Positions 1 to 64,000 of a stretch of 64,000 nt of DNA are shown piece by piece. The position numbers and the translations under genes are program-made. Within the stretch, counting starts at the first letter, position 1. Every line of letters starts with the position of its first letter. The DNA lies in contig NZ_BMEM01000001.1 of NCBI RefSeq assembly GCF_014636495.1, positions 604,195 through 668,194 of the forward strand, read 5' to 3'. The stretch comes from Ornithinimicrobium tianjinense. GTDB taxonomy: Bacteria > Actinomycetota > Actinomycetes > Actinomycetales > Dermatophilaceae. The notes under the pieces were generated by a model. The model was given only the letters and a program-made list of their open reading frames with translations. It was not told the DNA's origin and made no database searches.

Positions 1-1
1 C

Positions 2-1144
2 CTGACGACGACACCCCGGCAGCGGATCGTGCTGCGCCGTGAGCTCGCGGCCGCGCGGCAGCGGGGTGACGAGGCCCTCGCGGCCGAGCTGGCCGAGCAG
101 TACGAGTACGACGGCACCGACACCTGTGCCGTGGACGGCATGTGCCTCACGGCGTGCCCGGTGCGGATCAACACCGGTGACCTGACCCGGCGGCTGCGGG
201 CCGAGGCTTCGGGGCCCGTCGGCGAGGCCGCCTGGCGCACGGCGGCCACGGTGTGGGGCGCCGGCACCACCGTCGCGAGCGCCGCGCTGACCGCCTCGCG
301 CCTGGCGCCCCGCGTCCCCGAGGCGCTGACCGCGCTCGCGCGGAGGGCGGCGGACCACGATGCGGTCCCGGCCTACGACCGTCGACTGCCGCGCGGCGGT
401 CGCCGTCGGACGGCGGACCGCGCGGATGACGCCGTCGCGGTGCATTTCGCACCGTGCGTCGGCACGATGTTCGGGCCGGAGCGCGCGACCGGCGGCGTGG
501 GTCCCGAGCAGGCGCTGCGCACCCTAGCCGCGCGCGCCGGTATGCCGCTGCGCACCCCTGAGGGTCTGGCCGGGCTCTGCTGCGGCACGCCCTGGAAGTC
601 GAAGGGACGGACCTCCGGGTATGCCGCGATGGCGGCCCGGGTGCTCCCCGCGCTCTGGGCGGCGACCGAGGAGGGGCGCCTGCCGGTGGTGTGCGAGGCG
701 GCGTCCTGCGCCGAGGGTCTGGTCCAGATGGTCGGGCGCGACCCCGCCTACGCGGGTCTGCGGGTCGTCGACGCCACGGCCTGGGCGGCCGAGCACCTCC
801 TCGACCGGCTGCCGGTGACCGACCCCGTCGGCTCGGTGGTGGTGCACCCGACCTGCTCCAGCACCCACCTCGGCACGACGGACGCTCTCGTCGCGGTCGC
901 CCGGCACGTGGGCGGCGACGTCTCGGTCCCGGTGGACTGGGGCTGCTGCGGCTTCGCTGGTGACCGCGGGATGCTGCACCCCGAGCTCACCGCCGCCGCC
1001 ACCGCTCCCGAGGCGACGGAGGTGGGGGCGAAGGCCTACGACGCCTACGTCTCCAACAACCGCACCTGCGAGATCGGCATGACGCGGGCCACGGGTCAGC
1101 CCTACCAGCACGTCCTCGAGCTGCTGGAGCGGGCGACCCGCTGA
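2..1144 (+). CDS. FAD/Fe-S D-lactate dehydrogenase-like oxidoreductase, C-terminal part (5' end outside window)
   Basis: The reading frame is open from the window edge, so this is the C-terminal ~380 residues of a larger protein. It shows a ferredoxin-type cluster motif (CAVDGMCLTACP followed by V-x-I-N-T-G) and then two CCG-domain motifs, GLCCGTPWKSKG and WGCCGFAGDRG, near the C-terminus. This order (4Fe-4S, then CCG repeats) is that of long bacterial FAD-linked D-lactate/2-hydroxyacid dehydrogenases, whose N-terminal FAD_binding_4 and FAD-oxidase C domains would lie upstream. An ATG-like start is not needed here: codons before the first in-frame Met still read family-like sequence (TPRQRIVLRRE). 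The substrate cannot be fixed from this piece; D-lactate is the usual assignment. Confidence 0.8.
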   Translation: MTTTPRQRIVLRRELAAARQRGDEALAAELAEQYEYDGTDTCAVDGMCLTACPVRINTGDLTRRLRAEASGPVGEAAWRTAATVWGAGTTVASAALTASRLAPRVPEALTALARRAADHDAVPAYDRRLPRGGRRRTADRADDAVAVHFAPCVGTMFGPERATGGVGPEQALRTLAARAGMPLRTPEGLAGLCCGTPWKSKGRTSGYAAMAARVLPALWAATEEGRLPVVCEAASCAEGLVQMVGRDPAYAGLRVVDATAWAAEHLLDRLPVTDPVGSVVVHPTCSSTHLGTTDALVAVARHVGGDVSVPVDWGCCGFAGDRGMLHPELTAAATAPEATEVGAKAYDAYVSNNRTCEIGMTRATGQPYQHVLELLERATR

Positions 1145-1167
1145 ACGGCGCCGACGCCCGGCCCACG

Positions 1168-1173
1168 TAGGAT
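1168..1173 (+). promoter_or_regulatory. -10 box of a leaderless bluB promoter
   Basis: TAGGAT ends 8 nt before the GTG of bluB, so transcription would start at or next to the start codon. The AGGA within it could also act as a weak ribosome binding site. Confidence 0.5.
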
Positions 1174-1181
1174 CCGGCGTC

Positions 1182-1826
1182 GTGGATCTCTACGACGCGA
1201 TCAACCGCCGCCGGGACACCCGGGCCGAGTTCACCGGCGAGCCCGTGCTGGAGGAGACCCTCGCGCGCGTCCTCAGCGCCGCACATGCCGCGCCGAGCGT
1301 GGGGCTGAGCCAGCCGTGGGACTTCGTGCTGGTGCGAGATCTCGAAACGCGGCGCCGCTTCCGTGACCACGTGCTGCAGGAGCGCGAGGTGTTCGCCGGC
1401 ACTCTGCCCCCGGAGCGGGCGGGCACCTTCTCGCGGATCAAGGTGGAGGGGATCTGCGAGGCCAGCTTGGGCGTCGTGGTGGGCTACGACCCGGGTCGCG
1501 GTGGCCAGCACGTGCTCGGGCGGCACGCGATCGCCGACGCCGGTCTCTACTCCGTGTGCTGCGCCATCCAGAACCTCTGGCTCTCGGCGACCGCTGAGGG
1601 CCTCGGGGTGGGCTGGGTCAGCCTCTACCGGGAGGACTTCCTCCGTGAGCTCGTGGGGCTGCCGGCGCACGTGCGCCCGGTCGCGTGGCTGTGCCTGGGC
1701 ACGGTGGCCGACCTGCCGGACATTCCTGACCTGGAGCGGCACGGCTGGCGTCACCGCTCGCCGCTCGAGACCGTCGTGCACGAGGGCCGCTACCGCGGCG
1801 CCGGGCCGCAGGCCACCAGCAGCTGA
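1182..1826 (+). CDS. bluB: 5,6-dimethylbenzimidazole synthase (BluB)
   Basis: This nitroreductase-fold flavoenzyme cleaves reduced FMN with O2 to make 5,6-dimethylbenzimidazole, the lower ligand of vitamin B12. Family hallmarks are clear: RRRDTRAEF at the N-terminus, AAHAAPSVGLSQPWDF near residues 34-49, KVEGICEASLGVVV, GRHAIADAGLYS, AIQNLWLSATAEGLGVGWVS and the C-terminal PDIPDLERHGWRHRSPLE. Length 214 aa is normal for BluB. A start at the GTG at 1182 gives the conserved N-terminus directly. It follows the dehydrogenase gene by 37 bp but has its own likely -10 box. No other cobalamin gene is adjacent; a probable cobalamin adenosyltransferase end lies at the far edge of the window. Confidence 0.93.
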   Translation: MDLYDAINRRRDTRAEFTGEPVLEETLARVLSAAHAAPSVGLSQPWDFVLVRDLETRRRFRDHVLQEREVFAGTLPPERAGTFSRIKVEGICEASLGVVVGYDPGRGGQHVLGRHAIADAGLYSVCCAIQNLWLSATAEGLGVGWVSLYREDFLRELVGLPAHVRPVAWLCLGTVADLPDIPDLERHGWRHRSPLETVVHEGRYRGAGPQATSS

Positions 1827-1868
1827 ACCTGGCGCGACCCCGCTCCTGCGGGCCGCGCGCGGTCAGGT

Positions 1869-3365
1869 TCACTCGATCGCGGGCTTCCTCCGAGTGGCGA
1901 GCAGCAGAGGCACGACGACGGCGGCCACCACCAGAGCCAGGATCGTCGCCGAGATCGGCCGGGTCACGAACGTCGACCAGTCGCCGTCGCTGATGACCAG
2001 CGCGCGGCGCAGGTTGAGCTCGAGCAACGGCAGCAGGACCGCGGCGAGGATCGCGGGGGTCAGCGGGAAGCCGGTCTCCTGGAGGGCATACCCGATCAGG
2101 CCGATGACCAGGAGGACGAGCAGGCTGTAGAAGCTGAAGGTCAGCGCGTAGGCGCCGATGAAGGTGAACGCCAGCACCCCCGCATAGAGCAGCGGTGGCG
2201 GGACCCGCAGCAGCTGGACGAAGATCCGGACCATCGGGAGGTTGAGCACCAGCAGCATCGCGTTGCCGATCACCATGCTGGCGATGATCGTCCACACCAG
2301 GTCGGGGGAGCGGGTGAAGAGCTGGGGACCCGGCTGCAGGCCGTACATCTGGAAGACGAAGAGCAGCAGCGCGGTGGTGGCCGAGCCGGGGATCGCCAGG
2401 GCGAGCATCGGCACCATCGCGCCGCCGACCCCGGCGTTGTTGGCGGTCTCGGGACCGGCGACGCCCTCGATCGCGCCCCGGCCGAAGAGCTTCCTGCGCT
2501 CGGGCAGGGCGACCTTCTTCTCCACCGCGTAGGAGGCGAACGAGCCGAGCGTCGGGCCGAGACCGGGCAGCAGCCCGGCCATGAACCCGATGAGCGTGCC
2601 GCGCGCATAGGGGGCCGCCGACAGGCGCAGGTCCTCGCGCGACATCCACGCGCGCTGGGTCGACAGGCGCTCCGGAACGTCACGCTCGCGCAGGGCCAGG
2701 TGCCGGATCGCCTCCGGCACCGCGAAGAGGGCCATCGCGATCAGCGCGATGTTGAGGCCGTCGGAGAGCTCGAGGGAGCCGAACGTCCACCGCGGCACCG
2801 TGTCCTGAGGGTCCAGCCCCACCACGCCCAGCGCCATGCCGACCAGGATCGAGACCAGCGCCTTGAGCCGCGACCCGGTCATCAGGGTGCTGGTGAGCAG
2901 CAGGGCGCCGAGCAGGAGCGCGGCATACTCGGCCGCGCCGAAGGCGGTGGCGAGCTCGACGAGGACCGGGGAGAGGAAGACCAGGCCGAGGACGGCGATG
3001 GAGCCGCCGATGAACGAGCCCACGGCGGCCGTGGCCAGCGCGGGGCCGGCGTGGCCGCGGCGCGCCATCTCGTAGCCCTCGAGCGCGGTCACCGCGGAGG
3101 CCACCTCCCCCGGCGTGCGGATCAGGATGGAGGTGATCGAGCCGCCGTACATCGCGCCGTAGTAGATCCCGCACAGCAGGATCAGCCCCGAGGTGGGCTC
3201 CATCCCGAAGGTGAGCGGGATGAGCAGCGCGATCGCGGTGATGGGGCCGAGGCCGGGCAGCACGCCGACGACGGTGCCGACCAGCACGCCCACGAAGACC
3301 CACATGAGGTTGACGGGCGTGACGGCGGCGGCGAGGCCGGTCAGCAGGCTCTGGAGAGCGTCCAC
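1869..3365 (-). CDS. tctA: Tripartite tricarboxylate transporter, large membrane subunit TctA
   Basis: A 498-aa polytopic membrane protein with the two TctA signature blocks: GVLPGLGPITAIALLIPLTFG near residue 40 and the repeated GLLPGLGPTLGSFASYAVEKK near residue 330, plus GIYYGAMYGGSITSILIRTPGE. Such proteins form the channel of binding-protein-dependent secondary importers for citrate-like di/tricarboxylates, driven by an ion gradient. The start is the GTG at 3365 (reads VDALQSLLTGL), preceded by AAGGA. The frame stays open upstream for another 128 codons, but those codons are antisense to tctB and are not family-like. It is the last gene of the operon tctC-tctB-tctA, transcribed after the CoA-transferase and lyase genes, which suggests that their substrate is imported here. 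Confidence 0.93.
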   Translation of the reverse strand: MDALQSLLTGLAAAVTPVNLMWVFVGVLVGTVVGVLPGLGPITAIALLIPLTFGMEPTSGLILLCGIYYGAMYGGSITSILIRTPGEVASAVTALEGYEMARRGHAGPALATAAVGSFIGGSIAVLGLVFLSPVLVELATAFGAAEYAALLLGALLLTSTLMTGSRLKALVSILVGMALGVVGLDPQDTVPRWTFGSLELSDGLNIALIAMALFAVPEAIRHLALRERDVPERLSTQRAWMSREDLRLSAAPYARGTLIGFMAGLLPGLGPTLGSFASYAVEKKVALPERRKLFGRGAIEGVAGPETANNAGVGGAMVPMLALAIPGSATTALLLFVFQMYGLQPGPQLFTRSPDLVWTIIASMVIGNAMLLVLNLPMVRIFVQLLRVPPPLLYAGVLAFTFIGAYALTFSFYSLLVLLVIGLIGYALQETGFPLTPAILAAVLLPLLELNLRRALVISDGDWSTFVTRPISATILALVVAAVVVPLLLATRRKPAIE

Positions 3366-3397
3366 GAGAGAAATCCTTGGAAGTGGTCCGGGTGAGC

Positions 3398-3937
3398 TCA
3401 GCCGAGCAGACCCGCGGGCAGGACCACCGCGAGCACCTCGGTGAAGAGCAGGTAGACGGCGCCGGAGAGCGCCGCGGCGAAGACCCAGTTGCGGATCCAC
3501 CTGCGCGGGTCGACGAAGGTGGTGATGGTGCCGAGGAAGAGCGTGGTGCTGAGGACGAACCCGAGCGGGATGAAGACCAGCGCGTAGGCGACCAGCAGGG
3601 CCAGGACCACGAGGAGGCCGCGGAGGGGGACGGGCGGCTCGTCGGGGTCGAGCAGCTCCATCACGGCGTCGTCGTCCTCGCGCAGCAGGGCCTCCTCGAC
3701 GCCCTCGTCGTGGCGCCGGGTCGCGGTCAGCACGAGCAGGACGCCGCACAGCAGGAGACCGACGCTGACGACGAGGGGGAGCACGCGCGGGCCCAGGCCC
3801 GGGCTCTGCCGCACCGGCTCGGGGATGGCGAACGCGGCCACAAGCAGGACCGCGCCCGCCGCCGCGACCGCCGCCCCCGCCAGACGCTCCGTGCGTCGGC
3901 GGGAGGCGACGGTCGTGGCGGTCGGGGCCGTGCTCAT
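3398..3937 (-). CDS. tctB: Tripartite tricarboxylate transporter, small membrane subunit TctB
   Basis: A 179-aa protein with four predicted hydrophobic segments arranged as in TctB. One is near residues 20-42 and one near 50-70; after an acidic cytoplasmic loop (LREDDDAVMELLDPDE) come two more with the family-like FIPLGFVLSTTLFLG and VYLLFTEVLAVVLP near the C-terminus. TctB supports TctA in the membrane. The start ATG at 3937 overlaps the tctC stop (ATGA), so the two are probably translationally coupled. TctB proteins are poorly conserved; the call rests on topology and position between tctC and tctA. Confidence 0.88.
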   Translation of the reverse strand: MSTAPTATTVASRRRTERLAGAAVAAAGAVLLVAAFAIPEPVRQSPGLGPRVLPLVVSVGLLLCGVLLVLTATRRHDEGVEEALLREDDDAVMELLDPDEPPVPLRGLLVVLALLVAYALVFIPLGFVLSTTLFLGTITTFVDPRRWIRNWVFAAALSGAVYLLFTEVLAVVLPAGLLG

Positions 3938-4926
3938 CCGCCGCTCACGAGGGCGTACCCCTCGTCGACCTGCTGCTGGGTCTTGTCGAGGTAGCTGGTG
4001 AGGTCCTCGCCCTTCATGAACTGGGTGGTCCACTGGTTCTTCTCGGCGGTCGCCTTCCACGACTCGGACGTCGAGAGCTGCTCGATCGCGTCCTGCCAGA
4101 AGGCGACGGCCTCCTCGGGCATCTCCGGCGGGCCGTAGAAGCCGCGCCAGTTGGCGATCGTCACGTCGTAGCCGAGCTCGGCCGTGGTCGGGGCGTCGAG
4201 CCCCTCGATCGGCTCCTCCGCGAGGACCGCGAGCGGGCGCAGCTCGCCGGACTCGAGCAGCGGGAGGAACTCGCTCACGCCGGCGATGGCGAGCTGGACG
4301 TCGCCGGCCAGCAGCGCGGTGGACTGCTCCCCGCCGCCCTCGTAGGTGACGTAGTTGATGGTCGTCGGGTCGCCCTCAGCCTCGTTGACGATGAGGCTGA
4401 ACGGGAACTGGTCGTCGGTCGCCGCGCCGACAGGCACGCTGCCGGGGTCGTCCGCGATCGCCTTGAGGGCGGAGTCGAGGTCCTGGTAGGGCGAGTCCTT
4501 GGGGGTGACGACGATGAAGTGCTCGGCCGAGAGCGCCGCGATCATCGTCACGTCCTTGTAGGAGTAGGGGGTCTGGCCCATGGCGGTGTTGACGTTCATC
4601 GCCATCGAGGTGACGGCGATCACGTCGTCCTTGCCCTTCTGCTGCTCGACCATGTCGGCGAGGAAGACGGTGCCGACGGCGCCCGGCTTGTTCTCCACCG
4701 GCAGCGGGGTGGTGACGATCTTCTCCTTGGCCAGGTCGGCTGCGACGGCTCGCGCCGTCAGGTCCCAGCCGGACCCGGGGTCGGCGGGGGCGATGACCTT
4801 GACCGGACCCTTGGGGTAGTCCCCGGCCGCTGCGTCGTCGGCGCCGGAGTCGGCGCCGTCGCTGCCGCACGCGGCCAGGGTGAGGGCGGTCGCCGAGACG
4901 ACTGCCGCGAGGGTGTGTTTCCTCAT
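3934..4926 (-). CDS. tctC: Tripartite tricarboxylate transporter substrate-binding lipoprotein TctC
   Basis: A 330-aa extracytoplasmic solute receptor. The N-terminus MRKHTLAAVVSATALTLAAC is a lipoprotein signal peptide with lipobox LAAC, so the mature protein is anchored outside the membrane by its Cys. The body carries Bug/TctC features: KVIAPADPGSGWDLTARAVA after the leader, ENKPGAVGTVFLADM, and a C-terminal region with TIANWRGFYGPPEMPEEA. Bug receptors bind dicarboxylates, tricarboxylates and related acids without specificity that can be read by eye. It overlaps the lyase gene upstream by ATGA and tctB downstream by ATGA. The position directly after CoA-transferase and lyase genes suggests a small carboxylic acid such as citramalate, citraconate or a relative. 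Confidence 0.92.
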   Translation of the reverse strand: MRKHTLAAVVSATALTLAACGSDGADSGADDAAAGDYPKGPVKVIAPADPGSGWDLTARAVAADLAKEKIVTTPLPVENKPGAVGTVFLADMVEQQKGKDDVIAVTSMAMNVNTAMGQTPYSYKDVTMIAALSAEHFIVVTPKDSPYQDLDSALKAIADDPGSVPVGAATDDQFPFSLIVNEAEGDPTTINYVTYEGGGEQSTALLAGDVQLAIAGVSEFLPLLESGELRPLAVLAEEPIEGLDAPTTAELGYDVTIANWRGFYGPPEMPEEAVAFWQDAIEQLSTSESWKATAEKNQWTTQFMKGEDLTSYLDKTQQQVDEGYALVSGG

Positions 4927-5978
4927 CGTGCTGCTCCTTCGTTGGGGGTATGAGGTGTCGCCGGCAGCTCCTGCCGGTCCGGGGCGGGGAGGAGTCGCCA
5001 GGAGGGGTCCGCGCGGACCAGGGCGCTCTCCAGGGGGTGGTCGACGAGCGGCGCGACCGGGTCGCGGGCGATCGTCAGGAGCGCGTCGAGGTCCACCCCG
5101 GTCTCGACGCCCAGGAGCGCGAGCAGGTGGACGAGCTCCTCGGTGGCGATGTTCCCGGTCGCGCCGGGGACGAACGGGCAGCCACCGAGCCCGCCGACCG
5201 AGGAGTCGAAGGTCGTCACGCCCGCCGCCAGGCCGGCCAGCACGTTGGCCATCCCGAGCCCGCGCGTGTTGTGCAGGTGGAGGGTGACGGACATCTCCGG
5301 GAGCTCCTCGCGCAGCCGGCGGGAGATGTCGAAGACCCGGGCAGGGTCGGCCAGGCCGGCGGTGTCGGCGACGGTGAGGTGGCGCACGCCGGCGTCGGCG
5401 TACCAGCCGGCGACCTCGGCGATCCGCGCGAACGGTGGGTAACCCTCGAAGGGACAGGCGAGCGCGGTCGCCATACCTCCGACGACGGTGACCTCCGGGT
5501 GGTCGGCGGCGAGCTCGAAGACCGGGCTGAGCCGGTCGAAGGCCTCGCGGGTGGGGCGGTTGCTGTTGGCCCGGCTGTGGGCGTCGGTCGTGGAGAGCAT
5601 GGTCTCCCACGTCGTCGCGCCGGCGGCGAGCGCCCGCTCGGCGCCCTTGAGGTTGGGCACGAGGACGTCGTAGTCGACGCCGGGCGCGCGCGTGATGCGG
5701 GCCAGCACCTCGGCGCCGTCGGCGAGCTGGGGCACGGCGTCGGCGCGGACGAAGGAGGTCACCTGGACCGCGCTCAGGCCGGTGGCCGACAGCGCGTCGA
5801 CGACCGCGACCTTGTCGTCGACCGGGATCAGGGTGGTCTCCAGCTGGAAGCCGTCGCGGGGACCGACCTCGTGGACGGTGACCCGCTCGGGCAGCTCGAA
5901 GGGCAGGTGCGCGGCACCCCCCGTGTAGGCCACGGCCTCCTGTGCCGTGCGGGCGCCCCGGTGCTCTACCGCGGTCAT
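4923..5978 (-). CDS. HMG-CoA lyase family acyl-CoA lyase (candidate (R)-citramalyl-CoA lyase)
   Basis: A 351-aa HMGL-like TIM-barrel lyase. Visible signatures are HEVGPRDGFQLE near residue 36 (metal/active-site strand), VTVADTAGLADP, TLHLHNTRGLGMAN (metal-binding H-x-H) and SSVGGLGGCPFVPGATGN, which contains the Cys of the flexible active-site loop. The family retro-cleaves 3-hydroxy-3-methylacyl-CoAs to acetyl-CoA and a keto acid. HMG-CoA itself is possible, but the neighbours (family III CoA-transferase, LeuCD-type hydratase, Tct importer) fit cleavage of (R)-citramalyl-CoA to acetyl-CoA and pyruvate; an HMGL-family enzyme is known for that reaction in Chloroflexus. The stop overlaps the tctC start by 4 nt. 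It starts 1 nt after the CoA-transferase stop region. Confidence 0.85.
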   Translation of the reverse strand: MTAVEHRGARTAQEAVAYTGGAAHLPFELPERVTVHEVGPRDGFQLETTLIPVDDKVAVVDALSATGLSAVQVTSFVRADAVPQLADGAEVLARITRAPGVDYDVLVPNLKGAERALAAGATTWETMLSTTDAHSRANSNRPTREAFDRLSPVFELAADHPEVTVVGGMATALACPFEGYPPFARIAEVAGWYADAGVRHLTVADTAGLADPARVFDISRRLREELPEMSVTLHLHNTRGLGMANVLAGLAAGVTTFDSSVGGLGGCPFVPGATGNIATEELVHLLALLGVETGVDLDALLTIARDPVAPLVDHPLESALVRADPSWRLLPAPDRQELPATPHTPNEGAAR

Positions 5979-5979
5979 G

Positions 5980-7191
5980 TCAGACGACTCCTTGGGTGCG
6001 AAGGTCGGCGATCTCCTCGGCGGAGAGCCCCAGGTCGGCGAGCACCTCGTCGGTGTGCTCGCCGAGCAGAGGGCCGGCGCTGCGGACGCCGCCGGGGTTG
6101 TCGTGGAACTTGGGGACGACGCCGGGCACCGTGATCGGCCCGAGCGTCGCGTGGGTGACGTCGACGAGCATGTCGCGGGCCTGGTAGTGCTCGTCCGCGA
6201 AGATGTCGGCGACGCTGTAGACCGCGGACGCGGGGACGGAGAACTCGTCGAGCCGGGCCTCCACCTCGGCGCGGCTGAACCGGGCGGTCCACCCGGCCAC
6301 GATGGCGTTCATCCTGTCCCGCCGCTCCAGGCGCGCCCGGTTGGTGCTGAACTCGGGGTCGGTCAGGAGGTCCTCGCGCTCCATCGCGGCCGCCAGGCGG
6401 GCGAACGTGCGCTCGGTGCTGGTGACGATGACGACCCACTCGCCGTCCCGGGTCTCGTAGATGCCCGCCGGGGAGGAGGCGGCGAGCTCGTTGCCGGTGC
6501 GCTCCCGGACCGTGCCCAGCACGTCGTGCTCGGCCACGACGACCTCGAGCATCCGGAACATCGACTCGTAGAGCGCGACGTCCACCTCGTCGGGGCCGCC
6601 GCCCTCCTTGAGCTGGTAGAGCGCGGCCAGGGCGCCGAGCGCGGCATACATGCCGGTGAGGTAGTCCACGAGGGAGACGGAGGGCAGCACCGGGGGACGG
6701 TCCGGGAAGCCGCTGATGTGCGCGAAGCCGCTGTAGGCCGTCGCCGGGGTGCCGAAGCCGACCTTGTCGGCGTGCGGGCCGGTCTGGCCGAAGCCGGAGA
6801 CGTGGACGACGACGAGGTCGGGGTTGGCCTCCCGCAGCCGTTCGATGGGCAGACCCCAGCGGCCCAGGGTGCCGGGGCGGAAGTTCTCGATGAGGACGTC
6901 GACGTCGGGCAGCATCCGCAGCAGCAGCTCCTGCCCGGCCTCCTGCCGCAGGTCGAGGGTCATGCTCCGCTTGTTGCGCGCCGCGGCCGCCCACGTCAGC
7001 GAGACGTCGCCGGAGAACGGCCCGAGCGCGCGCAACGGGTCACCGACGCCCGGCAGCTCGACCTTGAGGACGTCGGCCCCCATGTCTCCCATCAGCGCCG
7101 CGGCGAAGGGGCCGGCGAAGACCGTGGCCAGATCGAGCACGCGCAGGCCGCCGAGCGGCCCCGGGCTCTTCGTCGAGCTGTTCCCTGCCAT
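5980..7191 (-). CDS. CaiB/BaiF family III CoA-transferase (candidate citramalate CoA-transferase)
   Basis: A 403-aa family III CoA-transferase that would move CoA from a donor such as succinyl-CoA to a carboxylic acid. The N-terminal block GLRVLDLATVFAGPFAAALMGDMGADVLKVE and NKRSMTLDLR are diagnostic; the catalytic Asp is likely the one in PSVSLVDYLTGMYAA near residue 180. Length matches CaiB/Frc enzymes. The ATG at 7191 has AAGGA 5 nt upstream. It is the first gene of a five-gene operon (CoA-transferase, lyase, tctC, tctB, tctA) whose promoter overlaps an IclR-type palindrome. Acid specificity cannot be read from sequence; succinyl-CoA:(R)-citramalate transfer is my inference from the cluster. 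Confidence 0.88.
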   Translation of the reverse strand: MAGNSSTKSPGPLGGLRVLDLATVFAGPFAAALMGDMGADVLKVELPGVGDPLRALGPFSGDVSLTWAAAARNKRSMTLDLRQEAGQELLLRMLPDVDVLIENFRPGTLGRWGLPIERLREANPDLVVVHVSGFGQTGPHADKVGFGTPATAYSGFAHISGFPDRPPVLPSVSLVDYLTGMYAALGALAALYQLKEGGGPDEVDVALYESMFRMLEVVVAEHDVLGTVRERTGNELAASSPAGIYETRDGEWVVIVTSTERTFARLAAAMEREDLLTDPEFSTNRARLERRDRMNAIVAGWTARFSRAEVEARLDEFSVPASAVYSVADIFADEHYQARDMLVDVTHATLGPITVPGVVPKFHDNPGGVRSAGPLLGEHTDEVLADLGLSAEEIADLRTQGVV

Positions 7192-7217
7192 GCGTCCTTG
7201 TCTCTCAGCCAGGCGCG

Positions 7218-7230
7218 TCCAAATAATGGA
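7218..7230 (-). promoter_or_regulatory. IclR-type operator overlapping the -10 of the CoA-transferase operon
   Basis: Minus strand reads TCCATTATTTGGA, an inverted repeat (TCCA-N5-TGGA) whose centre contains CATTAT, a good -10 hexamer about 30 nt upstream of the ATG. Nearly the same sequence (TTCCATTATTCGAA) lies before leuC, which points to one regulator, most simply the IclR protein encoded between the two units. Confidence 0.6.
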
Positions 7231-7317
7231 TCAACGTTTTGGAATGTGGAGAGACTAGCGGCCCCGGCAGAGGCGCACAAGGGGTCGGCGAAAACTTGTG
7301 AGGATGGCTTGCCGTTA

Positions 7318-7379
7318 CGGCAGGTGGAGGCGCGGTGCGGCAGGTGGAAGGCGCGGTGCGGCAGGGTCGGCGCGCGGTG
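7318..7379. repeat. Three imperfect 20-21 bp tandem repeats
   Basis: Three head-to-tail units of about CGGCAGGTGGAAGGCGCGGTG begin at 7318, 7338 and 7359, the third being diverged. They fill part of the 181-bp stretch between the iclR stop and the operator of the CoA-transferase operon. No gene or clear terminator is seen in the rest of that stretch. Confidence 0.7.
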
Positions 7380-7427
7380 CCGGCGGGAGGGGCGGAGGGC
7401 GTCAGGGCGCCCCGGCGAGCGCGGCGG

Positions 7428-8246
7428 TCAGCGCGGAGCCGAGCCGCCCAGGTCCTCGGTGATGGCGGCGGCCGTGCGCCGCAGCCCGTCGGCGACCTGA
7501 CGCCGGTGCGCCGCGTCCTTGAAGCGGGTGCGGGTGCCGGAGGCGACGAGCAGCGCCACCACCTCGCCGGAGCGGTCGAAGATCGGGGCGGCGCCGGCGC
7601 CGGTCTCGACGTCGCGCTCCCCGTAGCCGATGTCGTAACCCTGCCGCCGGATGGTCGCCAGACGCTCCAGCAGCTCACCCTCGTCGAGCTCGTCGCCGGC
7701 CTCGGCCGCGCTCGCTCGGGCCAGCGCCAGCGCGCGGTCCTCCGGCAGCCAGGCGAGGATCGGGCGGGCGGACGCACCCTTGTGGACGGGCAGCGGCACG
7801 CCCACCTGCGCGGCCGCGCGCACGGTGCGGGTGCTGGCCTCGAGGTGGACAGGGACGCGGCTGTGGCCTTCCCTGACCTGCAGCTCCACGGTCTCGTTGC
7901 ACTCCTCGCGCAACCGCACCATGTGCGGGCGGGCGACCGCGACGATGTCGAGCCGCTGGGCCGCCAGATGGCCCAGGTGCAGGAGCCTCAGCCCGAGGCC
8001 GTAGCCCCGGCCGCTGGGCACCAGCAGCCCCTGGGCCGCCATCGCCTTCATCAACCGGTATGCCGTCGGCGTGGACATCCCCGTCGCCCGCGCCGCGGTG
8101 GTCGGGTCCAGGCTGTCGGTGCGGTCGTCGAACAGGGCGAGGATCGCCATCACCTTGTCGAGCACGCCGACGTCCGTGGTCACCACGGGCGCCATCCTGT
8201 CATGGCGCGACCGCCAGTCCGTCGAGCCGGAGCGGGTGGCGCTCAC
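7428..8246 (-). CDS. IclR-family transcriptional regulator
   Basis: An N-terminal winged helix-turn-helix (LDKVMAILALF, then TTAARATGMSTPTAYRLMKAM, then GYGLGLRLLHLG) is followed by the IclR effector domain (ELQVREGHSRVPVHLEAS, GASARPILAWLPED, GYGERDVETGAGAAPIFDR). IclR proteins usually bind small organic acids and control an adjacent catabolic operon. The start chosen is the GTG at 8246, which overlaps the leuD stop as GTGA; the ATG at 8195 also gives a complete domain and is the alternative, but it lacks a usable ribosome binding site. Being co-transcribed with leuCD and sitting just upstream of the CoA-transferase operon, it is the likely owner of the two matching palindromes at 7218 and 10296. 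Confidence 0.9.
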   Translation of the reverse strand: MSATRSGSTDWRSRHDRMAPVVTTDVGVLDKVMAILALFDDRTDSLDPTTAARATGMSTPTAYRLMKAMAAQGLLVPSGRGYGLGLRLLHLGHLAAQRLDIVAVARPHMVRLREECNETVELQVREGHSRVPVHLEASTRTVRAAAQVGVPLPVHKGASARPILAWLPEDRALALARASAAEAGDELDEGELLERLATIRRQGYDIGYGERDVETGAGAAPIFDRSGEVVALLVASGTRTRFKDAAHRRQVADGLRRTAAAITEDLGGSAPR

Positions 8247-8860
8247 CGCGCGAGCAGCCCGCCGAGGTCGCCGCGGGTCGTCGTGGGCAGCCCCTCGCGG
8301 CGGGTGGCCTCGAAGCGCTCGATGGCCGCGAGGTGGCGCAGGGTGAGGTCCACGTCGTCCAGGCCGAGGAGCAGTCGGCGGCGGTCGTCCTCGCCGATCG
8401 GGAACGTCCAGCTCCGCCCGCCCGCGCTGACGGTGCGGTCCTGCAGGTCCACGGTCACCCGGGTGGCCGGGTCGCGCTCGGCGAGGTCCCACAGCACCTC
8501 GACCGCACCGAGGTCGAGCCGCACCGGGAGCAGGCCGTTCTTGAGCGCGTTGCCGTAGAAGATGTCGCCGAACCGCGGTGCCACCACCGCCCGGAAGCCC
8601 CACCCGGTGAGCGACCACACGGCCGACTCCCGCGAGGACCCCGTGCCGAAGTCGGTGCCGGCGACGAGGACGGTCGCGCCGGCGTGCTCGGGGCGGTTGA
8701 GGACGAAGTCGGGGTCGTCGCGCCAGTCGTTGAAGAGGTTCTCGCCGTAGCCCTCGACGGTCGGCCGGGTCAGGAAGCGCACCGGGATGATCTGGTCGGT
8801 GTCGACGTTGCTGCGGCGCAGCGGCGCCATCGTGGCGGTGTGGGCGGTGAACGGCTGCAT
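8243..8860 (-). CDS. leuD: LeuD-type hydro-lyase small subunit (3-isopropylmalate dehydratase or (R)-2-methylmalate dehydratase)
   Basis: A 205-aa swivelling-domain subunit. Signatures are RRSNVDTDQIIPVRFL near the N-terminus, GTDFGTGSSRESAVWSL (the substrate-binding GSSRE loop near residues 73-77) and RFGDIFYGNALKNGLLPV. It pairs with LeuC to isomerise or hydrate methyl-dicarboxylates. The ATG overlaps the leuC stop by one base (TGATG). Sequence alone does not separate leucine biosynthesis from a catabolic citraconate hydratase. Co-transcription with an IclR regulator and a shared operator with the CoA-transferase/lyase operon favour the catabolic role; no leuA or leuB is nearby. Confidence 0.9.
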   Translation of the reverse strand: MQPFTAHTATMAPLRRSNVDTDQIIPVRFLTRPTVEGYGENLFNDWRDDPDFVLNRPEHAGATVLVAGTDFGTGSSRESAVWSLTGWGFRAVVAPRFGDIFYGNALKNGLLPVRLDLGAVEVLWDLAERDPATRVTVDLQDRTVSAGGRSWTFPIGEDDRRRLLLGLDDVDLTLRHLAAIERFEATRREGLPTTTRGDLGGLLAR

Positions 8861-10269
8861 CAGGCCTCCAGGTCCTCGGGTGCGCACAGGTGGCCGGCGA
8901 CGGCGGTCGCGGCGGCGACCGCGGGGGAGACGAGGTGCGTGCGCGCGCCCTTGCCCTGCCGTCCCTCGTAGTTGCGGTTGGTGGTCGACGCCGCGCGCCG
9001 GCCGGCGCCGAGCCGGTCCTCGTTGACGGCGGCGCACATGGAGCAGCCGGCGTGCCGCAGCTCGATGCCCGCTGCGGCGAACACCTCGTCCAGCCCCTCG
9101 GCGCGGGCCTGCTCGCGGACGGCCTCGGAGCCCGGCACGAGGATGACCTCGACCCCGTCGGCGACCCGGCGACCGCGCAGCACGTCGGCCGCCTGCCGGA
9201 GGTCCTCGATCCGGGAGTTGGTGCACGACCCGATGAAGACGGCGTCCACGGGGACCTCACGCATCGCGGTGCCGGGGGCCAGCCCCATGTAGTCCAGGGC
9301 CCGCTCCGCAGCCTGCCGGAGCACGCTGTCCTGCTGGGTGGCCGGGTCCGGCACCACCCCGTCCAGCGGGACCGCCTGGGCCGGGTTGGTGCCCCACGTC
9401 ACGTGCGGCCTCACCGTGCTCGCGTCCAGGTGCACCTCACGCTCGAAGACGGCGTCCGGGTCGGTCCGCAGCGTGCGCCAGTAGGCCTCCTCGGCCGGCC
9501 ACCGCTCCGCGCTGGGCGCATGGGGCCGACCCCTGAGGTAGGCGAAGGTCGTCTCGTCAGGGGCGATGATCCCGGCGCGCGAGCCGGCCTCGACCGTCAT
9601 GTTGCACACCGTCATCCGGGACTCCATCGACAGGGCGGAGATGGCCTCGCCGCGGTACTCCACGATGCGGCCCTGGCCGGCGGCGGTCCCGATCTGGCTG
9701 ATCAGGGCCAGCACCAGGTCCTTGGCGGTCGAGCCGGCCGGCAGGACGCCGTCGACGGTCACGCGCATGTCGCCGGGGCGCCGCAGCGGGAGGGTCTGGG
9801 TGGCGAGGACATGCTCGACCTGCGTGGTCCCGATGCCGAAGGCGAGGCAGCCGAAGGCGCCGAGGGTCGTGGTGTGGGAGTCGCAGCAGACGACGGTCAT
9901 CCCCGGGTGCGTCAGGCCCAGCTCGGGGGCGATGACGTGGACGATCCCCTGTCCCATCTCCCCGAGGCGGTAGTGAGGTATGCCGTGCCGTTCGCAGTTC
10001 TGTCGCATCAGCTGCACCTGGTGCCGCGCCGCGGGGTCCTCGATCTGTCGTCGGATGTCGCGGGTCGGGGTGTTGTGGTCCTCGGTGCCCAGGGTGAGCT
10101 CGGGTCTGCGGACGCGCCGTCCGGCCCGGTCCAGCCGGTCGAAGGCGACGGGGGTGTTGAGCTCGTGGAGGAGGTGGAGGTCGATGTAGAGCAGGTCCTC
10201 CTCCCCGGCCTCGCCCGTGGGGACGACGTGGGAGCGCCAGAGCTTCTCGGCGAGGGTGGTGCCAGCCAT
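8860..10269 (-). CDS. leuC: LeuC-type hydro-lyase large subunit (aconitase family)
   Basis: A 469-aa aconitase-superfamily protein. Fe-S ligands are visible as [12 protein letters not shown] and, about 60 residues later, AGCSMC; other family blocks are [44 protein letters not shown] and the N-terminal [12 protein letters not shown] chose the ATG at 10269 because it yields the typical LeuC N-terminus and length; upstream in-frame ATGs at 10281 and 10284 are possible, while the one at 10320 would put the operator inside the gene. The enzyme may be true 3-isopropylmalate dehydratase, or a paralogue acting on citraconate/(R)-2-methylmalate, which would feed the neighbouring CoA-transferase and lyase. 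Confidence 0.9.
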
Positions 10270-10295
10270 CTCGGTATCCATCATCCGGAGGAAAG

Positions 10296-10309
10296 TTCGA
10301 ATAATGGAA
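10296..10309 (-). promoter_or_regulatory. IclR-type operator overlapping the -10 of leuCD-iclR
   Basis: Minus strand reads TTCCATTATTCGAA, a dyad containing CATTAT as a plausible -10 hexamer. The core CCATTATT is identical to the site before the CoA-transferase gene at 7218-7230. In both places the operator sits on the -10, the geometry of repression. Confidence 0.6.
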
Positions 10310-10444
10310 AGTGTAGCCATGCTCAGGCGGGCGCGCGTGCCACCGGCCAGCGCCGCCCGCCCGGCGAGCCCTACGCCCGCCCGACGGGCCGAGAACTACG
10401 CTCGTCCCGATCCGCAGCAGCGGTGCGCCAGCGAGGAGGCAGGG

Positions 10445-11320
10445 ATGTACGTCAGCGGAGGCAGGCTGCGCACCGGCCGTCGGGACGGTCACCTCGTGGA
10501 GGACCTGCCCGCCCTGCGCAAGGTCGTCCCGCACCTGATGGCCACCCGTCTCGAGGGCACCATCTACTACACCCAGCACCTCGACGTCGAGCACCTGATG
10601 GACTGGCTCGACGAGGTCAACGCGGGGCTCGTCGCCGACGACCCCCGACGCGTGAAGTTCTTCCACGTCTTCCTCACGGCCTACGCCCGGCTGTTCCGGG
10701 TGCGCCCCGAGCTCAACCGCTTCATCTCCGGCCGCCGTACCTACGAGCACCGCGAGATCTCCTTCTCCTTCACGGTCAAGCAGGCCATGACGGAGTCGGC
10801 CCCCGACCTGCAGGCCCGCATCGTCTTCACCGGCACCGAGACGGTGGAGGAAGCGCGGGCACGGGTCGAGGAGGTGGTCACCAGCGCCCGCGCCGGGACG
10901 CAGTCGGAGGACGACCCGCTGACCGACGTGCTCGTCCGACTGCCGGTTCCCGTGGTCGCCGGCATCGCACGCGTGGCGTGGACCCTGGACGCGGCCAACC
11001 TGCTGCCGCGCTTCCTCCAGGACGCGGTGCCGGTCTACGCCAGCTCCTACCTGGTCAACCTCGGTTCCCTGGGTGGCAACGCCCCGTTCCACCACCTCTA
11101 CCAGCGCGGCACCGCCAGCATCTTCACCTCGATCGGCACGATCGAGCCCGAGCCGGTGGTCGACGCGTCCGGACAGGTGGTCGCCCGCCGCCGGGTGGAC
11201 GTGGTCTACACCGTCGACGAGCGCGCCACCGACGGCTTCTACCTCGTCCGGTCCGCCGAGCTGCTCCAGTCGATGCTGGCCGACCCGGAGTCCCTCACCC
11301 GGCCCGTCCGGGACGGCTGA
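10445..11320 (+). CDS. Stand-alone acyltransferase-fold protein (2-oxoacid dehydrogenase catalytic-domain like)
   Basis: A 291-aa protein whose body resembles the catalytic domain of dihydrolipoyl acyltransferases or chloramphenicol acetyltransferase: LEGTIYYTQHLDVEHLMDWLDEVN, KFFHVFLTAYARLFRVRPELNRFI, FTVKQAMTE, a central hydrophobic segment and a C-terminal strand with RRVDVVYTVDERATDGFY. There is no lipoyl or peripheral-subunit-binding domain, and the usual HxxxDG active-site motif reads DERATDG, with the catalytic His apparently replaced, so activity is doubtful. The ATG at 10445 has GAGGAGG upstream. It is a single-gene unit divergent from leuC and ends at a hairpin. I cannot assign a function. 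Confidence 0.7.
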   Translation: MYVSGGRLRTGRRDGHLVEDLPALRKVVPHLMATRLEGTIYYTQHLDVEHLMDWLDEVNAGLVADDPRRVKFFHVFLTAYARLFRVRPELNRFISGRRTYEHREISFSFTVKQAMTESAPDLQARIVFTGTETVEEARARVEEVVTSARAGTQSEDDPLTDVLVRLPVPVVAGIARVAWTLDAANLLPRFLQDAVPVYASSYLVNLGSLGGNAPFHHLYQRGTASIFTSIGTIEPEPVVDASGQVVARRRVDVVYTVDERATDGFYLVRSAELLQSMLADPESLTRPVRDG

Positions 11321-11341
11321 CGCGGGCGGTCGATGAGTTCG

Positions 11342-11371
11342 GGGTATGCGGTGCAGTCTCACCTCATACCC
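11342..11371 (+). terminator. Hairpin after the acyltransferase-fold gene
   Basis: Arms GGGTATGCGGTG and CACCTCATACCC pair over 11 of 12 positions around a 6-nt loop (CAGTCT), 21 bp after the stop. No T-tract follows, as is common in GC-rich actinobacteria. The arm contains the recurrent GGTATG motif. Confidence 0.55.
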
Positions 11372-11408
11372 GGGAACGCCCCGGAGCGCGTGACGGGAAG
11401 GTGCTGCC

Positions 11409-11996
11409 GTGCAGGAGCTCACCGTGGACCTGATCATCTCCCTCGACGGCTACGCCTCGGCCGCGGACTGGCCGGGGCTGTGGGGCTACTGGAGCGCCGA
11501 GTACCTCGCCTGGCTGGAGGAGGACCCACCCACGCAGGTCGTCACCCTCATGGGTGCGAAGACCTACCGGCTGATGTCGTCGATGGCGGCGGGCGCGGCG
11601 GGCAGCGCGCAGGAGAACGAGGCGATGGCGCCGCTGACCGCGGGTCCCAAGATCGTCTTCTCCTCCACCCTGACCGACCCCCTGAGCTGGGCGAACGCCC
11701 GACGCGTCGACGGGGACGCGGCCCAGGAGGTGCGTCGCCTCAAGGAGGAGTCGGACCGGCCGCTGCGGACCCTGGGGAGCATCAGCCTGTGCCGTGACCT
11801 CCTCCTCGCCGGGCTGGTCGACCGCTTCCGGCTGGTGGTCTTCCCGGTCATCACCGGGGCCAGCGGCAGCGAGCGGATCTTCGACGGCTACCCCGACGTC
11901 CGGCTGGAGCTGCTGCAGAGCCGGACGTTCGAGATGGGCCTGCAGCTGCTGGAGTACCGGCCGACGGTGCTGGACGGGCCCCCGGGGACGGCGTAG
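11409..11996 (+). CDS. RibD C-terminal/dihydrofolate reductase-like protein
   Basis: A 195-aa RibD_C/DHFR-fold protein: TVDLIISLDGYASA at the N-terminus, TLMGAKTYRLMSSM (nucleotide-binding region), KIVFSSTL, LKEESDRPLRTLGSISLCRDLLLAGLVDRFRLVVFPVITG and a C-terminal LLEYRPT. This set is typical of the many actinobacterial 'dihydrofolate reductase family' proteins, probable NADPH-dependent reductases with unknown substrates. The GTG start at 11409 has GGAAGG 8 nt upstream. It stands alone, convergent with the persulfide dioxygenase gene, with a 25-bp gap and no clear terminator between them. Confidence 0.87.
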   Translation: MQELTVDLIISLDGYASAADWPGLWGYWSAEYLAWLEEDPPTQVVTLMGAKTYRLMSSMAAGAAGSAQENEAMAPLTAGPKIVFSSTLTDPLSWANARRVDGDAAQEVRRLKEESDRPLRTLGSISLCRDLLLAGLVDRFRLVVFPVITGASGSERIFDGYPDVRLELLQSRTFEMGLQLLEYRPTVLDGPPGTA

Positions 11997-12021
11997 GTCA
12001 GGGCGTCAAGGATCGTCAGCG

Positions 12022-13449
12022 TCAACTGTCGGCCGCGCCCGACCGGACCGGGACGTGGCCCGGGACCGCGGTCCAGCCGAGGTAGCTGCCGTCGAGCTCG
12101 ACGACGTCGTAGCCAGCGCGGCGCAGCGCGCTCGCGGCCACGCTGTTCCGCACGCCGGACTGGCAGTAGGTGACGATCGTGCCGTCCTCGGGCAGCTCGT
12201 CGAGGTGCCACATGACCCGCCCGCCGGAGAGCTGGACGGCACCGGGGAGGTGACCCTCGGCATACTCCGTGCGGTTGCGGACGTCGAGGAGCATCGCGCG
12301 GTCCAGGCCGTCGAGCTCCTCCGGCTGCACCAGGGGAGGGCGGACGAGATCTAGGCCGTCCAGGGTGGTGACGAACCCGGACGCCGTGTCGATGCCGACC
12401 CGGACCAGGTGGTCACGCAGCGCCTCGGCCTCGTCGGCGTCAGCCGCCAGCAGCACCAGCGGACGCCGCTCCGTCTCGGGGTCGTAGACCCACGCGCCGT
12501 AGCTGGCGGCCTTGGCGACGCCGGGGATGTTGAGCGAGCCCGCGACGGTGCCCTCGTGGACGTCGTCGTGATGACGGGTGTCGACCAGGATCGCGGTGTC
12601 CTCGGCGAGAGCGCCGGCGACCTGCTCGGGCGTCTGCTCCTGGAGCGGGGACAGCTCGCCCAGCAGGGCCGGGCCCACCTTGTTCTGGTGCTTCATGCGG
12701 GCGAAGTAGGCGTGCGCGTCGGGCTGCCCGCTGAGCAGCTCGTCGACGAAGCCCTGCTCGTCGTCGGCGGCGAGGTGGCGAGCCCACCAGGCGAAGGTGC
12801 GCTCGTAGCCCACGGTGGTGGCCGCGATCGCGCCGAGCGCCTTGCCGCAGGCGGAGCCGGAGCCGTGCGCGGGAAGGACCTGGACGTAGTCGGGCAGGGT
12901 GAGGAACCGGTCGCGCAGGCTGGCGTAGAGGTCGCGGGCGCCGGCGAACCGCGTGTCGACGAAGCCTGCGGCCTCGTCGAGGAGATCGGGTCGACCGAGG
13001 TCGCCGACGAAGACGAAGTCACCGGTGAGCATGAACCCCGGCTGGTCGGCCTGGGCTCCGTCGGTGACGAGGAAGGAGAGGTGCTCGGGGGTGTGGCCGG
13101 GGGTGTGCACGGCCTCGATGGCGATGTTGCCCAGGGTGATGCGGTGCCCGTGCTTCATCCGCACGGCGCCGTCGAAGTCGGGCCCGTAGGTCCAGTCCGG
13201 GCCGCCCTCGTCGGAGAGGTAGACCCGCGCGCCGGTCGCGGCCGCCAGCTCGCGGGTGCCGGAGAGGTAGTCGGCGTGGATGTGGGTCTCGGTCACGCCG
13301 ACGATGCGCATGCCGTGCTTGGCGGCCAGGTCCAGGTAGACCTGCAGGTCGCGGCGCGGGTCGACGACCAGGGCCACACCGTGGGCCTGGCAGCCGATGA
13401 CGTAGCTCGCCTGCGCGAGATCCTCGTCATAGATGCGCTCCAGCAGCAT
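12022..13449 (-). CDS. MBL-fold persulfide dioxygenase with two rhodanese domains
   Basis: A 475-aa fusion. Residues ~1-250 are a metallo-beta-lactamase/ETHE1-like domain with THIHADYLSGT (metal ligands), HTPGHTPEHLSF and LTGDFVFVGDLGRPDL. Two rhodanese domains follow: the first (~270-360) has no catalytic Cys, the loop reading VLLAADADEAE, and the second (~375-470) has YCQSGVRNS with the active Cys. This is the CstB/BlhII architecture, which oxidises or transfers low-molecular-weight persulfide sulfur in the cytoplasm. It lies divergent from cstR across two CsoR/CstR-type operators, which supports induction by reactive sulfur. The small Cys-rich protein gene lies between it and the promoter. 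Confidence 0.92.
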   Translation of the reverse strand: MLLERIYDEDLAQASYVIGCQAHGVALVVDPRRDLQVYLDLAAKHGMRIVGVTETHIHADYLSGTRELAAATGARVYLSDEGGPDWTYGPDFDGAVRMKHGHRITLGNIAIEAVHTPGHTPEHLSFLVTDGAQADQPGFMLTGDFVFVGDLGRPDLLDEAAGFVDTRFAGARDLYASLRDRFLTLPDYVQVLPAHGSGSACGKALGAIAATTVGYERTFAWWARHLAADDEQGFVDELLSGQPDAHAYFARMKHQNKVGPALLGELSPLQEQTPEQVAGALAEDTAILVDTRHHDDVHEGTVAGSLNIPGVAKAASYGAWVYDPETERRPLVLLAADADEAEALRDHLVRVGIDTASGFVTTLDGLDLVRPPLVQPEELDGLDRAMLLDVRNRTEYAEGHLPGAVQLSGGRVMWHLDELPEDGTIVTYCQSGVRNSVAASALRRAGYDVVELDGSYLGWTAVPGHVPVRSGAADS

Positions 13450-13503
13450 GGGGGTGCTCCTCGGTGGTGGTGGAGGTAGTGGGTGGGGTGGTGGGTGGGT
13501 CGG

Positions 13504-13689
13504 TCAGCGGCCGAACAGGCGGGCGAAGATCCCGCCGCGCTCGCTGGCCGCGGCGGCCGGGTCGGCCTGGGTGTGCGTGCCGTCGCACCACTGGGAGGCC
13601 GGGACGGAGCTCTTCACGCTCGCGACGTGCTGGCCGCAACCGGCCCAGGTGGTCTTGCCGCAGGTCTTGCAGTTCACTGCTCTGCACAT
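13504..13689 (-). CDS. Small Cys-rich protein of the persulfide locus
   Basis: A 61-aa protein reading MCRAVNCKTCGKTTWAGCGQ at the N-terminus, with Cys at 2, 7, 10 and 18, then a QWCDGTH motif and a short basic C-terminus. The CxxC plus WxGCGxH pattern suggests a zinc-ribbon-like or thiol-carrying mini-protein; such proteins are common beside MBL/rhodanese and CsoR-family genes. AAGG lies about 10 nt before the ATG. It is transcribed with the dioxygenase (54 bp downstream) from the operator region at 13715-13764. Molecular role unknown; a persulfide or metal carrier is a guess. Confidence 0.75.
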   Translation of the reverse strand: MCRAVNCKTCGKTTWAGCGQHVASVKSSVPASQWCDGTHTQADPAAAASERGGIFARLFGR

Positions 13690-13714
13690 GGGGGTCAGCC
13701 TTTCATACGGAAGA

Positions 13715-13730
13715 ATACCCAGGGGGGTAT
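13715..13730. promoter_or_regulatory. CstR/CsoR operator 1
   Basis: ATACCCAGGGGGGTAT is a G/C-tract dyad flanked by AT, the form recognised by CsoR/CstR tetramers. It is nearest the minus-strand operon. Confidence 0.75.
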
Positions 13731-13748
13731 GTCGTTTGTCGCCCGAAT

Positions 13749-13764
13749 ATACCCCAGGGAGTAT
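13749..13764. promoter_or_regulatory. CstR/CsoR operator 2
   Basis: ATACCCCAGGGAGTAT has the same layout as operator 1 and lies nearest cstR, centre to centre 34 bp away. Two sites between divergent units suggest one for each promoter. Confidence 0.75.
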
Positions 13765-13789
13765 GATGGGTGTCAAGCCGGGCGGCAGC

Positions 13790-13803
13790 AACGCCTGTCC
13801 GGT
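13790..13803 (-). repeat. Solitary copy of the ACCGGACAGGCGTT repeat core
   Basis: Plus strand AACGCCTGTCCGGT is an exact match to the core shared by the arrays at 39367-39524 and 63573-63936. It lies in the leader of cstR, between operator 2 and the start codon. Confidence 0.6.
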
Positions 13804-13828
13804 CGTCGATCCGAGAGGAGAGCCGGCG

Positions 13829-14098
13829 ATGTCCACCACCATGGCGCACGACGCCGAGAGCAAGCGCAAGATCGTCAACCGCCTCCGGCGCGCCCAGGGG
13901 CAGCTGGCGGCCGTGATCGAGGCGGTCGAGAACGACGCGCACTGCCGCGACTCCGTCCAGCAGCTCTCCGCGGTCTCCAAGGCCTTGGACCGCGCCGGCT
14001 TCCTGATGATCTCCACCGCCCTGCAGGAGTGCCTGGCCGATCCTTCCGGCGACGCCGACGTGGCGGAGCTGGAGAAGCTGTTCCTGTCGCTCGCCTGA
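13829..14098 (+). CDS. cstR: CstR-type persulfide-sensing repressor (CsoR/DUF156 family)
   Basis: An 89-aa all-helical DUF156 repressor (VNRLRRAQGQLAAVIEAVE near residues 16-34). Cys39 (HCRDS) and Cys68 (LQEC) are kept, but the His of the copper sensor motif HxxxC is Ala64, which rules out the CsoR Cu(I) site and fits the dithiol persulfide sensor CstR. It would release DNA when its thiols are bridged by sulfane sulfur. The ATG has GAGAGGAG upstream. It is divergent from the persulfide dioxygenase across two matching operators and is followed 20 bp later by a Crp/Fnr gene. Confidence 0.88.
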   Translation: MSTTMAHDAESKRKIVNRLRRAQGQLAAVIEAVENDAHCRDSVQQLSAVSKALDRAGFLMISTALQECLADPSGDADVAELEKLFLSLA

Positions 14099-14118
14099 GC
14101 CGTCCCGAGGAGGTGACC

Positions 14119-14814
14119 ATGGAGCTGCCGCTCGCGCAGGACGACCTCTGCGTGGCCCGGGTCCCCCTGTTCCGGGGCCTGACCCGGACCGAGCAGGAGC
14201 ACGTCGCGGCGCTGGCACGACCCACGCGGATCACGAGGGGCGAGGCCTTGTACATCCCAGGAGCGGATGTCTCGCAGCTCATGGTGGTCCACACCGGCCG
14301 GCTCAAGATCTCCCGCGTGGGGGTCGACGGCCGGGAGCAGGTCGTCCGCGTCCTGGAGCCCGGCGACTTCGTCGGGGAGTCCGCCTTCCTCACCGGGGCG
14401 CGGCCGGACCACCAGGCCGTGGCTCTCGAGGACGGCAGCCTGTGCGTCTTCAGGCACGGTGACGTGGCTGCCCTGGTCCGCGAGCACCCCAGCATCGGGC
14501 TGCACATGCTGCAGGAGCTGAGCAGGCGGCTGGAGGAGACGGAGGCCAGGCTCGCGTCCGTGGTCTCGCTCGACGTGTCCGCCCGTCTCGCGGACTACCT
14601 GCTGGGCCTGCCGGCGCGCCGCAGCGCCGACGGGCTGACGGTCCGTCTCCCGCTGGCCAAGAAGGACATCGCCTCGCTGCTCGGCACGACGCCGGAGTCG
14701 CTGAGCCGTCAGCTCCGCAGGCTGGCCGAGGCCGGGCTGGTCAGCGAGCACGGGCCGGGCCTGGTCACGATCGCCGACGTCGACGGCCTGCTCGCGCTCT
14801 CCGGCGACGACTGA
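14119..14814 (+). CDS. Crp/Fnr-family transcriptional regulator
   Basis: A 231-aa regulator: cyclic-nucleotide-binding-like beta-barrel (VPLFRGLTRTEQEHVAALA, VHTGRLKISR, VLEPGDFVGESAFLTG), a dimerisation helix ending LSRRLEETEARLASV, and a C-terminal helix-turn-helix (KKDIASLLGTTPESLSRQLRRLAEAGLV). The ATG has CGAGGAGGTGACC upstream. Only one Cys lies near the N-terminus (DDLC), so it is not a four-Cys oxygen sensor of the Fnr type. Co-transcription with cstR suggests it belongs to the sulfide/persulfide response. Its DNA target is unknown. Confidence 0.88.
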   Translation: MELPLAQDDLCVARVPLFRGLTRTEQEHVAALARPTRITRGEALYIPGADVSQLMVVHTGRLKISRVGVDGREQVVRVLEPGDFVGESAFLTGARPDHQAVALEDGSLCVFRHGDVAALVREHPSIGLHMLQELSRRLEETEARLASVVSLDVSARLADYLLGLPARRSADGLTVRLPLAKKDIASLLGTTPESLSRQLRRLAEAGLVSEHGPGLVTIADVDGLLALSGDD

Positions 14815-14847
14815 CGGCGCCCCGCGGTCCAACGCAGCCGGACTTGA

Positions 14848-14867
14848 CCCTGCACCCGGGTGCAGGG
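14848..14867 (+). promoter_or_regulatory. MerR-type operator/promoter, 20-bp perfect palindrome
   Basis: CCCTGCACCCGGGTGCAGGG is a perfect 20-bp dyad placed between TTGACC (14844-14849, a near-consensus -35) and a -10-like GACGCT at 14870, giving the long 19-20 bp spacer typical of MerR-activated promoters. The ATG of the membrane protein is 6 nt beyond the -10, so the transcript would be leaderless. Confidence 0.8.
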
Positions 14868-14881
14868 ACGACGCTGGGCGC

Positions 14882-15346
14882 ATGAGCCACACCACCTCTC
14901 GCACCGTCGTCCGCGCCTCCGCGATCTACGACCTCGTCATCGCCGCACCTTTCGCCCTGCCCTGGACGGCGGTGTGGGCCTTCGGGGCCCTCGGCCTCGC
15001 CCACGACGGTCTCGGGCTGACCGGGTCGCTCCCGTCCGCGGCCGACCCGTTCACCGTCCTCTTCGCCAACCTCACCGGCAGCCTGGTCGTCGTGTGGGCC
15101 ACCGTGCGCACCGTGCGGCCCGACCACGTCCTCGGCGCGGCGGACGTCCTGGCCCGGCTGCTCTTCTCGCTCGCGATGGTGGCGGCCCTCGTCGCGGGCG
15201 CCTCGCCCGTCGTCCTCGGCTTCCTCGTGCCGGAGGTCGGCTGGCTCGTGGTCCAGGCGCTCGCCCTCGCTGGACCCCTCCGCGCCGCCGGTGCGCCGTC
15301 GCGACCGAGCGCCACCTCGGAGCCGGCGCCTACGCTCGCCCCGTGA
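14882..15346 (+). CDS. Four-helix membrane protein under MerR control
   Basis: A 154-aa protein with about four hydrophobic segments (residues ~13-40, 57-75, 92-115, 118-135) and a short Pro/Ala-rich tail. No catalytic or metal-binding motif is visible. It starts 14 nt after a perfect MerR-type dyad and shares bases with the downstream merR gene (its stop TGA overlaps the merR ATG as TGATG), so the pair forms an autoregulated two-gene operon. Function unknown; export or sensing of the MerR effector would be a guess. Confidence 0.8.
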   Translation: MSHTTSRTVVRASAIYDLVIAAPFALPWTAVWAFGALGLAHDGLGLTGSLPSAADPFTVLFANLTGSLVVVWATVRTVRPDHVLGAADVLARLLFSLAMVAALVAGASPVVLGFLVPEVGWLVVQALALAGPLRAAGAPSRPSATSEPAPTLAP

Positions 15347-15741
15347 TGATCTCCGAGCTGGCCTCGCTGGCGGGTGTCAAGGTCTCGACGGTGCGCTACT
15401 ACGAACGGGAGGGGCTGCTCGAGGAGCCGCTCCGGACCTCCGGCGGCTACCGCTGCTACGACGCCGAGGACCTGCGCCGCGTCCGGTTCCTGCGGCGCGG
15501 GCAGGAGCTCGGGTTCACCCTCCGCGAGCTCGTGCAGATCACCGAGCTCTCGTCGGGCACCCGGCGCGGAGAGGTGCCAGGCGGCGAGGTGGCAAGGCGC
15601 GGCGCGGCCAAGCTGGCCGAGCTCGACGCGCAGATCGCGGACCTGCAGCGCGTCCGCTCCGCGCTCGACTCGCTCCTGTCGCCGGGCGGCTTCGACCCGG
15701 CGGGCCCGTGCCCGGTGGTCGCCGCGCTCGCCGGCGACTGA
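15346..15741 (+). CDS. MerR-family transcriptional regulator
   Basis: A 131-aa MerR protein: N-terminal winged helix (ISELASLAGVKVSTVRYYEREGLL, then GGYRCYDAEDLRRVRFLRRGQELGFTLRELVQI), a coiled-coil dimerisation helix (LAELDAQIADLQRVRSALDSLL) and a short effector tail FDPAGPCPVV with one Cys. The tail is too Cys-poor for a classical mercury or copper site. The ATG at 15346 is used; the GTG directly before it at 15343 is equally possible. The operator at 14848-14867 is its likely target. Confidence 0.9.
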   Translation: MISELASLAGVKVSTVRYYEREGLLEEPLRTSGGYRCYDAEDLRRVRFLRRGQELGFTLRELVQITELSSGTRRGEVPGGEVARRGAAKLAELDAQIADLQRVRSALDSLLSPGGFDPAGPCPVVAALAGD

Positions 15742-15747
15742 GGCGTC

Positions 15748-16773
15748 TCAGGCCCTCGGCGGGGCGGTCGAGGCCCTGACGACGAGCTCGGGGGCGAGCC
15801 GCAGCGACGAAGGGCGGCCGCCGTCCAGCAGGTCGAGCAGTGCTGCCATGGCACCCCGGCCCACCTCGACCAGCCGCGAGTCGACCGAGGTCAGCGGCAC
15901 GGGCATCGAGGCAGCCATCGGGAGGTTGTTGTAGCCCACCAGCGAGACGTCGTCCGGGACGGACAGCCCGCGCTCGCGCAGCGTCCCCACCGCGCCCAGT
16001 GCCACGTTGTCGCTCGCCGCGAAGATCGCCGTGACGTCGGGAGCGGCGTCCAGCAGGACGGCCGCGGCCCGCGCGCCCTCCGTGACGCTGAACCGGCACG
16101 GGACGACCGCGTGCTCGGGTATGGCGATCCCGGCCTCCGCGCACGCGTCCAGGAAGCCTCGGGCCCGCTCCACCCCGGTGCTCGCGCGGTCCTCACCGGC
16201 GATGACCCCGATGCGGCGGTGCCCGAGGGACAGCAGGTGCTCCGCGGCGAGCCGGCCACCGAGCAGGTCGTCGGTGCCCACGTTGAGGCCGGTCGGGAGG
16301 CAGCGCAGGGCCAGCACGTAGGGCACCCCCGCCTTGTCCAGGCGGTCCGCGGCGTTGGAGCCGAGCAGGGAGTCGGCGAGGATCACCCCGTCGACCTGCC
16401 GCCCCAGCAGCAGGTCGACGCGCTGCTCGCGCAGATCGGCATCGTCCAGGGTGTTGGCCACGAGGGTGACGTAGTCCGCCTCCATCGAGGCGAGGTCCAC
16501 GCCCTCGTAGACCGTGGCCAGGACCTCGTCCGTCAGGCGTGGGACGAGCATGCCCACCACCGACGAGCGCCCCGTCCGCAGTGCCCGCGCGGTGAGGTTG
16601 GACCGGTAGCCGCGCTGCTCCGCCAGCCGGCGCACGGACTCGACCGTCGTCGCCGAGACACGTCCCGGGTCCCCCGAGAGGGCGCGCGAGACCGTGGACA
16701 CGTGCAGCCCGAGCTCGGCCGCGAGGCTGGTCAGGGTCGCCCGGCTGCGCGTGCCTGGTCCGTCGAGGGTCAT
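15748..16773 (-). CDS. LacI-family repressor of the amide-catabolism cluster
   Basis: A 341-aa LacI-type protein: N-terminal helix-turn-helix and hinge (LTSLAAELGLHVSTVSRALSG, then VRRLAEQRGYRSNLTARAL), then the periplasmic-binding-protein-like core (VGMLVPRLTDEV, VDGVILADS, GHRRIGVIAGE, TAIFAASDNVALGAVGTLRERG, LVGYNNLPMAASMPVPLTSVD). The start is the ATG at 16773; no strong ribosome binding site is seen. It diverges from the amidohydrolase operon over two CAAACGTT-containing sites, which makes it the likely repressor of that operon and of itself. The effector is unknown. Confidence 0.93.
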   Translation of the reverse strand: MTLDGPGTRSRATLTSLAAELGLHVSTVSRALSGDPGRVSATTVESVRRLAEQRGYRSNLTARALRTGRSSVVGMLVPRLTDEVLATVYEGVDLASMEADYVTLVANTLDDADLREQRVDLLLGRQVDGVILADSLLGSNAADRLDKAGVPYVLALRCLPTGLNVGTDDLLGGRLAAEHLLSLGHRRIGVIAGEDRASTGVERARGFLDACAEAGIAIPEHAVVPCRFSVTEGARAAAVLLDAAPDVTAIFAASDNVALGAVGTLRERGLSVPDDVSLVGYNNLPMAASMPVPLTSVDSRLVEVGRGAMAALLDLLDGGRPSSLRLAPELVVRASTAPPRA

Positions 16774-16805
16774 GAACAAAGTGTGCCTGGACCATTGACG
16801 AGTTG

Positions 16806-16817
16806 CCAAACGTTTGG
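16806..16817. promoter_or_regulatory. LacI-family operator, perfect palindrome
   Basis: CCAAACGTTTGG is a 12-bp perfect palindrome with the CG centre typical of LacI/GalR operators, 33 bp upstream of the lacI start in the divergent region. Confidence 0.75.
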
Positions 16818-16826
16818 TTCACTTGC

Positions 16827-16840
16827 GCAAACGTTCTTGC
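16827..16840. promoter_or_regulatory. Second, imperfect LacI-type site
   Basis: GCAAACGTTCTTGC repeats the CAAACGTT core about 21 bp (two helical turns) from the first site, on the side of the amidohydrolase operon. The right arm is degenerate. Confidence 0.55.
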
Positions 16841-16922
16841 TCAGACCTTCCTGAGCCGAGCAGGCCGACGCCCGTCGGTCCCCGACCGGGAACGTGACCG
16901 AGGCGAAGGAGCTGGTGGCGGT

Positions 16923-18179
16923 ATGAGCCGGTCGTTCCGTGACCCGAGCGTGGATGCCGGGCGGGTCGAGGCGGGCCTCCGCACGCTCGCCGGCGTGGTG
17001 GAGCCGGACCGGCCGGGGTGGACGCGCACGGCGCTCGGCCCGGTCGACCGTGAGGGACGCGAGACCGTGCGCCGCTGGATGGTCGACGCCGGCCTGGAGA
17101 CGACGCTCGACGGGGCCGGCAACGTCGTCGGCCGCCTGCGCGGCACCGGGTCGGGGCGCAGCCTCATGGTGGGATCGCACACCGACACCGTCGTCGGGGG
17201 CGGCCGCTTCGACGGGATCGTCGGGGTGGTCGGTGCGATCGAGACCGTGCGGGCGCTCCAGGAGGCCGGCGTCCGGCTGGCCCACGACCTGGTCGTCGTC
17301 GACTTCTTCAACGAGGAGCCCAACGAGTTCGGGCTCAGCTGCGTCGGCTCGCGAGCGATGGCGGGCGAGCTCACGACCCACCACCTCGGCCTCTCCGACG
17401 ACCACGGCCGCACGCTCGCCGACGCTCTGGGTGCCGTCGGCATCGACGCCTCCGCCCTGCTCGGAGCCCGCTACGACTTCAGCGGGGTCGACGCCTTCGT
17501 CGAGCTGCACATCGAGCAGGGGCCGTACCTCGAGCAGCACGGCAGCCAGATCGGGCTCGTCGAGTCGATCACCGGCATCTCCCGCTTCCGGGCGCTCTTC
17601 CAGGGTCGCGCCGACCACGCGGGGACCACCCCGATGGACGTCCGGCACGACGCCGGGTGCGCCGCGGCGGGCACGGTCCTCGCGGTCGAGCGCATCGGCA
17701 GCGGCGGCGACCGCACCAAGGGCACGAGCGGGCAGGTCACCTTCACCCCGGCGGCCACGAACGTGGTCACCGCCCACGCCGAGTTCCGCGGGGAGTTCCG
17801 CGGTCCCGAGGCCGAGTGGCTGCACCACGCCCAGGACCGGCTCACCGCCGCCGCCCAGGAGGAGGGCGGCAGCCGCGGGGTGCAGGTCGAGGTGGACTGG
17901 CTGCCGCTGCAGGAGCCCGCCCCGATGGACGAGTCCGTCGTGGGCACGCTCGCCGCGGTCGTCGACGGACTGGGCCTGTCCTCCTCGCGGCTGTTCAGCG
18001 GCGCCGAGCACGACGCGGCCGTCATCGCCCGGCAGGTGCCCGCCGGCATGCTCTTCGTCCCCTCCCGCGACGGGCGCAGCCACTGCCCCGAGGAGTGGAC
18101 CGACCTCGACGACATCACGGCCGGCATCACGGCCCTCACCCAGGCGCTGGTCGCCCTCGACCAGCGAGGACGCCGATGA
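16923..18179 (+). CDS. M20 Zn amidohydrolase, N-carbamoyl-amino-acid hydrolase/allantoate amidohydrolase type
   Basis: A 418-aa member of the hydantoinase/carbamoylase branch of M20. Metal and catalytic motifs are VGSHTDTVVGGGRFDG (His and Asp ligands), FFNEEPNEFG (Glu pair), ELHIEQGPYLE (family marker with a His ligand), the dimer-domain RADHAGTTPMDVRHDA and the late SHCPEEW. These enzymes cleave N-carbamoyl amino acids, allantoate or ureido acids. GAAGGAG lies about 12 nt before the ATG. First gene of the six-gene cluster under LacI; its stop overlaps the next start (ATGA). Substrate not determinable. Confidence 0.9.
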   Translation: MSRSFRDPSVDAGRVEAGLRTLAGVVEPDRPGWTRTALGPVDREGRETVRRWMVDAGLETTLDGAGNVVGRLRGTGSGRSLMVGSHTDTVVGGGRFDGIVGVVGAIETVRALQEAGVRLAHDLVVVDFFNEEPNEFGLSCVGSRAMAGELTTHHLGLSDDHGRTLADALGAVGIDASALLGARYDFSGVDAFVELHIEQGPYLEQHGSQIGLVESITGISRFRALFQGRADHAGTTPMDVRHDAGCAAAGTVLAVERIGSGGDRTKGTSGQVTFTPAATNVVTAHAEFRGEFRGPEAEWLHHAQDRLTAAAQEEGGSRGVQVEVDWLPLQEPAPMDESVVGTLAAVVDGLGLSSSRLFSGAEHDAAVIARQVPAGMLFVPSRDGRSHCPEEWTDLDDITAGITALTQALVALDQRGRR

Positions 18180-19249
18180 CCGCCCCCCACCTCGTCCCGC
18201 TCCACGCCGTCAGCATCCGCGGCGAGGACGCCCGCGAGCGCGGCCGGAACCGGGGCGGCGCCCTCGCCGGTGCGGTCGCGCAGACCTCTCGTGCCTACGC
18301 CGAGCTGTTCGGAGAGCTGGGCATCGGCGAGGTCGACCAGCGCGAGGCGGCGCTGGCCTCGCTGCAGGCGCTCCGCGCCTGGGACCCCGAGCAGTATGCC
18401 GAGCTGACCGGGATCGCGGAGGGTGCCGGTCTGGACCTGCTCGAGGTGGGTCGCACGGTCGCCCGCACCGAGATCCTCACCCTGGCCCCCGCCGCGCCGG
18501 GGGAGTGCTCCACGCTGGCCCACCAGGCCGACGGCGCCACGGTCTCGGCGCAGACGTGGGACTGGTACGACCGGTTCTCCGGGTGCTGGCACCCCCAGCG
18601 GGTGGAGCCGCTGGGCGGGGAGCAGGCGCACGCCGGGTTCAGTGAGTACGGCATACCGGGCAAGATCGGCCTGAACGCCGCGGGCGTCGGCGTCCACCTC
18701 AACATCCTCAAGCACCGCGACGACGCGCCGGGTGGCGTGCCCGTGCACGCGGTGCTCTCCCGGGTGCTGACCCGGGCGACCTCGGTCGCCGAGGCGGTCG
18801 AGATCGTCAGGTCCGCGGCCACGACCTCGTCGTCGGTCGTCACCGTCGTCTCGCCCGACCGCGTGGCGATGGTGGAGATCTCGCCGGTCGGCGTCTCCGT
18901 CCTCGACGGGCCGGGGTGGCAGGCACACACCAACCACTTCCTGGCCGAGGACCGGCAGGAGGGGGCGATGCTGCTGGACCCCTCCTCGAACACCGCCGAC
19001 CGGCTGGACTTCCTCGAGCAGCGGTCGGCCGGGCGCCCCGCGCCGCGCAGCGCGGAGGACCTCGTCCCCCTCCTGTGCTCGCCGCTGGAGCAGCGTGGTG
19101 TCGCGCTCCTGCCGGACGAGACCCTGCCCGCCGCCGAGCGGCTGGCCACCCTCGTCACGGTCCGGACCGATCCGGTCCGACGACGGATCAGCGTGAGCGC
19201 CGGCGTCCCCCAGCGCGCCTCGCAGGCCAGCGTCACCTACCAGCTCTGA
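18176..19249 (+). CDS. C45-family acyltransferase/peptidase (isopenicillin N acyltransferase-like Ntn hydrolase)
   Basis: A 357-aa protein with the C45 pattern. Residues ~75-111 read ELTGIAEGAGL...ILTLAP...GECSTLA, where Cys111 would be exposed by self-cleavage as the N-terminal nucleophile. Then come SAQTWDWYDRFSGC, GFSEYGIPGKIGLNAAGVGVHLN and HTNHFL. The family hydrolyses or transfers amide-linked acyl groups (penicillin acyltransferase, acid-ceramidase relatives). It overlaps the upstream amidohydrolase gene by ATGA. Together with three other amidases it suggests stepwise breakdown of an acylated or cyclic amide. Confidence 0.85.
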   Translation: MTAPHLVPLHAVSIRGEDARERGRNRGGALAGAVAQTSRAYAELFGELGIGEVDQREAALASLQALRAWDPEQYAELTGIAEGAGLDLLEVGRTVARTEILTLAPAAPGECSTLAHQADGATVSAQTWDWYDRFSGCWHPQRVEPLGGEQAHAGFSEYGIPGKIGLNAAGVGVHLNILKHRDDAPGGVPVHAVLSRVLTRATSVAEAVEIVRSAATTSSSVVTVVSPDRVAMVEISPVGVSVLDGPGWQAHTNHFLAEDRQEGAMLLDPSSNTADRLDFLEQRSAGRPAPRSAEDLVPLLCSPLEQRGVALLPDETLPAAERLATLVTVRTDPVRRRISVSAGVPQRASQASVTYQL

Positions 19250-19259
19250 CCCCCACCCG

Positions 19260-19275
19260 GCCGTGCACGCACGGC
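19260..19275 (+). other. Small hairpin before the DUF5058-like gene
   Basis: GCCGTGC-AC-GCACGGC is a 7-bp perfect stem with a 2-nt gap, in the 66-bp gap after the C45 gene. It could separate expression of the enzyme and transporter genes. It is short and may be chance. Confidence 0.3.
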
Positions 19276-19315
19276 ATACCCCGAAGGAACCACCCACACC
19301 CATGAAGGCCCTCTC

Positions 19316-20041
19316 ATGAACCTGTCCCAGAGCACGACGTCGCAGATCAGCGCCGTCGCCAACTCGCCCCTGCTGTGGATCCTCGCCGTGGCCGTCCTCG
19401 GCGTCGTCCTGCTGCAGTCCTACGTCTACATGCGCGCCGTCCGGGCCAACGCGGCCGGCGCCGACATGACCCAGCGCGAGGTCTTCCAGGCCTTCCGCGC
19501 CGGAGGCGTGGCGGCCATCGGCCCGTCCCTGGCCGTCGTCCTCGTCGCGATCGCGCTGCTGCCCCTCTTCGGCACCCCGCCGATCCTCGTGCGCATCGGG
19601 CTCATCGGCTCGGCCGCCACCGAGACCGCGTCGGCCTCGATCGCCGCCGGCACCGTGGGCGCCAACCTCGGTGACGCCTCCTACACGCCGGACGTCTTCC
19701 TCATCGCCCTCATGGCGATGAGCCTGTCCGGGGCGTGCTGGATGATCTCGACCCTGATCCTCACCCCGATCCTGGCGCGCGGCGAGAGCGCGCTCGCCCA
19801 CGTCAACCCCGCCCTGATGGCCATCATCCCGGCGGGCGCGCTCCTCGCGGCGTTCGCCGGGCTGACGGTCAACGAGCTGCCCAAGTCCACCATCCACATC
19901 CTCGCCACCGTCGTCTCGGCCGTCATCATGGCCATCTGCCTCTGGGTCGCGCGGCGCCTCAACCAGGCCTGGCTGCGGGAATGGGCCCTCGGCTTCTCCA
20001 TCGTCGGCGGTCTCATCGCCGCCTACATCGCGACCAACTGA
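19316..20041 (+). CDS. Membrane protein, DUF5058-like (candidate transporter subunit 1)
   Basis: A 241-aa protein with about six hydrophobic segments: a first helix at residues ~18-40, RAGGVAAIGPSLAVVLVAIALLP at ~62-84, then ILVRIGLIGSAATETASASIAAGTVGAN, a polar turn, and more helices to a C-terminus GLIAAYIATN. The Ser/Thr/Ala-rich GSAATETASAS segment looks like a substrate path. It resembles DUF5058 membrane proteins, which have no proven function. AAGG lies 8 nt before the ATG. It forms a pair with the next gene of nearly identical size, so the two may make a heteromeric permease for the cluster's substrate; no other transporter is encoded in this operon. Confidence 0.75.
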   Translation: MNLSQSTTSQISAVANSPLLWILAVAVLGVVLLQSYVYMRAVRANAAGADMTQREVFQAFRAGGVAAIGPSLAVVLVAIALLPLFGTPPILVRIGLIGSAATETASASIAAGTVGANLGDASYTPDVFLIALMAMSLSGACWMISTLILTPILARGESALAHVNPALMAIIPAGALLAAFAGLTVNELPKSTIHILATVVSAVIMAICLWVARRLNQAWLREWALGFSIVGGLIAAYIATN

Positions 20042-20054
20042 AAGGGGAGCTGCG

Positions 20055-20783
20055 ATGAAGACCACCTACTCCGCCGACCAGGACGCCCTGTTCGCCGCCT
20101 ACACGCGCACCACCAACACCTGGGGCCGTCTCACCCTCTTCGTCGGCTTCGTGATCGCCACCGCGATCCCGTTCATCGTGATGTTCACGACCGACCTGGA
20201 CGTCACCGCCGGACAGATCATCACCGCGTTCATCGCCGTCGCGGCCGTCTACGGCGCCTTCTACGTCATCGAGCCGATCACCTACTACCCGATCCTCGGT
20301 ACCGCCGGGATGTACCAGGCCTTCCTCATCGGCAACATCGCCAACAAGCTGGTGCCCTCGGCGATCGTGGCGCAGTCCACCATCGGGGCCAAGCCGGGCA
20401 CCCGCAAGGCGGCCTATGCGGCAACGGCAGCCATCTCCGGCGCGGCGGTCGTCCACGTGACGTCGCTGCTGCTGCTCGTCGGGGTCCTCGGCACGTGGAT
20501 CGTGAGCATCATGCCGCCGTCGATCACCGAGGTCGCGCGCGTCTACATCCTCCCTTCGATCCTCGGCGGCGTCATGGTGCAGCTCATCGCGACGCTGAAG
20601 CAGGTGAAGGCGACCGCCATCTCGATCGGCGTGGCGCTGCTCGTCATCCTGCTGCTGGTCCCCAACACCCCCAAGCTCGTGTCGTCGTTCCAGATCGCGA
20701 TCTGCGTCGTGCTCACCGTCGCGATCGTCTGGTTCACGCACGGCGCCAAGGACGACGACGAGGACAGCGCCCTCATCAACTAG
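20055..20783 (+). CDS. Membrane protein paired with the DUF5058-like gene (candidate transporter subunit 2)
   Basis: A 242-aa polytopic protein with helices at ~25-47, 57-75 and 80-100, a polar IGAKPGTRKAAYAATAAI segment, four further helices and an acidic C-terminus DDDEDS. AAAGGGGAG precedes the ATG, which lies 13 bp after the previous stop. I do not recognise a named family with certainty. Size, topology and tight linkage to the preceding membrane protein suggest two halves of one carrier serving the surrounding amidohydrolases. Confidence 0.7.
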   Translation: MKTTYSADQDALFAAYTRTTNTWGRLTLFVGFVIATAIPFIVMFTTDLDVTAGQIITAFIAVAAVYGAFYVIEPITYYPILGTAGMYQAFLIGNIANKLVPSAIVAQSTIGAKPGTRKAAYAATAAISGAAVVHVTSLLLLVGVLGTWIVSIMPPSITEVARVYILPSILGGVMVQLIATLKQVKATAISIGVALLVILLLVPNTPKLVSSFQIAICVVLTVAIVWFTHGAKDDDEDSALIN

Positions 20784-20838
20784 GCCACGCCAGGCCTGAC
20801 GTCCGCACCTACCCCTAGTACGCACCCGAAGGAGACCC

Positions 20839-22065
20839 ATGGCACTGGCTGCCGCGCTCACCCAGGACCTCGACGCCAACCTTGAGACCCTGGTCGAGCT
20901 CTACCAGGACTTCCACCGCGCTCCGGAGCTGTCGATGCAGGAGCACCGGACCGCCGAGCGGATCAGCGCGCTCATGCAGGAGCGCGGCTACGAGACGTTC
21001 ATCTGCGGAGGCACCGGTGTCGTCGCGACCCTGGCCAACGGGGACGGCCCGGTGATCGCCTACCGCGCCGACACCGACGGGCTGCCGATCGAGGAGGACA
21101 CGGGCGCCGACTACGCCTCGACCGCCCGCGGCACCCTGGCCGACGGCACCGACGTGCCGGTCATGCACGGGTGCGGGCACGACACCCACATCACCGTCGG
21201 CCTGGAGACGGCGCGCCTGCTCGCCGACCACCGCGACCTGTGGTCCGGCACCGTGGTCTTCCTCTTCCAGCCGGGCGAGGAGACCTCCGCCGGCGCGGCC
21301 GCGATGCTCGAGGACGGCCTCTGGGACAGGGCTCCTCGGCCCTCGGCGGTCTTCGGCCAGCACGTCTGGCCCGCCAGGGCCGGGACGATCGCGGTCTCCG
21401 TCGGCACCGCGATGGCGATGGCGGACTCGCTGGAGGTCACGGTCCGCGGCCGGCAGGCGCACGGCTCGCAGCCGGAGAACAGCATCGACCCGGTCGTGCT
21501 CGGCGCCTACATGGTCACCCGCCTGCAGACCGTGGTGTCCCGCGAGACGTCCGCGCGCGACATGCTCGTGCTGACGATCGCGACCTTCCACGCCGGGCTG
21601 AAGGAGAACATCATCCCGGACAAGGCGGTGTTCACGATCAACATGCGCTCCTTCGACGAGGACGTCCGCGCCAAGGCCCTCGCGGCCATCGAGCGGATCA
21701 TCCACGCCGAGGCGGCCGCGGCGGGCGCCCCGGAGCCGGAGATCCGCAAGATGTACGACTTCCCGCGCTGCTACAACGACCCGGACCTCACCCGGCCGTT
21801 GCTGGACGCGTTCCGGGAGGAGCTGGGCGAGGACGCCGTCGTCGAGTCCGACGCCGTCACCGGGTCCGAGGACGTCGGCCGGTTCGGCGACGCGATCGGG
21901 GTGCCGTACACCTACTGGTTCTTCGGCGGTCACAAGGCCGAGTCCATCGAGGCCGGCGTCCCCGGCAACCACTCGCCGATGTTCCTGCCCGACGACCCCG
22001 CGACGGCGTTGCGCACCGGCACCCGGGCCGCGCTGACGGCGCTGGTCTCGCACCTGCAGAAGTAG
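20839..22065 (+). CDS. M20 amidohydrolase (HipO/AbgB/IAA-amino acid hydrolase type)
   Basis: A 408-aa M20D peptidase. The metal site is visible as MHGCGHDTH (Cys, His and Asp ligands), QPGEETSAGA (Glu base/ligand), GQHVWPARAGTI and the late NHSPMF; RADTDGLPIEE precedes the metal-binding Cys. The enzymes release amino acids from N-acyl derivatives such as hippurate, indole-acetyl or p-aminobenzoyl-glutamate conjugates. The ATG has GAAGGAG upstream. Fifth gene of the LacI-controlled cluster; a hairpin at 22073 separates it from the amidase. Confidence 0.9.
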   Translation: MALAAALTQDLDANLETLVELYQDFHRAPELSMQEHRTAERISALMQERGYETFICGGTGVVATLANGDGPVIAYRADTDGLPIEEDTGADYASTARGTLADGTDVPVMHGCGHDTHITVGLETARLLADHRDLWSGTVVFLFQPGEETSAGAAAMLEDGLWDRAPRPSAVFGQHVWPARAGTIAVSVGTAMAMADSLEVTVRGRQAHGSQPENSIDPVVLGAYMVTRLQTVVSRETSARDMLVLTIATFHAGLKENIIPDKAVFTINMRSFDEDVRAKALAAIERIIHAEAAAAGAPEPEIRKMYDFPRCYNDPDLTRPLLDAFREELGEDAVVESDAVTGSEDVGRFGDAIGVPYTYWFFGGHKAESIEAGVPGNHSPMFLPDDPATALRTGTRAALTALVSHLQK

Positions 22066-22072
22066 CCACCCC

Positions 22073-22102
22073 GCCGCGGCGCCCGCACCCGGGCGCCGCG
22101 GC
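22073..22102 (+). terminator. Strong GC hairpin between the amidohydrolase and amidase genes
   Basis: GCCGCGGCGCCCG and CGGGCGCCGCGGC form a 13-bp perfect stem with a 4-nt loop. No T-tract follows. It may be a partial terminator or an mRNA-stability element, since the amidase gene downstream has no obvious own promoter. Confidence 0.55.
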
Positions 22103-22130
22103 CGGCACGTCATACCCGGAGAGGACCACG

Positions 22131-23588
22131 ATGACCGACCTGACCTGGCTGTCCACCCGCGAGCTCGCCGACCTGCTCGCCCGCGGGGAGGTGAGCGCCG
22201 AGGAGGCGGTGCGGGCGCACTACGCCCGTATCGACCAGGTCAACCCGGTGATCAACGCGATCGTCACCACCGACCCCGACCGGGCGCTCGAGGAGGCGCG
22301 CGCCGCCGACGCGCGGTTCGTCGAGGCCCGGCGGACGGGGGAGGCGCTGCCCCCGCTGCACGGGGTGCCGATGACGCACAAGGACACCCACGACACCGCC
22401 GGTATGCGGACCACGCTCGGCTCTCCCGTCTACGCGGACCGGGTGCCGGAGACCGACGACCTCGTGGTGGCCAGGCTGCGTCGCGCGGGGGTGATCACGA
22501 CCGGCAAGTCCAACGTGCCGGAGTTCGCCGCCGGGGCGCACACCTTCAACCCCGTCTTCGGCACCACGGTCAACCCCTACGACCCGACCCGCTCGGTCGC
22601 CGGCTCCTCCGGGGGTGTCGGGGCGGCGCTCGCGGCAGGCATCCAGGCCTCGGGCGACGGCTCGGACATGGGCGGGTCGCTGCGCACGCCGGCCTCGTTC
22701 AACAACGTCGTGGGGATGCGCCCCTCGAACGGGCTCATCCCGCACCTCGCGCCGGGCCACGCGTGGTCGTGGCTGGCGCAGAAGGGCTTCATGGCGCGCA
22801 CGGTCGGCGACGTCGCGCTGCTGATGGGCGTCGCCGCCGGCCCTGATCCGCTCGGCCCCTGCTCGGTGGACCGGCCGGGCAGCGACCTCGACCTGCCGGA
22901 GCTCGCCCTCGGGGCGGCCTACGAGCCGGACCTGCGCGGGGTGCGCATCGGGGTGAGCCCCGACCTCGACGGGCTGCTCGAGGTGGACGCCCAGGTCCAG
23001 GACGCCGTGCGCGCGGCCGGCTCGGTGCTGGCCGGGCTCGGGGCGGAGGTCGACGACTCGGTGCCGGACCTGCGCGACGCCGACCAGGTCTTCTCGGTGC
23101 AGCGGGCCTACGACTTCGTCGCGACCTGGGGCGAGGTGGTGCGGGCGGAGAAGGCGCGCCCGGGCGGACCCCGCATCAAGCAGGCCGTGGTGTGGAACAC
23201 CGAGCTCGGCTTCGCGCTCACCGTGGACGACCTGATCGCCAAGGACGAGGCGCGCGGGCGGCTCTGGGCGGCCACGCAGGCCTACTTCGCCAGCCACGAC
23301 GTGCTGGTCCTGCCGACCGCCCAGGCGCTGCCGTTCGACGCCTCCCTGGAGTACCCCGCCAGCATCAACGGCCGCCCCATGGAGAACTACCTGGAGTGGA
23401 TGCGGGCGGTCACCGTCATCTCGGCGACCGGCTGCCCGGCGATCTCGGTGCCGGGCGGCTTCTCCCGGGAGGGCCTGCCGATCGGCGTGCAGCTCGTCGC
23501 CGCGCCCGGCAAGGACGTCGAGCTGCTCCGCGTCGCGCACGCCTTCGAGGCCGCGACCGGGTATGCCGCCCGCCACCCCGACCTCTGA
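22131..23588 (+). CDS. Amidase (amidase-signature family)
   Basis: A 485-aa amidase-signature enzyme with the Ser-cisSer-Lys triad in place: Lys in HGVPMTHKDTHDTAG near residue 84, GSSGGVGAALAAGIQASGDGSDMGGSLRTPASF carrying the cis-Ser and the nucleophile Ser in GGSLRTP. C-terminal family blocks include TGCPAISVPGGFSREGLPIGVQL. It hydrolyses carboxamides to acids and ammonia. GGAGAGG lies before the ATG. Last gene of the cluster. Its presence with two M20 enzymes and a C45 hydrolase means four unrelated amide-cleaving folds in one operon. Confidence 0.92.
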   Translation: MTDLTWLSTRELADLLARGEVSAEEAVRAHYARIDQVNPVINAIVTTDPDRALEEARAADARFVEARRTGEALPPLHGVPMTHKDTHDTAGMRTTLGSPVYADRVPETDDLVVARLRRAGVITTGKSNVPEFAAGAHTFNPVFGTTVNPYDPTRSVAGSSGGVGAALAAGIQASGDGSDMGGSLRTPASFNNVVGMRPSNGLIPHLAPGHAWSWLAQKGFMARTVGDVALLMGVAAGPDPLGPCSVDRPGSDLDLPELALGAAYEPDLRGVRIGVSPDLDGLLEVDAQVQDAVRAAGSVLAGLGAEVDDSVPDLRDADQVFSVQRAYDFVATWGEVVRAEKARPGGPRIKQAVVWNTELGFALTVDDLIAKDEARGRLWAATQAYFASHDVLVLPTAQALPFDASLEYPASINGRPMENYLEWMRAVTVISATGCPAISVPGGFSREGLPIGVQLVAAPGKDVELLRVAHAFEAATGYAARHPDL

Positions 23589-23627
23589 CCCGCCCCACCA
23601 CCCCCACCGAGCGCGTGAGGTCGTTGC

Positions 23628-23785
23628 TCAGGCGCCGGACGGACCGAGCCAGAACTCGCCGATCATCTGCAGCTGCCGCTCGTAGAACTCTTCACGCCAG
23701 GCCGCCGGCTGCTCGGCCAGCACTGTCAGCTCCAGGCTGACGGCCCCGTGCACGACGGCCCAGATGCTCATGGCGAGGTCTGTCA
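23628..23785 (-). pseudogene. TetR-family regulator remnant (C-terminal end only)
   Basis: The last ~50 codons read LTDLAMSIWAVVHGAVSLELTVL and EEFYERQLQMIGEF, which matches the C-terminal ligand-domain end of TetR proteins (W-x-x-VHG-x-x-x-LE). No helix-turn-helix or rest of the domain is present upstream in any frame. The match stops near 23785, where an unrelated tail in the opposite direction begins. Confidence 0.65.
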
Positions 23786-24061
23786 GCCGCCGCTGTCCAG
23801 AGCGGCGAGGCCCAGCTGCGGGTGCGCTGGCTGGCCGACCCGGACGACCGGGCGTTCGTCTCCGGCATCGTGGACCAGGCCGTGACGACCGTCCTCGCGT
23901 CGGTCCTGGCGGTCTCCGGCGTGCTCGTCCTCGTCTCCGACGGCGGCGCCGCGCTCGAGGAGCCCGTCGGCCCCGCGGTGATCCTGGGCGGGACCCTCTT
24001 CCTCTTCGGCTTCGTGCTCGCGGCGCGGGCCCTGGCGGTCGTCTTCCGGCGTCGCGACTGA
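23786..24061 (+). pseudogene. ABC1/UbiB-kinase remnant (C-terminal membrane tail only)
   Basis: About 90 codons read VRWLADPDDRAFVSGIVDQAV followed by two hydrophobic segments and a final LAARALAVVFRRRD. This resembles the C-terminal two-helix tail of ABC1/AarF/UbiB kinases. The kinase domain is absent. A GTG at 23822 could in theory start a 79-aa membrane peptide, but no ribosome binding site is seen. The junction with the TetR tail suggests one deletion removed the 5' halves of two divergent genes. Confidence 0.6.
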
Positions 24062-24111
24062 GGCGATCGGCACCTATGCTGGGTGGCCGCCCACGCCCCA
24101 GGAGGTCAGGT

Positions 24112-24498
24112 ATGCCGCACGCGCTCCGCGTCGCCGCGCTGCCGCGACTCCTCCTCGTCGTGCTCCTCGCCCTGGGCATCCTGGCGATGCACCACGTCGC
24201 TGCCCCCGCCCAGGTGCACAGCGCGTCCGCCGACGGGCACGCCATACACGCACTGGAGCAGCCGGTCGACCACGAGCGCGGTGAGCACGAGGACGGCGGC
24301 CACCACGGCTGGATCGGTCTGTGCCTCGCCGTGGTCGGCACCGGACTGGTGGTGCTGCTGATGGCGGGTCACCTGCGCCCGCGTCCCGGCCGCGCCGGAG
24401 GCCGAGGTCGGCTCGCCCGGCACCTGGGCCGGCTGCACCGGCACCGCCGCCCGCCGCCCACTCCCTCGCTCCTCGCCCTCTGCGTGATGCGGACCTAG
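24112..24498 (+). CDS. His-rich small membrane protein (DUF6153-like)
   Basis: A 128-aa protein: N-terminal hydrophobic segment (residues ~9-30), a His/Asp/Glu-rich external loop (HALEQPVDHERGEHEDGGHH), a second membrane helix (~68-86) and a basic Arg/His-rich C-terminus. GGAGGTCAGGT precedes the ATG. Proteins of this layout commonly neighbour DUF305 lipoproteins, as here (68 bp downstream), and the His-rich loop suggests metal contact, perhaps copper. TATGCT at 24075 may be the -10 for the pair. Function unknown. Confidence 0.7.
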   Translation: MPHALRVAALPRLLLVVLLALGILAMHHVAAPAQVHSASADGHAIHALEQPVDHERGEHEDGGHHGWIGLCLAVVGTGLVVLLMAGHLRPRPGRAGGRGRLARHLGRLHRHRRPPPTPSLLALCVMRT

Positions 24499-24566
24499 GA
24501 AGCGCCCCGGGCGGCTCCGGCCGCCGCGCCTCTTCCTCTTTCCCCACCACCCGAAGGATCACCGAC

Positions 24567-25211
24567 ATGAACGCACGACGCCTCACCCTGCCCACCATCA
24601 CCCTGCCCACCCTCACCCTCGCCACCCTCCTGATCGCCGGGTGCGCGACCGAGACCGACGGCCACGACGCCGGTCATCCGGAGAGCTCCTCCGCCCCGAC
24701 CTCGGCGGGGACGACCTCGACCGCGACCGAGGACGCCGGCGCCGAGGCGCACAACGACGCCGACGTGGCGTTCGCCCAGGGCATGGTCCCGCACCACGCC
24801 CAGGCGGTGGAGATGGCCGACCTCGTGCTCGCGCACGACGGCTCCACGCTCACGGACCTCGCCGAGCAGGTCAAGGCCGCGCAGCAGCCGGAGATCGACC
24901 AGCTGACCGAGTGGCTCACCGCCTGGGGCGAGGAGGTGCCGGAGGGCGGCGGCGAGCACGCCGCCCACGGCTCCGAGGGCATGATGAGCGCCGAGGACAT
25001 GGCGTCGCTCGAGGCGGCTCAGGGCGAGGAGTTCGACCTGATGTGGCTGGAGATGATGATCGAGCACCACGAGGGCGCGATCGCCATGGCCCAGGACGAG
25101 GTCGACGCGGGCGAGCACCCTGACGCCGTCGCCATGGCCGAGCAGATCGTCAGCACCCAGGAGGCCGAGGTCGAGGCGATGCGGGGGATGATCGCCGACC
25201 TCGAGGGCTGA
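24567..25211 (+). CDS. DUF305 lipoprotein
   Basis: A 214-aa exported protein. The signal peptide ends in lipobox LIAGC (Cys near residue 26), followed by a Ser/Thr/Ala linker and a four-helix ferritin-like DUF305 domain with two metal-type motifs, [16 protein letters not shown] and [17 protein letters not shown], plus Met-rich turns ([10 protein letters not shown]). DUF305 proteins are often linked to copper handling in actinobacteria; no substrate is proven. GAAGGA lies about 10 nt before the ATG. Probably co-transcribed with the His-rich membrane protein. Confidence 0.9.
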
Positions 25212-25261
25212 GCCACCCGCCTCCGGGACGGGCGCGTGCGGTCTGCGGCGCGCCCGTCCCT

Positions 25262-25267
25262 TAGGCT
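25262..25267 (+). promoter_or_regulatory. -10 box of a leaderless biotin operon promoter
   Basis: TAGGCT ends 8 nt before the GTG of bioB; there is no clear ribosome binding site, so a leaderless mRNA is likely. No BirA/BioQ-type palindrome is evident. Confidence 0.5.
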
Positions 25268-25275
25268 CACCGGTC

Positions 25276-26463
25276 GTGACAGCCACCGATGCCTCGTCCG
25301 ACGTCCGCCCCGCCGTGGTCGACCCCGCACACCTCGTGTCGCGCATCGCGGCCGGCCACCGGCTCACCGCCGAGGAGGGACTGGCCGTGCTCGCCACCCC
25401 CGACGCGCTGACCGTGCCCCTCGTCGCCGCCGCCGGCACCCTGCGCCGCCGCGCCTTCGGCCGCACCGTCAAGGTCAACTACCTGGTGAACCTCAAGTCC
25501 GGCCTGTGCCCGGAGGACTGCACCTACTGCTCGCAGCGTCTCGGCTCCACGGCCGACATCCTCAGATACACCTGGCTCTCGCCCGACGAGGCCGTCCACC
25601 AGGCCGCGATGGGCGTGGCCGGGGGTGCCTCCCGGGTCTGCATGGTCTCCGCCGGGCGGGGCCCGACGCACCGCGACGTCGAGCGGGTCGCGGGCATGGT
25701 CGAGCAGCTCAAAGGCGAGCACCCCGACGTCGAGGTGTGCGCCTGCCTGGGTCTGCTCAAGGACGGCCAGGCGGAGCGCCTGCGGCAGGCGGGGGTCGAC
25801 GCCTACAACCACAACCTCAACACCGCCGAGTCGATGTACGCCGACATCTGCTCGACCCACACCTACGCCGACCGCGTCGACACCGTCGGCAAGGCTCGCG
25901 ACGCGGGCCTGTCGCCGTGCTCCGGCCTCATCGTCGGCATGGGGGAGAGCGACGAGCAGGTCGTCGAGGCGGTCCTGGCCCTGCGCGAGCTCGGGTCCGA
26001 CTCCATCCCGGTCAACTTCCTCATGCCCTTCGACGGCACGCCGCTGGCCGGCACCTGGGAGCTGACCCCGCTGCGCTGCCTGCGCATCCTGGCCCTGGTC
26101 CGCCTCGCCTGCCCGGACACCGAGCTGCGGATGGCCGGGGGCCGCGAGATGCACCTGCGCACCCTGCAGCCGCTCGCGCTCGAGGTCGCCAACTCCCTGT
26201 TCCTCGGCGACTACCTCACCAGCGAGGGCCAGGCCGCCTCCGACGACCTGCAGATGATCGCCGACGCCGGTCTCGTCGTGCTCGGCCGCGAGGACGAGGA
26301 CCCGGCCGTCCTCGCCTCGACCCTGCGCGAGGCCGCCGAGCGCGCCGAGGCCGCCCAGCGCGCCGAGCAGCACGCGGTGGAGGAGACCCCCGCCGGCGGC
26401 TGCTGCGGCACCCCGGCGTTGCGCCGCCGCGGCGCCGGGACGGACGCCGCACCGAACGCATGA
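25276..26463 (+). CDS. bioB: Biotin synthase BioB with Cys-containing C-terminal tail
   Basis: A 395-aa radical-SAM enzyme that inserts sulfur into dethiobiotin. The SAM cluster motif CPEDCTYC has Cys78, Cys82 and Cys85. The auxiliary 2Fe-2S ligands of classical BioB also appear present: Cys in SRVCMVSAG, in EVCACLG and in [13 protein letters not shown], and Arg in RMAGGRE. The body ends with [10 protein letters not shown]...DLQMIADAG. About 55 further residues follow, holding [13 protein letters not shown], a CC pair absent from E. coli BioB. GTG start at 25276. The stop overlaps the bioA start (ATGA). Confidence 0.95.
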
Positions 26464-27794
26464 GCCTCCTCGAGCGGGACCGGGGCCTGCTCTGGCACCC
26501 CTACGCCCCCGTCGACGCCGGTGCCCTGTATGCCGTGCGCGCCGCCTCGGGCGTCCGGCTCACCCTCGACGACGGGGCCACCGAGCGTGAGGTCGTCGAC
26601 GGGATGGCCTCGTGGTGGTCCGCCGTGCACGGCTACCGGCACCCGGTGCTGGACGCCGCGGCGCGGGCCCAGCTCGACCGCTTCAGCCACGTGATGTTCG
26701 GCGGCCTCACCCACGAGCCGGCCGTCGAGCTGGCCGAGCGGCTCGTGACGCTCGCCCCGGCCGGCCTCGAGCACGTCTTCCTCGCGGACTCCGGCTCGAT
26801 CAGCGTCGAGGTGGCCCTCAAGATCGTCCTCCAGCACCACGCCGCACGTGGCCGACCGGAGCGGAGCCGGTTCCTGGCCCTGCGCGGGGGATACCACGGG
26901 GACACCTTCGCGACGATGAGCGTCTGCGACCCGGTGGACGGGATGCACGCAGCCTTCTCCGGCATGACCGCCGATCACGTCTTCGCACCGCGACCACCGG
27001 CCGCCCGCCTGCTGGCAGACGGGTCGTGGCAGGTCGACGAGGACGACCAGGCCGCCTGGGAACGGCATACCCGGGACGTCGTCGCCGCCCACGCACGCGA
27101 GCTGGCGGGCATCGTCGCCGAGCCCGTCCTCCAGGGCGCCGGAGGCATGCACGTCTACCACCCGCGCTGCCTCACGGTGCTGCGCGAGCTCGCCGACGAG
27201 CACGACCTGCTCCTCGTCCTCGACGAGATCGCGACGGGCCTGGGCCGCACCGGCCGCTTCCTGGCCACCGAGCACGCGGGCGTCGTCCCCGACCTGCTGT
27301 GCGTGGGCAAGGCGCTGACCGGCGGCTACCTCACGCTGGCTGCGGTCCTGTGCAGCGCGCGCGTCGCGGAGGTGGTCGGCTCGGGCGGGCACGGTATGCC
27401 GCGTGCCCTCCTCCACGGTCCGACGTTCATGGGCAACCCGCTGGCCTGCGCCGTCGCGGCGTCCTCGCTCGGCCTGCTCACCGCGGACGGCGGGGACGGG
27501 CCGGCCTGGCGCGCCCAGGTTGCCGGGCTGCAGGGCCACCTCCAGGCCGGCCTCCAGCCCGCCTCGGACCTGACGTCCGTGCGGGACGTGCGGGTGCTCG
27601 GCGGGGTCGGCGTCGTCCAGCTCGACGGCCCGGTCCGCGTGGCCGAGGTGACGCGGGCCGTCGTCCGCCGCGGCGCCTGGGTGCGGCCGTTCCGCGACCT
27701 CGTCTACGTCATGCCGCCCTACGTCTGCGGCGCCGCCGACGTCGCGGAGCTCACGGCCGCGGTCGTGGGCGGGGTGGAGGAGGTCCATGGCTGA
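26460..27794 (+). CDS. bioA: Adenosylmethionine-8-amino-7-oxononanoate aminotransferase BioA
   Basis: A 444-aa class III PLP aminotransferase that converts KAPA to DAPA using SAM as amino donor. Features: N-terminal [26 protein letters not shown], the PLP-binding region [16 protein letters not shown] and the Schiff-base Lys in [34 protein letters not shown] is a BioA marker. It is coupled to bioB by ATGA and overlaps bioF by 8 nt. Confidence 0.95.
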
Positions 27795-28953
27795 GCAGGC
27801 GGCCGGGGTCTGGGGCGCCTGGCTCGCCGAGCGGGCGCGGGTGCGCCACCGTCGCGGCCTGGAGCGCGCCGCCCGGGGGCTGCCGGAGGGCGCCCTGGAC
27901 CTCGCCTCGAACGACTACCTGGGGCTCTCCCGTCACCCCGCGGTCGTGTCCGCGGCCGCCGAGGCGGCCCGGCTGCACGGCGCGGGCGCCGGCGCGAGCC
28001 GCGTCGTGACCGGGACCCACCCGGTCCACGAGCAGCTCGAGGCGCGCCTGTGCGCCTACACCGGTCGGCGCTCCGCGCTCGTGCTCTCCAGCGGGTATGC
28101 CGCGAACCTGGGCCTCCTCGGCGCGCTCGCCGCCCCGGGGACGCACCTGGTCATGGACGCCCACTGCCACGCCAGCCTTGTCGACGGGGCGCGGCTGGGC
28201 CGGGCCGAGGTCACGGTCGTCGACCACGGCAGCGTCCAGGCGGTCGCTGCCGCCCTGCAGTCACGCGTCGCCCCGCGCACCGCCGTGGTCGTGGAGTCCG
28301 TCTACTCGGTCCTCGGCGACGCGGCCCCGCTCGCGGAGCTGGCCACCCTCTGCGCCGGCCGGGGCGCGCTCCTCGTCGTCGACGAGGCCCACACGCTGGC
28401 CGCGACGCCAGGAGGCTGCGCGGTGGCGGCCGCCGGGCTCGCCGACGCCGGCCACGTCGTCGTGACCGCGACCCTGTCGAAGGCGCTCGGCTCCCAGGGC
28501 GGTGCCGTCCTGCTCGGCGGGGCCGGGGCCGACGCGCTGCGCGAGCACCTGGTCAACACCTCGCGCACCTTCCTCTTCGACACCGGGCTCGGACCGCCCG
28601 CGGCCGGGGCAGCCCTGGCCGCCCTGGGCCTGGCGGACGAGGACCGCATCGCGCGCCTGGTGGCCCGCTCCGCCCAGGTCCACGACACGCTCGCGGCCCA
28701 CCCCTTCACCTCCGCACGGGTGGAGCGTGGCAGGGGCGCCGTCCACTCGGTGCGGATGGACTCCCCGGAGCGCGCGGCCGAGGCCGCGGGACGTCTGGGC
28801 GAGGCGGGGGTCGCTGTCGGCTGCTTCCGCCCGCCGAGCGTGCCGGACGGCGTCTCCCGGCTGCGGGTCACGGCGCACGCCGACCACGACGCCGACGTGC
28901 TCGACCACGCCCTGCACCAGATCGCCACGACCGTCGCGGAGGTGCACGCGTGA
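27787..28953 (+). CDS. bioF: 8-amino-7-oxononanoate synthase BioF
   Basis: A 388-aa alpha-oxoamine synthase that condenses pimeloyl-ACP or pimeloyl-CoA with alanine to KAPA. Motifs: LDLASNDYLGLSRHP, GAGASRVVTGTHPVHEQLE, VVDEAHTLAATP and the PLP Lys in TATLSKALGSQGGAVL. Length is normal. The ATG lies 8 nt inside the end of bioA and the stop overlaps the P450 start (GTGA), so translation is coupled through the operon. Confidence 0.95.
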   Translation: MAEQAAGVWGAWLAERARVRHRRGLERAARGLPEGALDLASNDYLGLSRHPAVVSAAAEAARLHGAGAGASRVVTGTHPVHEQLEARLCAYTGRRSALVLSSGYAANLGLLGALAAPGTHLVMDAHCHASLVDGARLGRAEVTVVDHGSVQAVAAALQSRVAPRTAVVVESVYSVLGDAAPLAELATLCAGRGALLVVDEAHTLAATPGGCAVAAAGLADAGHVVVTATLSKALGSQGGAVLLGGAGADALREHLVNTSRTFLFDTGLGPPAAGAALAALGLADEDRIARLVARSAQVHDTLAAHPFTSARVERGRGAVHSVRMDSPERAAEAAGRLGEAGVAVGCFRPPSVPDGVSRLRVTAHADHDADVLDHALHQIATTVAEVHA

Positions 28954-30098
28954 GCGGCTGCCCGGTCACCCGCGGCGCGCCCCTCGCGCACGAGCTGCGC
29001 ACGCCAGGCGTCTACCCCGACGCGGTGCGGCGGCGCTACCGCGCCGTCGAGGACCCCGCCGAGGTCCGCGAGGTCCTCCGTCGCGCGGACGACTTCGCGC
29101 CCACCAACGCGCTCTCGTATGCCGTCCCGCTCACCCCGGACTCCCTCCGCGCGCTCGCCCGGGTCGGCTTCGCCCTGCCGCCGGTGCTCGCGAGCGCGAC
29201 AGGTCCGGCGCACCTGGCGGTGCGACGCGTCGTGGCCGGGTGCTTCAGCCCCGCGCGCGTGAGGGCCCAGGAGCCGACCGTGCGCACCCTGACCCGGGCG
29301 GCCTGCGACCGCGTGCGTGGCCCCCTCGCGGCAGGCGCGACGGTCGACCTGGCGACCGAGGTCGCGGCGCACGTGCCGCCCACGATCATGGAACGGCTGA
29401 CCGGGGTCGGGGCGCCGCCGCGGGACCGACTGACCGCTTGGGGGCGCCGCTCGCTCGAGCTCTTCTGGGGCTGGCCGGACGCGGAGCGGCAGCTGGTGCT
29501 CGCGCGCAGCGCCGCCGACTTCTACGTGTGGCTGAGGGAGGCCGTGTCCGATGCCGCTGCGGCCGAGGACGGCAACCTTGTCGCCGCTCTCGCCGAGGCT
29601 GGGGTGGAGCAGCGACAGATCCGCTCGCTCGCCTACTTCCTCACCATCGCCGGCCAGGAGACGACGACGATGCTCCTGCAGACCGTGCTCGCCACGGCGC
29701 TCCACCAGGGCGCGTGGGAGGCGGCCGGTCGCAGCGAGAGAGCCGCCGGCGAGGTGGTCCGCGACGTGCTCGCGACGGCGTCCTCGGTCCCGACCTGGCG
29801 GCGTGAGGTCGTCGCCGACACCGAGGTCGGCGGTCGGGCCTACGCCGCCGGCGAGGAGCTCGTCCTGCATCTCTCGGGGGTCGGGCTGGCGGGCGATCCT
29901 GGCCTGGCGTTCGGGCACGGGGTGCACCGCTGCCTCGGCGCGGGGCTCGCCGAGCGGGAGGCACAGCTGGTCCTGCACGAGACTGCCCGCGCGCTCCCCG
30001 ACCTGCAGCCGGCGGAGGCCGAGCTCTCCTGGTCCCACCTGCTGTCCTTCCAGCACGTCGACCGGGTGCTGGCCCGGAGCCCGCGAGGTATGCCGTGA
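28950..30098 (+). CDS. Cytochrome P450 in the biotin operon, with a shortened meander (possible BioI-like pimelate supplier)
   Basis: A 382-aa soluble P450. C-helix HLAVRR (H88-R92), I-helix AGQETT (234-239), K-helix EVVR (268-271) and heme loop [10 protein letters not shown] with Cys328 are all present. Between the K-helix sheet ([10 protein letters not shown]) and the heme loop the usual ANRDP-x-x-F-x-x-P-x-x-F-x-x-x-R meander of ~20 residues is missing, leaving only [10 protein letters not shown]. The GTG start overlaps the bioF stop and the stop overlaps the bioD start. Position alone suggests a BioI-type role, cleaving fatty acyl chains to pimeloyl units, because no bioC, bioH or bioW lies here. 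The shortened meander leaves activity uncertain. Confidence 0.88.
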
Positions 30099-30859
30099 CC
30101 CTCGTCCTCTGCGTGACGGGCACCGACACCGATGTCGGCAAGACCGTCGTCACCGCTGCCCTCGTCGCCGCCCTGCGGGCGCACGGACGCTCGGTCGCGG
30201 TCTACAAGCCGACCCAGACCGGGGTCAGTGCGGCCGGCGAGGGTGACGTCGACACGGTGGCGCGACTGCTCGGGCTGCGTGTCCTGCGGCACCGCCCCTC
30301 TGGCGTGGCCGGCCCCCCGGGGGAGGACGAGCTGCTGGTCGCCGAGGGCGTGCGACTGGGCCCGCCCATGGCGCCGGTGGACGCGGCGCTGCTCGAGGGT
30401 GGCCAGTCGGCGGCCAGCGCCCTGCCCACCCTGGCTCAGCACGTCGCGCGGGTCGGGCAGCTGAGCGCTCTCGTCGACGTGGTCGTCGTGGAGGGGGCGG
30501 GCGGGCTGCTCGTTGACCTGACGGTCGCCGGGGAGACGGTCGCCGACCTGGCCGTTGCGCTGGGCGCCCGGCTGGTGGTGGTGACGCGGCCGGCGCTCGG
30601 CACGCTCAACCACACGGCCCTCACGCTCGAGGCCGCGCTGCGGCGAGGACTCACCGACGGGGCGCTCGTGCTCGGCTCCTGGCCCCCCGATCCGGGTCCG
30701 CTGCACCATGCCAACCTCACCAGGCTCGCGGAGCTGGCCACCCGGAGCGGCTACGCCTGGGCCTACGGCCTCCAGGAGGGGCTGGGTGGGCGGGGCCCCG
30801 CCGCTCTCCAGGCGGCTGCCGTGCAGCTGGCCCACGTGGTCGCGGGCCAGCGTGCCTAG
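30095..30859 (+). CDS. bioD: Dethiobiotin synthetase BioD
   Basis: A 254-aa ATP-dependent carboxylase-fold enzyme that closes the ureido ring of dethiobiotin. The P-loop [15 protein letters not shown] is at residues ~7-21; YKPTQTGV and [14 protein letters not shown] are further BioD signatures. The GTG start overlaps the P450 stop. It ends 4 bp before the stop of the convergent helicase gene, with no room for a separate terminator. Confidence 0.95.
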
Positions 30860-30863
30860 GCCG

Positions 30864-32405
30864 TCAGCGGCCGCCTGAGCGGCGCGAGCGACCACCGTCC
30901 GAGGAGGTGGAGAAGGCCACGACCGAGCCGCCGCGGGACGACGTGCGGCTGCCGCCCTGGCGCTGGCCGCCGGATCCGGAGCGTCGCTGGCCCTGACCGG
31001 TGCCCTGGCCCTGACCACGACCACCCTGGCCCTGACCCTGGCCCTGACCCTGGCGACGACCGCCCTGGCCCTGCCCACGGCCACCCTGGCCCTGGCCCTG
31101 GCCCTGGCCCTGGCCCTGGCCCTGGCCCTGGCCCTGGCCCTGGCGACGACCGCCCTGGCCCTGGCCGCGACCCCGCCCGGAGCCCTGGCCCTGCTGCTGC
31201 ACCGGCTCGGCCGGCGCGAAGCCGCCCGGCACGAGGGTGCGCTCGCCGGGGGCGAGCTCGGTCAGCACGGGGTGCGAGCGGTGCGCCTTGGTCACGGTGG
31301 GCGAGACGCCGGCGGCCTTGGTCAGCGCCCGCACCTCGCGCACCTGGTCGTCGGTCATGAGCGTCACGACCGTGCCGCTGGCACCGGCGCGGGCCGTGCG
31401 GCCCGAGCGGTGCAGGTAGGCCTTGTGCTCGACCGGCGGGTCGGCGTGGACGACGAGCGCGACGTCGTCGACGTGGATGCCGCGTGCGGCGATGTCCGTC
31501 GCCACGAGCGTGGTCGCGGCGCCGTTCTGGAAGGCGTCGAGGTTGCGCACGCGCGCGTTCTGACCCAGGTTGCCGTGCAGCTCGACCGCGGTCACGCCGG
31601 CGGCATTCAGCTGCTTGGTGAGCTTCTTGGCGCCGTACTTCGTCCGCGTGAACACCACGGTCCGCCCGGGCGCCGAGCCCAGGTCTGCCAGCACCGGCAG
31701 CCGGTCGGCGGCGTCGATGTGCAGCACGTGGTGGGCCATCGCGGCGACCGGCGACTGCGCCGAGTCGGCGTGGTGGGTCACCGGGTTGCTGAGGTAGCGC
31801 TTGGCGACGACGTCCACGCCCGAGTCCAGCGTCGCCGAGAACAGCATGCGCTGACCGTCGCGGGGCGTGCGGTCGAGCAGGCGCTTGACGACCGGCAGGA
31901 AGCCGAGGTCGGACATGTGGTCGGCCTCGTCGAGCACGGTCACCTCGACGGCGCCGAGATCGGCATACCCCTGCCCGATCAGGTCCTCGAGGCGGCCCGG
32001 GGTGGCGACGAGGACGTCGATGCCCTCCTGGAGGGCGCGCACCTGCGGGTTCTGCCCGACCCCGCCGAAGATCGTCAGCGAGCGCAGGCCTGCCGCGGTG
32101 GCGAGCGGCGCGAGCGACTCCTCGATCTGGCGGGCGAGCTCGCGCGTGGGCGCCAGGATGAGCGCGCGGGGCTTGCGACCACGGCGGCGCGCGGCGCCGG
32201 CGTCGGCCATCAGGCGGGCCACGACGGGCAGGAGGAAGGCGTAGGTCTTGCCCGAGCCGGTGCGGCCGCGGCCGAGCACGTCGCGCCCGGCGAGCGAGTC
32301 GGGCAGCGTGGCCGCCTGGATCGGGGTGGGGGTGGTGATGCCGCGCCCGGAGAGGGCGTCGGTCAGCACTGAGGGCACGCCGAGGCCGGCGAAGCTGGAG
32401 GTCAC
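30864..32405 (-). CDS. DEAD-box RNA helicase (RhlE/CsdA type) with GQ/RGG-rich tail
   Basis: A 513-aa helicase. Motifs in order: Q-motif region with TPTPIQAATLP, motif I GRTGSGKT, Ia PTRELARQ, Ib TPGR, II DEAD, III SAT, IV VVFTRTKYGAKKL, V TLVATDIAARGIHV, VI HRSGRTARAG. The last ~110 residues are almost only Gly, Gln and Arg with repeated GQ pairs, partly encoded by ten copies of a 6-bp repeat. Such tails bind RNA loosely and can promote condensates; the tail will be disordered. The GTG start has GAAGGA 6 nt upstream. Confidence 0.93.
   Translation of the reverse strand: MTSSFAGLGVPSVLTDALSGRGITTPTPIQAATLPDSLAGRDVLGRGRTGSGKTYAFLLPVVARLMADAGAARRRGRKPRALILAPTRELARQIEESLAPLATAAGLRSLTIFGGVGQNPQVRALQEGIDVLVATPGRLEDLIGQGYADLGAVEVTVLDEADHMSDLGFLPVVKRLLDRTPRDGQRMLFSATLDSGVDVVAKRYLSNPVTHHADSAQSPVAAMAHHVLHIDAADRLPVLADLGSAPGRTVVFTRTKYGAKKLTKQLNAAGVTAVELHGNLGQNARVRNLDAFQNGAATTLVATDIAARGIHVDDVALVVHADPPVEHKAYLHRSGRTARAGASGTVVTLMTDDQVREVRALTKAAGVSPTVTKAHRSHPVLTELAPGERTLVPGGFAPAEPVQQQGQGSGRGRGQGQGGRRQGQGQGQGQGQGQGQGQGQGGRGQGQGGRRQGQGQGQGQGGRGQGQGTGQGQRRSGSGGQRQGGSRTSSRGGSVVAFSTSSDGGRSRRSGGR
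31084..31143. repeat. CCCTGG hexanucleotide tandem repeat inside the helicase gene
   Basis: Ten exact copies of CCCTGG (minus strand codes Gln-Gly pairs), flanked by degenerate copies from about 31000 to 31190. The unit is two codons, so slippage would change tail length without a frameshift. Confidence 0.9.
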
Positions 32406-32606
32406 GAGAGTCCTTCGGACGGTGGAGGTCCCGCCCGGTGCGCCGGCCCACGGGCCGAGCGACCTGTCGAGCCCGCGGCACAGGTATGCCGTGCACAGGC
32501 TGTCGTGATCAAGCGCCCCGAGGCGAGACGGGAGCGGGGCGCCGTCGTCCAGTCTACCGTGGATCGCCCCGTCGCCCGTCCGCGCGGGCTCGGCCGCGGT
32601 CACAGG

Positions 32607-32612
32607 TAGCCT
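32607..32612 (+). promoter_or_regulatory. -10 box of a leaderless promoter for the hemolysin III gene
   Basis: TAGCCT ends 6 nt before the ATG with no ribosome binding site in between. It lies in the 213-bp divergent gap after the helicase start; nothing else is clear in that gap. Confidence 0.45.
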
Positions 32613-32618
32613 CCTCGC

Positions 32619-33308
32619 ATGATGGAGGCGCAGGGCCAGAGGCTGAGCAGGGACGGCAGCGTGCACGTCACGGACGAGCGGATCAACACGATCTCCCACC
32701 TCGTCGGCGCGTGCCTGGCGCTGCTCGGCTCGGCGGTCCTCATCACCCGCGCGAGCGTGACCGCCGACCCGTGGGCGATCGTCGGCCTGGCCGTCTACTC
32801 GCTCGCGCTGGTGACGCTCTTCGTGGCCAGCACGCTGCACCACGGCATCGACAGCAGCCCCAGGGTCAACGAGGTGCTCCGCACGCTCGACTACACCTCG
32901 GTGTTCGGCCTGATCGCCGGCACGGTCACGCCCCTGGTGCTCGTGCTCTTCCGCAGCCCGTTCGGGTGGGCCGTCTTCGGTGCGGTCTGGGGCATCGCGA
33001 TCCTCGGCATGGTGCTGCGCTCGGTCTGGCGAGAGCTGCCGAAGTACGTCACCAACACCCTCTACATCGCGCTGGGCTGGATGCCGGTCGTGCTGGTCGC
33101 GGGCGGACCCGAGCTGCCGCCGGGCGCGCTCGCGCTCCTGGCCGCCGGAGGACTGGTCTACAGCCTCGGTTTCGTCGTCTACATCGTGGAGCGCCCCAAC
33201 CCGCTCCCGGGGACCTTCGGCTTCCACGAGCTGTGGCACGTGCTCGTGCTCGTGGCCGCGGCGCTGCACCACCTGATGATGCAGCTGTATGTCGTCGGCG
33301 CCGGCTAG
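32619..33308 (+). CDS. Hemolysin III/PAQR-family membrane protein
   Basis: A 229-aa seven-helix membrane protein. PAQR marks are NTISHLVGACLALLG (N-terminal His), ASTLHHG, LDYTSVFGLIAGT (Asp) and the C-terminal FGFHELWHVLVLVAAALHH, which would form the three-His zinc site seen in adiponectin-receptor relatives. Bacterial members (YqfA/hemolysin III) have no settled substrate; membrane-lipid homeostasis is suggested for some. Single-gene unit followed by a bidirectional terminator. Confidence 0.92.
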   Translation: MMEAQGQRLSRDGSVHVTDERINTISHLVGACLALLGSAVLITRASVTADPWAIVGLAVYSLALVTLFVASTLHHGIDSSPRVNEVLRTLDYTSVFGLIAGTVTPLVLVLFRSPFGWAVFGAVWGIAILGMVLRSVWRELPKYVTNTLYIALGWMPVVLVAGGPELPPGALALLAAGGLVYSLGFVVYIVERPNPLPGTFGFHELWHVLVLVAAALHHLMMQLYVVGAG

Positions 33309-33342
33309 GGAGGGTGCCCCACCCCGGTGCCCGGACGCCGAA

Positions 33343-33374
33343 CGGCCCGGCACCGGATGACCGGTGCCGGGCCG
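33343..33374. terminator. Bidirectional terminator between hemolysin III and kgd
   Basis: CGGCCCGGCACCGG and CCGGTGCCGGGCCG form a 14-bp perfect stem around loop ATGA, between two convergent stop codons. Confidence 0.85.
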
Positions 33375-33390
33375 CCCACGTCGGTGAGCC

Positions 33391-36300
33391 TCAGCCCCGG
33401 CGGGCGAACGCCGCCTCGTGCAGGGCATCCTGCTCGACCGCGTGCACCTTGGTCGAGCCGGTGGACGGGGAGGCCGAGGCGGGCCGGCAGACGACGCGCA
33501 GCGGACGCTCCTCGCCCTGCTCGGCCAGCGCTTCTGGCATGTTCAGCGCCATGAACGGCCACGGGCCCTGGTTCTTGGGCTCGTTCTGCGCCCACACCAG
33601 CTCGGCGTTCGGGTACTCCTTGGTGATCGCGGCGAGCTGGGCGGCCGGCAGCGGGTAGAGCTGCTCGACGCGCACGATGGCCGTCCGCTCGTCGCCGCGC
33701 TTGGCGCGCTCCTCCTCGAGGTCCCAGACCAGCTTGCTCGAGGCGATGAGCACGCGGTCGACCGCCTGCTTGTCGAGGCTGGCCGTGTCCGGCATGACCG
33801 GCTCGAAGGTGCCGGTCGTGAAGTCCTCCGGCGCGCTGGCCGCCGCCTTCAGCCGGAGCATCGCCTTCGGGGTGAAGACGACCAGCGGCTTGCGGGGCCG
33901 GGCCGTCGCGTGCTTGCGCAGCAGGTGGAAGTACGACGCCGGGGTGGAGGGGTAGGCGACGACCATGTTCTCCTCGGCGCACAGCTGCAGGTAGCGCTCG
34001 ATCCGGGCGGAGGAATGGTCGGGGCCCTGGCCCTCGTAGCCGTGCGGGAGCAGGAGCACGACGCTGGAGCGCTGGTCCCACTTCTGCTCGGAGGAGGAGA
34101 TGAACTCGTCCACCACGGTCTGGGCGCCGTTGGCGAAGTCGCCGAACTGGGCCTCCCAGAGGACGAGGGCGTCCGTGCGCTCGACCGAGTAGCCGTACTC
34201 GAAGCCCATCGCGGCGTACTCCGACAGCAGCGAGTCGTAGACCTCGAAGCCGGCCTGGTCCTCGGACAGGTGGTGCAGCGGCGTCCAGGTCCGCCCGGTC
34301 TCGTGGTCGGTGAGGACCGCGTGACGCTGGACGAACGTGCCGCGGCGCGAGTCCTGCCCGGCGAGGCGCACCGGCGTGCCGTCGACCAGCAGCGAACCGA
34401 GGGCGAGAAGCTCGCCCATGCCCCAGTCGATCCCGCCCTTGCGCGTCATCTCCTGGCGGCTGGTCATGAGCTTGGCCAGCTTCGGGTGGACGGTGAAGCC
34501 CTCGGGGTGCGAGGCGTAGGCGTCGCCGATGCGGTGGACCAGCTCCTCGCTGATCGCCGTCGGACGCTGGCGGGTGGCCATGTCGCCCTCGTCCTGCGCG
34601 ACCGGCCGCTCCAGGCCGCCGGTCCCGTCGCCCTCGCCCTTCAGCGCCGCCTTGGTCTCGACGAACACCTGCTCCAGCTGGTGCTGGTAGTCGCGCAGCG
34701 CCTCCTCGGCCTCGTCCGTGGTGATGTCACCGCGGCCGACCAGGGACTCGGTGTAGAGCTTGCGCACCGAGCGCTTGGCCTCGATGAGGTCGTACATCAG
34801 CGGCTGGGTCATCGACGGGTCGTCGCCCTCGTTGTGACCGCGGCGGCGGTAGCAGACCATGTCGATGACGACGTCCTTGTTGAACGCCTGGCGGTACTCG
34901 TACGCCAGCTCCGCCACCCGGACGACGGCCTCGGGGTCGTCGCCGTTGACGTGGAAGATCGGCGCCTGCACGGTGCGCGCGACGTCGGTGCAGTAGACGG
35001 CCGAGCGCGAGTCGTGCGGGGCCGTGGTGAAGCCGACCTGGTTGTTGATGACGACGTGGATCGTGCCACCCGTGCGGTAGCCGGACAGCTGCGACATCTG
35101 CAGGGTCTCCAGCACCACGCCCTGGCCGGCGAACGCCGCGTCACCGTGGAGCAGGACGGGCATGACGGGGTATGCCGCGGGGTCGCCGCCCTCGAGCACG
35201 AGGCGGTCCTGCTTGGCTCGCGTGATGCCCTCGAGGACCGGGTTGACGGCCTCCAGGTGGCTGGGGTTGGCCGCGAGGTAGACGCGGGTCGACCGGCCGG
35301 ACTCGCCGACGAACTCGCCCTCGGTGCCGAGGTGGTACTTCACGTCGCCGGAGCCCTGGACCGAGCCGGGGGTCTGCTTGCCCTCGAACTCGCGGAAGAT
35401 CTGCCCGTAGGACTTCCCGGCGAGGTTGGCGAGCACGTTGAGGCGGCCACGGTGCGGCATACCGATGGTGACCTCGGCCAGCCCGTCCTCGGCGGCGCGG
35501 TTGAGGACCTTGTCCAGCAGCGCGATGACGGACTCGCCACCCTCGAGGCTGAACCGCTTCTGGCCGACGAACTTGGTCTGCAGGAAGGTCTCGAAGGCCT
35601 CCGCCGCGTTGAGGCGACGCAGGATCCGCAGCTGCTCGGCCGGGGCCGGCTTCTCGAAGGGCACCTCGAGCTTGGACTGGAACCACTTCCGCTCGGCCGG
35701 CTCCTGGATGTGCATGTACTCCACGCCCACGGTGCGGCAGTAGCTGTCCCGCAGGATGCCGAGGACGTTGCGCAGGGTCAGCCGCGCCTTGCCGCCGAAC
35801 CCGCCGGTCGCCACCGAGCGGTCGAGGTCCCACAGGGTGAGGCCGTGGTTCTCGATGACGAGGTCGGGGTGGGAGCGCTGGCGGTACTGCAGCGGGTCGA
35901 TGTCGGCCATGAGGTGCCCGCGCACGCGGTAGGCGTGGATGAGCTCCTGGACGCGGCTCGCCTTGGAGATGTCGTCGTCGTGGGTGGCCGTGATGTCCGG
36001 CGCCCAGCGGATCGGCTCGTAGGGGATCCGCAGCGAAGTGAAGATGTCGTTGTAGAAGCCGTCCTTGCCGAGCAGCAGCTCGTGCAGGACCTTGAGGAAC
36101 TCACCGGACTGGGCACCCTGGATGATGCGGTGGTCGTAGGTGGAGGTCAGGGTCAGGATCTTGCTGACGCCGTTGGCGGCGATGCGCTCCGGCGCTGCGC
36201 CCTGCCACTCGGCCGGGTAGTCGAGCGACCCGACGCCGATGATCGCGCCCTGCCCGACCATGAGGCGCGGCACGGAGTGCAGGGTGCCGATGCCGCCGGG

Positions 36301-37278
36301 GTTGGTCAGGCTGATCGTCGTGCCCTGGAAGTCCTCGATCGTCAGCGCGCCCTCGCGGGCCTTGCGCACGATCCCCTCGTAGGCGCTCCAGAACTCGTAG
36401 AATGTCATCTCCTCGGCGCTCTTGATGCTGGGCACGAGGAGCTGGCGGGAACCGTCGGGCTTGGGGACGTCGATCGCCAGGCCGAGGTTGATGTGCGCCG
36501 GCTGCACGAGGTTGGGCTTGCCGTCGACCAGGGCGAAGGAGTTGTTCATCGCCGGCATCGACTTCACGGCCTGGACCATGGCGTAGCCGATGAGGTGCGT
36601 GAAGGAGACCTTGCCGCCGCGGGCGCGGGCGAGGTGGTTGTTGATGACCGTGCGGTTGTCGATGAGCAGCTTGGCCGGCAGGTTGCGCGCGCTGGTGGCC
36701 GTGGGGACCTCCAGGCTGGACTCCATGTTGGTCACCACGCGGGCCACGGCGCCGCGCAGCGGCGTGGTCGTGACCTCGGTCTGCGGACCGATGCGCTTGA
36801 CCGGGGGAGCGTCACGCGTCACGGGCGCGGAGGCTGAGCTCTTGGTCGGCTTCGGCGTGTCCGTCTTCGGCGATGCCGCCGCAGGCTGCTCAGCCTTGGG
36901 CGCGGCGGCCGTGGGCTGCTCGGCCCTGGGCTCGGGCTTCTGTGCCGGTGCAGCGGCCGGCTTCGCCACGGGGGCGGCGGGGGTGGTCGCCCGCGGCGGG
37001 GCGGGGGCGACCCCCTTGACCGGGCGTCCGGCGGTCTGGTCGGCCGGGGCAGCCACCCGCGTCGTGGGCTGGGCGGCGGCTGCGGCCGGTCGGCCGGCGG
37101 GGGCGGCGGCGGCGGTGGTCGCGCCGTTGGGACTGGGCGTCGAACCCTCGAAGTACGCGCGCCAGGCCGGGTCCACGGAGCCCGGGTCACTGTCGAATCG
37201 CTCCCGCATCTCTTCCACGAGCCACTCGTTGGCTCCGAAGTCGGCGAGGGTCTTGTCGTTGCTCGGGGGGTTGGCCAC
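33391..37278 (-). CDS. kgd: Multifunctional 2-oxoglutarate dehydrogenase E1/E2-like enzyme (Kgd/OdhA type)
   Basis: A 1295-aa actinobacterial fusion. The N-terminal ~45 residues (DFGANEWLVEEMRERF) match the E1-associated segment. A Pro/Ala-rich linker of ~110 residues follows, then an E2-type acyltransferase domain (~165-400, ending TSTYDHRIIQGAQSG), then the thiamine-diphosphate E1 domain (~430-1290) with MPHRGRLNVLANL, GDAAFAGQGVV, HVVINNQVGFTT, RRGHNEGDDPSMTQP and the transketolase-like C-terminal half (ALVLWEAQFGDFANGAQ). The enzyme decarboxylates 2-oxoglutarate in the TCA cycle and may also condense it with glyoxylate. In this group activity is controlled by the FHA protein OdhI/GarA. 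GTG start at 37278; monocistronic. Confidence 0.95.
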   Translation of the reverse strand: MANPPSNDKTLADFGANEWLVEEMRERFDSDPGSVDPAWRAYFEGSTPSPNGATTAAAAPAGRPAAAAAQPTTRVAAPADQTAGRPVKGVAPAPPRATTPAAPVAKPAAAPAQKPEPRAEQPTAAAPKAEQPAAASPKTDTPKPTKSSASAPVTRDAPPVKRIGPQTEVTTTPLRGAVARVVTNMESSLEVPTATSARNLPAKLLIDNRTVINNHLARARGGKVSFTHLIGYAMVQAVKSMPAMNNSFALVDGKPNLVQPAHINLGLAIDVPKPDGSRQLLVPSIKSAEEMTFYEFWSAYEGIVRKAREGALTIEDFQGTTISLTNPGGIGTLHSVPRLMVGQGAIIGVGSLDYPAEWQGAAPERIAANGVSKILTLTSTYDHRIIQGAQSGEFLKVLHELLLGKDGFYNDIFTSLRIPYEPIRWAPDITATHDDDISKASRVQELIHAYRVRGHLMADIDPLQYRQRSHPDLVIENHGLTLWDLDRSVATGGFGGKARLTLRNVLGILRDSYCRTVGVEYMHIQEPAERKWFQSKLEVPFEKPAPAEQLRILRRLNAAEAFETFLQTKFVGQKRFSLEGGESVIALLDKVLNRAAEDGLAEVTIGMPHRGRLNVLANLAGKSYGQIFREFEGKQTPGSVQGSGDVKYHLGTEGEFVGESGRSTRVYLAANPSHLEAVNPVLEGITRAKQDRLVLEGGDPAAYPVMPVLLHGDAAFAGQGVVLETLQMSQLSGYRTGGTIHVVINNQVGFTTAPHDSRSAVYCTDVARTVQAPIFHVNGDDPEAVVRVAELAYEYRQAFNKDVVIDMVCYRRRGHNEGDDPSMTQPLMYDLIEAKRSVRKLYTESLVGRGDITTDEAEEALRDYQHQLEQVFVETKAALKGEGDGTGGLERPVAQDEGDMATRQRPTAISEELVHRIGDAYASHPEGFTVHPKLAKLMTSRQEMTRKGGIDWGMGELLALGSLLVDGTPVRLAGQDSRRGTFVQRHAVLTDHETGRTWTPLHHLSEDQAGFEVYDSLLSEYAAMGFEYGYSVERTDALVLWEAQFGDFANGAQTVVDEFISSSEQKWDQRSSVVLLLPHGYEGQGPDHSSARIERYLQLCAEENMVVAYPSTPASYFHLLRKHATARPRKPLVVFTPKAMLRLKAAASAPEDFTTGTFEPVMPDTASLDKQAVDRVLIASSKLVWDLEEERAKRGDERTAIVRVEQLYPLPAAQLAAITKEYPNAELVWAQNEPKNQGPWPFMALNMPEALAEQGEERPLRVVCRPASASPSTGSTKVHAVEQDALHEAAFARRG

Positions 37279-37411
37279 GGGCCTGGCGCCTCATCTCACG
37301 TCTGGGTGCTGGCAACAAGTCGGTGGGGTGCGGACACTGCACCCACCGGGGCCAGCCTACTCCGCTCCCACATCACCGCACGTGATGGGGGGTGGGCGGG
37401 GTCACCGCAGG

Positions 37412-38248
37412 TCAGGAGACGTCCCGGCGGGTGGTCACGACCCAGCCGAGCAGCGTCATCACGGCCGCGTAGCCCAGCAGCACGAGCGCGCCCACCCACC
37501 ACGTCAGCGGGTCCGCCGAGCCCATGCTCTGCGCCGTCGCGTCGTCGACGCCGGCGAAGAGGTCCAGCACCGAGGTCGTCGCCTGGCTGGGGAAGTAGCG
37601 CGCCGCCTCCTTGAGCTGGTCGACGAAGGTCAGCCCGAAGCCGAGCAGCGGCTCGATGAGCAGGGTCACCCCGATCCCCACGAAGAGCGCGATCACCTGG
37701 TTGGGGATCAGGACCCCCAGGCCGAAGCCGATCAGCCCCCAGAGGACCAGGATGAGCAGCATCTTCGCCGGCGTGCCCAGCAGCTGGCCCGGCTCCGGGA
37801 AGACCGCAGCGTCACCGACGGCGAGCATGATCCCGCCGCCCAGCAGGCTGCCGGCGACGAAGGCGACGCCGTTGACGAGCACGACGAGCACCAGGCCGGT
37901 GACCTTCGCGGTGAGCAGCCGGCCGCGGCGCGGGGCCGACAGCAGCGTCGAGGTGATGGTCCGGTGGCGGAACTCCCCGCCCATCGCCAGGATGCCCAGC
38001 ACGAGAGCCAGCAGGTAACCCATCTGGATGGCTCCCGTGTAGACCATCCTGGCCAGCGTCAGGTCGTCGAACAGCTCGGCGGGGCGGATCACCTCGCCGC
38101 CGGAGCCCGGGAACTCGCCGATCAGGACGAGCACCAGCCCCTGGACCGCGGCGAAGATCGCGCCCACGAGAAACATCGTGAGCGGCATGGACCACGACAT
38201 CCGGGTCGTGAAGTACTTCAGCAGCTCGGCACGGACCAGACCGGTCAT
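37412..38248 (-). CDS. ABC-2 type exporter permease
   Basis: A 278-aa protein with six hydrophobic segments in the ABC-2 pattern: ELLKYFTTRMSWSMPLTMFLVGAIFAA at the N-terminus, the EFRHRTITSTLLSAPRRGRLLTAK coupling region near residues 97-120, and helices to VVTTRRDVS at the end. It overlaps the ATP-binding gene by ATGA. Two-gene exporters of this kind carry antibiotics, lipids or peptides; the cargo cannot be told. Confidence 0.9.
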   Translation of the reverse strand: MTGLVRAELLKYFTTRMSWSMPLTMFLVGAIFAAVQGLVLVLIGEFPGSGGEVIRPAELFDDLTLARMVYTGAIQMGYLLALVLGILAMGGEFRHRTITSTLLSAPRRGRLLTAKVTGLVLVVLVNGVAFVAGSLLGGGIMLAVGDAAVFPEPGQLLGTPAKMLLILVLWGLIGFGLGVLIPNQVIALFVGIGVTLLIEPLLGFGLTFVDQLKEAARYFPSQATTSVLDLFAGVDDATAQSMGSADPLTWWVGALVLLGYAAVMTLLGWVVTTRRDVS

Positions 38249-39291
38249 CGGTTCTCCTCCTGCGCGGGGACCGGCGCGTCCGCTCCGGTGGGGGGCGGGA
38301 TGTCGGTATGCCGCGCCCCTGTCGGCGCGGGGGCGGCGCCCGCCGGGGTGGTGGAGGTCACCTCCAGGTTGCGGTTGCGGTGCTCGGGGCTCTCGGTGAG
38401 CTCGAGGAAGAGCCGCTCGAGGTCGGTGCGCAGCGGGCGCAGCTCGTGCACGGGCAGCCCCACGGCCAGGGCCACATCGCCCACCCGTGCGAGGTCGCCG
38501 GTGAGCACCCGCAGCGAGCCGGGCTGGTCCTCGGGGGCCGAGGCGATGCCCGCGCGGGCCAGGGCGGCGGCGAGCGTGGGCGCGTCGGTGGTCCGGACGA
38601 GGACGGCAGGGTCGCCGTGCAGCTCGTCCATGGTTCCCTCGCGCACGAGGTGGCCGTTGGCGATGATCACGACGTCCTCGACGGTCTGCTCCACCTCGCC
38701 CAGCAGGTGGGAGCTGACGAGGACCGTCTTGCCCTGCTCGCGCGCCAGGTGCCGCATGAAGCCGCGCATCCAGCGGATGCCCTCGGGATCGAGCCCGTTG
38801 GCCGGTTCGTCGAGCAGCAGGACCTGCGGGTCGCCGAGGAGGGCGGCCGCGAGGCCGAGCCGCTGCCGCATACCCATGGAGTAGTCGCCGGCGCGCTTGC
38901 GCGCCGCGGCCGGGATGCCGACCAGCTCGAGCAGCTCGTCGACGCGGGCGTCGGGGATCGCGTGGGTGGCGGCGAGGACGCGGAGGTGGTCGCGCCCGGA
39001 CCGTCCCGGGTGGAAGCCGGTCGCCTCCAGCGCGGCGCCCACGACCTGGAGGGGGTGCTGGAGGTCGGCGTAGTGGTGGCCCCCGATGAGTGCCTCTCCC
39101 GCGGTCGGGCGGATCAGGCCGAGCAGCATCCGCAGCGTGGTCGTCTTGCCGGCGCCGTTGGGGCCGAGGAAGCCGGTCACGCGCCCGGGGCGCACCTCGA
39201 AGGTCAGGTCGTCGACGGCACGGAAGCTGCCGAAGGTCTTGGTCAGCCCCCGGACGCTCACGCCCGTGCCGTCGGCAGCAGCGGAGTTCAT
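38245..39291 (-). CDS. ABC transporter ATP-binding protein (CcmA/DrrA type)
   Basis: A 348-aa ATPase: Walker A GPNGAGKTTT near residue 44, signature YSMGMRQRLGLAAALLGDP, Walker B LLLDEPANGLDPEG, H-loop VSSHLL. The C-terminal ~130 residues form the DrrA-like extension (VRTTDAPTLAAALARAGI and similar) plus a Pro/Ala-rich tail of ~45 residues. I used the ATG at 39291; a GTG at 39300 adds three residues. Pairs with the permease downstream. The region before the start contains the 34-bp repeat array instead of a recognisable promoter. Confidence 0.92.
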   Translation of the reverse strand: MNSAAADGTGVSVRGLTKTFGSFRAVDDLTFEVRPGRVTGFLGPNGAGKTTTLRMLLGLIRPTAGEALIGGHHYADLQHPLQVVGAALEATGFHPGRSGRDHLRVLAATHAIPDARVDELLELVGIPAAARKRAGDYSMGMRQRLGLAAALLGDPQVLLLDEPANGLDPEGIRWMRGFMRHLAREQGKTVLVSSHLLGEVEQTVEDVVIIANGHLVREGTMDELHGDPAVLVRTTDAPTLAAALARAGIASAPEDQPGSLRVLTGDLARVGDVALAVGLPVHELRPLRTDLERLFLELTESPEHRNRNLEVTSTTPAGAAPAPTGARHTDIPPPTGADAPVPAQEENR

Positions 39292-39366
39292 GACAGCCAC
39301 TCAATCAGAGGGCTCCGACACCCCGCATCCGACCCTGGTGCGAGATCTCGTCTCCGCCCCACGACG

Positions 39367-39524
39367 GACCGGACAGGCGTTAGTGCCACCCACCGCACCC
39401 GACCGGACAGGCGTTCGTGCCGCCCACCGCTGCCGACCGGACAGGCGTTCGTGCCACCCACCGCACCCGACCGGACGGGCGTTCGTGCCACCCACCGCAC
39501 CCGACCGGACGGGCGTTCGTGCCG
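39367..39524. repeat. Five-unit 34-bp tandem array with core ACCGGACAGGCG
   Basis: Units begin at 39367, 39401, 39435, 39469 and 39503, exactly 34 bp apart; each starts GACCGGACAGGCGTTCGTGC and continues CACCCACCGCACCC. The last two units read GACGGGCG in place of GACAGGCG, and the last is cut short. The array fills most of the 234-bp gap between the ABC ATPase start and the aldehyde dehydrogenase stop. Confidence 0.9.
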
Positions 39525-39525
39525 C

Positions 39526-40953
39526 TCAGGCCAGGCTGATGACGACCGTCTTGGTCTGGGTGAAGCCGGCCAGCGCCTCGATGCCCTTCTCCCGGCCGTA
39601 GCCGGACTGCTTGAAGCCGCCGAAGGGCAGCTCCACGCCGCCACCCGCGCCGTAGGTGTTGACGAAGATCTGTCCGGCCTCGACCTGGGCGGCCACCCGG
39701 TGGGCCCTGGCGAGGTCGCGGGTCCAGATCGCCGAGATGAGGCCGTAGTCGGTGCCGTTGGCCAGCGCGACCGCCTCCTCCTCGTCCGAGAACGGCAGGG
39801 TCACGAGCACCGGTCCGAAGACCTCCTCCTGGGCGATGGCCGAGTCGGGGTCGACACCGTCGATGAGCGTCGGCAGCCAGTAGGCACCCTCGGCGAGCGC
39901 TCCGTCCTGCGGGGCCGAACCACCGACGACGACCTCCCCGGAGCCGGCGTTCTCGACATACCCGCGCACGCGGTCCTGCTGCTTGGCCGAGACGAGCGGA
40001 CCCAGGTCGGGGTCGTCGGTGCCACGTCCCAGACGGGTCGTCCGGAAGCGCTCGGCGATCTTGCCCACGAGCTCCTGCCGCACGCTCTCGTGCACGACGA
40101 GGCGGGATCCGGCAGAGCAGGTCTGGCCGGCGTTCTGAAGTATGGCGCGGGTCCCGAAGTCCGCGGCCCGGTCGAGGTCGGCGTCGGCGAAGACGATCTG
40201 CGCTGACTTGCCGCCGAGCTCGAGCACGGTCGGGACGACGCGCTCCGCTGCGGCGTGGGCGACCGCCGAGCCCGTCTGCGTCGAGCCGACGAAGCCGAGG
40301 TGGGCCACGCCGGGGTGCGCGGTGAGTGCAGCGCCGGCCTCCGCACCCAGGCCCGGGACGACGTTGACGGCGCCCGCGGGGATCCCGGCCTCCACCGACA
40401 GCCGCGCGAGCGCGAGTGCGGTGCGCGGGGTCTCGTCGGCCGGCTTGAGCACGATGGCGTTGCCCGTCGCGAGCGAGGCCGCGATGGAGCGCGAGGCGAG
40501 CTGGAGCGGGTAGTTCCAGGCCACGACGCTGCCGACGACGCCGAACGGCTCGCGCCTGGTGTAGACGTGCAGGTCGGGGCCGATCGGGATCGCCTGGCCG
40601 TAGAAGGCCTCGATGACGCGCCCGTAGTAACGGAAGTAGCGCGCGGCGACCGTCACGTCGGTGCGCGCCTGCGACAGGGGCTTGCCGGTGTCCTGCGACT
40701 CGGTGAGCGCGAGCTGCTCGCGGTCGCGGTCGACGAGGTCGGCCAGCCGCTGGAGGGCGTCCGCGCGGTGCTCGGTCAGCGTGCGGGCCCACCCGGGTTG
40801 GGCCGCCGCGGCGGCCTCGACCGCGCGGTCGACCTCGGCCTCGCCGCTGCGGGCCACCGCCCCGATGACCGAGCCGTCCGCCGGGTCGACGTTGTCGTAG
40901 GTGACGGACACCGGGACGTCCTGGCCGTCGATGAAGGGGAGCGCGGTCTGCAT
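39526..40953 (-). CDS. NAD(P)-dependent aldehyde dehydrogenase
   Basis: A 475-aa ALDH-superfamily enzyme, probably oxidising an amino- or semialdehyde to the acid. Motifs: VVAWNYPLQLASRSIAASLATGNAIVLKPADETP (cofactor binding), GFVGSTQTGSAV, the Glu motif LELGGKSAQIVF, the catalytic Cys in NAGQTCSAGSR, and EEVFGPVLVTLPF. The C-terminal PFGGFKQSGYGREKGIEALAGFTQTK places it near betaine/gamma-aminobutyraldehyde dehydrogenases. It stands alone, with a repeat array downstream; the substrate is open. Confidence 0.92.
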   Translation of the reverse strand: MQTALPFIDGQDVPVSVTYDNVDPADGSVIGAVARSGEAEVDRAVEAAAAAQPGWARTLTEHRADALQRLADLVDRDREQLALTESQDTGKPLSQARTDVTVAARYFRYYGRVIEAFYGQAIPIGPDLHVYTRREPFGVVGSVVAWNYPLQLASRSIAASLATGNAIVLKPADETPRTALALARLSVEAGIPAGAVNVVPGLGAEAGAALTAHPGVAHLGFVGSTQTGSAVAHAAAERVVPTVLELGGKSAQIVFADADLDRAADFGTRAILQNAGQTCSAGSRLVVHESVRQELVGKIAERFRTTRLGRGTDDPDLGPLVSAKQQDRVRGYVENAGSGEVVVGGSAPQDGALAEGAYWLPTLIDGVDPDSAIAQEEVFGPVLVTLPFSDEEEAVALANGTDYGLISAIWTRDLARAHRVAAQVEAGQIFVNTYGAGGGVELPFGGFKQSGYGREKGIEALAGFTQTKTVVISLA

Positions 40954-41021
40954 ACCCGCACGGTAGCGGCGCCGCCGGACAGGCCTTGACGTAGGGTCCG
41001 GCAGGCAGCCCTCGGACGCAG

Positions 41022-41058
41022 ATCGGCCGCCGTCCCGCAGGGCGGGTCGGCGGCCGAT
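41022..41058 (-). terminator. Terminator downstream of tRNA-Arg
   Basis: ATCGGCCGCCG and CGGCGGCCGAT pair over 11 bp, and inside them CCCGC pairs with GCGGG, giving a long near-continuous stem just after the tRNA 3' end on the minus strand. Confidence 0.75.
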
Positions 41059-41065
41059 GTCGTTG

Positions 41066-41137
41066 CGCCCCCGGCAGGATTCGAACCTGCGCTCCCGCCT
41101 CCGGAGGGCGGTGCTCTATCCCCTGAGCTACGGGGGC
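41066..41137 (-). tRNA. tRNA-Arg(CCG)
   Basis: The minus strand folds as a complete cloverleaf: acceptor GCCCCCG/CGGGGGC with discriminator G, D-arm GCTC...GAGC, anticodon stem CCGCC/GGCGG around loop CTCCGGA (anticodon CCG, reading CGG), and T-arm GCAGG-TTCGAAT-CCTGC. CCA is not encoded. It is divergent from argS, the gene of its own synthetase, 60 bp away. Confidence 0.96.
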
Positions 41138-41183
41138 AACAGCGAGCAACTGTACCAGCCCCGAGGCCCGATCCTCGCACCCC

Positions 41184-41189
41184 TAGACT
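41184..41189 (+). promoter_or_regulatory. -10 box of the leaderless argS promoter
   Basis: TAGACT ends 7 nt before the GTG of argS; no ribosome binding site is present between them. Confidence 0.55.
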
Positions 41190-41196
41190 TGATCGG

Positions 41197-42858
41197 GTGA
41201 CTCCCGAGCAGCTCGCGCAGGCCCTCCGCACCGTCCTGTCCGACGTCGTCGCCGCAGGCGACCTGGGCGTCCCCGTCCCGGACGCCGCGAGCGTGCGCGT
41301 GGAGCGACCGAAGAACCGCGAGCACGGGGACTGGTCCAGCAACATCGCGCTGCAGCTCGCCAAGGGCGCCGGTATGCCGCCGCGTGAGCTGGCAGAGGTC
41401 GTCGCCACCCGCCTCCGCCAGGTGGGCGGTGTCACCACGGTGGACGTCGCTGGTCCCGGTTTCCTCAACATCACCCTCGACGCCGCCAGCGCCGGTGAGC
41501 TGGCGCGCACGATCGTCGAGGCGGGGGAGGGCTACGGCACCAACGACTCGATGGTCGGCCGCACCATCAACCTGGAGTTCGTCTCCGCCAACCCCACCGG
41601 ACCGCCCCACATCGGCCACACCCGGTGGGCGGCGCTCGGCGACGCCCTCGGCCGGCTGCTGCGCGCGAGCGGCGCGGACGTCACGACCGAGCACTACATC
41701 AACGACTTCGGCGGCCAGATGGGCAAGTTCGCCGGCTCGATCCTGGCGCGCGCCAAGGGTGGCCCGGACGCCGAGGTCCCTGAGGGTGGCTACCCGGGGG
41801 AGTACGTCACGGACGTGGCCCAGCAGCTGCTCGCCGAACGTCCTGACCTCCTCGACCTGCCCGAGGACGAGGCGATGTCGGTCGCCCGTGAGCGTGGCTA
41901 CGCGCTGATGATGGAGCGCATCCGGACGATCCTGCACGAGTTCAACGTCGACTTCGACGTGTGGTTCTCCGAGTCCACCCTTCACGACGGCGGCAAGGTC
42001 GAGGAGGCCGTGGCACGCCTGCGGGAGCAGGGGCACGTCTTCGACCAGGACGGCGCCGTCTGGCTGCGCACCACCGACTTCGGGGACGACAAGGACCGGG
42101 TGATGATCCGGTCCAACGGTGAGCCGACCTACTTCGCCGCGGACGCCGCCTACTACCTGGACAAGAAGGACCGCGGGTTCACCGAGAAGGTCTACATGCT
42201 CGGCGCGGACCACCACGGCTACGTCGGGCGGCTCAAGGCGATCGCGGCCTGCGCCGGCGACGACCCCGAGAAGAACATCGAGATCCTCATCGGGCAGCTG
42301 ATCAACATCAGCGGCGAGCGGATGGGCAAGCGCCGCGGCAACGCGATCTTCCTCTCCGACCTCATCGAGTGGATCGGCTCGGACCCCGTCCGCTACTCCC
42401 TGGCCCGCTTCCCGGCCGACACCCCGCTCGACCTCGACGGCGAGGAGCTGCGCAAGCGCTCCAACGACAACCCGGTCTTCTACGTGCAGTACGCCCACGC
42501 GCGGACCTGCAACGTGGCCCGCCTGGCCGACGAGGACGGTGTCCGCCGCGAGGACGGCTTCGACCCGGCGCTGCTCACGCACGAGACCGAGGCGACCCTG
42601 CTCGCGGCGCTCGGCGACTTCCCGCGCGTGGTCGCGCAGGCCGCGCAGCTGCGTGAGCCGCACCGCGTCGCGCGCTACCTGGAGGAGCTCGCGGGCTTCT
42701 TCCACAAGTGGTACGACGAGTGCCGCGTCCGCCCCGTCTCCGCGGACGAGGAGATCACCGACCTGCACCGGTCGCGCCTGTGGCTCAACGACGCCACGCG
42801 ACAGGTGCTGGCCAACGGCCTGGGCCTGCTCGGGGTCTCCGCGCCCGAGCGCATGTGA
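41197..42858 (+). CDS. argS: Arginyl-tRNA synthetase
   Basis: A 553-aa class I synthetase that charges tRNA-Arg. N-terminal Add1-like domain with RPKNREHGDWSSNIALQLAKG; catalytic region with EFVSANPTGPPHIGHTRWAALGDAL (HIGH motif near residue 140) and INISGERMGKRRGNAIFL (KMSKS equivalent MGKRR); C-terminal DALR anticodon-binding domain ending with LGLLGVSAPERM. Length is normal. It heads the argS-hom-rho region and is divergent from a tRNA-Arg gene. Confidence 0.96.
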   Translation: MTPEQLAQALRTVLSDVVAAGDLGVPVPDAASVRVERPKNREHGDWSSNIALQLAKGAGMPPRELAEVVATRLRQVGGVTTVDVAGPGFLNITLDAASAGELARTIVEAGEGYGTNDSMVGRTINLEFVSANPTGPPHIGHTRWAALGDALGRLLRASGADVTTEHYINDFGGQMGKFAGSILARAKGGPDAEVPEGGYPGEYVTDVAQQLLAERPDLLDLPEDEAMSVARERGYALMMERIRTILHEFNVDFDVWFSESTLHDGGKVEEAVARLREQGHVFDQDGAVWLRTTDFGDDKDRVMIRSNGEPTYFAADAAYYLDKKDRGFTEKVYMLGADHHGYVGRLKAIAACAGDDPEKNIEILIGQLINISGERMGKRRGNAIFLSDLIEWIGSDPVRYSLARFPADTPLDLDGEELRKRSNDNPVFYVQYAHARTCNVARLADEDGVRREDGFDPALLTHETEATLLAALGDFPRVVAQAAQLREPHRVARYLEELAGFFHKWYDECRVRPVSADEEITDLHRSRLWLNDATRQVLANGLGLLGVSAPERM

Positions 42859-42920
42859 CCCGGCCTCCCGCACGCACCCGACCATGACGACGTCGTTCCT
42901 CAAGTAGTGGAGTTCCTGCT

Positions 42921-43901
42921 GTGACCACCCCTGTCCGTGTCGCCCTGCTCGGCGCCGGCACCGTCGGTGCCGCCGTCGCCCGTCGCCTCGTCGAGCGCGC
43001 CGACCTGTATGCCGCTCGCGTCGGCAGTCCGCTCGAGCTGGTCGGCGTGGCCGTGCGCGACACGAGCCGAGTGCGGGACGGCGTCGACCCCGCCCTGCTC
43101 GTGCAGGACGCGGAGGCCCTCGTCGACCAGGCCGACGTCGTCGTGGAGGTCATGGGCGGCCTGGACCGGGCTCGCGAGCTGATCGAGCGCGGCATACGCA
43201 ACGGCGCCCAGGTGGTGACCGCCAACAAGCAGCTGCTCGCCCACCACGGGCCCGCGCTGGAGGCGCTTGCCGCCGAGGCCGGGGTGGGGCTGGACTACGA
43301 GGCGGCGGTGATGGCCGCGATCCCGGTCGTCGCGGTCGTGCGTGACTCGCTGGCCGGCGACGTGGTGACCTCCATCTCGGGCATCGTGAACGGGTCGACC
43401 AACTTCGTGCTCGACCTGGTCGCGCGCAAGGGGGTGCCGTTCGAGGAGGCCGTGCGCCTGGCCGGCGAGCTCGGCTTCCTGGAGGCGGACCCGACCGAGG
43501 ACCTGGAGGGTCTGGACGCTGCGGCCAAGATCGTCCTGCTCGCGCGGGCTGCCTGGGGTGCTCCCCTGACCCTGGCCGACGTGCAGCGCCGGGGGATCAC
43601 CGGCCTGACCGACGAGGACTTCCGCACCGCCTCGGCCAACGGCAAGGTCATCAAGCTGGTGGCCTCTGCGTGGACCTCGGGGGCGCAGGACGCGCCGCGG
43701 GTCGAGCTCGCGGTGCGTCCGGTCGCCCTGCCCCAGGACGACCCGCTGGCCCAGGCGCGCGAGGGCTCCAACGTGCTCATCGTCGAGGCCGAGTCGGCCG
43801 GCACGCTGCGTCTCCACGGCGCCGGTGCCGGCGGCGACGAGACCGCCTCGGCCGTGCTCGGCGACCTCGTGCGCGCCGCGCGGCGCGTCACCCGCGCCTG
43901 A
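42921..43901 (+). CDS. hom: Homoserine dehydrogenase without ACT domain
   Basis: A 326-aa enzyme reducing aspartate semialdehyde to homoserine for Thr/Met synthesis. The NAD-binding GAGTVGAAVARRL, VVTANKQLLAHHG, YEAAVMAAIPVV, ISGIVNGSTNFVL and GFLEADPTEDLEGLDAAAKI are intact, and GAGAGGDETASAVLGDLV closes the catalytic domain. The protein ends there: the C-terminal ACT regulatory domain (~90-100 aa) of most actinobacterial Hom proteins is absent, so Thr feedback through ACT is unlikely. GTG start at 42921. lysA is not upstream and thrC-thrB not downstream, unlike the common order. Confidence 0.93.
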   Translation: MTTPVRVALLGAGTVGAAVARRLVERADLYAARVGSPLELVGVAVRDTSRVRDGVDPALLVQDAEALVDQADVVVEVMGGLDRARELIERGIRNGAQVVTANKQLLAHHGPALEALAAEAGVGLDYEAAVMAAIPVVAVVRDSLAGDVVTSISGIVNGSTNFVLDLVARKGVPFEEAVRLAGELGFLEADPTEDLEGLDAAAKIVLLARAAWGAPLTLADVQRRGITGLTDEDFRTASANGKVIKLVASAWTSGAQDAPRVELAVRPVALPQDDPLAQAREGSNVLIVEAESAGTLRLHGAGAGGDETASAVLGDLVRAARRVTRA

Positions 43902-43945
43902 CGCCTCGCTGGCCCTGCCCCGAAGGGGGAGGTGCGCGAGGCGTC
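43900..43945 (+). terminator. Terminator after hom
   Basis: GACGCCTCGC and GCGAGGCGTC form a 10-bp perfect stem that begins within the hom stop codon. The remaining ~245 bp up to rho hold a possible -10 (TATCGT at 43972) and an otherwise featureless ~200-nt rho leader. Confidence 0.7.
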
Positions 43946-44190
43946 GCTGCGGGGCGGGCCGAGGGGCGTGTTATCGTGAGCGTGCCCCGGAGGCCGACTG
44001 ACGGCTCCGTGGGCTACGGCGCGGAGCGACGTCGTTCGACGTTCACGCTGATCCACATCCAGGCTAGGCCGTCCCGGCTGGTCGTGTCCGTGCCCGTTCC
44101 CAGTTCATGCGCCGTTCGAGGCAGCACGAACCTCACCCAGCACCCCACGCCCGGCGTTGGCCGGGGCTATCGGGGAAGGAAGCAGAACGC

Positions 44191-46170
44191 GTGACCGACA
44201 CCACCGCCGGGACCAAGACCGGGTCCCTCAGCACGCTTCGCCTGGCCGAGCTGCAGCAGCTCGCCCAGAGCATGGGAATCTCCGTCCAGGCCAAGATGCG
44301 CAAGGCCGACCTGGTCTCCGCCATCCGGGCGCAGCGCGGCGGCGCCGACGTGAGTGCGCGGGCGGGTGCCGGCCGCGCCGCCGCTCCGGCCCGCGACACG
44401 GCCGAGCAGCCCGCCGCCGCGCCCACCGCTCCTCCGGCCGCAGCACCGGTCTCCACCACCGCTGACGAGAGCCCGAGGTCCACCGACGGCCTCTCCGACG
44501 GGACCGCTCAGCTGGAGGCCGCGCTCGACCACGCGCAGGCCCAGCGCGAGGGTGGCCGTCGCAGCCGCCGTGCGGGCTCGGAGGCCGGCGCGCCGCGCCA
44601 GCGTCAGGGCGAGCAGTCCCAGGGCGACCGCTCGAACGACACCCAGCAGGGCCAGCGTGAGCAGGGCCAGCGTGAGCAGGGCGCCAGGCGCCAGGGCCAG
44701 GGCGCTGACCGCGACGGCCAGCCGGGTCAGGGCCAGCGTCAGCAGGGCGAGCGTCACCAGCAGCAGGGCGACCGCGCGCAGGACGACCGCACCCAGCAGC
44801 AGGGCAACCAGCAGCAGGGCAACCAGCAGCGTCACGACTTCGACGACGAGGACGGCGAGGGCGGCCGTCGCCGTCGCCGCAGCCGCCAGCGCGGCCGTGA
44901 CCGCAAGCGTGGCCGCGGCTCGGTCGGGACCGACCAGCCGCAGAACGGCCGCGGCACCCCTCCCGAGGAGGAGGGTTACACCGAGGAGGACGTGCTCGTC
45001 CCCGTGGGTGGTGTGCTCGACCTGCTCGACTCCTACGCCTTCATCCGCACGACCGGCTACCTGCCCGGCCCGACGGACGTCTACGTCCCGCTGGGCGTGG
45101 TCAAGAAGTACGGCCTGCGCAAGGGTGACGCCGTCCAGGGCGTCATCAAGGCCCCGACCGAGGCCGGCGACAACCAGCACACCGTGTCCTCGACCGGCAA
45201 CAAGCGCGACCGCGGCAAGTTCAGCGCCCTCGTCCGCCTCGACGCGGTCAACGGCAGGTCGCCCGAGGAGGCGCGCAAGCGTCCGGAGTTCGCCAAGCTG
45301 ACCCCGCTCTACCCGCAGGAGCGCCTGCGTCTGGAGACGGACCAGAAGAACCTCACGACCCGGGTCATCGACCTCGTCGCCCCGATCGGCAAGGGTCAGC
45401 GCGGTCTGCTCGTCGCCCCGGCCAAGGCCGGCAAGACGCTGATCCTGCAGTCGATCGCCAACGCGATCAGCACCAACAACCCGGAGTGCCACCTCATGGT
45501 CGTCCTCGTGGACGAGCGTCCCGAGGAGGTCACGGACATGGAGCGCGCCGTCAAGGGCGAGGTCATCTCCTCGACCTTCGACCGCCCGGCCGACGACCAC
45601 ACCACGGTCGCCGAGCTGGCCATCGAGCGGGCCAAGCGTCTCGTCGAGCTCGGCGGTGACGTCGTGGTGCTCCTCGACTCGATCACCCGTCTGGGCCGCG
45701 CCTACAACCTGGCCGCGCCGGCCTCGGGCCGCATCCTGTCCGGTGGTGTGGACTCGGCCGCCCTCTACCCGCCCAAGCGCTTCTTCGGCGCCGCGCGCAA
45801 CATCGAGAACGGTGGCTCGCTCACCATCCTCGCGACCGCGCTCGTCGAGACCGGTTCCAAGATGGACGAGGTCATCTTCGAGGAGTTCAAGGGCACGGGC
45901 AACATGGAGCTCAAGCTCGACCGCCAGCTCGCCAACCGCCGCATCTTCCCGGCCGTCGACGTCAACTCCTCGGGCACCCGCCGCGAGGAGATCCTCATGG
46001 GCGCCGAGGAGCTGAAGATCATGTGGAAGCTGCGCCGGGTGCTCTCCGCGCTCGACCAGCAGGCCGCGCTGGAGCTGCTCCTCGACCGGCTGCGCAAGAC
46101 CAAGCACAACTACGAGTTCCTCAGCCAGGTCCAGCAGACGAGCTCCATCAAGCTCGACGACGAGGACTGA
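44191..46170 (+). CDS. rho: Transcription termination factor Rho with long disordered insertion
   Basis: A 659-aa hexameric RNA helicase that terminates transcription. RHO-N ([18 protein letters not shown], ~residues 13-45) is followed by an Ala/Pro linker and a Gln/Gly/Arg/Asp-rich segment of ~150 residues with repeated QGQ, QGER and QQQGN runs. Then come the RNA-binding cold-shock-like domain ([21 protein letters not shown]), Walker A APAKAGKT near 413, and the Q- and R-loop regions through [26 protein letters not shown]. The insertion is typical of high-GC actinobacteria and disordered. GGAAGGAAG precedes the GTG. Confidence 0.96.
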
Positions 46171-46180
46171 CCGCCCGACC

Positions 46181-46212
46181 GTGGCGGGGCCGGGAATGTC
46201 CGGCCCCGCCAC
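46181..46212 (+). terminator. Terminator after rho
   Basis: GTGGCGGGGCCGG and CCGGCCCCGCCAC form a 13-bp perfect stem with a 6-nt loop, followed by GTCGTTTG. Confidence 0.85.
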
Positions 46213-46321
46213 GTCGTTTGGGAGCATGCTGCCCCCCGTGGCAGAATGTTCCGCTGGCCCACCGGTTCACGGCGCGCGACCGCGCTGCCGACCCGGGGGA
46301 GAGACCATCCAAGGGAGAACC

Positions 46322-46537
46322 ATGAAGAAGGACATCCACCCGGCGTACGTCGAGACCCAGGTGACCTGCACCTGCGGCCACACGTTCACCACCCGGAGCA
46401 CCGCGACCTCGGGCAGCATCAGCGCCGACGTCTGCTCCAACTGCCACCCGTTCTACACCGGCAAGCAGAAGATCCTCGACACCGGTGGCCGCGTGGCCCG
46501 CTTCCAGGAGCGCTACGGCAAGAAGGCCGCCAAGTAA
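46322..46537 (+). CDS. rpmE: 50S ribosomal protein L31 (zinc-binding form)
   Basis: A 71-aa ribosomal protein. It reads [21 protein letters not shown] and later [14 protein letters not shown], so the four metal-ligand positions (CTC and CSNC) are present; this is the zinc-containing C+ form rather than the zinc-free YkgM type. GGGAGAACC precedes the ATG. A terminator follows directly. Confidence 0.97.
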
Positions 46538-46545
46538 GTCTTCCG

Positions 46546-46577
46546 ACGCCGACCCCGCGACACCGCGGGGTCGGCGT
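46546..46577 (+). terminator. Terminator after rpmE
   Basis: ACGCCGACCCCGCG and CGCGGGGTCGGCGT form a 14-bp perfect stem with loop ACAC. Confidence 0.88.
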
Positions 46578-46624
46578 TCGCCGTTCCCGGCCCTTGTCGA
46601 TCCAGCCCCACCAGGAGGTATGAC

Positions 46625-47721
<1,097 letters not shown>

Positions 47722-47725
<4 letters not shown>

Positions 47726-48585
47726 CGTTCACGCTCGACCGGGTGCTGCGCTCGGCCGCCGCGCAGCTGGGCGATGCGGGGGTGCCCAGCCCGGCGGTCG
47801 ACGCCGAGGTGCTCCTCGCGCACGTCCTGGGTGTCGACCTCCCGGACCTGCGCCGCTCCCGGCTGATGGGTGAGCTGCTGCCGGAGGGGGCGGACACGGC
47901 ATACCAGGACCTGCTGGTGCGCCGCGCGACGCGCGTGCCGCTCCAGCACCTGACCGGCACCGCGTCCTTCGCCGGGCTCGACCTCCAGGTCGGGCCGGGC
48001 GTCTTCGTGCCCCGGCCGGAGACCGAGCTGCTCGTCGAGCTGGCCGTCGCCGCGCTGGAGGACCTCGACGCCCCGACGGTCGTGGACCTGTGCACCGGTT
48101 CGGGCGCCGTCGCCCTGGGCGTCGCGCGCCGGAGGCCCGACGCCCGGGTGGGTGCCGTGGAGCTCTCGCCCGACGCGCACCGGTATGCCGTGGCGAACGT
48201 CTCCCGCTCCGGCCTCGCCGTCGACCTGCGGCTGGGGCCGGCGCAGGAGGCGTTCGGGGACTGGCTGGGGCAGGTGGACGTGGTGACGAGCAACCCGCCG
48301 TACATCCCGCCGGGCATGGTGCCGGTGGACGTGGAGGTGCGCGAGCACGACCCGGAGCTGGCGCTCTACGGCGGTGGCGAGGACGGGCTCGACGTGCCAC
48401 GCGAGGTCGCGGCCCGCGCCGCGGAGCTGCTGCGCCCGGGCGGCGTGCTGCTCATGGAGCATGCCGACGTGCAGGGCGTGACGCTGCCGGCGACGCTCAT
48501 GGCGGCCGGTTGCTGGGCGAGCGCGGATGACCATCGCGACCTGGCGGGCCTGCCCCGGGTGACGCGGGCCGTCCGCACCCGCTGA
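47722..48585 (+). CDS. prmC: Release factor glutamine N5-methyltransferase
   Basis: A 287-aa SAM-dependent methylase acting on the GGQ Gln of release factors. The N-terminal helical domain has [15 protein letters not shown]; the Rossmann domain has [16 protein letters not shown] (SAM binding), the catalytic NPPY in [12 protein letters not shown] and [16 protein letters not shown]. Translationally coupled to prfA. Confidence 0.95.
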
Positions 48586-48596
48586 GAGGGCCGCGC

Positions 48597-48637
48597 ACGA
48601 CGACGGCCCCCGTCCGTCAGGACGAGGGCCGCGTCGT
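48597..48637. terminator. Bidirectional terminator between prmC and the 27-aa membrane protein gene
   Basis: ACGACGACGGCCC and GGGCCGCGTCGT pair with one bulge, with CGTCC/GGACG closing the top of the stem. It lies between convergent stop codons. Confidence 0.7.
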
Positions 48638-48653
48638 TGAGAGGGTTAGTGCA

Positions 48654-48737
48654 TCACAGCGCGTTCATCAGCCAGATCACCAGCACGATGATCAGCAGGA
48701 TGCCAACGATCGTCCAGATCAGACCACTACCACGCAT
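48654..48737 (-). CDS. 27-residue single-helix membrane protein
   Basis: An 84-bp ORF starts MRGSGLIWTIVGILL and continues with an uninterrupted hydrophobic run ending LMNAL. AGAAGGAGAG lies 7-8 nt before the ATG, one of the strongest ribosome binding sites in the window. It has its own terminator on the 3' side. This is a single transmembrane segment with a short basic N-terminus; similar tiny hydrophobic proteins are frequent in actinobacteria and have no known function. Confidence 0.8.
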   Translation of the reverse strand: MRGSGLIWTIVGILLIIVLVIWLMNAL

Positions 48738-48939
48738 TGCGTCACTCTCCTTCTGTCGTCGAGGCGCAGGGAATGCGCCTCGTCCCACCGGCCACTCTTG
48801 ACGAGCGGCCCGTGGCTCGCAACTCTAAATGCCACCTGTCACGCGGTGCAGCCAAACTCGCCGACGGTGCGAAGATGTGAGACTGGACCGCGGGGCCGCC
48901 TGCGGCACCCGCACGCGCTCGCCCCACCGAGAGGACCCC

Positions 48940-49794
48940 ATGGCTGGCTCGCCGCTCCAGGACCGCCTGCTCGACTGCACCGACCCCGAGCAGCGCGAGG
49001 CTGCGCTGGAGGCGGCCGCGGCCGCGGTACGCGCCGGCAAGGTCGTGGTCCTGCCCACCGACACGGTCTACGGGGTAGGTGCCGACGCCTTCGACGTCGT
49101 GGCGGTCGCCATGGTCCTGGCAGCCAAGCACCGCGGCCGGGAGATGCCGCCGCCGGTGCTCGTGCCCAACCCGCGGACGGTGGACGGCCTCGCGCTGGAC
49201 GTGCCGATGTACGCCCGCATCCTCATGCGCCAGTTCTGGCCGGGCCCGCTCACGCTCGTCCTGCGCGCGCAGCCCTCGCTGCAGTGGGACCTGGGGGAGA
49301 CCAACGGCACCGTGGCCCTGCGGATGCCCGACGACGAGGTCGCGCTCGCCCTGCTCGCCGAGGTCGGCCCGATGGCGGTGACGAGCGCCAACGTGACCGG
49401 CCAGCCGGCCGCCCAGACCGGCCAGGAGGCGCTGGACCAGCTCGGCGGGGCGGTCGCCACCTACCTCGACGACGGTCCGCGCACCGGCGGTCTGCCGTCG
49501 ACGATCCTCGACTGCACGGGGGAGGAGCCCGTCGTGCTGCGGCTCGGGGCGCTGTCGACGGAGGAGATCCGTGGCGTGCTCGGCACGACCCGACTCCTCG
49601 ACGAGCCGCCCTCGTCGGCCGAGGAGGAGGAGCCCGTGACGGGTGCGGAGGAGTCCGCGACGGCCGAGGAGGGGTCCGCGACGGCCGAGCAGGCGGCCGA
49701 GAGCTACGCCCCGGCCGCGGAGCCCGCCCCCGGCGGCCTGCTCCCCAGCGGGGTGGTGGTCCCCTCCGGGGCCGTCCACCTGCTGCACCCCTAG
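48940..49794 (+). CDS. L-threonylcarbamoyladenylate synthase (Sua5/YciO/YrdC)
   Basis: A 284-aa enzyme that makes threonylcarbamoyl-AMP for the t6A37 modification of ANN-decoding tRNAs. YrdC motifs: GKVVVLPTDTVYGVGADAF, FWPGPLTLVLRA, VALRMPDDEVALALL, GPMAVTSANVTGQPAA, and the closing GGLPSTILDCTGEEPVVLRLGAL. After residue ~210 a disordered Glu/Ala-rich tail (~70 aa) replaces the folded Sua5 domain, so it is nearer TsaC in domain content. The ATG at 48940 follows GAGAGGA. Confidence 0.93.
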   Translation: MAGSPLQDRLLDCTDPEQREAALEAAAAAVRAGKVVVLPTDTVYGVGADAFDVVAVAMVLAAKHRGREMPPPVLVPNPRTVDGLALDVPMYARILMRQFWPGPLTLVLRAQPSLQWDLGETNGTVALRMPDDEVALALLAEVGPMAVTSANVTGQPAAQTGQEALDQLGGAVATYLDDGPRTGGLPSTILDCTGEEPVVLRLGALSTEEIRGVLGTTRLLDEPPSSAEEEEPVTGAEESATAEEGSATAEQAAESYAPAAEPAPGGLLPSGVVVPSGAVHLLHP

Positions 49795-49797
49795 AGT
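49792..49797 (+). promoter_or_regulatory. -10 box of a leaderless glyA promoter, embedded in the upstream stop codon
   Basis: TAGAGT uses the TAG stop of the sua5-type gene as its first three bases and ends 6 nt before the glyA ATG. Confidence 0.5.
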
Positions 49798-49803
49798 GTG
49801 CGC

Positions 49804-51102
49804 ATGACTGCAGTGACGCCCGACACCTACTACGGCCCCGACTTCGGAGCGCTCCTCGAGCAGGACCCCGAGATCGCCGGCCTCCTCGTCTCCGAGCTCG
49901 ACCGCCAGCGCAGCGGGCTGCAGCTCATCGCGAGCGAGAACCAGACCAGTCCCGCGGTGCTCGCGGCCCTGGGCTCGACCCTGTCGAACAAGTACGCCGA
50001 GGGTTACCCGCACGCCCGCTACTACGGCGGCTGCGCGGAGGTCGACAAGGTCGAGGACCTGGCGATCGCCCGCGCCAAGGCCCTGTTCGGCGCCGAGCAC
50101 GCCAACGTCCAGCCGCACTCCGGCGCCAGCGCCAACCTCGCCGTCTACGGCGCGTTCGCCGCGCCGGGCGACACCGTGCTGGCGATGTCGCTGGACCACG
50201 GCGGCCACCTGACGCACGGCTTCAAGGTGAGCTTCTCCGGCAAGTGGTTCAACGCCGTCCACTACGGCGTCTCGCAGGAGACCGAGGACATCGACTACGA
50301 CCAGGTCGAGAAGCTCGCCAAGGAGCACCGCCCGAAGATCATCCTGGCCGGCGGCTCCGCGATCCCGCGCCTCATCGACTTCGAGCGCTTCCGCGCCATC
50401 GCCGACGAGGTCGGTGCGATCTTCTGGGTCGACGCGGCCCACTTCATCGGCCTGGTCGCCGGCAAGGTCATCCCGAGCCCGGTGCCGCATGCCGACGTCG
50501 TCTCCTTCACCACCCACAAGGTGCTGCGCGGCCCGCGCGGCGGCGCGATCGTCTGCAAGGAGGAGCACGCCAAGAAGATCGACCGCGCGGTGTTCCCGAT
50601 GATGCAGGGCGGTCCGCTCATGCACGGCGTCGCCGGCAAGGCCGTCAACTTCGCCGAGTGCGCCACCCCGGCCTACCAGGCCTACGCCCAGGGCGTCCTG
50701 GACAACGCGCGGGTCCTCGCCGACACCCTCGGTGAGCTGGGCATCCGCCCCATCACCGGCGGCACCGACACCCACCTGTCGCTGCACGACCTGCGCGGCG
50801 TGGGCGTCACCGGGGTGGACGCCGAGGCCCGTTGCGACGCGGCCGGCATCGTGCTCAACAAGAACGCCATCCCCTTCGACCCGGAGAAGCCCAACGTGGC
50901 CTCCGGCATCCGCGTCGGCAGCCCCTCGGTGACCACCCAGGGGATGGGCACCGAGGAGATGAGGACGGTCGCGCAGCTGATCCACAGGGCGGTCACCGAG
51001 GGCGACGCCGATCCCGAGCACGCGGTCACCCGCGAGGTCCGGGGTCAGGTCACCGAGCTCCTCACCAGCTTCCCCGCCTACCCCGAGCCCGCGGCGCGGT
51101 GA
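49804..51102 (+). CDS. glyA: Serine hydroxymethyltransferase
   Basis: A 432-aa PLP enzyme interconverting serine and glycine with tetrahydrofolate. Markers: LQLIASENQTSPAVLAALGS, NKYAEGYPHARYYGGC, VQPHSGASANLAVY, the PLP Lys in SFTTHKVLRGPRGG and KNAIPFDPEKPNVASGIRVGSP. The ATG at 49804 is used; a GTG at 49798 is in frame but would overlap the -10 to start gap. Usual position before wecA and atp in actinobacteria. Confidence 0.96.
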   Translation: MTAVTPDTYYGPDFGALLEQDPEIAGLLVSELDRQRSGLQLIASENQTSPAVLAALGSTLSNKYAEGYPHARYYGGCAEVDKVEDLAIARAKALFGAEHANVQPHSGASANLAVYGAFAAPGDTVLAMSLDHGGHLTHGFKVSFSGKWFNAVHYGVSQETEDIDYDQVEKLAKEHRPKIILAGGSAIPRLIDFERFRAIADEVGAIFWVDAAHFIGLVAGKVIPSPVPHADVVSFTTHKVLRGPRGGAIVCKEEHAKKIDRAVFPMMQGGPLMHGVAGKAVNFAECATPAYQAYAQGVLDNARVLADTLGELGIRPITGGTDTHLSLHDLRGVGVTGVDAEARCDAAGIVLNKNAIPFDPEKPNVASGIRVGSPSVTTQGMGTEEMRTVAQLIHRAVTEGDADPEHAVTREVRGQVTELLTSFPAYPEPAAR

Positions 51103-51109
51103 CCCCCTG

Positions 51110-51155
51110 ACCTGGCGCGCGCCATACTCCCGGGCGGGTATGCCGCGCGCCAGGT
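51110..51155 (+). terminator. Hairpin between glyA and wecA
   Basis: ACCTGGCGCGC and GCGCGCCAGGT form an 11-bp perfect stem with a 24-nt loop that itself contains inverted CCATACTCCCG and GGGTATG. It ends 8 bp before the wecA ATG. Confidence 0.65.
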
Positions 51156-51163
51156 GATGTCTC

Positions 51164-52273
51164 ATGCGCGAGTTCCTCATGGTGCTGCTCACGGCGGCGG
51201 TCGTGACGTACCTGGCCACGCCCCTCGTGCGCCGGCTGGCGCTGCAGCTGGGGGCCATCACCGCGGTGCGCGACCGGGACGTGCACACCGTCCCGATCCC
51301 GCGGCTCGGTGGCGTGGCGATGCTCATCGGCTTCGCGGCAGCCGTGGTCCTGGGGCGGATGCTGCCCTACCACGGTCAGCTCCTCGAGACCTCCCCGCAG
51401 CTGTACGGCGTGCTGATCGGCGCGGCGATCATCACGCTCATCGGTGCGCTCGACGACGTCCGTGAGCTGGACTGGCTGACCAAGCTGGCGGGGCAGGCGA
51501 TCGCCGGCGGGGTGATGGCCTTCTTCGGGGTGCGGCTGCTCTCGCTCCCGATCGGCGGCGTGACCTACCTGCCGGAGCCGGTGATGGTGACGCTGACGAT
51601 CCTGGTCGTGGTGATCTCGACCAACGCGGTGAACTTCATCGACGGTCTCGACGGGCTGGCCGCGGGCGTCGTGCTGATCTCGGCCTCGGCCTTCTTCGGC
51701 TGGTGCTACCTCGTCAGCTCCACCTTCGACCCGCCCAACGTCTTCTCCATGGCGACCTTCATCAGCGCCGCCATCGTCGGGGTGTGCGCGGGCTTCCTGC
51801 CACACAACTTCCATCCGGCGCGGCTGTTCATGGGCGACGCCGGCGCCCTGCTGCTGGGTCTGCTGCTCGCGGCCGCCACCATCTCGATGACCGGCTCCGT
51901 GGACCCCAGCTCCTCGGTGGCGAACACCTCGGCGCTCACCGCGATCCTGCTGCCGGTCGCCATCCCGGTGGCCATCCTCGCCCTGCCCTTCCTCGACATC
52001 GTGCTGGCCGTCTTCCGGCGCACCCGGGCCGGCCAGCTGCCGTGGAAGCCGGACCGGGGCCACCTGCACCACCAGATGCTCGACATCGGCCACAGCCACC
52101 GCCGCGCCGTCGTCCTGCTCTACCTGTGGTCCGGCCTGATCGCCGCGGGCACGGTGTCCTTCGCCTTCCTGCCGGCGTGGCTGTCGGCCGTGGGGATCGT
52201 GGCGGTGCTCGGCGTGGCGATCCTGCTCACCCGGCCCTCCCGGACACAGACCCCTGACCAGGCACTTCGGTGA
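51164..52273 (+). CDS. wecA: Undecaprenyl-phosphate GlcNAc-1-phosphate transferase (WecA/MraY family)
   Basis: A 369-aa polytopic membrane enzyme that loads sugar-1-phosphate onto undecaprenyl phosphate to start envelope glycan (arabinogalactan- or teichoic-type) synthesis. Family motifs: the N-terminal VRDRDVHTVPIPRLGGVAM, LIGALDDVRELDW (DDxRE), STNAVNFIDGLDGLAAGV, PARLFMGDAGALLLG and the late KPDRGHLHHQML (His motif). About ten helices. The gene lies between glyA and atp genes as in many actinobacteria. Confidence 0.93.
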   Translation: MREFLMVLLTAAVVTYLATPLVRRLALQLGAITAVRDRDVHTVPIPRLGGVAMLIGFAAAVVLGRMLPYHGQLLETSPQLYGVLIGAAIITLIGALDDVRELDWLTKLAGQAIAGGVMAFFGVRLLSLPIGGVTYLPEPVMVTLTILVVVISTNAVNFIDGLDGLAAGVVLISASAFFGWCYLVSSTFDPPNVFSMATFISAAIVGVCAGFLPHNFHPARLFMGDAGALLLGLLLAAATISMTGSVDPSSSVANTSALTAILLPVAIPVAILALPFLDIVLAVFRRTRAGQLPWKPDRGHLHHQMLDIGHSHRRAVVLLYLWSGLIAAGTVSFAFLPAWLSAVGIVAVLGVAILLTRPSRTQTPDQALR

Positions 52274-52282
52274 ACAGGCGAT

Positions 52283-52302
52283 CTTGTGATAACTTTCACA
52301 AG
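52283..52302. promoter_or_regulatory. CRP/GlxR-type binding site upstream of the ATP synthase operon
   Basis: CTTGTGA-TAACTT-TCACAAG is a perfect dyad holding the canonical TGTGA-N6-TCACA. It lies 36 bp before the atpI start, in the 65-bp gap after wecA. In Corynebacterium the CRP homologue GlxR binds this motif and controls energy genes. Confidence 0.8.
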
Positions 52303-52338
52303 ACCCCGCCGCCACCCGACTGACGGAGCCTTCCCCTG

Positions 52339-52776
52339 ATGACCGCATCCGCACCGACGCGAGCCGAGCGCACGCCGCTGCGGTCGATGCTGGTCGGGGG
52401 ACTAGTCCCCACCCTCCCGCTCCTCGTCGTGGTGCCGCTGCTGGCCTGGGCGGCTGCCGGTGAGTGGGCGGGCGTGTCGGCCGCCCTCGGCGCGGTGATC
52501 TCCCTGGTCGTCTTCGTCCTCGGCGTCGTCGGGATCCGCGGCGTGCTCGCCGGTCCCACCGCGACGACCATGGCCGGGGCCTTCGCGGTCTTCGTGGTGC
52601 AGATGGGCGTGCTCGCCGCCGTGATCTGGTCCCTGGGCCAGACCACCTGGCTCGAGGTCGTGCCGCTCGTGATCGCTTTCGTGCTCGTCGGTCTGGTGTT
52701 CCAGGCCGGTCTGGTCGTGGGCTACCTGCGCTCGCGCAGCACCCTCGACGTCCAGCTGCCCGGGTCGGCCGCATGA
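52339..52776 (+). CDS. atpI: ATP synthase-associated AtpI-like membrane protein
   Basis: A 145-aa protein with four hydrophobic segments (~residues 18-42, 48-70, 78-100, 106-128), no enzyme motif, and a position directly before the F0 genes. This is the layout of AtpI, an assembly or ion-supply helper for the c-ring. AtpI sequences diverge strongly, so the call rests on topology and place. The stop overlaps the next start (ATGA). Confidence 0.75.
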   Translation: MTASAPTRAERTPLRSMLVGGLVPTLPLLVVVPLLAWAAAGEWAGVSAALGAVISLVVFVLGVVGIRGVLAGPTATTMAGAFAVFVVQMGVLAAVIWSLGQTTWLEVVPLVIAFVLVGLVFQAGLVVGYLRSRSTLDVQLPGSAA

Positions 52777-52988
52777 GCTACCCCGAGCCCGAGGTCGAGG
52801 GCATGGCCCGGCAGACCGACGCCGCCAACGCGGTGCTCGGCTACCTGCTCGCCGGCCCGCTCGGCTTCGGTGCCCTGGGTCTGCTCGGTGACTACCTGCT
52901 CGGCACCTGGTTCTTGCTGCCGGTCGGCGTCGTGGCGGGGATGGTCCTGTCCATGTACGTCATCTGGCTCAGGTACGGTAAGACATGA
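52773..52988 (+). CDS. AtpZ-like small membrane protein
   Basis: A 71-aa protein with two helices: NAVLGYLLAGPLGFGALGLLGDYLLG and LLPVGVVAGMVLSMYVIWLRYG. The GYLLAGPL-x-x-x-GLGxxxDxxLGT pattern is that of AtpZ/putative F0F1 assembly subunits found before atpB. ATGA overlap with atpI. It may act with AtpI in c-ring assembly or Mg/Ca transport, as proposed for Bacillus. Confidence 0.8.
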   Translation: MSYPEPEVEGMARQTDAANAVLGYLLAGPLGFGALGLLGDYLLGTWFLLPVGVVAGMVLSMYVIWLRYGKT

Positions 52989-53076
52989 CGACGGTGTCCC
53001 GATCGGACCGTGCCAGGTCCCTGCGTGCCATCGAGCGCGCCCAGACATCCGTAAGCAACCCTGTGGAGGAGAACGC

Positions 53077-53898
53077 GTGAGTGCGACCATGGCGGCCGTA
53101 GGCCTCGTCCTGCCGATGGCCGAGGAGGGCGAGAGCCACTTCCCGCCCACCCCGGGCGACTTCTGGCAGCCGATGTTCGCCATCCCGGGCACCGACTACT
53201 ACTTCACGCGCCCGATGGCGCTGCTCGCCATCGCGACCGTGACGCTGATGGTCTGGCTCTGGCTGACCACCCGCCAGGCAGCCGTCGTGCCGAGCAAGGG
53301 CCAGTGGCTCACCGAGCAGGTCTACAACTTCGCGCGCAACGGCATCGCCCGCGACATGATCGGCAGCCGCGACTTCATGCGCTTCGTGCCGTTCCTGTTC
53401 GCGATGTTCACGTTCATCCTGCTGAACAACCTCTTCGGCATCATCCCGCCGTTCCAGAACCCGACGATGGCGCGCATCGGTTTCCCCATCGGCCTGACGG
53501 CGATCGTCTACGTCGTCTACCACTGGGTCGGCATCAAGCACAAGGGCGGACTTGGCGCCTACCTCGGCTCGCTGCTGCCCAGCGGGCTGCCGGGCTGGAT
53601 CAAGCCGTTCATCCTCTTCCTCGAGCTGATCACCTTCTTCATCACCCGGCCGCTCACGCTCGCGCTGCGACTCTTCGGCAACATGTTCGCCGGCCACATG
53701 CTCCTCGTCGTCTTCATCGTCGGCGGCTGGTACATGTTCAAGACCTTCGAGCCCGGCCTGATGGCGGTGGCGATCCCCGCCTGGGTCCTCGGCGGCGCGC
53801 TGACCGTGTTCGAGGGGCTGATCCAGTTCCTGCAGGCCTACGTCTTCACGCTGCTCGCGGCCTCCTACATCGGGGGCGCGCTCGCCGACGAGCACTGA
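53077..53898 (+). CDS. atpB: F0F1 ATP synthase subunit a
   Basis: A 273-aa membrane stator subunit forming the proton half-channels. GIIPPFQNPTMARI, the essential Arg in FFITRPLTLALRLFGNMFAGHM, and the C-terminal FLQAYVFTLLAASYIGGAL are conserved. GTG start at 53077 with GGAGGAGAAC upstream. The soluble N-terminus MAEEGESHFPPTPGDFW is typical of actinobacterial subunit a. Confidence 0.96.
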   Translation: MSATMAAVGLVLPMAEEGESHFPPTPGDFWQPMFAIPGTDYYFTRPMALLAIATVTLMVWLWLTTRQAAVVPSKGQWLTEQVYNFARNGIARDMIGSRDFMRFVPFLFAMFTFILLNNLFGIIPPFQNPTMARIGFPIGLTAIVYVVYHWVGIKHKGGLGAYLGSLLPSGLPGWIKPFILFLELITFFITRPLTLALRLFGNMFAGHMLLVVFIVGGWYMFKTFEPGLMAVAIPAWVLGGALTVFEGLIQFLQAYVFTLLAASYIGGALADEH

Positions 53899-54005
53899 GC
53901 ACGGGCGTGTCGAGCACCGACCTCCTGACCGACAACTGAATAACGCAGTACAGCTCCGACGCCCGTCCGGTGGGCGTCGGGACCACACACAGAAAGAGAT
54001 TCGAC

Positions 54006-54221
54006 GTGACTGGTGACATCACCCTCCTCGGCTACGGCCTGTCCACCATCGGCCCGGCCATCGCCGTGGGTCTGATCTTCGCCGCCTACATCAACGGTGT
54101 CGCGCGTCAGCCCGAGGCCCAGGGCAAGCTGCAGCCGATCGCCATCCTCGGCTTCGCGCTGGCGGAGGCCCTGGCCATCTTCGGTCTGGTCCTCTTCTTC
54201 ATCGCGTTCTTCGTCGGCTGA
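54006..54221 (+). CDS. atpE: F0F1 ATP synthase subunit c
   Basis: A 71-aa two-helix hairpin. [10 protein letters not shown] is the polar loop (R-Q-P motif) contacting the rotor stalk, and Glu in [15 protein letters not shown] is the proton carrier. The motif has no Na+-binding signature, so the ring is expected to be H+-driven. GTG start after AAAGAGATTCGAC. The 107-bp gap before it and the 91-bp gap after it contain no gene. Confidence 0.96.
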
Positions 54222-54312
54222 CGACGAACCTGTCTGTCCCAGACCCGTCCGACAGCCCCACGGCAGCCGCTGCTGCTGAGGCTGGAAGACCCCTACACGT
54301 GAGGAGCCGCTC

Positions 54313-54921
54313 GTGGAGTTGACCACGATCGCGTCGGGCGTCCTGATGGCGTCCGAGGAGGCCGAGCCCATGGGCGCCGGGGAGCACGCCATCCCGATCC
54401 TGCCCTACATGCCGGAGCTCATCTTCGGCCTGATCATGTTCGGCATCTTCTACTGGTTCGTGGCCACCAAGGTGGTCCCGAACCTCGAGAAGGCCTACGC
54501 CGAGCGCACGGCCGCGATCGAGGGCGGCATGCAGGCTGCGGAGCAGGCCCAGGCCGAGGCCGCCGCCGCGAAGAAGCAGTACGAGGACCAGCTCGCCGAC
54601 GCGCGCGCCGAGGCTGCCCGCATCCGCGAGCACGCCAAGGAGCAGGGCGCCCAGATCGTCGCCGAGATGCGCGGTCAGGCCCAGGCCGAGGCTGCCCGGA
54701 TCAGCGAGACCGCGGGCAAGCAGATCGAGGCCGAGCGTCAGCAGGCGATGGTCCAGCTGCGCGGTGAGGTCGGTCAGATCTCGACCGACCTGGCGAGCAA
54801 GATCGTGGGCGAGTCGCTCCACGACGAGGCTCGTCAGCGCGGGATCGTCGACCGGTTCCTGGCCGACCTGGAGGCGGGCTCGATCCAGCCGGAGAAGCTC
54901 GGCACGGGCGAGGGCCGCTGA
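54313..54921 (+). CDS. atpF: F0F1 ATP synthase subunit b
   Basis: A 202-aa peripheral-stalk subunit. One membrane helix (ELIFGLIMFGIFYWFVATKVV, ~residues 36-56) is followed by a long amphipathic Ala/Glu/Gln-rich coiled coil (AYAERTAAIEGGMQAAEQAQ through residue ~165) and a C-terminal segment contacting delta. GTG start. Its stop TGA overlaps the atpH ATG by one base. Confidence 0.95.
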   Translation: MELTTIASGVLMASEEAEPMGAGEHAIPILPYMPELIFGLIMFGIFYWFVATKVVPNLEKAYAERTAAIEGGMQAAEQAQAEAAAAKKQYEDQLADARAEAARIREHAKEQGAQIVAEMRGQAQAEAARISETAGKQIEAERQQAMVQLRGEVGQISTDLASKIVGESLHDEARQRGIVDRFLADLEAGSIQPEKLGTGEGR

Positions 54922-55742
54922 TGGACAGCACGTTCCGTCGCGCCTACCAGGAGGCCGAGGCCGCCCTGGGCGAGGTGCTCGCGCACGAGGGCGGGAGCGT
55001 CGACGCCGCGCGGCTGGCCGACGAGGTCTGGTCCGTCGCGCACGTCGTTGACGCCAACCCGACCCTGCGCCGGAACCTGGCGGACCCCTCCCGGGAGGGT
55101 GCCGACAAGGCCGCGCTGGCCGAGCGCCTGCTCAACGGCAAGGTCGGCGTCGGCGCCGTGCACGTCGTCAAGGCCGTCGTGGCGCAGCGCTGGAAGGAGC
55201 AGGGCGACCTGGTCTCCGCGCTGGAGCGCCTCGGGGTCGAGGCCGTGCTGACCCACGCCCAGCGCAACAACCGCCTCGGTCAGGTCGAGGACGAGCTGTT
55301 CCGGTTCACCCGCATCGTCGAGTCCACGCCGGACCTCCAGGCCGCCCTGAGCGACCGTCGGGCCCGGCCGCAGGCCCGCGCGGCGCTCGTGGACCGGCTG
55401 CTGTCGGTCAAGACCGCACCCGAGACCGTGCGCCTGGCCACCCAGGCCGTCGCCGGCACCCGTGGGCGGCGCTTCGACCGGGCCCTGGCCGCCTACCTCG
55501 AGCAGGCCGCCGCCCGGCAGAACGCCGTCACGGCCACCGTGACCACCGCGGTGCCGCTGTCCGGCGAGCAGCTGGACCGTCTGGTCGGCGTCCTGAGCCG
55601 CCAGTACGGCCGCCAGGTGCACGCCAACGTCGTCATCGACGAGGACGTCGTCGGTGGCATCAAGGTCGAGATCGGCGAAGAGGTCCTGGACGGCACCGTG
55701 AGCACCCGCCTGTCCACGGCCCGCCGTCTGATGACCACCTGA
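54921..55742 (+). CDS. atpH: F0F1 ATP synthase subunit delta
   Basis: A 273-aa stator subunit, longer than the ~177-aa E. coli protein as usual in actinobacteria, where an N-terminal extension resembles part of b. The N-terminus reads FRRAYQEAEAALGEVLAHEG, and the conserved C-terminal part is VTTAVPLSGEQLDRLVGVLS followed by GGIKVEIGEEVLDGTVSTRL. Coupled to atpF (TGATG). Confidence 0.95.
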   Translation: MDSTFRRAYQEAEAALGEVLAHEGGSVDAARLADEVWSVAHVVDANPTLRRNLADPSREGADKAALAERLLNGKVGVGAVHVVKAVVAQRWKEQGDLVSALERLGVEAVLTHAQRNNRLGQVEDELFRFTRIVESTPDLQAALSDRRARPQARAALVDRLLSVKTAPETVRLATQAVAGTRGRRFDRALAAYLEQAAARQNAVTATVTTAVPLSGEQLDRLVGVLSRQYGRQVHANVVIDEDVVGGIKVEIGEEVLDGTVSTRLSTARRLMTT

Positions 55743-55823
55743 GCACTGCCACCGCACACCCCCCCAGCACCACGAGCACGGGCCGGCGACCAGATCACCG
55801 GGCCGACGACGAGGAGAAGAGAC

Positions 55824-57473
55824 ATGACGGAGCTTTCGATCCGTCCGGAAGAGATCCGCGACGCACTGGACCAGTTCGTCCAGTCCTACGAGCCGAGCGC
55901 CGCCTCCCGCGAGGAGGTCGGGCGCGTCGTCGACGCCGGTGACGGCATCGCCCACGTCGAGGGCCTGCCCTCGGTCATGACCAACGAGCTGCTGCAGTTC
56001 CAGGACGGGACCCTCGGCCTGGCGCTGAACCTGGACGTCCACGAGGTCGGTGTCATCGTCCTCGGCGACTTCTCCGGCATCGAGGAGGGCCAGGAGGTCC
56101 GCCGCACGGGCGAGGTCCTCTCGGTCGCCGTCGGTGACGGCTACCTGGGTCGCGTCGTCGACCCGCTGGGCAACCCGATCGACGGTCTCGGCGAGATCGC
56201 CACCGAGGGTCGCCGCGCGCTCGAGCTGCAGGCTCCCGGCGTGATGATGCGCAAGTCGGTGCACGAGCCGCTGCAGACCGGCATCAAGGCCATCGACGCG
56301 ATGATCCCGGTCGGCCGTGGCCAGCGCCAGCTGATCATCGGTGACCGCCAGACCGGCAAGACCACCGTCGCGGTCGACACGATCCTCAACCAGAAGGCCA
56401 ACTGGGAGTCGGGCGACCCGAACAAGCAGGTCCGCTGCATCTACGTCGCCATCGGCCAGAAGGGCTCCACCATCGCCTCGGTGCGTGGCACCCTCGAGGA
56501 GGCCGGTGCGCTGGAGTACACCACGATCGTCGCGGCCCCGGCCTCCGACGCCGCCGGCTTCAAGTACCTCGCCCCCTACACCGGCTCGGCCATCGGCCAG
56601 CACTGGATGTACCAGGGCAAGCACGTCCTCATCGTCTTCGACGACCTGTCCAAGCAGGCCGAGGCCTACCGCGCCGTGTCGCTGCTGCTGCGCCGTCCGC
56701 CGGGCCGCGAGGCCTACCCGGGCGACGTCTTCTACCTGCACTCGCGGCTGCTCGAGCGTTGCGCCAAGCTCTCCGACGAGATGGGCGCCGGCTCGATGAC
56801 CGGTCTGCCGATCATCGAGACCAAGGCGGGTGACGTCTCGGCCTACATCCCGACCAACGTCATCTCGATCACCGACGGTCAGATCTACCTGCAGTCCGAC
56901 CTGTTCAACTCCAACGTCCGTCCGGCGATCGACGTGGGTGTCTCGGTCTCCCGCGTCGGTGGTTCCGCGCAGATCAAGGCCATGAAGTCGGTCTCCGGCC
57001 GCCTCAAGGTCGACCTCGCGCAGTTCCGCGAGATGGAGGCCTTCGCCATGTTCGCCTCCGACCTCGACGCGGCCTCCAAGGCCCAGCTCGAGCGCGGCGC
57101 CCGCATGGTCGAGCTGCTCAAGCAGCCCCAGTCGGCCCCCGTTCCGGTCGAGGAGCAGGTCGCGGTCATCTGGGCCGGCACCAACGGTCACATCGACTCC
57201 GTGCCGGTCTCCGACGTCCGCCGCTTCGAGGCGGAGTGGCTGGACTACCTGCGCCGCGAGCAGGCGGGCCTGCTCGCCGGCATCCGCGAGACCGGCAAGC
57301 TCGGCGACGACACCGAGGCGACCCTGGTCGAGGCGATGGCTGCCTTCAAGCAGGAGTTCTCCGTGGACGACAGCCACGAGGTCCACGCCGGCAGCAACGA
57401 GGACGACGACAACATCGAGGCCCTGGACGCCGACGAGATCGACCAGGAGCAGATCACGGTCCAGCGCCACTGA
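55824..57473 (+). CDS. atpA: F0F1 ATP synthase subunit alpha
   Basis: A 549-aa non-catalytic nucleotide-binding subunit. Walker [12 protein letters not shown] near residue 173, [44 protein letters not shown] and the arginine-finger region [13 protein letters not shown]. An acidic C-terminal tail ([18 protein letters not shown]) extends beyond the E. coli protein, as in mycobacterial and related alpha subunits where the extension suppresses ATP hydrolysis. GAGGAGAAGAG precedes the ATG. Confidence 0.97.
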
Positions 57474-57480
57474 GCGCGTT

Positions 57481-57533
57481 CTCCTGCGGGTATGCCGTGC
57501 GCGCCCCGCGCGCGCACGGCATACCCGCAGGAG
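57481..57533 (+). other. Very strong intercistronic hairpin between atpA and atpG
   Basis: Left arm 57481-57503 and right arm 57511-57533 are perfectly complementary over 23 bp with a 7-nt loop (CCCCGCG). The arms contain GGGTATGCCGTGCGCG and its complement. Because atpG, atpD and no obvious promoter follow, it is more likely an mRNA-processing or attenuating element than a full terminator. Confidence 0.8.
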
Positions 57534-57593
57534 AGCACCGGACCTGACCTGACCTGAACCGTCCAGACCGAGCAGAAACGAAAGAGGCGAGAT

Positions 57594-58490
57594 ATGGGAG
57601 CGCAGCAGCGGGAGTACCGCAAGCGCAGCCGGTCCGTCCAGTCGACGAAGAAGATCACGCGCGCGATGGAGCTCATCGCGGCCTCCCGGGTCGTCAAGGC
57701 GCGTCAGCGCGTCGAGGAGACCACGCCGTACGCACGGGCGATCACCCGCGCCGTGTCGGCCGTCGCCAGCTACTCCGACGCGGACCACCCGCTGACCACC
57801 GAGCGTCCCGACGCGACCCGGGCCGGCGTGCTCGTCGTCACGTCCGACCGCGGTCTGGCCGGCGCCTACTCCGCGAGCGTGCTCAAGCGTGCGGAGCAGC
57901 TGCGGGAGACCCTGCAGGCCGAGGGCAAGGAGATGGTGCCCTTCCTGGCCGGGCGCAAGGCGGAGGGGTACTTCCGCTTCCGCGGCCGCGAGTACGCCAA
58001 GGCGTGGACCGGCTTCTCCGACCGGCCGGACTTCGAGTCCGCCAAGGAGATCGCCGAGACCCTCCTCGCCGAGTTCCTCAAGGGCTCGCAGGAGGGCGGC
58101 GTGGACGAGATCCACATCGTCTACACCCGCTTCGTGAGCATGGTCACGCAGGAGGTGCAGGTCGTCCGGATGCTGCCCCTCGAGGTCGTCGAGGCCGCCG
58201 AGGTGACCACCGAGGACATCTTCCCGCTCTACGAGTTCGAGCCGAGCCCGGCCGAGGCGCTCGACGCGCTCCTGCCGCGCTACATCGTCTCCCGGGTCTG
58301 GAACGCGCTGCTGCAGTCGGCCGCCTCCGAGCTGGCCGCCCGTCAGCGCGCGATGAAGTCGGCGACGGACAACGCCGAGGAGCTCATCAAGACCTACACC
58401 CGGCTGGCGAACCAGGCCCGCCAGGCCGAGATCACCCAAGAGATCAGCGAAATCGTGGGCGGCGCCAGCGCCCTCGCGGACGCCAAGTGA
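57594..58490 (+). CDS. atpG: F0F1 ATP synthase subunit gamma
   Basis: A 298-aa rotor shaft subunit. N-terminal helix [32 protein letters not shown], middle [18 protein letters not shown], and C-terminal helix [21 protein letters not shown]...[19 protein letters not shown] are all conserved. The start ATG at 57594 has GAAAGAGGCGAG upstream and follows the 23-bp hairpin by 60 nt. Confidence 0.96.
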
Positions 58491-59966
<1,476 letters not shown>

Positions 59967-59979
59967 TCGCCTGATCCCA

Positions 59980-60032
59980 GGTATGCCGTGGGGCCGGTGA
60001 GTCGACAGACTCGCCGGCCCTTCGGCATACCC
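59980..60032 (+). terminator. Terminator after atpD
   Basis: GGTATGCCG...GGGCCGG-T-GAGTC pairs with GACTC-G-CCGGCCC...CGGCATACC around loop GACA, with a 2-nt internal loop (TG/TT). A stem of more than 20 pairs closes the main atp unit before the inserted genes. Confidence 0.8.
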
Positions 60033-60118
60033 GGACCGCGGTCCGCGCTCCTCGCGCCTCAAGGTCAGGACCGTCCCGGGACCCCCGTGTCCTACGCACT
60101 GTCGGAGACAATGGGCAG

Positions 60119-61348
60119 GTGATCACCGCTGACACCGCCGCCGTCGCGGCCGCGCTGCGCGCCCTCCCCGACAACCCCCGCATCGTCGCCTCCGGCAACC
60201 ACAGCATCCCCTGGGAGCTGGTGCGGCTGCTGGACGAGCACGTGGAGAGCTTCGTCCTCAACACGCTCAACGGACCGCCGGGGCTGCCGGAGCGGGAGGG
60301 CGTGGTCGTGGAGACCAGCTTCGTCGGCGCGGGGCAGCGTCGGCACCCCGGGCTGCGCTACGTGCCGTCGCGGCTCTCGCTGGTGCCCGTGCTCTTCCGG
60401 CGCTCGCTGCCGGTCGACGCGGTGCTGCTGCACTGCTCGCCGCCGCGCGACGGCGTGGTCTCCCTCGGCATCGAGGTCAACGTGCTGCCGGCCGCGATCG
60501 AGGCGTGCCGGGAGCGGGGCGGCCTCGTGGTGGCGCAGGTCAACGAGCGGATGCCCTTCACCTACGGCGACGCCCTCGTGCCGGTGGAGCACATCGACGT
60601 GGGGCTGGAGGTGTCGATCCCGCTGCCCACGCCACCGGCGGCGGCGCCGCTGGGCGAGGACGCCCGGGTCATCGGTGAGCGGGTGGCCGCGATGGTGCCG
60701 GACGGGGCGACCCTGCAGATGGGGATCGGCGCGGTCCCCGACGCGGTGCTCGCTGCCCTGACCGGGCACCGGGGGCTGCGGCTGTGGACCGAGATGTTCT
60801 CCGACGGGGTGCTGGCGCTGGACGCTGCCGGGGCGCTCGACGACGACCACCCGCTGACGACGTCCTTCCTCTTCGGGACCCAGCGCCTCTACGACTGGCT
60901 GGACGGCAACCGGCGGGTCCACCTGCTGCGCACCGAGCGCACCAACGACCCGGCGCTCATCGCCCGGCAGCGGTTCATGACCTCGATCAACACCGCGCTG
61001 GAGGTCGACCTCTTCGGCCAGGCCAACGCCTCGCGGATCGACGCGCGGATCCACAGCGGCTTCGGCGGGCAGACCGACTTCATCGTCGGTGCGCTGCACG
61101 CCCAGGGCGGGCAGTCGATCATGGCGCTGCGCTCCTGGCACCCCAAGGCGGACGTGTCGACGATCGTGCCGCTGGTGGACGAGCCCGTCACCTCCTTCCA
61201 GGCCTCGGCGATCGTCACCGAGCAGGGCACCGCCCCGCTGTTCGGCTGCTCCGAGAAAGAGCAGGCCGCCCACCTCATCGAGCGGGCCGCCCACCCGCGC
61301 GTGCGCGCCGAGCTGTGGGAGGAGGCCCACCACCTGGGTCTGGCGTGA
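60119..61348 (+). CDS. Acetyl-CoA hydrolase/CoA-transferase family protein (Cat1/4-hydroxybutyrate CoA-transferase like)
   Basis: A 409-aa family I-type CoA-transferase/hydrolase. Markers are the N-terminal PRIVASGNHSIPWELVRLL, LLHCSPPRDGVVSLGIEVN, NERMPFTYGDALVPVEHID, GATLQMGIGAVPDAVLAAL, LWTEMFSDGVLALDAAGAL (catalytic Glu region) and IHSGFGGQTDFIVGA. It would transfer CoA between acetyl-CoA and a short-chain acid, or hydrolyse acetyl-CoA. GACAAT 6 nt before the GTG may be a leaderless -10. It lies between atpD and uraA, where atpC is expected. Confidence 0.9.
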   Translation: MITADTAAVAAALRALPDNPRIVASGNHSIPWELVRLLDEHVESFVLNTLNGPPGLPEREGVVVETSFVGAGQRRHPGLRYVPSRLSLVPVLFRRSLPVDAVLLHCSPPRDGVVSLGIEVNVLPAAIEACRERGGLVVAQVNERMPFTYGDALVPVEHIDVGLEVSIPLPTPPAAAPLGEDARVIGERVAAMVPDGATLQMGIGAVPDAVLAALTGHRGLRLWTEMFSDGVLALDAAGALDDDHPLTTSFLFGTQRLYDWLDGNRRVHLLRTERTNDPALIARQRFMTSINTALEVDLFGQANASRIDARIHSGFGGQTDFIVGALHAQGGQSIMALRSWHPKADVSTIVPLVDEPVTSFQASAIVTEQGTAPLFGCSEKEQAAHLIERAAHPRVRAELWEEAHHLGLA

Positions 61349-61438
61349 TCACCCGCCGCGCCGGGGCCCGCGGAAGGTAGGCTCGCGCGCGGTCGCGCAC
61401 CCGGGCGACCGACGGCATACCAGAGGAAAGAGGACAGC

Positions 61439-62788
61439 GTGAGCCTGTGGAGCGTGCACGGCGACGGCTATCGGATCGAGCCGGGCCAGGTGGTGGCGCC
61501 GCACGAGCGCCTTGCGTGGGTCCCGACGATCGGGATCGGGATGCAGCACGTCGTGGCGATGTTCGGCGCGACCTTCCTGGTGCCGCTGATCACCGGCTTC
61601 CCGCCGAGCACGACGCTGCTCTTCAGCGGCCTGGGCACGATGATCTTCCTGCTCGTGACCGGCAACCGGGTGCCGTCCTACCTCGGCAGCTCCTTCGCCT
61701 TCCTCGCCCCGATCGCCGCGGCGCAGGGCCAGCACGGGCCTGCCGGCGCGCTGGGCGGCGTCGTCATGGCCGGCGTCGCGCTCTTCCTCGTCGGCGCGAT
61801 CGTCCAGGCCGTCGGCCACGGCTGGGTCGGTCGGCTCATGCCGCCGATGGTGACCGGCGCGATCGTCGCGCTCATCGGCCTCAACCTCGCGCCCGCCGCC
61901 TGGAACAACGTCAAGCAGGCGCCGGTCACGGCGTTCGCCACGCTCGTCGCGATCGTGCTGGCGACCGTGCTCTTCCGCGGTCTGCTGGGGCGCCTGTCCA
62001 TCCTGCTCGGGGTGCTCGTCGGGTATGCCGTGGCCGCCGCCCGCGGCGAGGTGGACTACGCGGCCATCGGCGAGGCCGCCTGGGTCGGCGCGCCCGAGCT
62101 CATGCTGCCGCAGTTCCACTGGTCGGTCGTGGGGCTGTTCCTGCCGGTCGTGCTCGTCCTGGTCGCGGAGAACATCGGCCACGTGAAGTCGGTCGCGCAG
62201 ATGACGGGCAGCTCGGCGGACGCGCTCGACCACATGATCGGCCGCACGCTCATGTCCGACGGCCTGGCCACGACGCTCGCCGGCTCGGGCGGGGGATCGG
62301 GCACCACGACATACGCGGAGAACATCGGGGTGATGGCGGCGACCAAGGTCTACTCCACGGCCGCGTACTGGGTCGCCGGGCTCACGGCGGTCGGGCTGGC
62401 GTTCCTGCCGAAGTTCGGGGCCGCGATCCAGACCGTGCCGGTCGGCGTGCTCGGCGGGGCCGCCACCGTGCTCTACGGCATGATCGGCGTGCTCGGCTTC
62501 CGGATCTGGGTGGAGCACCGGGTCGACTTCGGCAACCCGATCAACCTGACGACCGGGGCCGTCGCGCTGGTGGTCGGCATCGCCAACTACACCTGGACGG
62601 TCGGCGCGCTGTCCTTCGAGGGCATCGCGCTGGGCACCGCCGCGGCCCTCGTGCTCTACCACGGCATGCACGCCGTCAACCGGCTCACCGGGGCGGTCGC
62701 GAGCGAGGGTCACCTCGAGATGGGCGGCCCGACCAACGCCCAGCCGGAGATCGCGGACCCGTCCTGGGACGACCCGCGCGACAGGTAG
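61439..62788 (+). CDS. Uracil/xanthine permease (nucleobase:cation symporter-2 family)
   Basis: A 449-aa transporter with about 14 helices. Signatures: GIGMQHVVAMFGATFLVPL, LVTGNRVPSYLGSSFAFLAP, the substrate-site Glu in LVLVAENIGHVKSVAQMTG and the GGGSGTTTYAENIGVMAATKVYS block. These favour a uracil-type (UraA) substrate, but the family also moves xanthine. A likely -10 (TAGGCT at 61379) lies ~55 nt upstream and GAGGAAAGAGGA precedes the GTG. It separates atpD from atpC together with the CoA enzyme gene. Confidence 0.93.
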   Translation: MSLWSVHGDGYRIEPGQVVAPHERLAWVPTIGIGMQHVVAMFGATFLVPLITGFPPSTTLLFSGLGTMIFLLVTGNRVPSYLGSSFAFLAPIAAAQGQHGPAGALGGVVMAGVALFLVGAIVQAVGHGWVGRLMPPMVTGAIVALIGLNLAPAAWNNVKQAPVTAFATLVAIVLATVLFRGLLGRLSILLGVLVGYAVAAARGEVDYAAIGEAAWVGAPELMLPQFHWSVVGLFLPVVLVLVAENIGHVKSVAQMTGSSADALDHMIGRTLMSDGLATTLAGSGGGSGTTTYAENIGVMAATKVYSTAAYWVAGLTAVGLAFLPKFGAAIQTVPVGVLGGAATVLYGMIGVLGFRIWVEHRVDFGNPINLTTGAVALVVGIANYTWTVGALSFEGIALGTAAALVLYHGMHAVNRLTGAVASEGHLEMGGPTNAQPEIADPSWDDPRDR

Positions 62789-62791
62789 ACT
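62786..62791 (+). promoter_or_regulatory. -10 box of an atpC promoter, overlapping the permease stop codon
   Basis: TAGACT includes the TAG stop of the permease gene and lies 40 nt before the atpC GTG, so atpC probably has its own transcript with a short leader ending in GAGAGGACC. Confidence 0.5.
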
Positions 62792-62830
62792 GGACCGAAG
62801 CCGTCGACACGTCGTTGAGAGGACCCCTTC

Positions 62831-63115
62831 GTGAGTGCACTTCAGGTCGAGCTCGTCGCCGCCGACCGCAAGGTCTGGCAGGGCGAGGCGTCCTCCGTCA
62901 GCGCCCGCAGCATCGACGGTGACCTGGGCATCCTGCCGGGCCACACCCCGCTCCTGGGCGTGCTCGTCACGGGTGACGTCCGCATCGTCACCGCGTCGGG
63001 CACGCAGACCGTCACCATCGACGGCGGCTTCCTGTCGGTGGACCATGACCGCGTCGTGATCGTCGCCGACAACGTCGACGCCGCCGGTCTCACGACCCCC
63101 GCCGAGACCCACTAG
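62831..63115 (+). CDS. atpC: F0F1 ATP synthase subunit epsilon, displaced from the atp operon
   Basis: A 94-aa short epsilon, consisting of the beta-sandwich domain only: LQVELVAADRKVWQGEASSVSARSIDGDLGILPGHTPLLGVLVTGDV. The C-terminal two-helix inhibitory domain of E. coli epsilon is missing (ends at PAETH), as in some actinobacteria. GTG start at 62831 with GAGAGGACC upstream. It lies 2.86 kb after atpD, behind a CoA enzyme and a permease gene, and 8 bp before the DUF2550 gene that normally follows atpC. Confidence 0.95.
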   Translation: MSALQVELVAADRKVWQGEASSVSARSIDGDLGILPGHTPLLGVLVTGDVRIVTASGTQTVTIDGGFLSVDHDRVVIVADNVDAAGLTTPAETH

Positions 63116-63123
63116 GCCCTCCT

Positions 63124-63549
63124 GTGCCGGACAGCCTCATCCTGGTGATCCTGGCGGCCTGCGCCGCGCTGGTGATCGTCGGGCTGGGGCTGTTCGCGTT
63201 CCGGACGTTCGGCGAGCAGGGGGCCATCGTGCCCCCGATGCGGGCCGCCTACCGCATGCCCGGCCAGGCCTGGCGCCGCGGCACGCTGCGCTTCACCGGA
63301 GACCGTCTGACCCTCAAGGGGCCGGGCGGTCTTTCCGCGGGGCCCTGGATCCGCGGCAACCTCGACCTCGGCGTCGCCTCTGGGGTGGGCGAGGACGACG
63401 GTCGGGCCATCGGCCGCCAGGGGCTCATCGCCGTGCCGGTGAGCTACGGCACGTCGGCCTTCGAGCTCGCGCTCGACGAGCAGCACTACACCGCGCTGCG
63501 CGCCTGGGTCGAGGCCGTGCCCCCGGGCTGGAACACCTACGTCGCCTGA
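63124..63549 (+). CDS. DUF2550 membrane-anchored protein
   Basis: A 141-aa protein with one N-terminal helix (LILVILAACAALVIVGLGLFAF) and a soluble domain resembling DUF2550: PGQAWRRGTLRFTGDRLTL, SYGTSAFELALDEQHYTALRAWVEAVPPG. The gene follows atpC in most actinobacteria, as here (8-bp gap), and its function is unknown. GTG start. Confidence 0.88.
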   Translation: MPDSLILVILAACAALVIVGLGLFAFRTFGEQGAIVPPMRAAYRMPGQAWRRGTLRFTGDRLTLKGPGGLSAGPWIRGNLDLGVASGVGEDDGRAIGRQGLIAVPVSYGTSAFELALDEQHYTALRAWVEAVPPGWNTYVA

Positions 63550-63572
63550 CCGCCCCGCGCCCCGCCCTGCTC

Positions 63573-63936
63573 GACCGGACAGGCGTTAGTGCCACCCGCC
63601 ACCGGACAGGCGTTGCGACCGGACAGGCGTTAGTGCCACCCGCGACCGGACAGGCGCTAGTGCCACCCGCGACCGGACAGGCGTTGCGACCGGACAGGCG
63701 TTAGTGCCACCCGCGACCGGACAGGCGTTGCGACCGGACAGGCGTTAGTGCCTGTCCGGTCTGGCAGGAACGCCTGTCCGGTGTGGCAAGAGCGCCTGTC
63801 CGGTGTGGCAAGAGCGCCTGTCCGGTGTGGCAGGAGTGCCTGTCCGGTGTGGCAGGAGTGCCTGTCCGGTGTGGCAGGAACGGCTGTCCGGTGTGGCAGG
63901 AGCGCCTGTCCGGTGTGGCAGGAACGCCTGTCCGGT
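63573..63936. repeat. Head-to-head array of 17 copies of core ACCGGACAGG
   Basis: Direct copies start at 63574, 63601, 63618, 63645, 63672, 63689, 63716 and 63733 (spacing alternates between 27 and 17 bp, with one consecutive pair of 27). At 63751 the orientation flips and nine CCTGTCCGGT copies follow at exactly 22-bp steps (63751, 63773, and so on to 63927; the one at 63883 reads GCTGTCCGGT). The array fills nearly all of the gap between the DUF2550 gene and the convergent gene at the window edge. No ORF or CRISPR-like spacer variety is present. Confidence 0.92.
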
Positions 63937-63938
63937 CC

Positions 63939-64000
63939 TCAGGGCTGTGGGGTCTCGCGCCCGCCGCCGGGCTGCCAGAGGACGTCGCCGCCGGCGGAGA
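63939..64000 (-). CDS. C-terminal end of a gene running off the window (probable PduO-type cobalamin adenosyltransferase)
   Basis: On the minus strand the last 20 codons read GGDVLWQPGGGRETPQP before a TGA. The GDVLWxPG ending is typical of actinobacterial PduO-type cob(I)alamin adenosyltransferases, which lie beside the DUF2550 gene in related genomes. Only the tail is visible, so the assignment is tentative. Confidence 0.55.
   Translation of the reverse strand, partial: SAGGDVLWQPGGGRETPQP

Follow-up and report, generated by a model that had tools for sequence, protein, structure and literature searches.

The window, that is, the whole stretch of 64,000 nucleotides of Ornithinimicrobium tianjinense DNA analysed here, is 92.5% coding according to script gene calls. 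Close to its end, a head-to-head array of short repeats occupies the whole gap between the stop codons of the convergent DUF2550 and cobalamin adenosyltransferase genes (Table 1). Direct reading of the sequence confirmed eight plus-strand units that face nine minus-strand units. The plus-strand cores start at 63574, 63601, 63618, 63645, 63672, 63689, 63716, and 63733, with spacings of 27, 17, 27, 27, 17, 27, and 17 bp in that order, and the minus-strand cores end at 63760, 63782, 63804, 63826, 63848, 63870, 63892, 63914, and 63936. The earlier note had counted these eight direct and nine inverted cores, given the minus-side step as exactly 22 bp, and placed the array between two convergent genes, all of which was borne out; the alternating 27/17 spacing that it described holds nearly, but not strictly. 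The minus-strand core ending at 63892 is a variant, ACCGGACAGC, with a final GC instead of GG. The inversion centre is the perfect palindrome ACCGGACAGGC-N6-GCCTGTCCGGT, and the 17-bp units of this array lack the GCC arm, the full motif being shortened there. The DUF2550 gene was matched in 24 of 28 genomes, including that of O. tianjinense itself.

Table 1. Repeat units of the family and adjoining genes in the window (positions counted from its first base)
Feature	Position	Strand	Remarks
DUF2550 gene	63124..63549	+	PF10739, E 1.4e-12; immediately follows the ATP synthase epsilon gene
Eight units, core ACCGGACAGG, full motif ACCGGACAGGCGTTNNTGCC	63574..63752	+	Sense behind the DUF2550 gene; first unit 24 nt past the stop codon
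28-bp perfect palindrome, inversion point	63733..63760	.	Last plus unit and innermost minus unit have GGC-N6-GCC in common
Nine units, exactly 22 bp apart	63741..63936	-	Sense for the gene ending at 63939
Cobalamin adenosyltransferase gene, 3' end	63939..64000	-	PF01923, E 1.6e-58; remainder outside the window, L141:2634-3266
Second array of the family, five units at 34 bp	39368..39523	+	Two of the five units with one core mismatch
Single motif unit	13784..13803	-	Divergent intergenic space

The second array of the window lies between two minus-strand genes, for an ABC ATPase and an aldehyde dehydrogenase, and is therefore antisense, which makes it an exception to the orientation rule described below. 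A short 21-bp tandem repeat, CGGCAGGTGGAAGGCGCGGTG, is also found at 7318-7380 in an intergenic space flanked by two minus-strand genes; no sequence link to the main family was seen. The earlier note recognised no described family in the head-to-head array, and an Rfam search of it likewise gave no match at the gathering score, its four hits with E of 1 or less all scoring far below it.

The window array is one among dozens of similar arrays in the same genome. The exact 14-mer ACCGGACAGGCGTT occurs 168 times in the 3.31-Mb genome, 93 times in forward and 75 times in reverse orientation, against no copy of the reversed pattern, which excludes chance. The 12-mer ACCGGACAGGCG has 234 copies in this genome and 0-7 in each of 96 relatives. 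The view of the earlier note that the array is more than random satellite DNA appears to hold and is counted here as supported. In 204 units taken from the window and from loci L136-L163 (except L141), the repeating unit is the 20-bp motif ACCGGACAGGCGTTNNTGCC, with a preference for CCnG in front of it; GGC and GCC are conserved within the motif, with six bases between them. The spacers are array-specific in both length and sequence. When adjacent units of equal period were compared, 14 of 342 motif positions differed, against 25 of 225 spacer positions (p 0.002); this comparison took in 19 unit pairs and excluded two free positions, and 12 of the 14 motif differences came from one array.

Family units were found at the very start of contig C1 (L136:72-223) and less than 1 kb from the end of contig C5 (L218:2476-2558), suggesting that the arrays may break assemblies. 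An artefact of short reads is argued against by the assemblies of G010 and G011, which consist of one contig each and hold arrays of related type. A wider contig scan returned at least 103 stretches from many unrelated taxa, with one or two matches each among the matches listed, and the single stretch inspected (L088) was not an array.

Placement relative to genes was determined for 33 loci of the genome plus the window, comprising 72 same-strand blocks and 243 units on six contigs, with some loci on smaller contigs left out; gene calls came from a purpose-written script based on codon usage, not from a standard annotator. The blocks lie after a stop codon in the sense orientation in 54 cases and antisense in 15 (binomial p 1.3e-6), one lies inside a called gene, and two lie at a contig start without a gene on that side. 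Most sense blocks (38 of 54) begin no more than 33 nt past the stop codon, and 10 of them overlap its last base. Such a bias in orientation links the arrays either to transcription or to the ends of genes. Junctions with at least two units comprise 16 convergent, 16 codirectional, and 2 divergent cases, compared with 16, 129, and 29, respectively, among 174 motif-free junctions (Fisher p 8.8e-7), both sets being drawn from the window and from loci fetched for their arrays. Convergent junctions have a median gap of 201 bp when they contain an array and of 40.5 bp when they do not. Eight codirectional junctions hold blocks in both orientations: the sense block adjoins the stop codon in five, lies elsewhere in two (L139 and L156), and is of ambiguous order in one (L148). 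Units also occur in two divergent spaces, L150:2428-2447 and L154:2482-2535, which adjoin a WYL-domain regulator gene and an HrcA-family gene and are exceptions to the gene-end rule. The flanking genes scanned look like ordinary chromosomal ones; the families found include malic enzyme, a fumarase-type lyase, cytochrome c oxidase subunit IV, malate synthase, the Fur family, the exonuclease VII large subunit, and ABC transporters. The blocks are almost all intergenic and enriched at convergent junctions, two points that the earlier note had proposed to test, and the scattering through coding DNA without a spacing rule that it named as telling against its reading was not found.

Spacing between units is variable. 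In a larger unit set from the same genome, 22 bp accounts for 103 of 171 spacings in the 14-50 bp range to which the count was confined; unit spacings span 17-49 bp, and whole arrays also run at 26, 29, 32, 34, 37, 40, or 42 bp. The two opposing halves of head-to-head arrays are often unequal in period, and the window array with its 27/17 and 22 bp is one example of this genome-wide mixture. The constant helical phasing suggested earlier is only a tendency across the genome, with a strong peak at 22 bp and other periods that are not significantly phased. A test of 19 modal periods other than 22 bp, leaving out one block with 21-bp spacing, gave p 0.16-0.24, and strict phasing was rejected on this basis. 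A Rayleigh test of 35 distinct spacings without those of 21-23 bp gave p about 0.003, although spacings within one array are not independent. Variable spacing argues against one fixed polymer on the DNA and for sites that are recognised one by one.

Other species of the genus have related arrays. When pairs of ACCGRGCGY cores at a distance of 31-34 bp were looked for, 16 of 31 same-genus genomes returned 9-327 hits (0-2 in the reversed control), compared with 0-2 (control 0-3) in the 155 genomes that belong to other genera. Within the 186 family genomes searched, the array family is confined to the genus. Its repeated element is a bipartite motif of 20-23 bp, which reads ACCGGACAGGCGTTNNTGCC in O. 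tianjinense and ACCGRGCGY...TGGTTGCC in several relatives; the latter is the form of the 32-bp class, as read from 140 units of four species. The arrays frequently stand head to head where genes converge. Among 100-kb samples of eight species, the units read, for instance, ACCGGACGCGGGTTCCTGACAG at 22 bp in G004, ACAGGACACGCCAGACGGCC at 22 bp in G002, ACCGGGCGTCGTGAATGGTTGCC at 32 bp in G007, and ACCGAGCGCCGCAGATGGTCGCC at 32 bp in G011, while the samples of G014 and G015 showed no array of the family type by eye. Locus L222 of G004, in which a 32-bp-class unit is followed by a ACCGGACGCGG unit resembling the 22-bp arrays of that genome, links the two classes. The sense bias recurs in these relatives, with 11 sense and 3 antisense blocks in G010 (two blocks inside called genes set aside) and 22 and 9 in G012, G028, G004, and G026 combined (nine set aside), which together give p 0.001 for loci mostly picked because they hold the motif.

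The distribution of dialects was compared with a CtaF tree, which is built on a short protein, contains several weak forks, and leaves the position of O. tianjinense unsure; its dialect labels predate the 186-genome scan, which added more array-bearing species. Species with TGGTTG in the units listed (G004, G007, G012, G026, and G028) fall into one supported clade of 12 rows, together with G011, whose units carry both TGGTCG and TGGTTG. A second clade of 7 rows contains G006, G008, G010, G018, and G023, whose inspected units have ACCGAGCGC, mostly without TGGTTG. Different 32-bp intergenic tandem repeats that share GGTTTCGTAGG were seen at L186:16605-16704 in G006 and in the tail of L212:16798-17130 in G015, two more distant species of the genus.

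Orthologous junctions only sometimes carry arrays. By eye, arrays stand behind the DUF2550 gene at 4 of 18 same-genus loci, that of O. tianjinense included, in three dialects; the count excludes L113, which has other short repeats. Behind ctaF, they occur in 3 of 29 genomes. In G016, a 32-bp array of another dialect with the core CCCAAGCGCGTTGCTAGG directly follows the ctaF stop codon (L237). The array behind the malic enzyme gene was not seen by eye in the first 300 nt behind seven orthologues (81-89% identity); other repeats are present at one of them (L259). This gene was dropped as a second orthologous array locus, the G010 gene being 55% identical compared with 81-89% for the closer orthologues.

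Judged from their orientation and placement, the arrays may tentatively be regarded, as the favoured reading, as tandem sites for a putative DNA-binding protein that would close off transcription behind genes. Each unit would be a site for a sequence-specific protein, and a row of bound sites could act as a polar roadblock or insulator that halts transcription into the opposing or the next gene. The putative protein would drift together with its motif. Consistent with such a roadblock are the 168 copies of ACCGGACAGGCGTT against none reversed, the sense bias, the convergent enrichment, the lower variation of the motif than of the spacers, and the dialects across the genus. Counting against it are the 15 of 72 blocks that are antisense, the 2 of 34 array junctions that are divergent, the 2 of 8 codirectional junctions with both orientations whose sense block does not adjoin the stop codon, the mostly array-free orthologous junctions of ctaF and DUF2550, and the hairpin findings given below for ctaF and for convergent junctions. 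A wider form of this proposal appears rather unlikely as a whole: a gene-end system spanning the genus, in which a protein on tandem polar sites behind stop codons would close off transcription between neighbours, above all convergent ones, and co-drift of protein and site would give each species its dialect. If the arrays do act on transcription, they would represent a new bacterial way of separating neighbouring genes.

Nearly as likely as protein sites, and close behind, is a selfish or neutral satellite, whose short units would spread and grow in number through slippage and template switching at any place where they do no harm. In a genome that is about 92% coding, as the window is at 92.5%, harmless sites would lie immediately after stop codons, chiefly where two genes converge, and the dialects would reflect concerted evolution without function. 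The array-specific spacers, the periods that vary between arrays, and the absence of arrays from most orthologous junctions examined, including those of the seven malic enzyme orthologues, are as a satellite would have them. However, the strand bias towards the gene (54 against 15) and the same bipartite layout in related dialects across the genus are not, nor are the stronger conservation of motif than spacer within arrays, seen in a small sample, and the lack of a REP-type transposase.

An element acting in RNA is improbable. Sense units would form hairpins in the 3' untranslated region, and sense and antisense units would pair into a very long duplex, with the effect of terminating transcription or shielding the mRNA. 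The conserved GGC and GCC six bases apart suit such hairpins, and the head-to-head array has a folding energy of -284.6 kcal/mol (z -17), an extreme value of the kind that any inverted repeat must give. The strong mRNA structure suggested earlier is found only where the two halves meet: the plus half with the palindrome reaches z -2.2, and a one-way array z -1.5, little better than shuffled sequences. The 17-bp units without a GCC arm, the often unequal periods of opposing halves, and the 32-bp-class consensus, which lacks GGC-N6-GCC, also speak against it. An intrinsic terminator was rejected, as no terminator-like hairpin with a T tract was found in L141:2000-2900 and the one-way array folds so weakly. 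At the ctaF junction of G000 and G023, the array is positioned by eye behind a terminator-like hairpin and is thus not the sole possible stop there. In their hairpins, convergent junctions with an array did not differ from others (3 of 16 against 4 of 17), under a rule that missed the ctaF hairpin. These two ctaF arrays follow a hairpin and array junctions are not poorer in hairpins; hence, the arrays are not simply replacements for hairpin terminators, an idea that was rejected.

DNA uptake sequences (DUS) are expected as dispersed single copies, also within coding sequence. It is very improbable that the motif is a DUS-like sequence that also serves in terminators, even though it is short, occurs in both orientations and in inverted pairs at gene ends, and has dialects between related species. 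Its copies are mostly clustered as tandem arrays and hardly ever fall in coding DNA (1 of 72 blocks in a called gene), and the dispersed 9-mer GGTATGCCG of the same genomes would be a better candidate. Among window 9-mers with at least 20 copies, GGTATGCCG has the top ratio to its reversed form (28 copies, 19 of them in called coding sequence, against none reversed). It occurs at 9-45 per 100 kb in the eight same-genus samples (reversed 0-1), on both strands and in all codon phases, and an inverted pair lies between atpA and atpG at 57489-57525. This pattern suggests that GGTATGCCG may be a dispersed signal of the DUS or Chi type that has no relation to the arrays.

Less probable still are REP or BIME elements mobilised by a RAYT-type transposase. 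Like them, the present arrays are dispersed, intergenic, partly palindromic, and common near gene ends, particularly convergent ones. The usual REP layout does not consist of long direct tandem arrays, unlike the one found here, and the cognate Y1 transposase (PF01797) was absent from all 28 genomes searched (O. tianjinense and 27 relatives), in a search whose control matched 5 of 14 named genomes; REP/RAYT was rejected for this absence. The term 'iteron-like', if it meant a replication origin, did not survive, and an iteron or plasmid origin was rejected: iterons are confined to an origin next to an initiator gene, while the blocks are spread over six contigs with ordinary genes as neighbours, the window array matched no phage or plasmid sequence, and no replication initiator family was present among 44 proteins scanned. 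Viral carriage was rejected after two motif patterns gave no match in viral contigs.

Behind eukaryotic rRNA genes, terminator proteins bind tandem sites, such as the Sal boxes bound by TTF-I. The present arrays may be compared with these in having a short tandem motif behind a gene with an orientation tied to transcription, an analogy of mechanism that makes no claim of homology. Literature searches, which covered PMC8161180 and PMC6749651 in part and otherwise were not of full texts, gave no recognisable description of the present array family. The satellites of Leptospira interrogans (PMC6749651) are similar as non-coding families at many genomic sites, but their repeats exceed 30 nt, and the word 'orientation' is absent from the main text.

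Short species-specific tandem repeats of bacteria have so far been catalogued without a known function. According to the sections covered of Subirana and Messeguer (PMC8161180), such repeats have a near-constant size of 20-23 nt (52 nt in Firmicutes), those of 20-21 nt also occur in Actinobacteria, and a protein polymerising on DNA or small RNAs are suggested to be involved. The present arrays resemble them in being non-coding tandem arrays across the genome near 20-22 nt, with 22 bp in 103 of 171 spacings and 1 of 72 blocks in a called gene, in having a sequence that differs between species (the 12-mer counts of 234 against 0-7), and in lacking a known function. A repeat size constant within the species was not found here; the constant part is the 20-bp motif, at spacings of 17-49 bp. 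Features of the present arrays that were not found in the sections covered of that paper are placement at stop codons, orientation in gene sense, a head-to-head arrangement, and dialects related to one another across a genus. The arrays combine a conserved bipartite motif and free spacers with a link to stop codons and to the direction of genes, and they occur in related versions in other species of the genus; a repeat class without explanation thereby becomes open to test, the questions being what recognises the motif and whether it acts on transcription behind genes. As far as those sections go, the closest described kind is the 20-23-nt repeats of Subirana and Messeguer (PMC8161180), of which the present arrays are a variant without constant size.
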